Assembly (NCBI GenBank): GCA_029210015.1
Contig: JARGOE010000007.1
Location: forward strand, 1-45,927
DNA: 45,927 bases
From: Vicingaceae bacterium
Lineage (GTDB): Bacteria > Bacteroidota > Bacteroidia > Flavobacteriales_E > Vicingaceae
Direction: 5' to 3'
Shown here one piece after another: positions 1-45,927 of the stretch; position 1 is the first letter of the stretch, and every line of letters begins with the position of its first letter. The notes under the pieces are model-generated. The model was not told the DNA's origin. It made no database searches and saw nothing but the letters and a program-made list of their open reading frames with translations. The translations under genes and the position numbers were made by a program.

Positions 1-200
1 GCTTCATATTCTTTAAAACGATGCTCTCTAATTGGTCTTATTTTAGGTTCAGTGTCAAAATATAAAAGCAAACATGGAGCAATGTTCTTATATTTTTCTA
101 CATATACATAACCTATTAATTCTTGGTTTTTATTGCGTTGTTTTATTTTGTTATGATAAGGGTATATTAAAAAACCATTCGTTTTTTCATTGTAGGTCCT
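1..200 (-). other. Possible partial reading frame at left edge, no ATG start
   Basis: On the minus strand one frame stays open from about position 200 to the window edge (66 codons). Its translation looks protein-like, for example LIGYVYVEKYKNIAPCLLLY and then EPKIRPIREHRFKEYE. It contains no in-frame ATG; a TTG occurs at 71. Its first part overlaps the end of the coiled-coil gene that stops at 167. It may be a gene continuing to the left with an unusual start, the remnant of a broken gene, or a chance open frame in AT-rich DNA. I do not recognise a family. Confidence 0.25.
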
Positions 201-1651
201 TTACCTTTGTTTTTCTTATTAGGTTTTTCGTAAAGGTGTCTTCCTTTGTTTTTCTTTTTAATCTTAATAGAAGATGAGCCTATTTCACCATTATTAGATT
301 TTTCTGTAGATGATACAATCACTGGAACTTTTTTATCTTCTTCTTCTTGTTTTGCAACTTGTACCTGAACTTTTGCATTAACCTCTAATAAAACTACTTC
401 ATTTGCTGCTCTATCTTCTTCTGCTTTTTGAGCTAATTTTGCTGCAACTTCTTTTGCTTTACGTTCTTTTTCTTCTCGTTTTATTGCAGCTTCTTTTTCT
501 GCTAAAGCTTTAATTTCTTGTTCTGCTCTTTTTTTAGCTTCAGCTTGAGCTGCTAGTTTAGCTTTTTCTTCTTCTTTAGCATTTGCTAGTGCATTTTCTT
601 CTTCTTTTTTAGCTTTTTCTTCAGCTAATTTGTTCGAATTAGCTTCTTTTTCTAGTTTAGTTTTTTCTTCAGCTTCTTGTTTTGCTAATGCTTCTTTTTC
701 TTTCTTTTCTTTAGCTAACTTTTCTTCTTCTGCTTTTTTAGCAGCTTCTTCTGCTTTAGCTAACTCTTTTTGTTCAGCTTCAGCTTTAGCTAATGCTTCT
801 TGTTCAGCTTTCTCTTTAGCTAATTTTTCTTCTTCAGCTTTTTTTGCTGCTGCCTCTGCTTCTGCTTTAGCTATTGCTTCAGCCTCAGCTCTAGCTTTTT
901 CTTCTGCTCTCTGTTTTTCAGCTTCAGCTTTTTTAGCAATTTCAGTGTCAATTAATTTTAAGCGATCTTTTGCATCAGTTTTTTCTGGGCAAAATGACAA
1001 GGCTTTTTCATAATAGGTTTTAGCTTCATTCCAGTTCTTTTTAGCAAAAGTTTTGTTAGCTATTTTCATGGCGTCAGCACAATCCTTTTCTCTTTGTAAT
1101 TCGGCTTCTTTTTCTTTTTCAGCCTCTTCTTCACATTTATCTAACATTTCATTTAATGCATTTAATAAAGGAGCTGAATAAGCCATATCCCAGTCTATTA
1201 CATTCTTATTAGAAAAATATTTGGCCCTACCAATAGGTTTATCTAGCATTTCTGATTTAATACAGTTGTTAGGTTGCACCATAGTAATTTCAGCAACCAT
1301 ATCGGGGACTTTTTGTTTTCTTTTATCTGGTACACCAAAGGTGTTCATTACAATTTTTTTTGTAATAAATCCTGGTTTAGAAAACGTGACAACGTATTCC
1401 TTATCATACTCTAAAACTATTTTATATTCTCCTTTTCCATCCGAAGTTCCCGAAGCAATTGTTTTTCCATCAGCAATTGCAGAAATATTAATTCCAGATA
1501 TTGCGTCACCAGTATAATAGTCAGAAGTTACTCCATCTAAGAATACATTATCTTCCATCATTACATCTTCTTGTTTAACTCCATTTACTTGAGAAAAGTA
1601 AGAAGCAGCGTATAATAGAATAATAAAAAGTAGTGATAATGATTTTGTCAT
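167..1651 (-). CDS. Secreted Ala/Glu/Lys-rich coiled-coil protein with carboxypeptidase-regulatory-like domain
   Basis: This 494-residue protein begins with a hydrophobic signal peptide (about residues 1-24), so it should leave the cytoplasm. Residues about 37-125 look like a carboxypeptidase-regulatory-like beta-sandwich (GDAISGINISA, a DGKGEYKI loop). A short TPR-like segment follows near 190-225 (AKKNWNEAKTYYEKALSFCP). Residues about 235-425 are a very long, highly charged coiled coil of KAEEEKLAKEKAE-type repeats. The C-terminus is strongly basic. The layout recalls flavobacterial proteins in which the same N-terminal domain and TPR lead into OmpA, but no OmpA domain is present. The coiled coil could span the periplasm as in TolA; that is inference. 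It lies 24 nt downstream of smpB on the same strand. The function is unknown. Confidence 0.8.
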   Translation of the reverse strand: MTKSLSLLFIILLYAASYFSQVNGVKQEDVMMEDNVFLDGVTSDYYTGDAISGINISAIADGKTIASGTSDGKGEYKIVLEYDKEYVVTFSKPGFITKKIVMNTFGVPDKRKQKVPDMVAEITMVQPNNCIKSEMLDKPIGRAKYFSNKNVIDWDMAYSAPLLNALNEMLDKCEEEAEKEKEAELQREKDCADAMKIANKTFAKKNWNEAKTYYEKALSFCPEKTDAKDRLKLIDTEIAKKAEAEKQRAEEKARAEAEAIAKAEAEAAAKKAEEEKLAKEKAEQEALAKAEAEQKELAKAEEAAKKAEEEKLAKEKKEKEALAKQEAEEKTKLEKEANSNKLAEEKAKKEEENALANAKEEEKAKLAAQAEAKKRAEQEIKALAEKEAAIKREEKERKAKEVAAKLAQKAEEDRAANEVVLLEVNAKVQVQVAKQEEEDKKVPVIVSSTEKSNNGEIGSSSIKIKKKNKGRHLYEKPNKKNKGKGPTMKKRMVF

Positions 1652-1675
1652 AGCAATGTAAATTTAAGCAATAAA

Positions 1676-2125
1676 TTACGACTTCATTGCCCTATCCATT
1701 TGTCGTTTAGCATCTTTATCTTTTAGGTCGTGACGCTTATCGTGTAGTTTTTTACCTTTTGCTAAAGCGATATCTAACTTTGCATAACCTTTTTTATTGA
1801 TAAAAACTTTTAAAGGAACTATAGTTAAACCAACGTCTTTTTTCTTTTTTATTAGCTTGTTAATTTCGGTTCTATTTAATAGTAGTTTTCTATCCCGTTT
1901 AGGGTTGTGATTATTGTAACTGCCTTGCTCGTATTCGGCTATGTACATGTTTTTAATAAATACTTCTCCATCTTTTAAAAAGCAATAGCCTTCAACAATA
2001 CTAGCTTTGCCAGCACGAATACTTTTAATTTCAGTTCCAGTTAACTGAATACCGGCAGTAAATTTTTCGATAAATTCATATTCGAAGCTTGCCTTTTTAT
2101 TTTTTATGTTGATTTGATTACTCAC
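1676..2125 (-). CDS. smpB: SsrA-binding protein SmpB
   Basis: SmpB binds tmRNA (SsrA) and brings it to stalled ribosomes for trans-translation. The 149 residues cover the whole family: an OB-fold core starting [14 protein letters not shown], the [13 protein letters not shown] motif, the [14 protein letters not shown] segment and a basic C-terminal tail ([20 protein letters not shown]) that enters the mRNA channel. The start is GTG at 2125; the next methionine is far inside the fold, so GTG must be used. A TAAATTTG promoter box ends only five bases upstream of this GTG, suggesting an almost leaderless mRNA. The ssrA gene itself is not in this window. Confidence 0.97.
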
Positions 2126-2130
2126 AAAGG

Positions 2131-2138
2131 CAAATTTA
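2131..2138 (-). promoter_or_regulatory. -7 promoter box for smpB
   Basis: Read on the minus strand the sequence is TAAATTTG, a full match to the Bacteroidota -7 consensus TAnnTTTG. Only CCTTT separates it from the GTG start of smpB. No clear -33 TTTG is found at the usual distance. Confidence 0.5.
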
Positions 2139-2158
2139 AGAATTAGTTATTAGAGTCT

Positions 2159-2986
2159 CTAACCTAAAGCAACGTCTAAAGTCATCATTACAATAAAACC
2201 TCCAATAAATCCAAGTACAGCTATATCAGTATACTTATCTCTTTGTGTTTCTGGGATTACTTCTTCAACAACAACAAAAATCATAGCCCCTGCAGCAAAA
2301 GCCAATGCGTAAGGTAAAATTGGTTGGAAAGTCATTACTGCCCAAGCACCTAAAACAGCTGCAAACGGTTCTACAATAGCAGATAATTGTCCGTAATTAA
2401 AGGCTTTCCATCTAGATAAGCCTTGTCTTCTTAAAGGCATAGAAACAGCAATACCTTCTGGAAAGTTCTGAATACCAATACCAATTGCTAGAGCAATAGC
2501 TCCACCTAAAGTTGCACCATCTATACCAACAGCAGCACCTCCAAATAGGACACCAATAGCTAAACCTTCTGGGATGTTATGCAATGTAATAGCTAAAACT
2601 AAGAGGGTAGATCTATGCCATTCTGTTTTAACTCCTTCGGCTTCATCATTTTTAAAGTTAATGTGTATGTGTGGTAAAACCTTATCTAGGCCATATAAAA
2701 ATAATGCACCACCTAAAAAACCTAAAGCTGCAGGCATAACTTTAGTAAAACCTTCTCCTTCACTCATTTCAATTGCCGGACTTAATAAAGACCAAAAACT
2801 AGCAGCAACCATAACGCCACCAGTAAAACCAAGCATCCCATCAAAAATAGCACGGTTCATATTTTTAAATAAAAATACAAATGCAGCACCAATAGCTGTT
2901 AATCCCCATGTAAAAATAGAAGCATAAAGTGCTTGTTGAACAGGACTATCTATACACTCGATAAATGTTTTAAATGTTTCTAACAT
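2159..2986 (-). CDS. ZIP family divalent metal transporter
   Basis: This is a 275-residue inner-membrane protein with about eight hydrophobic segments. It belongs to the ZIP (ZupT/GufA-like) family, which imports Zn2+, Fe2+, Mn2+ or related ions. The metal-site motifs of the two central helices are visible as HNIPEG (residues 136-141) and QNFPEG (173-178). The loop before them is charged and carries histidines (LPHIHIN). Its ATG overlaps by one base the stop codon of the DtxR-type regulator upstream, so the two genes are co-transcribed and probably translationally coupled. Together with the divergent TonB receptor this points to regulated metal uptake. The substrate cannot be read from the sequence; Mn or Fe is favoured by the regulator. 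Confidence 0.92.
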   Translation of the reverse strand: MLETFKTFIECIDSPVQQALYASIFTWGLTAIGAAFVFLFKNMNRAIFDGMLGFTGGVMVAASFWSLLSPAIEMSEGEGFTKVMPAALGFLGGALFLYGLDKVLPHIHINFKNDEAEGVKTEWHRSTLLVLAITLHNIPEGLAIGVLFGGAAVGIDGATLGGAIALAIGIGIQNFPEGIAVSMPLRRQGLSRWKAFNYGQLSAIVEPFAAVLGAWAVMTFQPILPYALAFAAGAMIFVVVEEVIPETQRDKYTDIAVLGFIGGFIVMMTLDVALG

Positions 2987-3642
2987 TACAGTTTTTTTAC
3001 GATTAAGTTTTTACTAGCTTGATTTGAGATGTTGACAGTGTTTTTACCTATAGAAATACTCATAGAATGATCAAAGTCTACAATATTATTTACTTTAATT
3101 TCTGCACCTAAAACTAAGTTTATACTTTCTAAATATTTTAAATAACTTGTGGAATGTTCTTTTACGCCAACAATAACTCCCTTTTTTCCAATAGCTAAAT
3201 CGGATAAGGTAATGTCTTTATGGTGTTGCAGATTGCCATACTCATCTGGTATCGGATCTCCGTGCGGGTCGTATTTTGGGTTATCTAAAAAAGTATCTAA
3301 ACGTTTTACTAATTCTTCACTGTGTATATGCTCTAATTGTTCAGCAATATCGTGTACTTCATCCCACTTAAAATCTAGTTTTTCAACTAAAAAAACTTCC
3401 CATAAACGGTGCTTTCTAATTACTGAAACAGCAATACTTCTTCCTTCATTTGTTAATGTAACACCTTTATATTTTTTATAAATAACTAATTTTTTATCTG
3501 ATAATTTTTTAATCATATCAGTTACTGAAGATGCCTTAGTATCTAATTCATCAGCAATAACATTGGTAGAAACGCCCTCCTTTGTTTTATTGCTATACTT
3601 AAATATGGCTTTTAAATAATTCTCTTCAGTATAGGTATTCAT
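2986..3642 (-). CDS. DtxR/MntR-family metal-dependent transcriptional regulator
   Basis: This 218-residue protein has the DtxR-family order: an N-terminal winged helix (about 1-65), a dimerisation/metal-binding domain (about 66-140) and a C-terminal FeoA/SH3-like domain (about 145-218). Putative metal ligands are H78, E82, H97, E101, E104 and H105. E101 stands where DtxR has Cys102 and manganese-type MntR has Glu99, suggesting an MntR-like site. Residues 8 and 11 are Asn and Lys rather than the Asp8 and Glu11 of Bacillus MntR. Family members repress metal-uptake genes when metal is bound. It precedes and overlaps the ZIP gene and is divergent from a TonB-dependent receptor, with a palindrome in between. 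The choice between Mn and Fe is inference. Confidence 0.92.
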   Translation of the reverse strand: MNTYTEENYLKAIFKYSNKTKEGVSTNVIADELDTKASSVTDMIKKLSDKKLVIYKKYKGVTLTNEGRSIAVSVIRKHRLWEVFLVEKLDFKWDEVHDIAEQLEHIHSEELVKRLDTFLDNPKYDPHGDPIPDEYGNLQHHKDITLSDLAIGKKGVIVGVKEHSTSYLKYLESINLVLGAEIKVNNIVDFDHSMSISIGKNTVNISNQASKNLIVKKL

Positions 3643-3658
3643 GTACTCAAAGTTTTTG

Positions 3659-3666
3659 CAAATATA
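3659..3666 (-). promoter_or_regulatory. -7 promoter box for the regulator-ZIP operon
   Basis: The minus strand reads TATATTTG (TAnnTTTG consensus), 16 bases upstream of the regulator's ATG. The -33 region is not well conserved. Confidence 0.5.
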
Positions 3667-3694
3667 ATCTAAATAATTCTGAATGTATAAAACT

Positions 3695-3716
3695 ATTTTT
3701 AGACTTGCCTAAAAAT
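3695..3716. promoter_or_regulatory. Candidate DtxR/MntR operator (22-bp imperfect palindrome)
   Basis: The inverted repeat has arms ATTTTTAGAC and GCCTAAAAAT around a TT centre, with 9 of 11 base pairs matching. The core TTTAGnC...GnCTAAA resembles operators of DtxR/MntR-type repressors. It lies six bases upstream of the -7 box of the TonB-receptor gene, where a bound repressor would block RNA polymerase. It also lies within the divergent promoter region of the regulator itself. Confidence 0.55.
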
Positions 3717-3722
3717 TAAATG

Positions 3723-3730
3723 TATATTTG
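3723..3730 (+). promoter_or_regulatory. -7 promoter box for the TonB-dependent receptor
   Basis: TATATTTG matches TAnnTTTG. It ends 14 bases before the TTG start codon, so the 5' untranslated region should be only about 10 nt. Confidence 0.5.
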
Positions 3731-3744
3731 CCAAAAAATAATAA

Positions 3745-6003
3745 TTGAGATTAATAATATTCATATTCTTTTTACCTACACTTTTGTTTGCTCAAAGCAA
3801 TAGTTCAATAAAGGGTAAAGTAATAGATGAGGATGCACAAGTTGGTTTTGCTAATGTAGGATTAGTAGGCACGAACCATGGCGCAGCAGCAGATGTTGAT
3901 GGGAATTATATAATTGAAAATATTCCTCCAGGAAAATACACAATACTGGTTTCGGCAGTTGGGTATAAAAATTATAAGGTTGGAGTTACGGTTGTATCTG
4001 GTAAAACAGTTATAGCAAATGTCAATATGGAAAAAACTTCTGCACAAATGGATGAGTTTGTTGTAACAGGAACTTTAAAAGAAGTTTCGGTAAGAGAATC
4101 GCCAGTACCTATAAAAGTTTATAAGCCCGCCTATTTTAAAAAGAACCCAACACCTGCTTTGTTTGAAGCATTACAAATTGTAAATGGTGTTCGTCCACAA
4201 ATTAATTGTAGCGTTTGTAATACCGGTGATATCCATATTAACGGAATGGAAGGGCCATATACCATGATTACGATTGATGGTATGCCAATAGTTGGAGGTT
4301 TATCTACGGTGTATGGTTTAAATGGAATACCCAACAGTATAATTAATCAAATGGAAGTAGTAAAAGGGCCAGCTTCTACTTTATATGGTTCTGAGGCAGT
4401 TGGTGGGTTAATTAATGTTATTACTAAAGATCCGTCTGATGCTCCAAAATTTACTTTTGATGTATTTGGTACTAATTGGGGAGAAGTGAATACAGATGTT
4501 GGAGCTAGATTTAAGGTATCGGAAAAGGTTAACAGTTTGTTAGGGGTTAACTACTTTAATTATAGTAATCCGATAGATAATAATGGCGATAATTTTACTG
4601 ACATTACTTTACAAGACAGAATTTCAATTTTTAATAAATGGAGTTTTAAGCGAAAAGAAGACAGAGAATTTTCTATTGCAGGAAGATATATTTATGAAGA
4701 TAGGTGGGGAGGAGAAATGCAATGGACTCCAGAATTTAGAGGAGGAGATAGTATTTATGGAGAATCTATTTATACAAGTAGGTATGAAGTAATTGGGAAG
4801 TATCAATTACCTTTTAAAGAGAGAATAATGACTAGCTTTTCTTTTTCTGATCATGACCAAAATTCGGTTTATGGAAATACTGCATTTATTGCTAAACAAC
4901 GCATAGCTTTTGGGCAATTGTTTTGGGATAAAAAGCTTGGATTACACGATTTTTTAATAGGAACTGCTTTACGTTATAATTATTACGATGATAATACACC
5001 AGCAACACAAACAGCAGATAGTTTAAACCCTCAGAACAACCCTGATGAGGTTTTGTTACCAGGTATTTTTGTGCAAGATGCTATTTCTTTACATGAAAAA
5101 CATAAAATATTACTTGGTTTGAGGTATGATTATGATACCAGACATGGAGATATTTTTACCCCTCGTTTTAACTATAAATGGTCGTCAAATGATAATAATA
5201 CCATAAGGTTAAGCACAGGAACTGGTTACCGAGTGGTTAATTTGTTTACCGAAGACCATGCAGCCACAACGGGTGCAAGAGATGTAATTATTAAAGGAAC
5301 CTTAAACCCAGAAACTTCTTACAATGCTAACTTGAATTACCAAAAGTTTATTAATACCAAGTTTGGGTTTATCAATTTTGATGTAACTGCTTTTTATACG
5401 CATTTTACCAATAAAATTGTACCCGATTACGAAACTAACCCACAGCAAATTATTTATGAAAATATAGATGGCTATGCAGTTTCTAGAGGTGTAAGTTTTG
5501 ATTTGAATGTAAACTTTTCTGTTCCCTTAAATATTAAAGTTGGAGGTACATTTATGGATGTTTATCAAATGGATAGAAACGAATTAGGAAAATTAATTAG
5601 AGAAGATCAATTACTAACTGAAAATATTTCTGGAACCTATAGTGTGAGTTATACTTTTAGCAAACCAAAAATAAAAATAGATTATAGTGGTAATTTATAC
5701 GGGCCAATGAAATTACCATTGGTAGAAAATGATACCAGACCTAAATATTCTAATTGGTACAGCATCCAAAATATACAAATAACAAAAACCTTTAAAAAGG
5801 GTTGGGAAATATATGGAGGAATAAAAAATTTACTAGATTTTACTCCTCCTGTTTATTCTATTTTAAGAGCTAATGATCCTTTTGATAAAAATGTAAACGA
5901 CCCAGTAAAAAACCCTCAAGGGTTTACTTTTGACCCTACTTACGTGTATGCTGCCAACCAAGGTGTAAGAGGCTTTTTCGGTGTGAGATATACTTTTAAA
6001 TAG
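3745..6003 (+). CDS. TonB-dependent outer-membrane receptor with carboxypeptidase-like N-terminal domain
   Basis: The 752-residue protein has a signal peptide (1-17, ending LLFAQ), a CarboxypepD-reg-like beta-sandwich (about 21-96), a TonB-box-like segment (DEFVVTGT, near 103-110), a plug domain (about 115-235) and a beta-barrel ending in a C-terminal phenylalanine-lysine (YTFK). The plug has an unusual CxxC pair (C155, C158) followed by the GDIHINGMEG segment. The start is TTG at 3745: an in-frame TAA lies immediately upstream and the next residues are the signal peptide, so no ATG is available. The receptor should import a metal complex or similar ligand using TonB energy. Its divergent position beside a DtxR/MntR regulator and ZIP transporter supports metal uptake; the ligand is unknown. 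Confidence 0.9.
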   Translation: MRLIIFIFFLPTLLFAQSNSSIKGKVIDEDAQVGFANVGLVGTNHGAAADVDGNYIIENIPPGKYTILVSAVGYKNYKVGVTVVSGKTVIANVNMEKTSAQMDEFVVTGTLKEVSVRESPVPIKVYKPAYFKKNPTPALFEALQIVNGVRPQINCSVCNTGDIHINGMEGPYTMITIDGMPIVGGLSTVYGLNGIPNSIINQMEVVKGPASTLYGSEAVGGLINVITKDPSDAPKFTFDVFGTNWGEVNTDVGARFKVSEKVNSLLGVNYFNYSNPIDNNGDNFTDITLQDRISIFNKWSFKRKEDREFSIAGRYIYEDRWGGEMQWTPEFRGGDSIYGESIYTSRYEVIGKYQLPFKERIMTSFSFSDHDQNSVYGNTAFIAKQRIAFGQLFWDKKLGLHDFLIGTALRYNYYDDNTPATQTADSLNPQNNPDEVLLPGIFVQDAISLHEKHKILLGLRYDYDTRHGDIFTPRFNYKWSSNDNNTIRLSTGTGYRVVNLFTEDHAATTGARDVIIKGTLNPETSYNANLNYQKFINTKFGFINFDVTAFYTHFTNKIVPDYETNPQQIIYENIDGYAVSRGVSFDLNVNFSVPLNIKVGGTFMDVYQMDRNELGKLIREDQLLTENISGTYSVSYTFSKPKIKIDYSGNLYGPMKLPLVENDTRPKYSNWYSIQNIQITKTFKKGWEIYGGIKNLLDFTPPVYSILRANDPFDKNVNDPVKNPQGFTFDPTYVYAANQGVRGFFGVRYTFK

Positions 6004-6006
6004 AAA

Positions 6007-6648
6007 TTACTTTCCGTAAACTAATTCAAAAGTTACTTTAATCTCATCTTTATTTATGTCTTTTTCTTTTACTTTTTCTCGTAAAGGAAAGTCTAAAGTA
6101 TTTACTACAAAAGAACCAGTTAAGGTATAGCTGTTTTCTGTTTTAGTAGTAGCAATTTGTACATTCATATCATTACTAGCACCTTGTATGGTTAAATTAC
6201 CATTGGCAGTAGAATCGACAATATTGGTTAGTACCATAGTAGAGTTTGGGTGTTGGGTTACATCGAATAAACCACTTCCTTTTTCTTTAGTAAACTTAAA
6301 GGATGCCATATCAAAAACTACAGTAACTTTAGTTAAAACATCATTAGTTGTAGTCAATCCACCTTCTTTAATAGCAACACTTCCGTTAGAATTTAATTTA
6401 ACGGCTCCTAAATCAACATCAACCATTTTACCAAATAATTTTACTTTTTGTTTGGTTGGTTTTTGGTCTAAAGTTCTTTCCCATTCTGCGGTACTTGTTT
6501 CAGCATTTAATTGGTAATCGGATACAACTGGTAAAACTTCTTCTATAGTTTCTTCAGTGTTCGCGTTGTTAGCGTTTTCAGTAGATTCTCCTCCACAAGC
6601 AACTAATAAGGTAGCAATTGTGGCTAGCAATAATGTTTGTTTTTTCAT
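6007..6648 (-). CDS. YceI-like domain lipoprotein
   Basis: The 213-residue product has a lipoprotein signal ending in the lipobox LLVAC (Cys18), then an acidic, Asn-rich linker (about 20-42) and a YceI-like lipocalin-type domain (about 45-213). YceI proteins bind amphiphilic, isoprenoid-like ligands in a beta-barrel; their physiological role is often unclear. The stop codons of this gene and the convergent TonB receptor gene are only three bases apart, leaving little room for separate terminators. The gene seems to be transcribed alone; a TATATTTA sequence about 30 nt upstream is a weak promoter candidate. Confidence 0.8.
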   Translation of the reverse strand: MKKQTLLLATIATLLVACGGESTENANNANTEETIEEVLPVVSDYQLNAETSTAEWERTLDQKPTKQKVKLFGKMVDVDLGAVKLNSNGSVAIKEGGLTTTNDVLTKVTVVFDMASFKFTKEKGSGLFDVTQHPNSTMVLTNIVDSTANGNLTIQGASNDMNVQIATTKTENSYTLTGSFVVNTLDFPLREKVKEKDINKDEIKVTFELVYGK

Positions 6649-6686
6649 CTATGATAGGTTATTTACATAAGATATAAATATACCAA

Positions 6687-7127
6687 TTAATAAGAAAGTC
6701 TAATTAAAGGTAATACAAAAGCCCAAAATACAATTCCAATAAGCATGATAGGTATGGTTGTTTTTTTACCCGCATAAAAACGAGAAGCTAAAAAACAACC
6801 AATAGGAATTGAAAATAGAACAGGGGTTAGCATAGATATGCCAATTAAACCATACTTGTTTTTTATTTTAACAAACCGTCTGTTGCCCTTAGTAAAAACT
6901 TTTTTTTCTTTCTTTTTAGGTAGTAACTTATTAATTTGAATATTTATCCAACCAGTAGTGTAGTAGAAGAAAATTACACCAGTAGTTCCTCCTGTTATTA
7001 AAATGAAAACAATTTCAAAATAGCTATAATTAACGCTTGGTAGTAGCATATAGCCTAAAGACATCGCAAACTTAGTAGCTGCAAATAAAAAAACTAAAAT
7101 AAATTCGGTAATGGCTGCGTAATCCAT
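6687..7127 (-). CDS. Small integral membrane protein, DedA/multidrug-export-like
   Basis: The 146-residue protein has about four hydrophobic stretches (about 8-28, 36-60, 92-115 and 122-143) with a basic loop between the second and third (LLPKKKEKKVFTKGNRRFVK). The sequence KYGLIGISMLTPVLFSIPIG, with glycine and proline in the membrane, recalls the VTT/DedA and small multidrug-export families. I cannot assign a substrate. It begins four bases after the upp stop codon and so belongs to the radC-deacetylase-upp operon. Treat it as a membrane protein of unknown function. Confidence 0.7.
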   Translation of the reverse strand: MDYAAITEFILVFLFAATKFAMSLGYMLLPSVNYSYFEIVFILITGGTTGVIFFYYTTGWINIQINKLLPKKKEKKVFTKGNRRFVKIKNKYGLIGISMLTPVLFSIPIGCFLASRFYAGKKTTIPIMLIGIVFWAFVLPLIRLSY

Positions 7128-7130
7128 TTA

Positions 7131-7781
7131 TTACTCTTTAGATCCAAATGCTAAATCACCAGCATCTCCTAATCCAGGTACTATGTATGATTGAGCAGTT
7201 AATTCATCATCAATAGCTCCAACCCATATAGTTGTTCCTTCAGGAAGTTTTCTTTTTACGTATTCTAAACCTTCAACACTAGCAATTAAAACTACAACAT
7301 GTAATTTTTTTGGTTTACCTTTTTGTAATAAAGATTTGTAAGTAACAACCATACTTGCGCCAGAAGCCAACATAGGGTCAGATAGAATGACTGTTTTATC
7401 ATCAATGTTAGGGCTTGCTAAATATTCTGCTTCAATATCAAAAGTACCATCTTTGTGGTGCTTTCTGTAAGCAGAAATAAATGCATTTTCAGCATCGTCA
7501 AAGTAATTCAATAAGCCTAAATGCAAAGGGAGTCCAGCTCGTAAAATGGTTGTTAAAACTGGTGTTTCGCTAGATAATTTTATTTCAGCAACACCTAATG
7601 GAGTGGTTATCTCTTTTTTGCTATATTCAAAAGTTTTACTGATTTCATAGGCAAAAATTTCTCCCATACGTTCGCAGTTTCTTCTAAAACGCATTTTATC
7701 GTTTTGTACTTCTACGTTTCTTATTTCAGAAATAAATTGATTGAATATTGAGTTTTCCGCTCCTAAATTGATGACTTTCAT
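7131..7781 (-). CDS. upp: Uracil phosphoribosyltransferase
   Basis: Upp converts uracil and PRPP to UMP in pyrimidine salvage. The PRPP-binding loop VILSDPMLASGAS is clear, and the C-terminal uracil-binding segment YIVPGLGDAGDLAFG is the family signature. The frame extends further upstream (to 7832), but the correct start is the ATG at 7781 (MKVINLGAE), giving 216 residues, the usual family length. That ATG lies two bases after the deacetylase stop codon, so translation is probably coupled. Confidence 0.95.
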   Translation of the reverse strand: MKVINLGAENSIFNQFISEIRNVEVQNDKMRFRRNCERMGEIFAYEISKTFEYSKKEITTPLGVAEIKLSSETPVLTTILRAGLPLHLGLLNYFDDAENAFISAYRKHHKDGTFDIEAEYLASPNIDDKTVILSDPMLASGASMVVTYKSLLQKGKPKKLHVVVLIASVEGLEYVKRKLPEGTTIWVGAIDDELTAQSYIVPGLGDAGDLAFGSKE

Positions 7782-7783
7782 AG

Positions 7784-9082
7784 CTATTTTTTTGTTGCTT
7801 CTTTTAACATTTCTTCGTAAACCATTTTCCATCCTTCCCAGATATCTTTATTAGAAAGAGACTCATTATGCCACACACTTACAAAAGTACCCTTTACGGC
7901 TTTTACTTTTTGCATAATCTCTTTAATTTTAATCAAAGCATCTTCAGCAGATAATTTATTGTAATATTTTAGTGTAGCTTCCATTATAGAAAAAGGAACT
8001 ATTTTAAGTTTGGTGGTAACTTCAGTATCTAAATCATAAAAGTAAAACGGACTACAAATACTAGCTCTAAAACCACTTGCTTCTGCATATCCCATGGTAT
8101 AGTCTTCTTCAATATCATTATCTATTAAATTACGATAAGTACTTGGTAGGTTAAGTTTTAAAAAATGTTGACGACTTTTAGTAGTGTTTCTATGAGTAAT
8201 GTCTTGTAATCTTATTATTTCTTTTTGTAATGTTTCAGTGTTTTGATTTGAAGCGTAAGAAGGATGAATACCAATACTATGGTAATCAGCTAATGATTTG
8301 ATTAATGATTGAAATTGTTTGTTCTTAATGGGAATATTTTTATCATTAACGCCATAATCTCCCAGTAGAAAGAAATATATTGGTTTTATTTGATGGGCTT
8401 TATGTATTTCATTTTGATAATCAAAAGTATCATAAGGGTCCAATTCTTTATTTGTGAAAACCTTTAGTCGTTCACTAAATGTTCCTTGAGGAAAGGATTT
8501 TAGAAGCCCACCAGCCATTCTTAAAAAGCCTTTGTTTTTGTATGCATAGGCATTATCAATATCTAGGGTAGATATAAACTGAAATTTTCTTTCAGGAAAT
8601 TTTAAATTAGGGTAATGGTTTTTAATTTCTATAGCAATCCGGTTAGCCCAAATATTAACTAGTGGCTCTTCAATAAAATTATGTTGTAAGGCTAAACTTT
8701 TTGAGGCAACAAAACGCTCATGCTCATCTTTAATATGAGGAAGATACTCTTCATACCTACTTATTAAATAAAAGCTTGCTGCAAAAGGATCAAATGGGAA
8801 AACAGAGTCTCGGCCAACACTAAAAAAACATTTGTTTTCCTCAAATTCAAAAACAGAAATATTTTGGTCGTTAATTCCTGTTTCAAATAGGATGGAAGAG
8901 GATTGAAAAAATATACCACTGTTTAATTTGTCGGTTGAGTAGTTAATTTTAACGCCATCAGAACTTTCAAAATGTTTTTGGTCATCAGTAATTTCAATAT
9001 CAGTTAATAAAACATCTGTAAAGATGGTTTTAAAGATATATCGCTGTCGATTTGTTATTTTATGGCTGTAAATTAAAATCAC
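7784..9082 (-). CDS. Polysaccharide deacetylase-like (NodB-homology) protein
   Basis: The 432-residue protein has no signal peptide. Its C-terminal half contains NodB-like signatures: FISTLDIDNAYAYKNKG (about residue 167 on, with the metal-binding aspartate pair) and SIGIHPSYASN (near 270, with the His of the HxxSH-type motif). A late VWHNES segment may complete the active site. The N-terminal part (about 1-160) is the less defined region common in Bacteroidota homologues. Such enzymes remove N-acetyl or similar groups from polysaccharides; the substrate here is unknown and the cytoplasmic location is odd for surface polysaccharides. The start is GTG at 9082, nine bases after the radC stop codon. 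Confidence 0.75.
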   Translation of the reverse strand: MILIYSHKITNRQRYIFKTIFTDVLLTDIEITDDQKHFESSDGVKINYSTDKLNSGIFFQSSSILFETGINDQNISVFEFEENKCFFSVGRDSVFPFDPFAASFYLISRYEEYLPHIKDEHERFVASKSLALQHNFIEEPLVNIWANRIAIEIKNHYPNLKFPERKFQFISTLDIDNAYAYKNKGFLRMAGGLLKSFPQGTFSERLKVFTNKELDPYDTFDYQNEIHKAHQIKPIYFFLLGDYGVNDKNIPIKNKQFQSLIKSLADYHSIGIHPSYASNQNTETLQKEIIRLQDITHRNTTKSRQHFLKLNLPSTYRNLIDNDIEEDYTMGYAEASGFRASICSPFYFYDLDTEVTTKLKIVPFSIMEATLKYYNKLSAEDALIKIKEIMQKVKAVKGTFVSVWHNESLSNKDIWEGWKMVYEEMLKEATKK

Positions 9083-9091
9083 TAGGTTACT

Positions 9092-9784
9092 TTATAATAA
9101 GCTCTCATCTGCAAAGCTAAAGTAGTTTTTTTCTCCAACAATGATATGGTCAACTACTAAAACATCCATTATATTGCCAGTTTCTTTTAATTTTTTGGTG
9201 AGTTGTATATCTGCTTGACTCGGTTTTAAATTTCCAGATGGGTGATTGTGAAATAGAATTATCGATGAAGCTAGTAATTCTATAGCGTGTTTAAATATTA
9301 TTTTGGTATCTGCAACAGTTCCTGCTAGACCGCCTTTACTAATAAAAACCTTTTTTATTAGTTCATTTCTCCGGTTGAGGTAAATAGCCCAAAATTCTTC
9401 ATGTGGTAAATCGCTTAGAATAGCACTCATGCTTTCGTAAGCTTTTTGGCTAGAGTTAATTATTGGCTTTTTCTCGCTAACAGATTCTTTTCTTCTCCTT
9501 CCAAGTTCAAGAGCAGCAATAATGCTAATAGCTTTCGCTTCACCGATACCATTAAACTGAATTAAATCATTAATGGTTAGTTTGCCTAATTGGTTTAAAT
9601 CATTATTGATTGAGGCTAAAATCTTTTTAGAGAGTTCTACCGCAGTATCCTCTTTATTACCTGAGCCAATTAATATTGCAATTAATTCGGCATCAGACAA
9701 AGTTCCTTTACCTTTTAAGCTTAACTTTTCTCTTGGTCTATCTTCTTCAGCCCAAGATTTTATATTTAAGTTGCCTTTGTACAT
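9092..9784 (-). CDS. radC: RadC family JAB-domain protein
   Basis: The product has two regions: an N-terminal helix-hairpin-helix part (FNGIGEAKAISIIAALELGR) and a C-terminal JAB/MPN+ metalloprotease-like domain with the zinc motif HNHPSGNLKPSQAD. RadC was once linked to DNA repair, but its real biochemical role is unresolved. The reading frame extends to a TTG at 9802, but ATG at 9784 (MYKGNLNIKSW) is the better start, giving 230 residues. The sequence TACCTTTA lies just upstream and may be a weak -7 box. It is the first gene of the four-gene set ending with the small membrane protein. Confidence 0.92.
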   Translation of the reverse strand: MYKGNLNIKSWAEEDRPREKLSLKGKGTLSDAELIAILIGSGNKEDTAVELSKKILASINNDLNQLGKLTINDLIQFNGIGEAKAISIIAALELGRRRKESVSEKKPIINSSQKAYESMSAILSDLPHEEFWAIYLNRRNELIKKVFISKGGLAGTVADTKIIFKHAIELLASSIILFHNHPSGNLKPSQADIQLTKKLKETGNIMDVLVVDHIIVGEKNYFSFADESLL

Positions 9785-9892
9785 GCGTTTATAAAGGTAC
9801 AAAAAAGCATTTTTTTTTGAATTAATAAATTAGATTTATTGGTGTAATTATTCAATTTAGGCTTATCTTTAGTATATATAAAACAGATTATT

Positions 9893-11347
9893 ATGGTTAA
9901 GTTTATTTCGTCTCTTATATTAATTTTTTTGAGTTACTCCTCATTTTCTCAAGCTTATGTTAAGCTTGTACCATCAAGAGATACCATTAATAATTGTGAT
10001 AATTCGATTAAAATTGTTCCTTATGGGACAACTGGTCCATACGTAATAACATGGTGGGATAATCATTGGCAGCCTAGTACTGGATTGAAAGCAAATAATA
10101 TTTGTGAAGGAACTATTATCTCAACTGAATTAATTGATGTTCACTGCCAACATTTGAGAAATGTAATGTATGTTATGCCAGATTCAATGGCTCAATTATA
10201 TTTAGATACTGTTATAGCTACATTGCCAAGTGCTCCTGGTAATTGTGATGGGAGTATAGAGTTTTATTTTAAAAATGTTCAATCAGGTTTTAAAAGATAT
10301 TTTAGTACACCAAGTAGTGGTGGGTTGACTAATGATTCTATATTCACTGGTTTGTGTGAAAATGACTATACATATTCGATTTCTGGATTACCAGGATGGA
10401 AAACCTTAGGAGAAGTTTCTGTTTCTTTGCATTACACTCCTGTTTTACCCTGTGCACCATTCACTGATTCTTTAGTACTTAGTCCCATTTCTGCTCCTGG
10501 AAATTGTGATGGAGTTGTAACTTATAATACAAGTGGAACATCTGGATCAGCACCTTATCTAAGGTCTATATATAAACCTATTGGATCAGCTTCAGTACAA
10601 GTAAATAGTGGTTTAGATACTTCTAGTTCCTTTAGCTCTCTGTGTGCGGGACCACATATTATATACTCACAAACATATGGAAGTAATAGGTACTTTACTA
10701 GTAGTACTATATTTGTAGATAATCCTGTGATAAATGATTCTACTTGGGGCTCTCCATCCTCAAATCAGATTGACACTATTTTATTATCAGCAATAACTAA
10801 TTGTGGAATTAATTATGATTTTAATGTTGATACAGTTTTTATCAGTCAAATGAATCATATCGCAGGAAATCAATTTGAATTTGAAATTACTGTCATTCAA
10901 GATTTAGATTCAATATCTCAAACTCAAGACACAATTTATAATTACGAAACTGCTGCAGTGGATACAAGCCATCAATTATGTTTTGATATAACATTCTTTT
11001 GTGCAGATTCTTCAGGAATAGGATCAAAAACTATAAACAGTGAACTACATTCTTATATATATTTTCCTTCAGGACCTGCAACATCAATTAATAAATACAA
11101 ATCTGAGCAAAATAACTTTGATATTTATCCTGTACCTACTTCTGGATATCTGAATATTTCAAATTTACCTAATGGAATTAATCAATTAAGAATTTTTAGC
11201 ATAGAAGGGAAAGAGTATCTTGATAAATATATTAGTGAAACTCAGTTACGAGTTGACATGTCTAAATATCCTTCGGGTATGTACTTTATTTCAGTTAAAA
11301 ATCAATTTGGCTATTACTCGACTAAGAAAGTTATACTCAATAATTAA
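9893..11347 (+). CDS. T9SS-exported surface protein with SprB-like repeats and C-terminal sorting domain
   Basis: The 484-residue protein starts with a signal peptide (1-20, ending SFSQ). It has repeated modules around cysteines: NNCDNSIKI near 33, SAPGNCDGSIEF at 113 and SAPGNCDGVVTY at 200, each followed by a glycine-rich stretch and a closing cysteine (GLCENDYTY, SLCAGPHII). This resembles the SprB-type adhesin repeat. The last 75 or so residues form a type A sorting domain (FDIYPVPTSGYLNIS..., IFSIEGKEY, YPSGMYFISVK, TKKVILNN), recognised by the type IX secretion system and cleaved on export. The probable location is the cell surface or medium. The gene is isolated, on the opposite strand to its neighbours, with a TATCTTTA element 21 bases upstream. 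The specific role is unknown. Confidence 0.85.
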   Translation: MVKFISSLILIFLSYSSFSQAYVKLVPSRDTINNCDNSIKIVPYGTTGPYVITWWDNHWQPSTGLKANNICEGTIISTELIDVHCQHLRNVMYVMPDSMAQLYLDTVIATLPSAPGNCDGSIEFYFKNVQSGFKRYFSTPSSGGLTNDSIFTGLCENDYTYSISGLPGWKTLGEVSVSLHYTPVLPCAPFTDSLVLSPISAPGNCDGVVTYNTSGTSGSAPYLRSIYKPIGSASVQVNSGLDTSSSFSSLCAGPHIIYSQTYGSNRYFTSSTIFVDNPVINDSTWGSPSSNQIDTILLSAITNCGINYDFNVDTVFISQMNHIAGNQFEFEITVIQDLDSISQTQDTIYNYETAAVDTSHQLCFDITFFCADSSGIGSKTINSELHSYIYFPSGPATSINKYKSEQNNFDIYPVPTSGYLNISNLPNGINQLRIFSIEGKEYLDKYISETQLRVDMSKYPSGMYFISVKNQFGYYSTKKVILNN

Positions 11348-11380
11348 AAAAGGGAAACTAAAAATTAGCTTCCCTTTAAA
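11348..11380 (-). terminator. Terminator after DUF3467, possibly bidirectional
   Basis: The inverted repeat has arms AGGGAAACTAA and TTAGCTTCCCT (one mismatch) and a short A-rich loop. On the minus strand the stem is followed by a run of six T, ideal for ending the rpoC/DUF3467 transcript. On the plus strand it could also end the T9SS-cargo message, but with a poorer T-run. Confidence 0.75.
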
Positions 11381-11401
11381 TATTATTATTATGTTTATGA
11401 A

Positions 11402-11713
11402 TTAGGCTTCAGCAGTAGGTCCGCCAAAATTCATTGGTATTCCTTGTGGTTCAAGATCTTTAATTTTACCATTAGTAGCTTCAAATTTTTGAATGTTGTC
11501 TTGCAAAGCATTCACTAATCTTTTAGCATGTTCAGGAGTCATTAAAATTCTTGACTTTACTTTTGCTTTAGGCATACCAGGCATAACTTTAATAAAGTCT
11601 AAAACAAACTCAGAATTAGAATGACTGATAATTGCTAAGTTAGAATAAATCCCATCAGCAACTTCTTCGCTTAATTCAATGTTTAATTTATTATCATTGT
11701 TTTCTTGGCTCAT
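11402..11713 (-). CDS. DUF3467 domain protein
   Basis: This 103-residue acidic protein matches DUF3467, typically encoded directly after rpoC in Bacteroidota. Recognisable parts are LNIELSEEVADGIYSNLAII and the ILMTPEHAKRLVNALQDNI segment. It has no signal peptide or membrane segment. The function is unknown; its constant position beside rpoC suggests a link to transcription, which is inference. A strong terminator-like palindrome separates it from rpoC, so it may be made by read-through or from its own weak promoter. Confidence 0.88.
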   Translation of the reverse strand: MSQENNDNKLNIELSEEVADGIYSNLAIISHSNSEFVLDFIKVMPGMPKAKVKSRILMTPEHAKRLVNALQDNIQKFEATNGKIKDLEPQGIPMNFGGPTAEA

Positions 11714-11734
11714 AATATAAAATTTGTTGTAAAA

Positions 11735-11770
11735 AAAAGAGGCTTAAAGAAATTTCTTTAAGCCTCTTTT
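11735..11770 (-). terminator. Perfect 36-bp palindromic terminator after rpoC
   Basis: The arms AAAAGAGGCTTAAAGAAA and its exact complement meet with no spacer. On the minus strand the hairpin is followed by eight T, so it should terminate most rpoBC transcripts before DUF3467. Confidence 0.85.
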
Positions 11771-11776
11771 GAATTA

Positions 11777-14700
11777 TTATTCTTCAATAACTGTCGCTTC
11801 ATCGCTGCTAGCAGCAACTAACTGTTCGTATTCTTCTTTAGATCCTACAATAATGTCTCTATAATCTCTAAGACCAGTACCTGCAGGAATTAATTTACCT
11901 ACAATTACATTTTCTTTAAGACCTTTTAAGTCATCAACTTTACCTTTAACTGCAGCTTCATTTAATACTTTAGTTGTTTCTTGGAAAGAAGCAGCTGAAA
12001 TAAAGCTATCAGTTTGTAAAGAAGCTCTTGTAATCCCTTGAAGTATTGGACTAGATGTTGCTGGTACAGCTTCACGAGTTGTAACATTTTTCTTATCCAT
12101 ACGCTTCAATTTAGAATTCTCATCTCTTAATTCACGTGGAGAAACAATTTGACCAGGTTTTAAATCTTCTGATTCACCTGCATCTTCAACAACTAATTTG
12201 TCAAAAATCCAATCATTTTCTTCCATGAAGTCACGTTTGTTAACAATCGATTTTTCTAAGAATTTAGTATCTCCTTGATCTTCGATGTATACTTTACGCA
12301 TCATTTGACGAACAATTACTTCAAAGTGTTTATCATTAATTTTTACACCTTGTAATCGATAAACCTCTTGTACTTCATTAACAATATATTCTTGAACCAT
12401 TGTAGGCCCTTTAATTGCTAATATATCAGCTGGAGTAATTGACCCTTCTGATAAAGGATTACCTGCTTTTACAAAATCGTTCTCTTGAACTAAGATATGT
12501 TTAGATAAGTTAACTAAGTATTTTTTAACTTCTCCACTTCTTGACTCAACGATTACCTCACGGTTACCTCTTTTAATTTTTCCAAAAGAAACAATACCGT
12601 CAATCTCAGAAACAACTGCAGGGTTAGATGGGTTACGAGCTTCAAATAACTCAGTAACTCTTGGTAAACCACCAGTAATATCGGCAGTACCACCAGCTAC
12701 TCTAGGTATCTTAACTAAGATGTCACCACCAGTAACTTTATCACCTTCATTCACAATAATGTGAGCACCAACTGGTAAGTTATATGTTCTTAAAACATTT
12801 TTCTTACCGTCAACAACAGTCAATACAGGTATCTTTTTCTTGTCTTTAATTTCAGAAATTACTTTTTCAGTAAATCCTGTTTGCTCGTCTGATTCTTCTT
12901 TATAAGTAACACCTAATTCGAAGTTTTCAAAAGCAACTTTACCATCAACCTCAGTTAAAATAACAGCATTATACGGATCCCAATCACAAATTTTATCTCC
13001 TTTTTTAACTTTAGCACCAGGCTTAGTATAAATTTGAGAACCATAAGGAATGTTTCCAGTTGTTAAAACAACTTTAGTTTTTGGATCAACAATTTTCATT
13101 TCAGCAGAACGACCGATTACTAATTCAATCTTTTCACCTGCATCATTTTTCTTTTCAATTGTTCTTAATTCTTCAATCTCAACAATACCGTCATATTTTG
13201 CTTCAACGCTAGATATTCCAGTAATTTTAGAAGCGGTACCACCAATATGGAACGTTCTTAATGTTAATTGAGTTCCTGGTTCTCCAATAGATTGAGCGGC
13301 AATAACACCAACTGCTTCACCTTTTTGAACCATTCTTCCAGTGGCAAGGTTACGTCCGTAACATTTAGCACAAACACCTCTTTTTTGCTCACAAGTTAAT
13401 ACTGAACGAATTTCAACTTCTTCAATATTAGTAGCTTCAATTGCTTCTGCAATTTCTTCAGTAATATGATCACCTGCAGCAACTAATATAGTTTCGCCAT
13501 CCTCTGCATAAATATCATGAACAGAAGTTCTACCTAATATTCTATCATATAAAGGCTCAACTATTTCATCATTATTTTTAAGTGGAGTAGCTATTAATCC
13601 TCTTAATGTACCACAATCTGGATCTGTAATTACAACATCTTGTGCAACATCAACTAATCTTCTTGTTAAGTAACCCGCATCAGCAGTTTTAAGAGCTGTA
13701 TCGGCCAAACCTTTACGAGCACCGTGAGTAGAAATAAAGTACTCAAGTACTGAAAGACCTTCTTTAAAGTTTGCTAAAATTGGATTTTCAATAATTTCTT
13801 GACCTGTACTACCAGATTTTTGTGGCTTAGCCATTAATCCCCTCATACCAGATAACTGACGAATTTGCTCTTTAGAACCCCTTGCCCCAGAATCAAACAT
13901 CATATAAATAGAGTTAAATCCTTGTTGGTCATTTTTAAGGTTGTTCATTAACGTATTCGTTAACCTTGTATTTGTGTGTGTCCAGATATCAATTATTTGG
14001 TTGTAACGCTCGTTGTTAGTGATGAATCCCATATTATAGTTATTCATTACTTCATCAACTTCAGCATTAGCTTTTTCTACCATACCAACTTTTTCCTCAG
14101 GAATCATAATGTCATCAAGGTTGAATGATAATCCACCTCTAAATGCCATTCCATATCCTAAGCCTTTAATATCATCTAAGAATTCTACAGTACGTTTTGT
14201 ACCAGTAATTTTTAAAATTCTACCAATAATATCTCTTAAAGATTTTTTAGTTAAAAGTTCGTTTACAAAACCAACTTCATCAGGTACCATTTCATTAAAG
14301 ATAACCTTACCTGTTGTAGTTTCAATTAATTTTTCAACGATTTCACCGTTTTCAACATCTTTAGTTTTTACAGTAATTTTTGCATGTACATCTAATGCAC
14401 CTTCATTATTAGCAATAATTACTTCTTCTGGAGAATAGAAAGTTTTTCCTTCACCTTTAACAACGATATCTCCTTCAGTTACTTTTTCTTTTGTTAAATA
14501 ATAAAGTCCAAGTACCATATCCTGAGAAGGAAGTGTAACTGGTGTACCATTTGCAGGATTTAAGATGTTATGAGAAGCTAACATCAATAATTGAGCTTCT
14601 AAAATTGCTGCGTTACTCAATGGTAAGTGAACAGCCATTTGATCACCATCAAAATCCGCATTAAATGCAGTACAAACTAATGGATGTAAACGTATTGCTT

Positions 14701-16087
14701 TTCCTTCAATTAATTTTGGTTGAAAAGCTTGAATACCTAATCTGTGAAGAGTAGGAGCCCTGTTCAATAATACTGGGTGTCCTTTCAATACGTTTTCTAA
14801 TATATCCCATACAATAGGGTCTTTTTTATCAACTATTTTTTTAGCAGATTTTACAGTTTTAATTATACCTCTTTCAATTAACTTACGAATAATGAAAGGC
14901 TTATATAATTCTGCTGCCATATCTTTAGGAATACCACATTCGTGTAGTTTAAGGTCTGGACCTACAACAATAACCGAACGAGCAGAATAATCAACACGTT
15001 TTCCTAATAAGTTTTGACGGAATCTACCAGATTTACCTTTTAAACTATCAGAAAGAGATTTTAAAGCTCTGTTTGCATCAGTTTTAACAGCACTAGATTT
15101 TCTAGAGTTATCAAACAATGCATCAACAGATTCTTGCAACATACGTTTTTCGTTACGTAAAATTACATCTGGAGCTTTAATTTCCATTAATCGTTTTAAA
15201 CGATTGTTTCTGATAATTACTCTTCTGTATAAATCATTTAAATCAGAAGTAGCAAATCTACCACCATCTAATGGTACTAAAGGTCTTAATTCTGGTGGAA
15301 TAACCGGAACTACTTTAATTACCATCCATTCTGGTTTGTTTTCGATACGTTTATTTGCAGAACGGAAAGATTCAACAACTTGAAGTCTTTTTAATGCTTC
15401 ATTTTTACGTTGTTGAGATGTTTCTGTATTTGCTTTGTGTCTTAAATCATAAGATAATGTATCTAAATCTAACCTTTGCAGTAAGTCATAAAGTGCTTCA
15501 GCACCCATTTTTGCCAAAAATTTATTTGGATCAGTATCATCTAAATACTGACTTTCTTTTGGCATTGCATCTAAAATATCTAAATATTCTTCTTCAGTTA
15601 AGAAGTCTAAATATTCTACAGGTTCACCTTCTGCATTAACTGCACCAGCTGCATTAATTACTACATATCTTTCGTAATAAATAATTGCATCTAATTTTTT
15701 AGTTGGTAATCCTAAAAGGTAACCAATTTTATTAGGTAATGATTTAAAGTACCAAATGTGCGCTACAGGAACAACCAATGAAATGTGTCCCATTCTCTCT
15801 CTTCTTACTTTCTTCTCTGTTACTTCAACACCACATCTATCACATATAATTCCTTTGTATCTAATTCTTTTATATTTACCACAGTGACATTCCCAGTCTT
15901 TAACCGGCCCAAAAATTCTTTCACAAAATAAACCATCTCTTTCAGGTTTATATGTTCTATAGTTAATGGTCTCAGGTTTTAAAACTTCTCCACTTGATCT
16001 TTCTAAAATCATTTCAGGAGAAGACAAACTGATCGTGATTCTAGAAAAATCACTTGTCTGTTGGTTATTATCTCGCTTAAAAGCCAT
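11777..16087 (-). CDS. rpoC: DNA-directed RNA polymerase subunit beta'
   Basis: The 1436-residue beta' subunit contains the catalytic magnesium motif NADFDGD (residues 476-482). The first zinc site is [20 protein letters not shown] near the N-terminus. The second zinc site is formed by CGTLRG and [15 protein letters not shown] in the C-terminal half. The bridge/trigger-helix region has the usual [16 protein letters not shown] and [13 protein letters not shown] segments. It forms the active centre with beta. It follows rpoB after 35 bases, so both are in one operon. The length is normal for Bacteroidota. Confidence 0.99.
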
Positions 16088-16122
16088 ATTGTTGAGTTAT
16101 TTGTAAGTTCAAATTAAATTAA

Positions 16123-19100
16123 TTAGTCCATTGTAATGTTAAGAGATAAACCTCTTAGCTCGTGTAACAATACATTAAATGATTCTGGAATACCAGGAGT
16201 TGGCATCGGTTCACCTTTAACAATTGCTTCATAAGCTTTCGCTCTACCTTTAACGTCATCAGACTTAATAGTTAAGATTTCTTGTAGGATGTTAGCAGCA
16301 CCAAATGCTTCTAATGCCCAAACTTCCATTTCTCCAAATCTTTGACCACCAAATTGTGCTTTACCACCTAATGGCTGTTGTGTAATTAATGAGTACGGTC
16401 CGATAGAACGTGCGTGCATCTTATCATCTACCATGTGACCTAATTTCAACATGTAGATTACACCAACAGTTGCTGGTTGATCAAATTTTTCGCCTGTTCC
16501 ACCATCGTATAGGTAAGTTTTACCATACTGAGGTACTCCTGCTTTAATACAATAATCATTAATTTCTTCAACTGAAGCACCATCGAAAATTGGAGTAGCA
16601 AATTTCTTATCTAATTTTTGCCCTGCCCAACCTAAAACAGTTTCATATACTTGTCCAAGGTTCATTCTTGATGGTACACCAAGTGGATTTAATACAATAT
16701 CAACTGGAGTTCCGTCTTCTAAGTATGGCATATCTTCTTCACGAACGATATTTGCAACAATACCTTTGTTTCCGTGACGACCAGCCATCTTATCACCAAC
16801 CTTAAGCTTACGTTTTTTAGCTAAATAAACTTTTGCTAGTTTAACGATACCTTGTGGTAACTCATCTCCAACTGAAAGAGCATATTTCTTTCTTTTGAAT
16901 TCTCCTAAAATTTCATTAGCCTTAATGCTAAAGTTATTTAAGATTTGACCAATTTGTGTATTTAATTCTTTAGAAGTAGTCCAGTTTTTAGAGTCGATAA
17001 AAATGTAATCATCTATTTTCTCTAATACTTTAATGCTAAACTTAGTTCCTTTAGAAATTATTTCTTCGTTGTAATAGTTTACTACACCTTGTGAAGTTTT
17101 ACCACCAACAACAGCATATAGCTTCTCGATTAGGACTTTCTTTAATCCAGCTATTTCTTTATTGTACTCTTCATCAAACTGTGCAATTAAAGTTTTTTCT
17201 TCAGATCTTGAATTTTTATCTTTAATAGCTCGTTGGAATAATTTTTTATTAACAACAACACCTTTTACAGAAGGTCTCACTTTTAATGAAGCGTCTTTAA
17301 CATCACCTGCTTTATCACCGAAGATAGCTCTTAAAAGTTTTTCTTCTGGAGTTGGATCAGTCTCTCCTTTAGGAGTAATTTTACCAATTAAGATGTCACC
17401 TTCACTAACTTCTGCACCAATTCTAATAATTCCGTTTTCATCTAAATCTCTAGTAGCATCTTCACTAACGTTAGGAATATCGGCTGTTAATTCTTCTAAA
17501 CCTCTTTTAGTATCTCTAACTTCTAAAGAAAATTCTTCAATATGAATAGAAGTAAAGATATCATCTTTAACTACTTTTTCAGAAATTACAATCGCATCCT
17601 CAAAGTTATATCCTTTCCATGGCATAAATGCTACTTTAAGGTTTCTTCCTAATGCAAGTTCACCATTTTGAGTAGCGTAGCCTTCACATAAAACTTGACC
17701 TTTAGTTACTTTCTGTCCTTTTTCTACAATAGGAGATAGGTTAACACAAGTGTTCTGGTTAGTTTTTTGGAAATTAGCTAAGTTATAAGATTTTGCATCT
17801 CCATTAAAACTAACTAATTGCTCGTCTTTTGTTCTGTTATATTTAATAGTGATTGTCTTAGAATCTACATAATCAACAACACCATCAGCTTCAGCATTAA
17901 TTAATACTCTTGAATCTTCAGCAACACGAGCTTCAAGCCCTGTTCCTACAATTGGAGATTCAGCATTTAATAATGGAACTGCTTGACGCATCATGTTAGA
18001 TCCCATCAAGGCTCTGTTGGCATCATCATTTTCTAAGAAAGGAATTAATGATGCAGCAATAGAAGCAATCTGATTCGGAGCAACATCCATTAAAGCTAAT
18101 TCTGTGGGTTCAGCAATAGGAAATTCACCTTCTAATCTAGATTTTACTTTTTCTGTTAAGAAATTACCTTTTTCATCTACTTGAGCATTTGCTTGAGCGA
18201 TAATTTTACCATCTTCTTCCTCAGCACTTAAATAGATAACTTCTTTTTTAAGATTTAACTTTCCTTCATCAACATGACGGTAAGGAGTTTCTATAAATCC
18301 TAATTTATTCACTTTAGCAAATACACATAATGAAGATATTAATCCAATATTAGGTCCCTCAGGAGTTTCAATCGGACAAAGTCTTCCGTAGTGGGTATAG
18401 TGAACATCTCTAACCTCAAATCCTGCTCTCTCTCTTGATAAACCTCCTGGTCCTAATGCAGACATTCTACGTTTGTGAGTAATCTCAGATAATGGATTGG
18501 TTTGGTCCATAAACTGAGATAATTGATTTGTTCCGAAGAATGAGTTAATAACTGATGATAATGTTTTAGCATTAATCAAATCCGATGGAGTAAATACTTC
18601 GTTATCTCTAACGTTCATTCTCTCACGAATAGTTCTTGCCATTCTTGAAAGACCAACTCCAAATTGATTGTATAATTGCTCACCAACAGTTCTAACACGT
18701 CTATTACTTAAGTGATCAATATCATCAACAATAGTTTTTGAGTTAATTAATTCAATTAAGTATTTAATAATAGAAATAATATCTTCTCTAGATAATGTTC
18801 TTACATCATCAGAAATATCTAATCCTAATTTTTTGTTGATTCTAAAACGACCAACTTCTCCTAAATCGTAACGAGTTTCAGAGAAAAATAATTTATCAAT
18901 TACACCTCTTGCAGTTTCAACATCTGGCGGCTCTGCATTTCTCAGTTGACGGTAGATGTGTTCAACCGCTTCTTTTTCTGAGTTAGATGGATCTTTTTGT
19001 AAGGTGTTGTATATAATTGCAAAATCTGCCGAGTTTACATCTTCTTTATGTAAGATAATTGTTTTTGAACCAGATTCAACTATTTGATCAACATGCTCTT

Positions 19101-19947
19101 TTTCTAAAACAGTTTCACGATCAATAATTACTTCGTTTCTTTCAATAGAAACAACTTCTCCAGTATCTTCATCAACAAAATCTTCAACCCATGTTTTTAA
19201 TACACGAGCAGCTAATTTTCGTCCTAAAATCTTTTTAAGACCTGATTTACTAACTTTTACTTCGTCAGCTAAATCAAATAATTCTAATATTTCTTTATCA
19301 GTTTCGTAGCCTATTGCTCTAAAAAGAGTAGTTACAGGTAACTTTTTCTTTCTATCAATATAAGCATACATTACACTGTTAATGTCTGTTGCAAATTCTA
19401 TCCAAGAACCTTTAAAAGGAATTACTCTTGCAGAATATAATTTAGTTCCGTTAGCGTGGAAACTTTGTCCAAAGAATACACCAGGAGATCGGTGTAACTG
19501 AGATACAATAACTCTTTCGGCACCGTTAATAACGAATGTACCTTTTTTAGTCATATATGGAATTGTACCTAAATAAACATCTTGAACAATTGTTTCAAAA
19601 TCTTCATGCTCAGGATCTGTACAGTATAGTTTTAACTTTGCTTTTAAAGGCACACTGTAAGTTAATCCTCTATCAATACACTCATCTATAGAATATCTTG
19701 GTGGATCAACAAAGTAATCTTGAAATTCTAAAACGAATTGGTTACGAGCATCTGTAATTGGAAAGTTTTCACTGAAAACACTAAATAAACCTTCTTCTTC
19801 ACGGTTTTCTGGAGTAGTTTCTAATTGAAAAAATTCTTGAAAAGATTTTAATTGGATATCTAAAAAATCAGGATATGCTAACTGATTTTTAGTTGAAGCG
19901 AAAGATATTCTTTCAGCTTTTTGTTTTTTAACTAACGGTTTGTTCAT
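16123..19947 (-). CDS. rpoB: DNA-directed RNA polymerase subunit beta
   Basis: The 1274-residue beta subunit starts with the usual Bacteroidota N-terminus. It contains the rifampicin region ([39 protein letters not shown]), the [18 protein letters not shown] signature and the C-terminal [20 protein letters not shown] motif that packs on beta'. The rifampicin-site residues visible in this stretch look wild type. The gene is separated from rplL by 224 bases containing strong RNA secondary structure. Confidence 0.99.
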
Positions 19948-19982
19948 TAGTATAAATGAGTTTAGTTATTATTAAATTTATT

Positions 19983-20005
19983 TACTTCTAATTAAATTAG
20001 AAGTA
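19983..20005 (-). repeat. Perfect inverted repeat in the rpoB leader
   Basis: TACTTCTAATT and its complement AATTAGAAGTA flank a single A, giving an 11-bp stem about 36 bases upstream of the rpoB ATG. On the minus strand it is followed by AAATAAATTT, so it is a poor terminator. It may be a leader hairpin or an operator. Confidence 0.4.
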
Positions 20006-20045
20006 TTAACTTTTATAAAATATACTATAACCCTTTGCAAATCAG

Positions 20046-20103
20046 CCTCAAGGATACTTGGGCCTCAGTTTTCTATTTACATGGAGTGTATAAGCACAAA
20101 ATG
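20046..20103 (-). promoter_or_regulatory. GC-richer structured segment upstream of rpoB
   Basis: This part of the rplL-rpoB spacer is richer in G+C than its surroundings. On the minus strand it has a small hairpin (CCCAAG, loop TATC, CTTGAGG with one bulged A) and two copies of TGAGGC. Its role is unknown; a cis-acting RNA is possible. Confidence 0.3.
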
Positions 20104-20150
20104 GTTTAGACTCTTTTTCGTGTTTTGAAGCACGATTAAGAATCTAAACC
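20103..20150 (-). promoter_or_regulatory. Long stem-loop between rplL and rpoB (candidate RNase III/attenuation element)
   Basis: On the minus strand the RNA folds as GGTTTAGA with TCTAAACC (8 bp), one U-G pair, TCTT with AAGA (4 bp), a small A-A internal loop, then one A-U pair and CGTG with CACG, closed by an 8-nt loop. That is about 18 pairs. No T-run follows, so it is not a simple terminator. In E. coli the same intergenic position holds an attenuator and an RNase III site; similarity of function is inference. Confidence 0.6.
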
Positions 20151-20171
20151 GAATGTTTTAGAAGGTGGAAG

Positions 20172-20552
20172 TTATTTAACTTCTACTTCAGCTCCTGCTT
20201 CTTCTAATTGTGTTTTTAAAGCTTCTGCTTCGTCTTTAGCAACACCTTCTTTTAAAGGTTTTGGTGCACCATCAACTAATTCTTTAGCTTCTTTTAATCC
20301 TAAACCAGTTAATTCCTTAACTAATTTTACAACTGCTAATTTTGAACCACCAGCTGCTTTTAATATTACATCGAATTCTGATTTTTCCTCTCCACCAGCA
20401 GCGTCTCCACCACCTGCAGCAGGTCCAGCAACAGCTACTGCAGCAGCAGCAGGCTCTATACCATGTTCTTCTTTCAATATTTCAGCTAATTCGTTTACAT
20501 CTTTTACAGTTAAGTTTACTAACTCGTCTGCAAGCTTTTTTAAATCTGCCAT
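20172..20552 (-). CDS. rplL: 50S ribosomal protein bL12 (L7/L12)
   Basis: The 126-residue stalk protein has the N-terminal dimerisation domain ([20 protein letters not shown]), an Ala/Gly-rich hinge (about residues 35-55) and the C-terminal domain with [20 protein letters not shown], which recruits translation factors. It follows rplJ by 54 bases. Its spacer to rpoB holds a long stem-loop that may adjust polymerase-to-stalk ratios. Confidence 0.98.
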
Positions 20553-20606
20553 TTTATTTTAATTTTAAAATTTAATTTTTATTATACTATTAATTACGTC
20601 TAATTT

Positions 20607-21128
20607 TTATTCAGGACGATCTGAAAGTGTTTTAACAATACCTGCTAATTTGCCACCGCTTGATTGTAAAGCAGAAACAACATTTTTGGCAGGAGATTGT
20701 AATAAAGCAATAATATCTCCGATAAGTTCTTCTTTAGACTTAACAGATGTTAAGAATTCTAAGTTCTCATCTCCAATATAGATTGCTTCTTCAATGAAAG
20801 CTCCTTTTAAGATAGGCTTGTCACTTTTCTTACGAAAATCTTTAATCACTTTTGCTGGAGCATTACCTGCTGTTGCAAACATAATTGAAGTATTCCCTTT
20901 TAGTGTATCATATAATTCATCGTAATTACCTTCGGCTTTTTCCATTGCCTTTTTTAATAAGGTATTTTTTACAACTTCTAATTTGATGTCACCATTGAAA
21001 CAAGTTCTTCTAAGCTTTGAAGAGCCTTCAGCATCTAAACCAGCGATATCTGCTAAGTAAAATACATTAGCTTCGTTTAACCTAGTGGTTAAGCCATCGA
21101 TAAACTGATTTTTTTCTTCTCTTGTCAT
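20607..21128 (-). CDS. rplJ: 50S ribosomal protein uL10
   Basis: The 173-residue protein anchors the L7/L12 stalk to 23S rRNA. Family features are MTREEKNQFIDGLTTRLNEA, NTLLKKAM and GNTSIMFA, with a C-terminal helix (KNVVSALQSSGGKLAGIVKTL) that binds L7/L12 dimers. The gap to rplA is 27 bases, too short for the large L10-binding leader found in E. coli. Confidence 0.98.
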   Translation of the reverse strand: MTREEKNQFIDGLTTRLNEANVFYLADIAGLDAEGSSKLRRTCFNGDIKLEVVKNTLLKKAMEKAEGNYDELYDTLKGNTSIMFATAGNAPAKVIKDFRKKSDKPILKGAFIEEAIYIGDENLEFLTSVKSKEELIGDIIALLQSPAKNVVSALQSSGGKLAGIVKTLSDRPE

Positions 21129-21155
21129 AACTTTATGGTTATATTAGAAAATTGG

Positions 21156-21851
21156 TTAAACCGCAATTGATTTTGGTTCAACTTTAACTCCCGGACTCAT
21201 AGTACTTGATAAGCATATGCTTTTCATGTAAGTACCTTTAGCTGAAGTAGGTTTTAATTTCATAATAGTTTGGATTAATTCATTTGCATTTTCAGCTAAT
21301 TTATCAGCTCCGAAAGATGCTCTACCTACGGTAGTATGAATAATTCCAAATTTGTCTACTTTAAAATCAATTTTACCTGCTTTAATTTCCGTTACAGCTT
21401 TACCGATATCCATTGTAACTGTACCTGATTTTGGGTTAGGCATTAATCCTCTTGGTCCTAAAACTCGACCTAAAGCACCAACTTTACCCATAACACTTGG
21501 CATAGTTATAATAACGTCAATGTCTGTCCATCCTTCTTTTATCTTATCGATAAATTCATCTAGACCTACATGATCGGCTCCGGCTTCTTTTGCTTCGGCT
21601 TCTTTGTCAGGAGTACAAAGTACTAATACTTTAACATCTTTACCTACACCGTTTGGTAAGGCAACAGTTCCTCTAACCATTTGGTTAGCTTTTCTAGGAT
21701 CAACTCCTAAACGAACTGCTAAATCAATAGATGCGTCAAATTTTGTACTTGTAATGTCCTTAACAATTTTAGCTGCTTCATCTAAGTTGTACTGTTTTTC
21801 AACATCAAACTTTGATAAAGCTTCTTTCATATTTTTTGTTAACCTAGCCAT
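21156..21851 (-). CDS. rplA: 50S ribosomal protein uL1
   Basis: The 231-residue L1-stalk protein moves with E-site tRNA and in other bacteria represses the rplKA message. It contains [18 protein letters not shown], the family signature in domain II, and a C-terminal [20 protein letters not shown]. It lies 19 bases after rplK, and the two are co-transcribed. Confidence 0.98.
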
Positions 21852-21870
21852 TATTAATTTTATTTAATTA

Positions 21871-22314
21871 TTAAACTTCTGCTGGGAACGTTCCTTTCAC
21901 GTTAATTCCCATACTTCTCGCTGTACCAGCAACCATTTGCATTGCAGATTCAATTTTAAAACAATTTAAATCGGGCATTTTGTCCTCAGCAATTGTTTTT
22001 ACTTGATCCCACGTTACAGAACCTACCTTTTGACGGTTTGATTCCGGAGAACCACCTTTCAATTTGGCTGCTTCTAATAGTTGTACGGCAGCAGGAGGAG
22101 TTTTAATTACAAAATCAAAAGATTTATCAGAGTAAACTGTAATAACAACTGGTAATACTTTACCTGCTTTATCTTGAGTTCTTCCGTTAAATTGCTTACA
22201 AAACTCCATAATATTCACACCCTTAGCACCTAATGCAGGTCCTACTGGTGGAGATGGGTTTGCAGCTCCTCCTCTAATCTGTAATTTAATTAATCCGCTT
22301 ACTTCTTTAGCCAT
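21871..22314 (-). CDS. rplK: 50S ribosomal protein uL11
   Basis: The 147-residue protein of the GTPase-associated centre shows the canonical N-terminus ([20 protein letters not shown]) with the proline-rich hinge, and ends in the rRNA-binding domain with [14 protein letters not shown]11 is also required for RelA activation in many bacteria. The 78-base leader after nusG may hold the L1 autoregulatory site. Confidence 0.98.
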
Positions 22315-22392
22315 TTTTATTACTATTTAGTGTTGTATCATCTCAATTGGAAGCATTATATATATTGAGAATCTACGATTAATTACATTTTA
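22315..22392 (-). promoter_or_regulatory. nusG-rplK spacer with weak stem-loop, possible L1 leader
   Basis: On the minus strand TCTCAAT and ATTGAGA can pair around a 16-nt loop. The position fits the L1 autoregulatory leader of rplKA in other bacteria, but I cannot identify the L1 recognition bases with certainty. Confidence 0.3.
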
Positions 22393-22944
22393 TTAACTTT
22401 CTTTTTCTACCTGTAAAAAACTTAGCTCTAATGGTTGTTTTCTTCCGAAAATTTTCACCATTACTTCTAACTTTTTCTTTTCTTCATTTATATTTTCAAT
22501 AGTACCAGTAAATCCATTAAATGGACCATCTGTAACCTTGATGCTTTCTCCAATAACATAAGGAATAGTCATTTCCTCTTCTGTTTCTGCTAATTCATCA
22601 ACTTTACCTAAAATTCGGTTAACTTCCGCCATTCTTATAGGAAGAGGATTACCTCTTTTTTCAGCTCCTAAAAAGCCAATTACTCCGTTTACTCCTCTAA
22701 TCACGTGAGGAACTTCTCCAGATAAATCTGCTTCAACTAAAATATAACCAGGAAAGAAACTTCTTTCTTTACTAATTTTTTTTCCGTTACGAATTTGATA
22801 AACTTTTTCGGTAGGAATTAAAATTTGAGATACATAGCTAGAAAGATTGTTTCTTTCAATTTCGCTCTCTATGTAGCTTTTTATTTTATTTTCTTTACCG
22901 CTTATCGCTCTAACGACATACCATTTTTTTGTGCTCTCAGCCAT
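22393..22944 (-). CDS. nusG: Transcription termination/antitermination protein NusG
   Basis: The 183-residue protein has an NGN domain (KWYVVRAISGKENKIKSYIE; FFPGYILVEAD) that binds the beta' clamp and a C-terminal KOW domain (VTDGPFNGFTGTIENINEEK) that contacts Rho or S10. It starts five bases after secE, in the usual secE-nusG-rplK order. Confidence 0.97.
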   Translation of the reverse strand: MAESTKKWYVVRAISGKENKIKSYIESEIERNNLSSYVSQILIPTEKVYQIRNGKKISKERSFFPGYILVEADLSGEVPHVIRGVNGVIGFLGAEKRGNPLPIRMAEVNRILGKVDELAETEEEMTIPYVIGESIKVTDGPFNGFTGTIENINEEKKKLEVMVKIFGRKQPLELSFLQVEKES

Positions 22945-22949
22945 AAATC

Positions 22950-23144
22950 TTATTCAAATAAACCGTAAACAATTTTCATTACTCTACTAAAAGAACTATC
23001 CATAGCAAAAATGACTAAAGCAAAAATAATTGAAGCTACCATAACTACAACCGAACTACTTTGTAACTCAGACCATGTAGGCCAAGAAACTTTATTAAAC
23101 AGTTCATCAACTGATTCTTGTATATATGTTCCAATCTTTGCCAT
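22950..23144 (-). CDS. secE: Preprotein translocase subunit SecE
   Basis: This 64-residue protein has an amphipathic N-terminal helix with VDELFNKVSWPTWSELQ (the conserved WPT motif) and one C-terminal membrane helix (about 29-48). That is the short one-helix SecE form. It clamps the SecY channel. It is placed between tRNA-Trp and nusG. Confidence 0.96.
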   Translation of the reverse strand: MAKIGTYIQESVDELFNKVSWPTWSELQSSSVVVMVASIIFALVIFAMDSSFSRVMKIVYGLFE

Positions 23145-23198
23145 AAGTTTTTTCTTTACTTATTATTAAAGTTTTTACTTTAATTCCAGTTTGTTTTG

Positions 23199-23271
23199 CA
23201 CGGGAGGAGAGACTCGAACTCCCGACACCTGGTTTTGGAGACCAGTGCTCTACCAACTGAGCTACACCCGT
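23199..23271 (-). tRNA. tRNA-Trp (anticodon CCA)
   Basis: The cloverleaf reads 5'-ACGGGTG...CTCCCGT-G on the minus strand, with D-arm GCTC/GAGC, anticodon stem CTGGT/ACCAG, anticodon CCA at 23236-23238 and T-arm GGGAG/CTCTC. The acceptor stem has a T-T mismatch at 6-67. The 3' CCA is not encoded. Confidence 0.96.
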
Positions 23272-23294
23272 AATTATATTTTTTTAAAGTCAAG

Positions 23295-23322
23295 AAAGGT
23301 ATCCGTATAAACGGATACCTTT
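23295..23322 (-). terminator. Perfect 12-bp hairpin between tuf and tRNA-Trp
   Basis: AAAGGTATCCGT and ACGGATACCTTT flank an ATAA loop. On the minus strand only a broken T-rich tract follows (CTTGACTTT), so termination may be partial, or the hairpin may be an mRNA 3' stabiliser or processing site before tRNA-Trp-secE-nusG. Confidence 0.65.
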
Positions 23323-23347
23323 TCTATGATAAAAACTATTACGTTTT

Positions 23348-24535
23348 TTATTTTATAATCTGAGTAACCTGACCTGCACCAACAGTTCTACCACCTTCTC
23401 TAATCGCAAATCTTAAGTTTTGGTTGATTGCAACTGGAACGATTAATTTAACTGTTATTGTTACATTATCTCCAGGCATTACCATTTCTCTTCCTTCTTC
23501 TAAGAAGATCTCACCAGTTACATCTGTTGTTCTAATGTAAAATTGAGGTCTGTATTTGTTATGGAAAGGAGTGTGTCTTCCACCTTCTTCTTTCTTCAAT
23601 ACATAAACCTCTGCTTTAAACTCAGAGTGAGGAGTAATAGAACCAGGCTTAGCAATTACCATTCCTCTTCTAATATCTGATTTTTCAATACCTCTTAATA
23701 AGATACCTACGTTATCACCAGCTTCACCTCTATCTAATATCTTTCTAAACATTTCAACTCCAGTAATAGTTGACTTCATGTTTTCGTCACCCATTCCTAA
23801 AATATCAACTTCATCACCTGTATTAGCAACTCCAGTTTCAATTCTACCTGTAGCAACAGTTCCTCTACCTGTAATTGAGAATACATCCTCAACTGGCATT
23901 AAGAAATCTTTATCTACATCTCTTGGAGGTAATTCAATATATGAATCTACTGCAGCCATTAATTCAGTTACTGTAGCAACCCATTTTTCTTCACCATTTA
24001 ATGCACCTAATGCAGAACCTGCAATAACTGGAGCATTATCTCCATCGTACTCATAGAAAGATAATAACTCTCTAATTTCCATTTCAACTAATTCTAATAA
24101 TTCTTCATCATCAACCATATCCACTTTATTCATGAATACAACGATAGATGGAATACCAACTTGTCTTCCTAAAAGAATGTGCTCTCTTGTTTGTGGCATT
24201 GGACCATCAGTTGCAGCAACAACTAAGATAGCACCATCCATTTGAGCAGCACCAGTTACCATGTTCTTAACGTAATCCGCGTGACCAGGACAATCTACGT
24301 GAGCGTAGTGTCTGTTTTCAGTTTCATATTCAACGTGTGAAGTATTAATTGTAATACCTCTTTCTTTTTCTTCAGGAGCATTATCAATAGTATCAAAATC
24401 TCTTAACTCAGCAAAACCTTGCTTTGCTAGTACTGTTGTAATTGCAGCTGTTAAAGTCGTTTTTCCGTGGTCAACGTGACCAATTGTTCCGATATTTAAA
24501 TGTGGTTTGGAACGATCAAAATTCTCTTTAGCCAT
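23348..24535 (-). CDS. tuf: Elongation factor Tu
   Basis: The 395-residue GTPase delivers aminoacyl-tRNA to the ribosome. G-box motifs are present: GHVDHGKTT (G1), RGITI (G2), DCPGH (G3), NKVD (G4) and SAL (G5). The beta-barrel domains 2 and 3 follow ([27 protein letters not shown]; the C-terminal [16 protein letters not shown]). It lies downstream of four tRNAs and uses their promoter. Confidence 0.99.
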
Positions 24536-24595
24536 GATTTATTGGTTTATTATTTATGTTTATTATTTACTTTTTAATTACTATATCTTTTTCAG

Positions 24596-24667
<72 letters not shown>

Positions 24668-24699
24668 TTAACCCGACATACTATTTAATGAAAAAAAAG

Positions 24700-24772
24700 A
24701 GCGAGAGACGGGGCTCAAACCCGCGACCCTCAGCTTGGAAGGCTGACGCTCTATCAACTGAGCTACTCTCGC
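24700..24772 (-). tRNA. tRNA-Gly (anticodon TCC)
   Basis: Acceptor GCGAGAG pairs fully with CTCTCGC, the anticodon stem is TCAGC/GCTGA, the anticodon TCC is at 24737-24739, and T-arm GCGGG/CCCGT has one G-T pair. CCA is not encoded. Confidence 0.96.
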
Positions 24773-24817
24773 TTTTAATTTCATCTAAATAAAGGTGTCT
24801 TTATTTATAAGTTTCTG

Positions 24818-24899
24818 TGGGGGAAGCAGGATTCGAACCTACGAAGGCGTAGCCAACAGATTTACAGTCTGTCCTCGTTGACCGCTTGAGTATTCCCCC
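24818..24899 (-). tRNA. tRNA-Tyr (anticodon GTA)
   Basis: This 82-nt class II tRNA has acceptor GGGGGAA/TTCCCCC, anticodon stem ACAGA/TCTGT, anticodon GTA at 24863-24865, a long variable arm and T-arm GTAGG/CCTGC. The discriminator is A. Confidence 0.96.
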
Positions 24900-24951
24900 A
24901 ACGTTTCAATTTTTTCAAAATTTAACACTTAACATTTTAAGTGTTTTTAAG

Positions 24952-25025
24952 AGCCGATAGAGGGACTCGAACCCACGACCTGCTGATTACAAATCAGCTG
25001 CTCTAGCCAGCTGAGCTACATCGGC
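24952..25025 (-). tRNA. tRNA-Thr (anticodon TGT)
   Basis: Acceptor GCCGATG/TATCGGC, anticodon stem GCTGA/TCAGC and anticodon TGT at 24989-24991. The T-stem GTGGG/CCCTC has one T-T mismatch. It is the first tRNA of the operon, directly after the promoter/terminator element. Confidence 0.95.
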
Positions 25026-25056
25026 TTCTTTCTATTTTAGTAAGCTTTTTTAGCAT

Positions 25057-25087
25057 AAAAAAACAGACCTTTCCTTGAAAAGGTCTG
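25057..25087 (-). terminator. Intrinsic terminator after hpf, adjoining the tRNA-tuf promoter
   Basis: CAGACCTTT and AAAGGTCTG form a 9-bp stem with a 6-nt loop, followed on the minus strand by seven T. Its first base directly follows the -7 box of the tRNA-tuf promoter, so locally started transcripts would lack part of the 5' arm. Confidence 0.8.
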
Positions 25088-25118
25088 CAAATGTATAAAA
25101 GATTTTATACTTAACAAA
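25088..25118 (-). promoter_or_regulatory. Promoter of the tRNA-Thr/Tyr/Gly/Thr-tuf operon
   Basis: On the minus strand TTTG (25118-25115), exactly 19 bases, then TACATTTG (25095-25088): an ideal Bacteroidota promoter. The spacer and the first bases of the -7 box hold an 18-bp palindrome with arms GTATAAAA and TTTTATAC (25093-25110). Confidence 0.8.
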
Positions 25119-25145
25119 CAAATAAATATTTATTTTTTAAAAATA

Positions 25146-25448
25146 TTAACCTTTAAGTTTTTCTTTATGTTTTTTCAATTGTCTTCTTAATGCTTCAACT
25201 GCATTATCAGTAGCTTCTTCAAAAGACTTACATTGCTTTTTAGCGAAAATATCGTTACCAGGAACTAATAACTTAATCTCAGCAACTTTATTCTCAGTGT
25301 CGTGAGAGTTTTCAACCTTAAGAATAACTTCGCCATCAATTATTTTGTCATAATAATTTGCAAGCTTATCAACTCTATTTTGGATAAACTCAATTAATTT
25401 TCTGTCTGCATCAAAGTGCACTGAACTAATTTTTAAATTTACTTTCAT
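25146..25448 (-). CDS. hpf: Ribosome hibernation promoting factor (short HPF/RaiA family)
   Basis: The 100-residue protein has the HPF/YfiA fold: VNLKISSVHFDADRKLIEFI, then RVDKLANYYDKI, and a C-terminal helix (FEEATDNAVEALRRQLKKHK). It binds the decoding channel of idle ribosomes and blocks translation. The length is that of the short form, without the dimerisation domain of long HPF. It lies 21 bases after xerC and is preceded by a perfect AGGAGG with 7-nt spacing, unusual for this phylum. A terminator follows, overlapping the tRNA-tuf promoter region. Confidence 0.93.
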   Translation of the reverse strand: MKVNLKISSVHFDADRKLIEFIQNRVDKLANYYDKIIDGEVILKVENSHDTENKVAEIKLLVPGNDIFAKKQCKSFEEATDNAVEALRRQLKKHKEKLKG

Positions 25449-25455
25449 CTCTTAT

Positions 25456-25461
25456 CCTCCT
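25456..25461 (-). promoter_or_regulatory. Perfect Shine-Dalgarno sequence of hpf
   Basis: AGGAGG lies seven bases before the hpf ATG. I found no comparable site before the other genes in this window, which agrees with the general lack of Shine-Dalgarno use in Bacteroidota. Confidence 0.75.
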
Positions 25462-25469
25462 AAATTTAA

Positions 25470-26351
25470 TTAAGCCTTTGGATGGGCTTGTTTATGAATA
25501 TTTTTTAATTTTTCAATTGTGTTGTGTGTATAAACTTGGGTAGCAGATAAATTAGCATGACCTAATATTTCTTTAATAGTATTTAAGTCCGCTCCGTTGT
25601 TTAGCATATGGGTAGCAAAAGTATGTCTAAGAACGTGTGGGCTTTTTTTACTTACCGTAGTTACTTGACTAAGGTAGGAATTTACAATACTGTAAACAAG
25701 TTTTGGATATAGTTTTTTGCCAATTTTTGTTAAAAAAAAGTAGCTGTTTTTAGGTGTAAGTTTTTCTCTTTCTTTAATGTATTCCTTTATAAGTGTGGTT
25801 AGGTTTTTACCTATAGGTATTAATCTTTCTTTGTTTCTTTTTCCAAGAACTTTAATAGTACTGTTATTAAAATCGATTGAATCTAATTTTAATTCAATTA
25901 ATTCGGAAAGTCTAGTGCCTGTAGCATAAAAGAGTTCTAAAATCAATTGATCCCTTTTTCCTTCATAGTCATCGTCATATTTAATGTTTTCAAAAAGATT
26001 ATTGATTTCATTTTCTCCAACAAATACAGGGAGTCTTTTAGATGTTTTTGGTGTGATTACTTTTAATAAAGGGTTTTTGTCAACTAATTTATTTTTTAAT
26101 AAGTGTTTGTAAAAAGATTTTAAGCTAGAAATCTTTCTGTTGATTGTTCTTGGAGAAATACCTTCTTCAATAAGTTTTACTATCCATGACCTAATAAATG
26201 AGGCTGAAACATCCTTGAATGATTCTGTTTCGAATTCTAAAAGAAGAAATTGTTGGAATTGCTCTAAATCTTTTTGGTAAGCAGTAACGGTATGCAGTGA
26301 ATATCTCTTTTGATGCTGGAGGTAATCGCAAAAATCAGAAATATGAGGCAT
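25470..26351 (-). CDS. xerC: Tyrosine recombinase XerC-like
   Basis: The 293-residue protein has the N-terminal SAM-like core-binding domain (YSLHTVTAYQKDLEQF) and the C-terminal catalytic domain. The tyrosine-recombinase residues are all visible: Arg in ATGTRLSELIEL, Lys in LGKRNKERLIP, His and Arg in HVLRHTFATHML, His in LGHANLSATQ and the nucleophile Tyr in ATQVYTH. It probably resolves chromosome dimers at dif, as housekeeping Xer proteins do. The rpsU-xerC-hpf order is typical of Bacteroidota, so this is not a phage integrase. Its ATG directly follows the T-run of a strong terminator. Confidence 0.93.
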   Translation of the reverse strand: MPHISDFCDYLQHQKRYSLHTVTAYQKDLEQFQQFLLLEFETESFKDVSASFIRSWIVKLIEEGISPRTINRKISSLKSFYKHLLKNKLVDKNPLLKVITPKTSKRLPVFVGENEINNLFENIKYDDDYEGKRDQLILELFYATGTRLSELIELKLDSIDFNNSTIKVLGKRNKERLIPIGKNLTTLIKEYIKEREKLTPKNSYFFLTKIGKKLYPKLVYSIVNSYLSQVTTVSKKSPHVLRHTFATHMLNNGADLNTIKEILGHANLSATQVYTHNTIEKLKNIHKQAHPKA

Positions 26352-26414
26352 AAAAAAAGTAGTTTATCTTTAAAACGTAATAACTCTAAAAAAGTTATAA
26401 AGATAAACTACTTT
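26352..26414 (-). terminator. Strong terminator/attenuator between rpsU and xerC
   Basis: Arms AAAGTAGTTTATCTTTA and its exact complement (17 bp) enclose a 25-nt loop that itself can form a TAACT/AGTTA hairpin. On the minus strand seven T follow, and the next bases are the ATG of xerC. xerC and hpf must therefore depend on read-through of this element, or on a promoter that I cannot see. Confidence 0.8.
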
Positions 26415-26440
26415 GTAGTATTTTAAAAAGAATAGGTTTC

Positions 26441-26632
26441 TTATTCTTCTGCTTTTCTTAATTGCTCAACATAGATAGCTTTAATTTTTTCAGCTCTCTT
26501 TACAACAGACGGCTTGTCATATTGTTTTCTGTTTCTTAACTCTTTTAAAGCACCAGTTCTTTCAAACTTTTTCTTGTATCTTTTAAGAGCTCTCTCTATG
26601 TTCTCTCCTTCTTTAATCGGAATAATAATCAT
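26441..26632 (-). CDS. rpsU: 30S ribosomal protein bS21
   Basis: The 63-residue basic protein matches bS21 (EGENIERALKRYKKKFERTG, then RNRKQYDKPSVVKRAEKIKA). bS21 sits near the 3' end of 16S rRNA. In the Flavobacterium johnsoniae ribosome it is known to help hide the anti-Shine-Dalgarno sequence. Only a partial ribosome-binding motif (AGGA, four bases from ATG) is present. A strong terminator follows the gene. Confidence 0.96.
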   Translation of the reverse strand: MIIIPIKEGENIERALKRYKKKFERTGALKELRNRKQYDKPSVVKRAEKIKAIYVEQLRKAEE

Positions 26633-26665
26633 CTTGTCCTGTATTTAAATTTTATTTAAGGGCTG

Positions 26666-26696
26666 CAAATGTAGGTAATAAAATAATACCTACAAA
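26666..26696 (-). promoter_or_regulatory. Promoter of rpsU-xerC-hpf
   Basis: On the minus strand TTTG (26696-26693), 19 bases, TACATTTG (26673-26666). The spacer region carries a 7-bp inverted repeat GTAGGTA/TACCTAC (26671-26693). This starts immediately beyond the stop of the upstream acyl-CoA dehydrogenase gene and may also act as that gene's weak terminator. Confidence 0.75.
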
Positions 26697-26699
26697 TAA

Positions 26700-27839
26700 T
26701 TACTTTAAAATTTCTCTTGATATTACAACTTTTTGTATTTCAGATGTTCCTTCACCAATAGTCATTAGTTTAGAATCTCTTAAATATTTTTCAGCTGGAT
26801 ATTCTTTTGTGTAACCATAACCACCCATTATTTGTACTGCCTCATTACCACATTTAACAGAAACTTCACTAGCATAATACTTTGCGAAAGCTCCTTGTCT
26901 AGTCATAGGTAGTTTTTTGTTTTTTAAATCTGCAGCTTGATAGGTTAGTAATTCTGCAGCTTCAACTTCTGTAGCCATATCTGCTAATTTAAAAGCAATA
27001 GCTTGAAATTGTGATATTGGCTTACCAAATTGCTCTCTTTCTTTAGCATATTGTAGAGAAGCTTCATAAGCGCCTCTTGCAACTCCACAGCTTAATGCCG
27101 CAATTGAAATTCTTCCACCATCTAGTATTTGCATGGCTTGTACGAATCCCATTCCAACTTCTCCGATTACATTCTCTTCAGGAATTCTAACATTGTCAAA
27201 AATTAGCTCAGCAGTTTCACTAGCTCTAACACCTAATTTGTCAATGATTTTTACTGCAGAAAATCCAGGGGTACCTTTTTCAATAATAAATGCAGTAATA
27301 CCTTTACTATCTAATAATTCTCCGGTTCTTATTAAAACAACAGCAACATCTCCACTTAAACCATGAGTAATCCAGTTTTTTGTTCCGTTAAGAACCCACT
27401 CATTTCCTTCTTTTACAGCAGTAGCTTTCATACGCATAGCATCAGAACCTGTGTTTGCTTCAGTTAATCCCCAAGCACCAATCCATTCACCACTAGCTAA
27501 TTTTGGTAAATATTTTTTCTTTTGCTCTTCACTTCCGTGATAATAAATGTGTCCGGTGCACAAAGAATTGTGTGCAGCAACACTTAAACCAACTCCTCCA
27601 CAAACTTTTCCTAATTCTATAAGAGCAGTTACGTATTCATGATATCCAAATCCAGATCCACCATATTCTTCAGGAATGTATATTCCTAACAATCCTAGTT
27701 CTCCCATCTTTTTCATCACATCAATTGGGAAATGTTCATCTTTATCCCATTGATATCTGTTAGGTTTGATTTCCTTCTCAGCAAAATCTCTAACCATTTG
27801 AGCTATCATTTCCTGATTTTCTGTGTGTCCAAATTCCAT
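26700..27839 (-). CDS. Acyl-CoA dehydrogenase
   Basis: The 379-residue FAD enzyme oxidises acyl-CoA to trans-2-enoyl-CoA. It shows the family signatures WGLTEANTGSDAMRMKATA (FAD/substrate) and QIMGGYGYTKEYPAEKYLRD. The catalytic base is the glutamate of GEGTSEIQ near residue 367. Size and sequence fit short- or medium-chain (butyryl- or isovaleryl-type) members; the chain length cannot be decided. It lies 11 bases after apt and ends the likely AGCS-HhH-apt operon. A second paralogue lies at 32279-33421. Confidence 0.93.
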   Translation of the reverse strand: MEFGHTENQEMIAQMVRDFAEKEIKPNRYQWDKDEHFPIDVMKKMGELGLLGIYIPEEYGGSGFGYHEYVTALIELGKVCGGVGLSVAAHNSLCTGHIYYHGSEEQKKKYLPKLASGEWIGAWGLTEANTGSDAMRMKATAVKEGNEWVLNGTKNWITHGLSGDVAVVLIRTGELLDSKGITAFIIEKGTPGFSAVKIIDKLGVRASETAELIFDNVRIPEENVIGEVGMGFVQAMQILDGGRISIAALSCGVARGAYEASLQYAKEREQFGKPISQFQAIAFKLADMATEVEAAELLTYQAADLKNKKLPMTRQGAFAKYYASEVSVKCGNEAVQIMGGYGYTKEYPAEKYLRDSKLMTIGEGTSEIQKVVISREILK

Positions 27840-27850
27840 ATCCTTAATTT

Positions 27851-28378
27851 TTAAAAGTGTACTAAACTACTAATATTTTGAGAATATTTTGAAAGGATAT
27901 CACTGCCTTTCAAAAAATCTAATTCAACCATAAAGTTAAAACCTGCAACAGTTCCTCCTTGCATTTTAATTAATTCGGCAGAAGCTTGAGCTGTGCCGCC
28001 TGTTGCTAGTAAATCATCATGTATTAAAACATTCCACCCTTTTTTAATAGCGTCTTCGTGCATTTCAATTTCAGCTGAGCCATATTCCAAATCATAACTG
28101 TAAGAAACAGTTTTGTAGGGTAATTTACCTTTTTTTCGGATAGGTATAAAAGGAATGTTTAGTTGATTGGCTAACATAATTCCAAACCAAAACCCTCTAC
28201 TTTCAATTCCAACTATAGCATCTAGATTTAAAGATTCAACTTGTTTCTTTAATTCACCTACAACATTTCTTGTTAATTCTGGATCAAGTAGGATAGGGGT
28301 GATGTCTTTAAAAACTATTCCTGGTTTCGGAAAATCAGGAACATCTCGAATTACTTTTTTTATAGTATCAACTAACAT
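27851..28378 (-). CDS. apt: Adenine phosphoribosyltransferase
   Basis: The 175-residue enzyme makes AMP from adenine and PRPP in purine salvage. It has the N-terminal DFPKPGIVFKDITPIL motif, GIESRGFWFG, and the PRPP loop VLIHDDLLATGGTAQA. The ATG follows directly on the stop of the helix-hairpin-helix gene with no gap. Confidence 0.96.
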   Translation of the reverse strand: MLVDTIKKVIRDVPDFPKPGIVFKDITPILLDPELTRNVVGELKKQVESLNLDAIVGIESRGFWFGIMLANQLNIPFIPIRKKGKLPYKTVSYSYDLEYGSAEIEMHEDAIKKGWNVLIHDDLLATGGTAQASAELIKMQGGTVAGFNFMVELDFLKGSDILSKYSQNISSLVHF

Positions 28379-29485
28379 TTATTTGATTTTTAAGTAGGGT
28401 GCAATTTTACGATAAACCTCGCTGCTTATCAAGTGAATTTTTTTAACATCATCAACAGATTTATATTTTCCATTTGCTTTACGGTATTTGGTGATAGCGT
28501 TTGCTGTTTTCCAATCAATGTATGGGTGAGATTGTAATTGTGAAGCTGAAGAGGTATTAATGTTAATTTTTATTGGTTCATATTTACCAATTATTACTTG
28601 ATTGATAAATCCATTATAAGTTTCTATACTCATGTTCCAAACATCCTTTAGCTGCTCTTTTGATGAAAATCCCCCTAGTTTATCTCTGTGTTTTATAATA
28701 ATAGCAGCATATTTTTCAGAATAAATACCTTTTAAATTAGTTAATTCTTTTGCGTCAGCAGTATTTATATCAACTTTTTTACTGTAATCTTTTTGAGCTT
28801 TTTTAGTTTGTTTTTCTTTTTCAACAGGAAGCAGAATATAGGGAATTAGTTTTTTATAATGATTAGGTGATAATCCATAAATTTTTGAAACATCACTCTT
28901 GATTTTCCAACTACCACCTTTAGCTTTGTAGTTAAAAATAGTTTTGATTTGCCAATCTTTAAAACCTAATTTTTTCCATTCAGATTTCGAGATGATGTTG
29001 GGGTTAAATTCAAACAGAGTTATGGCTGGACTCTCTTCTTTTGAATGTTTAGAGGATTTGTATTCTAAAACATCTGGTAAAAGTATATAAGGTTTGAGTT
29101 GTTCAAAATGAGAGTTGTCTAATCCATATATTTTAGCAACATCACTTTTTGTTTTCCAATTACCGCCTTTTGATTTGTATTTGTTTATGGTTTTGATTTG
29201 CCAGTCTTTAAACCCAAGTCGTTTCCATTCATTATTGGAAATGAAATTGGGGTTGAATTCAAATAATTCAATTGATAGACTTTTGTTCCCGAAATTATCT
29301 TTTTCTTTTAAGAGTTTTTCAAAAGCATTAATTTCTTCCTCAAATTCTGAGAAGTCAGTTTGTTTGGTTGAAGTAAAAGTATTTGTAAAAAATTGAGCAA
29401 CTATTAATAAAGTAATTAATAAAAGTAAAACTACAGCGCCTCTTTTCTCTCCACGAGTAAATGCAAAGTAGTCTTTAATACTCAT
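28379..29485 (-). CDS. Membrane-anchored helix-hairpin-helix (ComEA-like) protein with duplicated repeats
   Basis: The 368-residue protein has one N-terminal membrane helix (about residues 16-34, VVLLLLITLLIVAQFF). Two near-identical units of about 65 residues follow (about 67-135 and 153-217), each with FEFNPN, EWK(R/K)LGFKDWQIKTI and KIYGL elements ending YILLP. Two ComEA-type helix-hairpin-helix units come next (VDINTADAKELTNLKGI near 238 and ININTSSASQLQSHPYI near 304). These folds usually bind DNA without sequence specificity. A DNA-uptake or envelope role is possible but not shown. It sits between an AGCS symporter and apt, probably in one operon. Confidence 0.82.
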   Translation of the reverse strand: MSIKDYFAFTRGEKRGAVVLLLLITLLIVAQFFTNTFTSTKQTDFSEFEEEINAFEKLLKEKDNFGNKSLSIELFEFNPNFISNNEWKRLGFKDWQIKTINKYKSKGGNWKTKSDVAKIYGLDNSHFEQLKPYILLPDVLEYKSSKHSKEESPAITLFEFNPNIISKSEWKKLGFKDWQIKTIFNYKAKGGSWKIKSDVSKIYGLSPNHYKKLIPYILLPVEKEKQTKKAQKDYSKKVDINTADAKELTNLKGIYSEKYAAIIIKHRDKLGGFSSKEQLKDVWNMSIETYNGFINQVIIGKYEPIKININTSSASQLQSHPYIDWKTANAITKYRKANGKYKSVDDVKKIHLISSEVYRKIAPYLKIK

Positions 29486-29495
29486 TGAAAAATTT

Positions 29496-31097
29496 TTACT
29501 TAGCTACAGATTTAATTTTGTCCTTATATAATTTAAGCTCATCTCTAACTTTAGGAGAAAGTAATATTAATCCAATAATGTTTGGGAACACCATTGCGAA
29601 AATCATTGCGTCTGAGAAATCTATTACTGCACCTAAGCTGATAGAAGCACCTATAACAACAAAAATTAAAAAGATTATTTTATAGGTTGTGTCCATAACC
29701 TTTCCTTTGCCAAATAGAAATTTCCATGCCTGAAGCCCATAGTATGACCATGAAAGCATAGTGGAAATAGCAAATAAAACGGCTGCGATAACTAGTATCC
29801 ATGAAAAGTGTGGGATTGCTGAATCAAAAGCAGTAGCCGTTAATTCAATACCACCAACATCAGAACTTCCGTAGTTAATAAATCCACCTTCAATATTTGT
29901 AATAACTAATACTAATGCTGTCATTGTACAGATAATTACAGTATCAATTAACGGTTCTAGAAGAGCTACAATACCTTCACTAGCAGCATATTTTGTTTTT
30001 ACAGCTGAGTGAGCAATGGCTGCAGAACCAACCCCTGCCTCGTTTGAAAATGCGGCTCTTTGAAACCCTACGATTAATACACCGACAACTCCGCCAAGTG
30101 CAGCGCTAGAATTAAAAGCGCCATCGAATATTAATCCAAATGCAGTGGGAACAGCAGTGATATTCATCCCAATAATAATAAGTGCTGCCGCAACATAAAT
30201 TACAGCCATAAAAGGAACAACTTTTTCTGTGACAGAACCAATTCTTTTAATTCCTCCGATAATAACAACTCCAACAATAACTGCCATAATTATTCCGATA
30301 ATTAAACCAGAAGCACCGCCTTCTAAGCCAAGTTTTCCAACAAGTTGAGCTGCAGCTTGATTTGCTTGGAACATGTTTCCGCCACCAAATGAACCTCCAA
30401 CACACATTATTGCAAAGAAAATAGCTAGTACTTTTCCGATTCCACCCATACCTCTTTCTTTAAGACCTTTTGATAAGTAGTACATAGGGCCTCCATGAAC
30501 AGTTCCATCTTCAGTAACCTCTCTGTACTTTACTCCTAAAGTACATTCTGTAAATTTAGAAGCCATTCCTAAAAAGCCAGCAAGAATCATCCAAAATGTA
30601 GCTCCTGGGCCACCTATAGATATTGCAACAGCAACACCAGCAATATTTCCTAGTCCAACAGTTGCTGAAAGAGCTGCAGTTAATGCTTGAAAATGAGTTA
30701 CTTCTCCTTCTGCATTTTCAACGCCAATAGTTTCAAAAATATCTCCACCAGGAGTTGGGTCCCCCTCAGCAGGATCAGCACTGTGGTGATCGATTTTATC
30801 ATAATCACCTTTAACAATTTTTACAGCTGTTTTTATTAATGTAAAATTGGCAAATTTAAAATATAAGGTAAAGAATATTGCACCACCAATCAGTACTATT
30901 AGTACTATTGGTACAGTATATTCTCCAAAAGATACAGTGTAAAAGATTATCCCTCCAATAAAATCAGCTATAGGTCTAAAAAAGGCATCTATCTTTTGAT
31001 CAATTGTTAAAGCAGGTTCTGCTAAATTTTCTGCAAAAGTTGCAAGAGGCATTAAAAAAGACAGTACTAGAATTATTAATGATTTTATTTTAGACAT
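29496..31097 (-). CDS. AGCS-family sodium:alanine symporter
   Basis: This polytopic inner-membrane protein imports alanine or glycine with Na+. The family signature GLGNIAGVAVAISIGGPGAT is present, along with FQRAAFSNEAGVGSAAIAHS. The frame extends to a TTG at 31118, but ATG at 31097 (MSKIKSLIIL) is the better start, giving 533 residues. An N-terminal hydrophobic segment (ending TFAEN) precedes the transport core and may be a cleavable signal. A TATATTTG box lies 28 bases upstream. It leads the operon with the helix-hairpin-helix gene, apt and acyl-CoA dehydrogenase. Confidence 0.93.
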   Translation of the reverse strand: MSKIKSLIILVLSFLMPLATFAENLAEPALTIDQKIDAFFRPIADFIGGIIFYTVSFGEYTVPIVLIVLIGGAIFFTLYFKFANFTLIKTAVKIVKGDYDKIDHHSADPAEGDPTPGGDIFETIGVENAEGEVTHFQALTAALSATVGLGNIAGVAVAISIGGPGATFWMILAGFLGMASKFTECTLGVKYREVTEDGTVHGGPMYYLSKGLKERGMGGIGKVLAIFFAIMCVGGSFGGGNMFQANQAAAQLVGKLGLEGGASGLIIGIIMAVIVGVVIIGGIKRIGSVTEKVVPFMAVIYVAAALIIIGMNITAVPTAFGLIFDGAFNSSAALGGVVGVLIVGFQRAAFSNEAGVGSAAIAHSAVKTKYAASEGIVALLEPLIDTVIICTMTALVLVITNIEGGFINYGSSDVGGIELTATAFDSAIPHFSWILVIAAVLFAISTMLSWSYYGLQAWKFLFGKGKVMDTTYKIIFLIFVVIGASISLGAVIDFSDAMIFAMVFPNIIGLILLSPKVRDELKLYKDKIKSVAK

Positions 31098-31125
31098 AAT
31101 AAGTTTGATTTTTTTCAATGAATGT

Positions 31126-31133
31126 CAAATATA
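31126..31133 (-). promoter_or_regulatory. -7 promoter box for the AGCS symporter operon
   Basis: The minus strand reads TATATTTG, 28 bases before the ATG at 31097 and ten bases beyond the anmK stop codon. No good -33 element is present. Confidence 0.5.
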
Positions 31134-31142
31134 ATTAAAACT

Positions 31143-32213
31143 TTATGAAATTGGAAAGGGATTGTAAATACATCCTCCAATATTATTGCTGCTTGCACCA
31201 GTAACGCTATTTAAAACATTTATTTCATTTTTCCATCTAAGAATCCCTAAAAACGCAAAAATTAAAGCTTCTTTGTAGTCTATAATATCTTCATGAGGAG
31301 TAATTATTTCAACTTTAGATAATGCTTGTATTCTTTCCATTAAGAAAGCGTTGTGGGTTCCTCCACCTGTAAAAATAGCCTTTCCTTTACTAGATAGGTT
31401 TTTACTTATTTGAAAAGCAATATGCTCAACAAATGTTCTTAATAAATCCTTATTTGATAGATTGCTTTTTTCTAATAATGTAAATATGTTGTGTTCTACC
31501 CATTCATAACCTAATGATTTTGGAGCTGGAGTTTTGTAATATTCTAATTGATTGAGTTGTTTGTGAAGATCTAGATTAATTTGTCCTGATCTAGCAATTT
31601 CGCCATTCTTATCATAATCTAAGTTTAATTGATTTGCTAAATGGTTTAAAACCATATTTACAGGGCAAATATCAAAGGCTAACCTGTTATTTGCTGATTG
31701 AAAGGATATGTTAGAAATTCCTCCTAAATTGATACAGTAATTATATTCTGGAAATAAAAGTTGGTCGCCAATTGGTACTAATGGTGCGCCATTGCCAATT
31801 AAAGCTAAATCTGTAGTTCTAAAATCACAAACTACAGGCAATTTTGTTAAAGCGGATATGTTTGCTCCATTACCAATTTGCAGTGTAAGTTGCTTTTCGG
31901 GTTGATGAAAAATAGTATGTCCATGGGATGAAATGAAATCTATTTCATTTGTGTCAATTTTATATTCAGTAATAAACTGGTTGATGGATTGACCAATAAA
32001 ATTTCCAAGATGGTTATTTAAAAAACTTAATTCTAAACCTGAAAGAGTAGTAGATTCTTTTAATCTGGATTTTACCTCTTTTGGTAATTGGATTGTATGG
32101 GCTTTTTTTATTGTGAAATTCCAATCAGATTTAAGCTGAAAATTAGCATAACAAATATCTAATCCGTCTAAAGATGTTCCCGACATAATTCCAATTACAT
32201 TATAGCTTTTCAT
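31143..32213 (-). CDS. anmK: Anhydro-N-acetylmuramic acid kinase
   Basis: The 356-residue enzyme phosphorylates and opens 1,6-anhydro-MurNAc, a step in peptidoglycan recycling. It begins with the ATP-binding motif IGIMSGTSLDGLDICYA. It also contains FISSHGHTIFHQP, NLGGISNISF and the IFTGGGTHNAFL segment near the C-terminus. It is divergent from the acyl-CoA dehydrogenase gene at 32279 and followed by the AGCS symporter. Confidence 0.95.
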   Translation of the reverse strand: MKSYNVIGIMSGTSLDGLDICYANFQLKSDWNFTIKKAHTIQLPKEVKSRLKESTTLSGLELSFLNNHLGNFIGQSINQFITEYKIDTNEIDFISSHGHTIFHQPEKQLTLQIGNGANISALTKLPVVCDFRTTDLALIGNGAPLVPIGDQLLFPEYNYCINLGGISNISFQSANNRLAFDICPVNMVLNHLANQLNLDYDKNGEIARSGQINLDLHKQLNQLEYYKTPAPKSLGYEWVEHNIFTLLEKSNLSNKDLLRTFVEHIAFQISKNLSSKGKAIFTGGGTHNAFLMERIQALSKVEIITPHEDIIDYKEALIFAFLGILRWKNEINVLNSVTGASSNNIGGCIYNPFPIS

Positions 32214-32216
32214 AGG

Positions 32217-32247
32217 TTTGAAAAATCAGATTAAAAAGTTACTTTTG
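32217..32247 (+). promoter_or_regulatory. Promoter of the second acyl-CoA dehydrogenase gene
   Basis: TTTG (32217-32220), 19 bases, TACTTTTG (32240-32247), then 31 bases to the ATG. This is a full match to the phylum consensus. Confidence 0.75.
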
Positions 32248-32256
32248 TTATCCTTT

Positions 32257-32264
32257 CAAATTTA
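32257..32264 (-). promoter_or_regulatory. -7 promoter box for anmK
   Basis: The minus strand reads TAAATTTG, 43 bases before the anmK ATG. The two divergent promoters overlap in the same 65-base gap. Confidence 0.45.
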
Positions 32265-32278
32265 TAAATAATTATACG

Positions 32279-33421
32279 ATGAATATAGAATTATCAGAAG
32301 AACATTTGGCAGTTAGAGATGCCGCTAGAGATTTTGCTCAAAATGTATTAAAACCAGGTGTAATTGAGCGTGATGAAGAACAACGTTTTCCTAAAGATGA
32401 AATTAAACAATTAGGAGAGTTAGGTTTTATGGGAATGATGGTTGATCCGAAATATGGAGGAGGAGGAATGGATACTGTTTCTTATGTTTTAGCAATGGAA
32501 GAAATTAGTAAAGTTGATGCTTCTTGTTCAGTTGTTATGTCTGTTAATAATTCACTTTATTGTTGGGGAATTGAGAAGTATGGTTCTGAAGAGCAAAAAC
32601 AAAAATATTTGGTTCCTTGTGCTACTGGTGAAAAAATTGGAGCATTTTGTTTGTCAGAGCCAGAAGCTGGTTCGGATGCAACTTCTCAAAGAACAACAGC
32701 AGAAGATAAAGGAGATCATTATTTACTAAATGGAACAAAAAATTGGATTACTAATGGTGGTTCAGCTTCTTATTATATTGTAATAGCTCAAACTGATGTA
32801 GAAAAAGGGCATAGAGGAATTAATGCTTTTATTGTTGAGCAATCAATGGAAGGGTTTGTTGTTGGAGCAAAAGAAAATAAGTTAGGAATTAGAGCAAGTG
32901 ATACACATACATTATTGTTTAATGATGTAAAAGTTCCTAAAGAAAATAGAATAGGAGAGGATGGTTTCGGGTTTAAATTTGCAATGCAAATTTTATCTGG
33001 AGGGAGAATAGGTATTGCCTCACAAGCATTAGGTATAGCTTCTGGAGCTTATGAGTTAGCTTTAGCTTATTCTAAAGAAAGACAAGCTTTTGGTAAGCCT
33101 ATTTCGCAGCATCAGGCTATTGCTTTTAAGTTAGCAGATATGGCTACAGAAATTGAGGCAGCTAGATTGTTATGTTTAAAAGCAGCATGGTTAAAAGATC
33201 AAAAGCAAAATTTTGATAAAGAAGGTGCAATGGCAAAAGTTTTTGCATCTAAGGTGGCTATGGATGTTACAGTAGAGGCTGTTCAGGTTCATGGGGGATA
33301 TGGATTTGTAAAAGAATATCATGTAGAGCGTTTAATGCGTGATGCAAAAATTACTCAGATATATGAAGGTACTAGTGAAATACAGAAGATTGTAATTTCT
33401 AGAGCAGTATTGAGAGATTAG
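32279..33421 (+). CDS. Acyl-CoA dehydrogenase
   Basis: The 380-residue FAD enzyme is a paralogue of the product at 26700-27839. It has FCLSEPEAGSDATSQRTTA, KNWITNGGSASYYIV and QVHGGYGFVKEYHVERLMRD, with the catalytic glutamate in IYEGTSEIQ near residue 366. The sequence fits the butyryl-CoA (short-chain) dehydrogenase group; specificity is inference. The gene is monocistronic, with a consensus promoter upstream and a clear terminator downstream. Confidence 0.94.
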   Translation: MNIELSEEHLAVRDAARDFAQNVLKPGVIERDEEQRFPKDEIKQLGELGFMGMMVDPKYGGGGMDTVSYVLAMEEISKVDASCSVVMSVNNSLYCWGIEKYGSEEQKQKYLVPCATGEKIGAFCLSEPEAGSDATSQRTTAEDKGDHYLLNGTKNWITNGGSASYYIVIAQTDVEKGHRGINAFIVEQSMEGFVVGAKENKLGIRASDTHTLLFNDVKVPKENRIGEDGFGFKFAMQILSGGRIGIASQALGIASGAYELALAYSKERQAFGKPISQHQAIAFKLADMATEIEAARLLCLKAAWLKDQKQNFDKEGAMAKVFASKVAMDVTVEAVQVHGGYGFVKEYHVERLMRDAKITQIYEGTSEIQKIVISRAVLRD

Positions 33422-33443
33422 TTTTAATTAATTTTTATAAATG

Positions 33444-33471
33444 AAAAGGAGCAATTTTTATTGCTCTTTTT
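33444..33471 (+). terminator. Intrinsic terminator of the second acyl-CoA dehydrogenase gene
   Basis: GAGCAAT and ATTGCTC form the stem with a TTTT loop, extended by A-T pairs and followed by eight T. The convergent murF stop lies two bases beyond, so the hairpin may serve both strands. Confidence 0.85.
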
Positions 33472-33472
33472 T

Positions 33473-34750
33473 TTATTGCTGTAAATATTCAGCAACTTTT
33501 TCTAATCTAATCCCTCGCGAGCCTTTTATTAAGATAGAAGAGTAGGGGAGTTTATTTTCTTTTAAGTAACTGATTAGTTCATCACTATTTTGAAAATAAT
33601 TAAAGTTGTATTTATTTACTGCTCTGCTAAATTCTTTACCTATAAATATTGCTTTAACATTTAGATCTTGAGCTTTATTAATAATATTCTGATGTTCAAC
33701 TACACTAATATCACCTAGTTCAAGCATATCCCCTAATATCATTACTTTGTTTTCTTGGGAGTTAGAAGCAAAACTGTCTATAGCAACATTCATACTTGAT
33801 GGGTTTGCATTATAGGCATCTAAATAAATTTGGTATCCATTACTTACTATTAATTGTGATCTGTTGTTAGATGATACGTAAGTTTCAATGCCATTTACAA
33901 TTTTTTCTTCAGGAATTTTAAAGTACTGTCCTACACAGATTGCTAATAGAATATTATAAAAATTATATCCACCATATAGAGTTGAATTTATTTCTTTATT
34001 GTTCCATTTTAATTTAATGTTTGGTGTTTCAGATAAAAGTAACGCAGTACAATCTGAATTGGATTTACCATATGTATATTTTTGAAATTTTGCAGAAAGT
34101 TCTATTAGTAGTTTATCATCATTGTTAGTGAAAATTAATCCATCATTACCTGCAATGAAATTGTACATTTCATTTTTAGTTTTTATAACGCCTTCTTTAC
34201 TCCCAAACCCTTCGATATGAGCAGTTCCAATATTGGTAATTATTCCATAATTAGGAGTTGCTATTTCGCATAGTTCTTTAATTTCCCCTATATGATTTGC
34301 TCCCATTTCTATGATAGCGATCTCACAATCTTCATTTATAGATAATATTGTTAAAGGGACCCCAATATGATTGTTCAAATTTCCTTGGGTATAATGAGTT
34401 TTGAAATGCTGACTTAAAACAGAGTTGATTAATTCTTTACTAGTTGTTTTTCCATTAGTACCCGTAATACCTATAAAGGGTATGTTGAATTGTTTTCTAT
34501 GGTAATTGGCTAGTTTTTGCAGGGTTAATAATACATTGTCAACTAAAATAGTTTTTTCATTTAAATAACTTTCTTTCTCATCAATTATTGAGTAGCATGC
34601 ACCTTGATTAATTGCTTCTTTTGCAAATTTATTACCGTTGAAATTTTCTCCTTTCAATGCAAAAAAAATGCAATTTGTTTCAATTTTTCGAGTGTCTGTA
34701 CTTATGCCTGAGCTATTAATAAATAGTGAATGTATGTCTTTAATTTCCAT
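33473..34750 (-). CDS. murF: UDP-N-acetylmuramoyl-tripeptide--D-alanyl-D-alanine ligase
   Basis: MurF adds D-Ala-D-Ala to the UDP-MurNAc-tripeptide, the last cytoplasmic step of peptidoglycan precursor synthesis. It shows the Mur ligase P-loop GITGTNGKTTSKELI, NLNNHIGVPLTIL, EMGANHIGEIKELC and the C-terminal domain with MILGDMLELG and LIKGSRGIRLE. I prefer the ATG at 34750 (MEIKDIHSLF, 425 residues); an ATG four codons upstream (34762) directly follows the T-run of the gldJ terminator. In Flavobacterium murF is also found near gldJ. Confidence 0.94.
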   Translation of the reverse strand: MEIKDIHSLFINSSGISTDTRKIETNCIFFALKGENFNGNKFAKEAINQGACYSIIDEKESYLNEKTILVDNVLLTLQKLANYHRKQFNIPFIGITGTNGKTTSKELINSVLSQHFKTHYTQGNLNNHIGVPLTILSINEDCEIAIIEMGANHIGEIKELCEIATPNYGIITNIGTAHIEGFGSKEGVIKTKNEMYNFIAGNDGLIFTNNDDKLLIELSAKFQKYTYGKSNSDCTALLLSETPNIKLKWNNKEINSTLYGGYNFYNILLAICVGQYFKIPEEKIVNGIETYVSSNNRSQLIVSNGYQIYLDAYNANPSSMNVAIDSFASNSQENKVMILGDMLELGDISVVEHQNIINKAQDLNVKAIFIGKEFSRAVNKYNFNYFQNSDELISYLKENKLPYSSILIKGSRGIRLEKVAEYLQQ

Positions 34751-34762
34751 AATTGTAAACAT

Positions 34763-34795
34763 AAAAAAAGCTCGAACAACTTGTTCGAGCTTTTT
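34763..34795 (-). terminator. Intrinsic terminator after gldJ
   Basis: Perfect arms AAAAAGCTCGAACAA and its complement flank one base. On the minus strand the stem is followed by seven T, directly before the first possible ATG of murF. Confidence 0.85.
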
Positions 34796-34818
34796 AAAAT
34801 ATAATTAATTGTCAATTG

Positions 34819-36318
34819 TTAATATCCTAATCCTACTGGACTACCAACTCTAGTCATTGCACATCTAAACCCAATAAAAGGAGTAGATTGATCCTCAGTT
34901 AAATATCTTCTAGTCCCAGGAACTGCCCAATAAGCTCTATCTTTCCATGAAGCACCTTTGTAAACTCTAGCTTTATCATTTACTAAAGTTGTTGCACCAA
35001 ATTGGTACATACTTTTTGCAGGTTCTTCTTTATCTAAATTAGGAGCTTCAGTCATCTCTCCGTAATAGATGTTTGATTCCCAGTGTCCATCTAAATGATT
35101 GATGTTATCAGCTTGTTTATAATTTCTTCTAGCTTGTAAATTATCTTGCTTAGGATCAACATCTCTATAAGGGATATGCCCTAAACTATCTTTTTCCATT
35201 ATTAAACCATCTTCATCTAAAACCTGAGTTTGATAAACATTACCTCTAAATGGTCTGAAATCATCATTATCTTCTAATGAAAGTGGACGATATACATCCA
35301 TTACCCATTCGGAAACATTTCCAGCCATATTATAAAGACCATAATCATTTGGCCAATAAGCATAAACAGGTGCAGTTATATCAGCGTTATCGTTTAATTT
35401 ACCGGCAACACCCATATTATCACCTCTACCTCTTTTGAAGTTTGCTAAAATTTGACCAATATATTTCTCATTAGAGTTTCTAATTGCATGCCCATTCCAT
35501 GGATATAGTTTTCTGTCTGGAATAAGTTCTTCAATTGTATTTCCAATTAAACCGTAAGCAGCATATTCCCATTCTGCTTCAGTAGGAAGTCTGTAATGTG
35601 GAAGAAGTATTCCATCTTCCATTCTAACATTTCTGTACTCTCTATTTGGATCTAAGTCAGGAATACCGTCAACACGTTTCCCACTTTCATATTGCCCGTA
35701 AAGGTATGCGTTAGTATTGAAATTATCTTCATTAATTTGGTTTGGATAGTGCTCAAACAAACCTTCTCTTATTAAAATAATCTCATTTACACGATCTGTT
35801 CTCCATGCACAAAAATCATTAGCTTGTAACCAATTAACTCCAACAACAGGGTAATCTCTATATGCAGGGTGTCTTAAATAATACTCTACATAAGGTTCAT
35901 TATACGCTAATTTACTTCTCCATACTAAAGTGTCAGGCAAAGCTTTTTTGTATACTTCTGGATAATCCGCATCATAAACTCTTCTTAACCAATATAAGTA
36001 TTCTAAGTATGAGAAGTTTGTAACTTCTGTCTCATCCATGTAAAATGAAGAAACAGTTACTGTTCTTGGTATATTATTCCAATCATAATGAACTTCTTGC
36101 TCAACTTTACCCATTGTAAAACGCCCACCTTCTATCAATACTAATCCTGGTCCAGTTTCTTGCTCTAAATAGGGTATTTTTTGGAATCCACCATTCTTTG
36201 GATCGTTATAATTCCAACCAGTAGAACTTGATTGTTCTTTTTTACATGCTGTAAACATCATTGGAACAACCAATAATAGCAGCAATAATTTTTTCTTTCC
36301 TTTTCCTTGTAATTTCAT
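34819..36318 (-). CDS. gldJ: Gliding motility/T9SS lipoprotein GldJ
   Basis: The 499-residue lipoprotein has a lysine-rich N-terminus, hydrophobic core and lipobox ending at Cys25 (MMFTAC). It contains a formylglycine-generating-enzyme-like sulfatase-modifying domain (LIEGGRFTMGK, SFYMDETEVTNFSYLEYLYW, LPTEAEWEYAAYG, NVSEWVMDVYRP and the terminal STPFIGFRCAM), as in GldJ and GldK. The genes around it (murF on one side, porU/porV on the other) match the gldJ locus of Flavobacterium, which decides between the two. GldJ stabilises GldK and is needed for T9SS and gliding there. It is 32 bases downstream of the SprF-like gene. Confidence 0.88.
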   Translation of the reverse strand: MKLQGKGKKKLLLLLLVVPMMFTACKKEQSSSTGWNYNDPKNGGFQKIPYLEQETGPGLVLIEGGRFTMGKVEQEVHYDWNNIPRTVTVSSFYMDETEVTNFSYLEYLYWLRRVYDADYPEVYKKALPDTLVWRSKLAYNEPYVEYYLRHPAYRDYPVVGVNWLQANDFCAWRTDRVNEIILIREGLFEHYPNQINEDNFNTNAYLYGQYESGKRVDGIPDLDPNREYRNVRMEDGILLPHYRLPTEAEWEYAAYGLIGNTIEELIPDRKLYPWNGHAIRNSNEKYIGQILANFKRGRGDNMGVAGKLNDNADITAPVYAYWPNDYGLYNMAGNVSEWVMDVYRPLSLEDNDDFRPFRGNVYQTQVLDEDGLIMEKDSLGHIPYRDVDPKQDNLQARRNYKQADNINHLDGHWESNIYYGEMTEAPNLDKEEPAKSMYQFGATTLVNDKARVYKGASWKDRAYWAVPGTRRYLTEDQSTPFIGFRCAMTRVGSPVGLGY

Positions 36319-36350
36319 ATCTATATGAGTTTGATAATGCTATTTTATAA

Positions 36351-37316
36351 CTAAAAAGAAGGACAACTTATTGTTCTAAACCTTCTTTTTCTTGGTTTAC
36401 AGTCAAATAACAATCCTGTAGAAAATTCATGAGATCCTGCAGTAGTATTTGTAAGCTTTGATACTGTAATATCATAACTATAACCAAATTTTAAAATTCC
36501 TGTTTGGAATCCAATTAATGCGATAAATGAGTCTGAATTTCTGTACCATAAACCTCCCATGATTGGTCCTTTACTGTAATACATACCAAAATTAATTTGT
36601 AAAAAATCTTGTTGTAACTGAACCAATACATTGGGTGATAAAGAAGCTGGTTCACCTTTAGCTTCTAAAGGTATCATTGCTCCAGCATGGAATGTATATT
36701 TTCTTGGTAATGGACTTGTTCCTTCAATTACAGATTCATCGGGTTGTGTTAAGTGATGTGTAGCAAAACCAACAAAGTATTTTTCACTAAATCCTAAAAT
36801 TCCTGCAGAAAAATCAACATAGCTTGTCGGTTCATCTCTTTTAATTTCATTAGTCTGATATATAAACCCTCTACGAGCATCTATCATATCTCCAAAAGTT
36901 AGTTTGCTCCAATCAACACTTTTTTGAGCCCATGTAGCTTGAAGACCTGCTTTAATTGAAAATTTTCTATTGACAGGGATTTGATAGGAATACATTCCAC
37001 TAACTTGAGTTGTAAGCAAAGTTCCTTCACCAGCTCTATCATTCCAAACTAATAAACCCACACCACCTGCAAGCGCATCAATATGTTGGTCGTAAGAAGC
37101 GCTAGTTGTTATGAAAGAACCACTTATGCCTGGCCATTGGTTTCTGTAATTTAATGAAACTCTAGGGCAATGAGCAGTACCAGCAAACGCGGGATTAAGA
37201 TAAAGAGGATTCGCATAGAATTGCGTAAACTCTGGATCTTGAGCTTTTAATTCCGTAGATATTAACAACGAAAAAACAGCTATAATACCGGTTTTTAGTA
37301 TAATCTTTCTTATCAT
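36351..37316 (-). CDS. PorP/SprF family type IX secretion membrane protein
   Basis: The 321-residue protein has a signal peptide (1-25, ending LKAQ) and the family opening DPEFTQFYANPLYLNPAFAG. The remainder is predicted outer-membrane beta-barrel, with motifs such as NYRNQWPGI and GLWYRNSDSFIALIGFQTG. PorP/SprF proteins are T9SS-associated outer-membrane proteins, some paired with a specific adhesin such as SprB. Here it stands between gldJ and porU. Whether it is the core PorP or a cargo-specific SprF cannot be told from sequence alone. Confidence 0.88.
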   Translation of the reverse strand: MIRKIILKTGIIAVFSLLISTELKAQDPEFTQFYANPLYLNPAFAGTAHCPRVSLNYRNQWPGISGSFITTSASYDQHIDALAGGVGLLVWNDRAGEGTLLTTQVSGMYSYQIPVNRKFSIKAGLQATWAQKSVDWSKLTFGDMIDARRGFIYQTNEIKRDEPTSYVDFSAGILGFSEKYFVGFATHHLTQPDESVIEGTSPLPRKYTFHAGAMIPLEAKGEPASLSPNVLVQLQQDFLQINFGMYYSKGPIMGGLWYRNSDSFIALIGFQTGILKFGYSYDITVSKLTNTTAGSHEFSTGLLFDCKPRKRRFRTISCPSF

Positions 37317-37368
37317 ATATTACCTTTAATCTTACAAAAGTTTTACGCAAAAATCTTTTGCCAAGTTT

Positions 37369-37376
37369 CAAATGTA
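37369..37376 (-). promoter_or_regulatory. -7 promoter box for the sprF-like/gldJ operon
   Basis: The minus strand reads TACATTTG about 52 bases before the ATG. The leader can form a small GCAAAA/TTTTGC hairpin. The -33 element is weak. Confidence 0.5.
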
Positions 37377-37441
37377 TATAATTTCAATCTATTTATGAAA
37401 ACAATATTTAACTTTTTGTTGCGTTCATGGTTTAAAATTGA

Positions 37442-37474
37442 TTTGCGAATGTACTTTAATTAATCTTATTTTTG
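37442..37474 (+). promoter_or_regulatory. Promoter of porU
   Basis: TTTG (37442-37445), 21 bases, TATTTTTG (37467-37474), then 13 bases to the ATG. Confidence 0.55.
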
Positions 37475-37487
37475 CTTTAAATATTGT

Positions 37488-40400
37488 ATGAAATACCAAA
37501 AAAAAATATTCCTTATTCTATTATTATTACCGTTATCGTTGTATTCAAAGGATTATGTTGTAGAACAAAATATTACTTGGAATAAAAACAAAACCACTAA
37601 GATTAATGATTTATCTGCAATAAATTTTTTTTCATTTGAAAATAGTCAATATGATGAAAAAATGGATTTTTTACCATTTTATTCACACTTATTAACAATT
37701 AATCAAGAAGAAATTAACAATGTTGAAGTTTTAGAAATAAAATATGAAACATTTCCTTCAGAAGAGGTTGCAGGTGTTTCAGGGGTTAGTTATATAAAAG
37801 ATGATATTCAGTTAAGTTTTTCAACATATACAAGTAGGAAGGTTAATTACGGTGTTATTAAATTTTACCCTATTATTAGAGTTGGTGGTAGTTATAAGAA
37901 AGTTATAAGTTTTAAAATAAAGGTTACAACTTCTTCTTCTAGATTTAAGGTGTCAAAAAATAATAGTTTCAATTCTAATTCTGTTTTAAGTTCAGGTGAT
38001 TGGTATAAGTTTGCAGTTTTAAATGAGGGGGTTTATAAGATAGATTATAATCTGCTTAAACAAATGGGGATAGATGTTGATAATGTTAACCCTAATGATT
38101 TTAAGCTATATGGTAACGGGGGTAAAATGTTGCCTGCTTTAAATTCAGATTTTCGACCAGATGATTTAGTTCAAAATGCTGTTGAAGTTGTTGGTGCTAT
38201 TGATAATAGTTTTGACCCTCAGGATTACGTTCTTTTTTATGGGCAATCACCACATACATGGACTTATAATCAGAGCACTGGTAAGTTTGAGCATTTTAAT
38301 CACCAGTTTAGCGACAGTACTTTCTATTTTATAACTTTTAGTAATACGAGTGAATCTCCTAAGCGAATATCTGTTCAAGCAAGTATGTCTAGTCCTAACC
38401 TAAATGTAACATCATTTAATGATTATGATTTTTATGAAAAAGATTTAGTAAATTTAATTAAATCTGGTGCTGTATGGCTGGGAGATATTTTCAATGCAAC
38501 TACTAGCTATAATTATGTGTTCAACTTCCCTAATGTAGATGTTTCTGCACCAGCAAGTGTTGACTTATCAGTCGTAGGGAGATCGGGTGCTAGTAATTCT
38601 TTTGTGGCTAATGTTTCTAGCTCATCAATAAATTTGACATGTAATGCTGTAAACATGAGTAGCTACACTGGTAAGTTTGGGTGGCCAACTTCTGGAACTT
38701 TAAATTTTACTCCCAGTTCAAGTATAGTGAATATGCAGTTAACTTATAATAAGCCAACTTCGGAATCAATTGGCTGGTTAGATGAAATAGAGGTTAATGT
38801 GAGAAGGAATTTGGTGATGACTGGAGATCAAATGTTTTACAGAGATGTTCAGTCAGTTGGAGTTGGAAATGTTTCAACTTTTAATTTGAGCAACGCATTA
38901 GGGGTGAATAAAGTTTGGGATATTTCAGACCCAAATAATATTTTTGAACAAAGTTATGTTTTAACGGGTAGTAATCTATCCTACAATATAGCTACCGATA
39001 CTCTTAAATCTTTTGTTGCGTTTAATGGGAACTATAAAACTGATATTTATTCTTTAGGTAAAGTTGAAAATCAGAATTTACATGGAATTCAATCAGCAGA
39101 TATGATTATTGTTAGTCATCCAGAATTTTTATCACAATCTTCTCAGTTGGCTAGTTTTCATAATAATGAAGGTTTAGATGTTGTAATTGTTACTCCTCAA
39201 CAAATTTATAATGAATTTTCTTCTGGTTCTCAGGATATTGTAGCTATCAGAGATTTTGTTAGAATGTTGTATGATAGAGCAGTTAGTCCTCAAAATGCTC
39301 CTAAGTACTTGTTATTATTTGGAGATGGTTCTTATGATAATAAAAACAGAATAGTTGGGAATACTAATTTTATTCCTACATATCAAACGGATAATTCTTT
39401 AGATGTAATCGGTTCTTTGGTTTCAGATGATTATTATGGTTTATTAGACTTGAATGAGGGTACTTGGGCTGGAACTGAATTTGTAGATATAGGAATTGGA
39501 CGTTTACCAGTTAAAAACCAAGAAGAAGCAAACAATGTGGTTAATAAAATATTAAACTACAATACTACATCAACAATGAAAGATTGGAGAAATAGAATAA
39601 CTTACATCGGTGATGATGAAGATAATAATACTCATATGATTCAGTCTAATTCCTTAGCAGGGATTACTGAAAATAATGATAAGGAGTATAATCCTGACAA
39701 AGTATTTTTTGATGCTTTTCAGCAAGTCTCAACTCCTGGAGGTAGTAGATATCCCGATGTAAATAAAAAAATCAACGAATCTGTGAATGAAGGAGCTCTT
39801 ATTGTTAACTACACAGGGCATGGGGGTGAGGCAGGGTGGGGGCATGAGCGTGTTTTAACAATTTCAGATATAGAAAATTGGGAAAATTCTAACTTACCTT
39901 TATTTGTTACCGCTACTTGTGAGTTTAGTAGATTTGATGATCCTTTAAGGACATCAGCTGGAGAGTTAGTGCTTTTGAAACCTCATGGTGGGATAGGTTT
40001 GTTAACTACTGTTCGTCTAGTTTTTTCTAGCCCTAACTTTGTTCTTAATCAGACATTCTTTAATCAAGTTTTTCAACAAAATAATGGAGAATACGCTACA
40101 ATTGGTGAAATATTTATGAATGTTAAAAATTTAAATGCTTCAGTTGCCAATAATAGAAACTTTACTCTATTAGGTGATCCAGCCATAAGATTGGCTTATC
40201 CTAAACATGAAGTAATTACAACAATGATAGATAGTAATGTTGTTTCAGCCTCTGATACATTAAAGGCTCTTCAAAAAGTTACAGTTTTTGGAGAAGTTAG
40301 AGATGAGAATGGGCAAAAGCTAAATAGCTTTAATGGTGTAATTTATCCAACGGTATTTGATAAATTTAAATCTATAACAACATTAGGGAATGATGGTAAT

Positions 40401-41279
40401 GTTCCTTTGAATTTTGATCTTCAGACAAGTAAATTGTTTAAAGGTAAAGTGAGTGTTACAAATGGTGATTTTTCATACACTTTTGTTGTACCTAAAGATA
40501 TAGCCTATAATTACGGACAAGGTAAGTTCAGTTATTATGCAGAAAATCAAGAGGAAGATGCTAATGGCTATCATTCTAATTTTTATATTGGAGGTACATC
40601 TGACAGTTATGCTGAAGATAATACAGGTCCAGAAATAGAATTGTTCATGAACGATGAAAATTTTGTTTTTGGAGGGATGACAGATGAAAATCCAATTTTA
40701 TTGGCTAACATCTATGATTTGCATGGTATAAATATGGTCGGAAATGGTATTGGACATGATATTGTTGCAATTTTAGATGAAGAGACCGATAACTCTTTTG
40801 TACTTAATGATTATTATGAAGCAGATTTGAATAGTTACCAGAGAGGGAAAGTGTATTTTCCATTTGAAGATTTAGAAGAAGGTAGGCATACTCTAACAGT
40901 TAAAGTATGGGATGTTTATAATAATTCTTCTGAAGCAAAAATTGAATTTGTTGTAGTAAAGTCAAAAGATTTGGTTTTAGATAAGGTTTATAATTACCCT
41001 AACCCGTTTACTACATATACTGAGTTTTGGTTTGAACATAATCAGCCAGGAAAATCTATGTATGCTCAAGTCCAAGTTTTTACAGTATCTGGAAAATTGG
41101 TTAAAACTTTAGAAAAACACATTTTAAATGAAGGATATCATTCAACTTCAATTACTTGGGATGGTTTAGATGAATACGGTGATAAGATAGGTAGAGGAGT
41201 CTATATTTATAGATTGAAAGTTCGTGCTGAAAATTACTCAGTAGCTGAAAAATATGAGAAATTAGTTATTCTTAGATAA
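37488..41279 (+). CDS. porU: Type IX secretion system sortase PorU
   Basis: The 1263-residue protein has a signal peptide (1-20, ending LSLYS), a long N-terminal region and a gingipain-like C25 cysteine protease domain (about 525-890). The catalytic pair is His778 in NYTGHGG and Cys811 in TATCEFS; the spacing of 33 is the same as in gingipain RgpB (His211/Cys244). The C-terminus carries a T9SS-type domain (YNYPNPF, then ITWDGLDEYGDKIGRGVYIY). PorU removes the C-terminal sorting domain of exported cargo and attaches cargo at the surface. It is divergent from sprF/gldJ and followed by porV. Confidence 0.95.
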   Translation: MKYQKKIFLILLLLPLSLYSKDYVVEQNITWNKNKTTKINDLSAINFFSFENSQYDEKMDFLPFYSHLLTINQEEINNVEVLEIKYETFPSEEVAGVSGVSYIKDDIQLSFSTYTSRKVNYGVIKFYPIIRVGGSYKKVISFKIKVTTSSSRFKVSKNNSFNSNSVLSSGDWYKFAVLNEGVYKIDYNLLKQMGIDVDNVNPNDFKLYGNGGKMLPALNSDFRPDDLVQNAVEVVGAIDNSFDPQDYVLFYGQSPHTWTYNQSTGKFEHFNHQFSDSTFYFITFSNTSESPKRISVQASMSSPNLNVTSFNDYDFYEKDLVNLIKSGAVWLGDIFNATTSYNYVFNFPNVDVSAPASVDLSVVGRSGASNSFVANVSSSSINLTCNAVNMSSYTGKFGWPTSGTLNFTPSSSIVNMQLTYNKPTSESIGWLDEIEVNVRRNLVMTGDQMFYRDVQSVGVGNVSTFNLSNALGVNKVWDISDPNNIFEQSYVLTGSNLSYNIATDTLKSFVAFNGNYKTDIYSLGKVENQNLHGIQSADMIIVSHPEFLSQSSQLASFHNNEGLDVVIVTPQQIYNEFSSGSQDIVAIRDFVRMLYDRAVSPQNAPKYLLLFGDGSYDNKNRIVGNTNFIPTYQTDNSLDVIGSLVSDDYYGLLDLNEGTWAGTEFVDIGIGRLPVKNQEEANNVVNKILNYNTTSTMKDWRNRITYIGDDEDNNTHMIQSNSLAGITENNDKEYNPDKVFFDAFQQVSTPGGSRYPDVNKKINESVNEGALIVNYTGHGGEAGWGHERVLTISDIENWENSNLPLFVTATCEFSRFDDPLRTSAGELVLLKPHGGIGLLTTVRLVFSSPNFVLNQTFFNQVFQQNNGEYATIGEIFMNVKNLNASVANNRNFTLLGDPAIRLAYPKHEVITTMIDSNVVSASDTLKALQKVTVFGEVRDENGQKLNSFNGVIYPTVFDKFKSITTLGNDGNVPLNFDLQTSKLFKGKVSVTNGDFSYTFVVPKDIAYNYGQGKFSYYAENQEEDANGYHSNFYIGGTSDSYAEDNTGPEIELFMNDENFVFGGMTDENPILLANIYDLHGINMVGNGIGHDIVAILDEETDNSFVLNDYYEADLNSYQRGKVYFPFEDLEEGRHTLTVKVWDVYNNSSEAKIEFVVVKSKDLVLDKVYNYPNPFTTYTEFWFEHNQPGKSMYAQVQVFTVSGKLVKTLEKHILNEGYHSTSITWDGLDEYGDKIGRGVYIYRLKVRAENYSVAEKYEKLVILR

Positions 41280-41348
41280 AGAGCAATAATTCTATAACTA
41301 TGTCGTTTCTAAGTCAAAAATATGCAAGCTAACTTGCTTATAAAAATG

Positions 41349-41356
41349 TATATTTG
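41349..41356 (+). promoter_or_regulatory. -7 promoter box for porV
   Basis: TATATTTG lies 22 bases before the ATG. The gap between porU and porV is 99 bases, so porV probably has its own promoter, perhaps with read-through from porU. Confidence 0.55.
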
Positions 41357-41378
41357 TTCTCTTTTTAATTAAAATTTG

Positions 41379-42590
41379 ATGAAAAACACACTATTAGCGC
41401 TTTTAATTGTTGGATTTGCAGCAAAAGTATCTGCCCAAGAAGAGTTAGAACAAAGTGCGTTACAACTTAATACAATAACTACTGCTGTTCCATTTTTATT
41501 AATTGCTCCAGATTCAAGATCGGGAGCAATGGGAGATGCTGGAGTTGCTTCTTCACCTGATGCGAATTCAATGCATTGGAATGTGGCAAAACTAGCGTTT
41601 GTTGAAAAAGAAATGGGCGCATCTGTTTCTTATTCTCCATGGTTGAGACAATTAGTTCCAGATATTAACTTATCATATGTTAGCGGATATAAAAAATTAG
41701 GTGATGACAATGCGATTGGAGCTTCTTTAAGATATTTTTCTTTAGGTGACATAAAATTTACTGATGATAATGGTGCTCCAATAGGTGATTTTAATCCTTC
41801 AGAATTTGCTTTTGATATTGGGTATAGCCAAAAATTTGGAGATAGATTTTCAGGAGGATTAGCAGTAAGATATATTTATTCAAATTTAACTGGAGGTATC
41901 GATGTGAGTGGGTCTAATACCCAGGCTGGAAAAGGATTTGCAGTGGATGTTGGTGGTTTTTATACAAATGAGGATGCAGAAGTTTTTGGACAAGAAGCTA
42001 TTTTTAATGTGGGAATGAATATTTCTAATCTTGGAACAAAAATAGCATACACCAATGATGCAGTAAAGGATTTTATACCTATTAATATGCGATTAGGACA
42101 ATCTTTAACATTTGTTTTGGACGATTATAATACCTTTTCAATTTTAACTGATGTTAATAAGCTTTTAGTTCCAACACCACCAATTTATGCTACTGATGAT
42201 TCTGGGCAACCTATTTTTAATACAGAAACAGAAGAGTTTGAAATAGAATCTGGAAAGAATCCTGATGTACCTATTGTTACTGGAATTTTACAATCTTTTA
42301 ATGATGCTCCTGGCGGTTTTTCTGAGGAGTTAAGAGAGTTTAATATTTCTGCAGGATTAGAATATTGGTATAACAAACAATTTGCAGTAAGAGCAGGTTA
42401 TATGCATGAGCATGCTACAAAAGGAAATAGAAAGTATTTGACAGCAGGTATTGGCTTGAAGCTTAGTGTTTTTAGTTTAGATGCTTCATATCTAATAGCC
42501 ATGACTCAAAACAATCCATTAGCTAATACTGTTAGGTTTTCGTTAATGTTTGATTTTGATGCGTTCAAAAAGCAAAATTCAGAAGAGTAA
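41379..42590 (+). CDS. porV: Type IX secretion outer-membrane protein PorV (LptO)
   Basis: The 403-residue protein has a signal peptide (1-20, ending KVSAQ) and the PorV/PorQ opening TAVPFLLIAPDSRSGAMGDA, followed by a 14-strand-type beta-barrel pattern (AVRAGYMHEHATKGNRKYLT; FSLDASYLI). PorV shuttles T9SS cargo from the translocon to PorU. A TTG lies one codon before the chosen ATG (41379), which is the natural start. The gene order porU-porV is conserved in Bacteroidota. Confidence 0.94.
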   Translation: MKNTLLALLIVGFAAKVSAQEELEQSALQLNTITTAVPFLLIAPDSRSGAMGDAGVASSPDANSMHWNVAKLAFVEKEMGASVSYSPWLRQLVPDINLSYVSGYKKLGDDNAIGASLRYFSLGDIKFTDDNGAPIGDFNPSEFAFDIGYSQKFGDRFSGGLAVRYIYSNLTGGIDVSGSNTQAGKGFAVDVGGFYTNEDAEVFGQEAIFNVGMNISNLGTKIAYTNDAVKDFIPINMRLGQSLTFVLDDYNTFSILTDVNKLLVPTPPIYATDDSGQPIFNTETEEFEIESGKNPDVPIVTGILQSFNDAPGGFSEELREFNISAGLEYWYNKQFAVRAGYMHEHATKGNRKYLTAGIGLKLSVFSLDASYLIAMTQNNPLANTVRFSLMFDFDAFKKQNSEE

Positions 42591-42593
42591 TAG

Positions 42594-43073
42594 ATGAAAA
42601 TTAAAGTTGGTTTCGGTTTTGATGTTCATCAACTTAAGGAGGGTGCTGATTTTTGGTTGGGTGGAATAAAAATTCCACATACTAAAGGGGCAACTGGACA
42701 TTCAGATGCAGATGTTTTAATTCATACTATATGTGATGCTCTTCTAGGGGCAGCAAATCTTAGGGATATAGGATTTCATTTCCCTCCAACAGATAATCAA
42801 TATAAAGGTATTGATAGTAAAATTTTACTTAAAGATGTTGTTAAACTTTTAAAGAATAAAGGTTTTACTATTGGAAATATTGATGCAACTATTGCTTTAC
42901 AAAAACCTAAAATTAATCCGCATATTTCTGCAATGAAAATTGTTTTAGCAGAAGTGATGAATATTGATGAAGAAGATGTTTCTATTAAAGCTACAACTAC
43001 TGAAAAATTAGGTTTTGAAGGTAGAGAAGAAGGAGTTTCTGCTTATGCGGTTGTATTGATTCAAAAAGGTTAA
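42594..43073 (+). CDS. ispF: 2-C-methyl-D-erythritol 2,4-cyclodiphosphate synthase
   Basis: The 159-residue enzyme of the MEP isoprenoid pathway has the metal-binding start GFGFDVHQL (Asp and His) and [19 protein letters not shown]. The substrate loop [18 protein letters not shown] and the C-terminal [16 protein letters not shown] are standard. It starts three bases after the porV stop and its own stop overlaps the murB start, so it belongs with murB. Confidence 0.96.
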
Positions 43074-44080
43074 TGAAAATTCAACAAAGCATATCATTAA
43101 AAGCTTATAATACTTTTGGTATTGATGTTAAAGCTCAAAAATTTGTTGAGGTAACTGATCAATCACAATTAAAATCAATTTTAGAAAAAAATACTCTATC
43201 ACTTTTAATATTAGGGGGTGGTAGTAATTTATTATTGACAAAAGATTTTGATGGCTTAGTTATTAAAAATAACATCAAAGGCATAGATATAGTTGTTGAA
43301 GATAATGACTCAGTAACACTAAAAGTCGGAGCAGGCGAAAATTGGCACCGGTTTGTAATGTATTGTATTGATAATAATTATTGTGGAGTTGAAAATTTAT
43401 CATTAATACCGGGTAATGTTGGTGCAAGCCCTATGCAGAATATAGGGGCTTATGGTGTTGAAGTAAAGGATGTTATAACTAAGGTTGAAGCTATCAATTT
43501 AAAAGATTTTTCCGTAAAAGAATTTGAAAATCAAGAATGTGATTTTGGGTATAGAACTAGTGTTTTTAAAACTAGTGAAAAGGGGAATTATTTTATAAGT
43601 GCAGTTACATTTAAATTATCAAAACACCCCAAATTAAATACAAGTTATGGAGCTATTGATAATGAATTAAAAGAAAAAGGAATAACTAATCCCAATATTA
43701 AAGAAGTTAGTGATGCAGTAATTGCTATTAGGAAGAATAAGCTACCAGATCCTGCACAAATTGGTAATTCAGGTAGTTTCTTTAAAAATCCAGTGGTTAC
43801 TGAAGGTGTAAAAAACACTATTTTACAAAACTTTGAAAATGCACCAAATTATCAACAACCAGATGGGTCTTATAAAATGGCTGCAGGCTGGTTAATAGAG
43901 CAATGTGGATGGAAAGGAAAAATGATTGGAAATTATGGTGTGCATGATAAGCAAGCATTGGTGTTAGTTAATCATGGAGGGGCAAAAGGAAGTGAAATAT
44001 TTCAACTTTCAGAAGATATTATTTCTTCTGTTCAACAAAAGTTTAATATTACTTTGGAAAGAGAGGTAAATATTATATAA
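43073..44080 (+). CDS. murB: UDP-N-acetylenolpyruvoylglucosamine reductase
   Basis: The 335-residue FAD/NADPH enzyme makes UDP-MurNAc. Motifs are LILGGGSNLLLTKDFDG and IPGNVGASPMQNIGAYGVE (FAD), the tyrosine-containing FGYRTSVFK, the catalytic serine in GNSGSFFKNP and the late WLIEQCGWKGK. Its length and C-terminus are of the E. coli type (type I). The ATG overlaps the ispF stop by one base. Confidence 0.95.
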   Translation: MKIQQSISLKAYNTFGIDVKAQKFVEVTDQSQLKSILEKNTLSLLILGGGSNLLLTKDFDGLVIKNNIKGIDIVVEDNDSVTLKVGAGENWHRFVMYCIDNNYCGVENLSLIPGNVGASPMQNIGAYGVEVKDVITKVEAINLKDFSVKEFENQECDFGYRTSVFKTSEKGNYFISAVTFKLSKHPKLNTSYGAIDNELKEKGITNPNIKEVSDAVIAIRKNKLPDPAQIGNSGSFFKNPVVTEGVKNTILQNFENAPNYQQPDGSYKMAAGWLIEQCGWKGKMIGNYGVHDKQALVLVNHGGAKGSEIFQLSEDIISSVQQKFNITLEREVNII

Positions 44081-44085
44081 ACAAA

Positions 44086-44115
44086 TTGTCAGATTAAAAA
44101 TAATTACTAAATTTG
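44086..44115 (+). promoter_or_regulatory. Promoter of rpmG
   Basis: TTG (44086-44088), 19 bases, TAAATTTG (44108-44115), followed by CAGTCCC. This matches the rpsU and tRNA-tuf promoters in spacing and in the bases after the -7 box. Confidence 0.75.
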
Positions 44116-44144
44116 CAGTCCCTTAAAATTAAAGAATAGGAAAA

Positions 44145-44327
44145 ATGGCAAAAAAAGGAAACAGAGTTCAGGTAATTTTAGAATGTACTGAACATAAAGA
44201 AAGTGGTAAGCCAGGTACTTCAAGGTACATTACTACTAAAAATAAAAAAAACACTCCTGATCGTATTGAGTTGAAAAAATACAACCCAATATTAAAGAAG
44301 GTTACTGTACATAAAGAAATTAAATAA
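44145..44327 (+). CDS. rpmG: 50S ribosomal protein bL33
   Basis: The 60-residue basic protein has [14 protein letters not shown] and [20 protein letters not shown], typical of bL33. Only one cysteine is present, so this is the zinc-independent form. rpmB (bL28), often placed just upstream in related genomes, is absent here. DUF4295 and ftsY follow. Confidence 0.95.
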
Positions 44328-44360
44328 TTAGGTATTTATACCAAGTAAAACAATTGAATC

Positions 44361-44513
44361 ATGGCAAAGAAAACAGTTGCATCGTTACAAAAAGCAGGAA
44401 AAAGCTTAACTAAAGTGATAAAAATGGTTAAGTCTGAAAAGACTGGTGCCTATTCATTTAGAGAAGCTATTGTACCAAACGATAAAGTACAAGATTTTTT
44501 ACAGAAAAAATAA
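44361..44513 (+). CDS. DUF4295 protein, Bacteroidota ribosomal protein bL38
   Basis: A small basic protein of 50 residues starts at ATG 44361 (MAKKTVASLQKAGKSLTKVI) and ends in DKVQDFLQKK. It matches DUF4295, placed between rpmG and ftsY in Bacteroidota. To my recollection this family was identified as a genuine large-subunit protein, bL38, in the Flavobacterium johnsoniae ribosome structure. It is co-transcribed with rpmG after a 33-base gap. Confidence 0.85.
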   Translation: MAKKTVASLQKAGKSLTKVIKMVKSEKTGAYSFREAIVPNDKVQDFLQKK

Positions 44514-44526
44514 TTACACAAATGTG

Positions 44527-44534
44527 TATCTTTG
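44527..44534 (+). promoter_or_regulatory. -7 promoter box for ftsY
   Basis: TATCTTTG matches TAnnTTTG and directly precedes a terminator hairpin. No -33 TTTG lies at the usual distance. Confidence 0.45.
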
Positions 44535-44535
44535 T

Positions 44536-44563
44536 CCCTCGCCTCAAAGCGGGGGATTTTTTT
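44536..44563 (+). terminator. Intrinsic terminator after rpmG/DUF4295, adjoining the ftsY promoter box
   Basis: CCCTCGC and GCGGGGG form a 7-bp stem (one T-G pair) with a 6-nt loop, followed by A and eight T. The 5' arm begins two bases after the -7 box. Confidence 0.8.
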
Positions 44564-44574
44564 TACCATAAAAT

Positions 44575-45528
44575 ATGGCATTTTTTAATATATTTTCTAA
44601 AGAGAAAAAAGAGGTTTTAGATAAAGGTCTAGATAAAACCAAACAAAGTTTTTTTTCAAAATTAACCAGGGCTGTAGGTGGGAAGTCTACTGTAGATGCT
44701 GAGGTTTTAGATAACTTAGAAGAAATTTTAGTTACATCTGATGTTGGTGTAGATACGACTCTTAGAATAATTGAAAAAATTGAGGAGCGTGTTGCTAAAA
44801 ATAAATATTTAGGAACATCAGAATTAAATCAAGTTCTTCGAGAAGAGATAGCCTCTTTACTAGAGGAGAATAATACAGGAGATTATAAAGAAATTGAAAT
44901 TCCGCAGCAAGAAGATCCTTATGTGATTATGGTTGTTGGAGTTAATGGAGTTGGTAAAACAACGACTATTGGTAAGTTAGCTCATCAATTAAAGAAAAGT
45001 GGAAAATCAGTTATTTTAGGAGCTTCTGATACTTTTAGAGCCGCTGCTGTTGATCAATTGAAAATATGGGCTTCACGTGTTGATGTTCCAATTGTTGAGC
45101 AAGGAATGGATGCAGACCCGGCTTCAGTTGCTTTTGACACATTGCAATCTGCTAAAGCAAGAAATGCAGATGTAGTTATTATTGATACTGCTGGGCGATT
45201 ACACAATAAAGTGAACTTAATGAATGAGCTTTCTAAGATTAAGCGTGTAATGCAGAAAGTAGTGCCTGATGCACCTCACGAAATATTATTGGTTTTAGAT
45301 GGTTCTACAGGGCAGAATGCTTACGAACAAGCCAAGCAATTTTCTTTAGCCACAGAAATAAATGCCTTGGCAATTACCAAATTAGATGGAACTGCTAAAG
45401 GTGGTGTTGTAATTGGGATTTCTGATCAATTTAAAATTCCAGTTAAATATATTGGCGTTGGAGAAGGAATAGAAGATTTGCAAGTATTTAATAAGTACGA
45501 GTTCGTTGATTCGTTATTCAAGGAATAA
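44575..45528 (+). CDS. ftsY: Signal recognition particle receptor FtsY
   Basis: The 317-residue GTPase docks SRP-bound ribosomes at the membrane. The NG domain is complete: the four-helix N domain (about 15-95), P-loop VVGVNGVGKTTTIGKLAHQL, DTFRAAAVDQLKIWA, DTAGRLHNK and AITKLDGTAKGG. The long acidic A domain of E. coli FtsY is absent, as in many Bacteroidota. Its promoter box is fused with the terminator of the preceding ribosomal protein operon. Confidence 0.97.
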   Translation: MAFFNIFSKEKKEVLDKGLDKTKQSFFSKLTRAVGGKSTVDAEVLDNLEEILVTSDVGVDTTLRIIEKIEERVAKNKYLGTSELNQVLREEIASLLEENNTGDYKEIEIPQQEDPYVIMVVGVNGVGKTTTIGKLAHQLKKSGKSVILGASDTFRAAAVDQLKIWASRVDVPIVEQGMDADPASVAFDTLQSAKARNADVVIIDTAGRLHNKVNLMNELSKIKRVMQKVVPDAPHEILLVLDGSTGQNAYEQAKQFSLATEINALAITKLDGTAKGGVVIGISDQFKIPVKYIGVGEGIEDLQVFNKYEFVDSLFKE

Positions 45529-45567
45529 CGCTTGGCATATAAAATATACAAAACTTAAAATAATATT

Positions 45568-45927
45568 ATGAGAATTCTTATTTCACTATTTGTGCTAGTA
45601 TTTTCAGTGTCTGTTTTTGCACAAAAAACAGTAAGCTTTAAAGCTAAAGATGGTTTAGAAATTACTGCCGATTTATATCTTACGAAAGATGACAAGGCGC
45701 CAATTATTATTCTATTTCATCAAGCAGGTTGGAGTAGAGGAGAATACAAAGAAATAGCTCCAAAATTGAATAAACTTGGGTTTAATTGTATGGCTGTAGA
45801 TCAGCGTTCGGGTGGAGATGTGAACGAGATAGATAATGAAACATTTAAACGTGCTGAAAAAAAAGGTTTACCAACTACCTATGTTGATGCTATACCAGAT
45901 TTGAATGCTGCAATTGATTATGTGAAG
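45568..45927 (+). CDS. Secreted alpha/beta-hydrolase (dienelactone-hydrolase-like), truncated by window end
   Basis: The first 120 codons are in the window and the frame is still open at the right edge. A signal peptide (1-19, ending SVFAQ) is followed by VSFKAKDGLEITADLYL, then PIIILFHQAGWSRGEYKEIA, which supplies the oxyanion HQAG segment of alpha/beta-hydrolases. NCMAVDQRSGGDVN follows. The nucleophile and catalytic triad would lie beyond the edge. The substrate is unknown. Confidence 0.8.
   Translation, partial: MRILISLFVLVFSVSVFAQKTVSFKAKDGLEITADLYLTKDDKAPIIILFHQAGWSRGEYKEIAPKLNKLGFNCMAVDQRSGGDVNEIDNETFKRAEKKGLPTTYVDAIPDLNAAIDYVK

Follow-up and report, generated by a model that had tools for sequence, protein, structure and literature searches.

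The main result of this analysis is the deep conservation of a promoter-terminator fusion at the junction between hpf and a tRNA-tuf unit. Its geometry, its folding energetics, its conservation, the compensatory changes in its stem and its swap with separate terminators were all observed, and the junction is probably a dual-use insulator, which would end the hpf unit and start the tRNA-tuf unit.

The window, i.e. the whole stretch of 45,927 nucleotides that was analysed, corresponds to one contig in a metagenome-assembled genome from Flavobacteriales, and Vicingus is among the relatives of its hpf. The minus strand carries, in order, a tyrosine recombinase gene, hpf, tRNA-Thr(UGU), tRNA-Tyr, tRNA-Gly, tRNA-Thr(GGU), and tuf, and the order from hpf through the four tRNA genes to tuf is common in Bacteroidia. 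The gap between hpf and tRNA-Thr(UGU) is 120 bases long and contains both a promoter and a terminator. The features of the locus are as follows.

25146-25448, minus strand: hpf, ribosome hibernation-promoting factor, the upstream unit (open reading frame; match to PF02482, Ribosomal_S30AE, above the cut-off)
25115-25118, minus strand: -33 element TTTG (sequence; spacing in relatives)
25088-25095, minus strand: -7 box TACATTTG of the tRNA-tuf promoter (sequence; consensus TAnnTTTG, PMC6847099, PMC7366714; kept in relatives)
25082-25083, minus strand: predicted start site, within the 5' arm (from the box-to-start spacing of F. johnsoniae, PMC6847099)
25078-25088, minus strand: 5' arm of the terminator stem, its first base common to the -7 box (folding, scan)
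25063-25073, minus strand: 3' arm of the terminator stem (folding, covariation)
25057-25063, minus strand: T-run, the expected release site of the hpf transcript, its first T also in the outer G-U pair (sequence, scan)
24951-25025, minus strand: tRNA-Thr(UGU), first gene of the downstream unit (ARAGORN)
23348-24899, minus strand: tRNA-Tyr, tRNA-Gly, tRNA-Thr(GGU), and tuf, the remainder of the downstream unit (ARAGORN, open reading frame)

According to previous studies, promoters of the Bacteroidota primary sigma factor consist of a -33 TTTG and a -7 TAnnTTTG element (PMC6847099, PMC7366714, PMC9723704). The minus strand upstream of tRNA-Thr reads TTTG-N19-TACATTTG, a textbook promoter of this kind with a TAnnTTTG box and a TTTG at about 19 nt, and TTTG lies 18-20 nt upstream of the -7 box in 67 of 93 spacers from relatives. 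In probable promoters of F. johnsoniae, 4-5 nt separate the -7 box and the start (PMC6847099), and in F. psychrophilum the box lies at -12 to -5 relative to the start (PMC9723704). The F. johnsoniae spacing places the predicted start of the tRNA-tuf unit at 25083 or 25082, which agrees with the preliminary description, where a start about five bases downstream, inside the 5' arm of the terminator, had been proposed. Beside these elements, a perfect 8-bp inverted repeat, GTATAAAA-TC-TTTTATAC (25093-25110, minus strand), reaches from within the promoter spacer into the -7 box, of which it covers the first three bases; it is present in several close relatives and absent from Flavobacteriaceae, and is a possible operator or a coincidence. 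Elsewhere in the window, the promoter-like TAAATTTGCAGTCCC (44108-44125, plus strand) stands ahead of an open reading frame at 44145, and its box is followed by GCAGTCC and no hairpin; GC-rich start regions of this kind may characterise promoters in general.

The terminator stem CAGACCTTT/AAAGGTCTG consists of nine Watson-Crick pairs starting at 25087, the base right after the -7 box, which bears out the earlier claim that the box ends exactly where the 9-bp stem begins. A G-U pair at either end extends it to an 11-pair stem, which takes in the last G of the box. The loop is CAAG, and this stable, G+C-bearing stem-loop is immediately followed by a run of seven T, as in intrinsic terminators. 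The full hairpin has a folding energy of -14.4 kcal/mol and a z-score of -5.0 relative to dinucleotide shuffles; its stem is the longest among the terminator-like sites in 23500-27500, and the scan found the hairpin on the minus strand only. Since about half of the 5' arm lies upstream of the predicted start, the full hairpin could form only in incoming RNA, and RNA from the predicted start at 25083 or 25082 would retain a remnant hairpin of -3.7 or -2.1 kcal/mol, about the value of shuffled sequence.

Spacers downstream of hpf were gathered from named genomes, the family of the window and the wider phylum, and 94 distinct Bacteroidia spacers before tRNA-Thr(UGU) were compared. A hairpin fused to the box was scored in 64 of the 94, or 62 (about two thirds) once two spurious folds were removed. 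Counting the first base after the -7 box as offset 0, the stem starts at -1 in 36 of these 62 spacers, at +1 in 19, at -2 in six, and at +2 in one. Fused spacers were found in Vicingus (L005), Flavobacterium antarcticum (L074), Psychroserpens (L066), and Crocinitomix (L040), as well as in Lentimicrobiaceae (L024) and other Bacteroidales (L060, L061, L072). The 5' arm varies by lineage (GCAGACCTTTTT, GCAGTCCGTTAG, GCACTCCC, GCAGCCGTTTCG), and the 3' arm matches it each time. The coupling of box and hairpin, for which the preliminary description had suggested a comparison across Flavobacteriales, is thus conserved in that order and extends to Bacteroidales. The Crocinitomix group has a gene of about 187 codons on the same strand that separates hpf from the tRNA, and it is behind this gene that the fused hairpin sits. 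In ten genomes where the operon stands behind another gene or starts at tRNA-Tyr (L345-L354), the promoter is kept and a comparable hairpin is absent, one of them having a short stem with a T-run. Both arrangements fit a hairpin that serves incoming transcription. Among the phylum-level stretches (L151-L170), no tRNA was found after hpf.

The covariation of the stem was analysed in an alignment of 20 representatives, in which 97.9% of the alignment cells of the seven outer pairs are paired. Three stem pairs are altered on both sides, and the covariation score was higher than in any of 500 shuffles or any slid control, a count that is not a probability as the shuffles leave relatedness in. Compensatory change thus maintains the stem, as expected of an intrinsic terminator, with the same reservation that the shuffles do not remove relatedness. 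At columns 16/42, a G-C pair has changed to C-G, and because its 5' base precedes the expected start, this pair would be possible only in read-through RNA from upstream. The compensatory change at this pair points to selection for terminating read-through rather than for a function in the leader of the tRNA transcript.

The folding energies of the relatives follow the same pattern. Energies were computed for 57 fused junctions whose T-run is clear. Their best terminator-like hairpin has a median of -13.9 kcal/mol, which falls to -3.1 kcal/mol when the RNA begins at the fifth base after the box and to -1.5 kcal/mol when it begins at the sixth; 56 of the 57 would lose hairpin stability in promoter-started RNA. 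With -8 to -10 kcal/mol left in the stem from the fifth base onwards, the Crocinitomix group is the weakest case for an escape of promoter transcripts, which would be less clear there.

If the hairpin ends hpf transcription, a different terminator would be expected in lineages without it. Such a separate terminator lies upstream of the promoter in 18 of the 30 unfused spacers and in three of the 64 fused ones (Fisher p 8e-9), a table of raw scores in which L015, L031, and L109 are fused but were scored unfused (longer fold or short T-run), and L113/L114 were scored fused through spurious long folds. The other 12 unfused spacers have no upstream terminator under the criteria used, and some of them were mis-scored. 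Family f2 (L111-L117) has a strong upstream terminator, followed by a promoter with a decayed arm only. With hand-corrected scores for L015, L031, L109, and L113/L114, the tuf tree gave 11 trait changes, and its well-supported independent pairs were on average about 2.3 concordant and 0 discordant. Shared descent thus weakens the swap test, which is non-significant once relatedness is counted, four pairs being too few.

According to the model that fits these observations, the bases right after the -7 box would serve both as the start region of the tRNA-tuf unit and as the 5' arm of the hpf terminator. A polymerase coming from hpf would copy the entire arm, allow the full hairpin to form and stop at the T-run. 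A polymerase from the tRNA-tuf promoter would begin 5-6 bases into the arm and make RNA without the outer pairs; because the remnant would be weak and apart from the U-tract, it would read on into tRNA-Thr, and the leader would presumably be cut off by RNase P. A full hairpin in hpf RNA and a truncated one with escape in promoter RNA had been postulated from the outset, and the predicted escape is consistent with the energetics both here and in 56 of the 57 relatives. Likewise, the proposed choice between terminating and escaping, with its presumed initiation and termination, fits the covariation and the separate terminators in most unfused spacers.

An alternative, which we regard as unlikely, is that the GC-rich nucleotides following the box (GCAGACC, GCAGTCC, GCACTCC) are primarily a promoter discriminator or initial transcribed sequence, on which the terminator was built opportunistically. 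Their role would be, for example, growth-rate control, and the fusion would be a by-product of compaction, while promoter transcripts would still escape. Similar bases occur after hairpin-less boxes (L032, L058, L068, L102, L103, L111-L119) and at the promoter at 44108 of the window, and because they follow hairpin-less boxes too, the hairpin may have arisen later than this GC-rich start region. However, this explanation accounts neither for the retained, covarying 3' arm and T-run nor for the association of the hairpin with the absence of another terminator. It concerns the origin of the arm more than the role of the junction, and is compatible with a dual-use insulator.

It is rather improbable that the fusion couples the two units, beyond separating them, by promoter occlusion or polymerase recycling. 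A polymerase from hpf would cross the whole tRNA-tuf promoter and terminate about 25 bp past the predicted start, so hpf transcription during hibernation could block the promoter of the tRNA and EF-Tu genes, or a terminated polymerase could pass straight to the tRNA-tuf promoter. Recycling of this kind by the E. coli polymerase was shown in vitro (PMC6978380) and discussed in PMC11347151. Against such coupling, several lineages have a separate upstream terminator instead. If true, it would provide a built-in link between ribosome hibernation and the synthesis of translation components across Bacteroidia.

We consider it very unlikely that the hairpin acts as a leader element in the tRNA-tuf transcript, i.e. 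as an attenuator or a protein-binding leader that regulates the operon. The remnant and the T-run do lie inside the leader of the tRNA transcript, and the folding energy of the 58-nt leader is -12.7 kcal/mol (z -1.9). However, the outer covarying pairs depend on bases that precede the expected start, and on its own the remnant folds like shuffled sequence. With the predicted start at 25083 or 25082, the transcript would hold only the remnant of -3.7 or -2.1 kcal/mol, unlike an attenuator. In 23000-26800, only tRNA passed the Rfam cut-offs and no described leader family did. An attenuator is thus not favoured, given the weak remnant, the lack of an Rfam leader match and the covarying pairs upstream of the expected start.

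Finally, it is extremely improbable that an ordinary terminator and an ordinary promoter came to adjoin by chance in an AT-rich spacer, and the comparison of relatives effectively refutes this for the hpf/tRNA locus: although fused sites are in no clear general excess in the sampled stretches of four genomes and the window, apart from this locus and a few more, the same junction offset recurs in 62 distinct spacers with compensating changes, and shuffling the sequence after the box gave a fused hairpin with a T-run in 18 of 1240 trials.

The fusion is a property of the hpf/tRNA junction, not of these genomes generally. A covariance model of the element gave exactly one match per genome in 22 of 46 genomes of the family and, under strict filters, matched in 35 of 246 genomes of the class; 24 of the 27 class-level loci inspected sit between hpf and tRNA-Thr(UGU). 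The expected number of boxes at any one given terminator offset is 0.05-0.07, as estimated from sampled stretches of two genomes, and all background rates of fused sites come from such samples. A genome-wide habit of fusion was rejected on the sampled stretches of four genomes and the window. A pattern search for the box followed by GC and T5 in 46 genomes was too loose, its matches being mostly stemless and slightly above the reversed control.

Several individual sites were also recorded. Of the three remaining class-level loci, two are in genomes of one family (L262, L271), where the element precedes tRNA-Thr(UGU) and hpf was not detected upstream; in L271 the hairpin is retained and the T-run lost. 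The third, in L273 (about 1501-1547, minus strand), is a fused box and terminator, TAAATTTGCACTCTCG...GGGAGTG-T7, that lies elsewhere, upstream of a very small, highly basic open reading frame. Another, TATATTTGTCCGACTC...GAGTTGGACA-T7, is found in L172 (about 13402, minus strand), where the ATG of the next open reading frame comes immediately after, so that the leader would consist almost entirely of the terminator remnant. The window itself has another -7 box fused to a terminator, TATCTTTGTCCCTCGCC...GCGGGGGA-T8 (44527-44565, plus strand), between a 50-aa open reading frame (44361-44513) and an ftsY-like one (44575-45528). Most of the 29 relatives compared retain the terminator at this site without the TTTG box, so the fusion there is lineage-specific; it is present in the close relative L320 with a different arm.

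At the hpf/tRNA junction, one short sequence would have two readings depending on where the RNA starts: a terminator for RNA from upstream, and a harmless leader for RNA started within it. The sequence has been retained across the class together with compensating mutations, which makes a direct test of this idea in cultured Flavobacterium possible. A further warning is that terminators predicted beside Bacteroidota promoters may serve the upstream unit alone, and the junction suggests a compact insulator part for use in Bacteroidota. The promoter and the terminator are of known kinds, while their fixed fusion at the hpf/tRNA-Thr junction is without description in the open-licence literature, where our searches returned neither this junction nor a -7 box to which a terminator arm is fused; this is weak evidence of novelty.

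E. coli has an operon thrU-tyrU-glyT-thrT-tufB, which shares the gene order tRNA-Thr, Tyr, Gly, Thr, tuf with the downstream unit and differs from it in promoter type and neighbour, lacking the hpf junction. The tRNA-tuf promoter resembles other Bacteroidota primary-sigma promoters in both elements and their usual spacing, whereas the last base of its box and its start region double as a terminator arm. Similarly, the hpf terminator has the stem, the short loop and the T-run directly after the stem of a Rho-independent terminator, and differs from an ordinary one in that the predicted start of the next unit falls about halfway along its 5' arm. In the fHbp intergenic region of Neisseria, the terminator of the upstream gene likewise sets read-through to the gene of a downstream promoter, but promoter and terminator were described as separate, with no common arm noted (PMC8026042). 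Neighbouring terminator-promoter pairs of E. coli also place a terminator near a downstream promoter on the same strand (PMC6978380, PMC11347151); those are separate elements at variable distances, whereas the hpf/tRNA junction has common bases and a nearly fixed offset.
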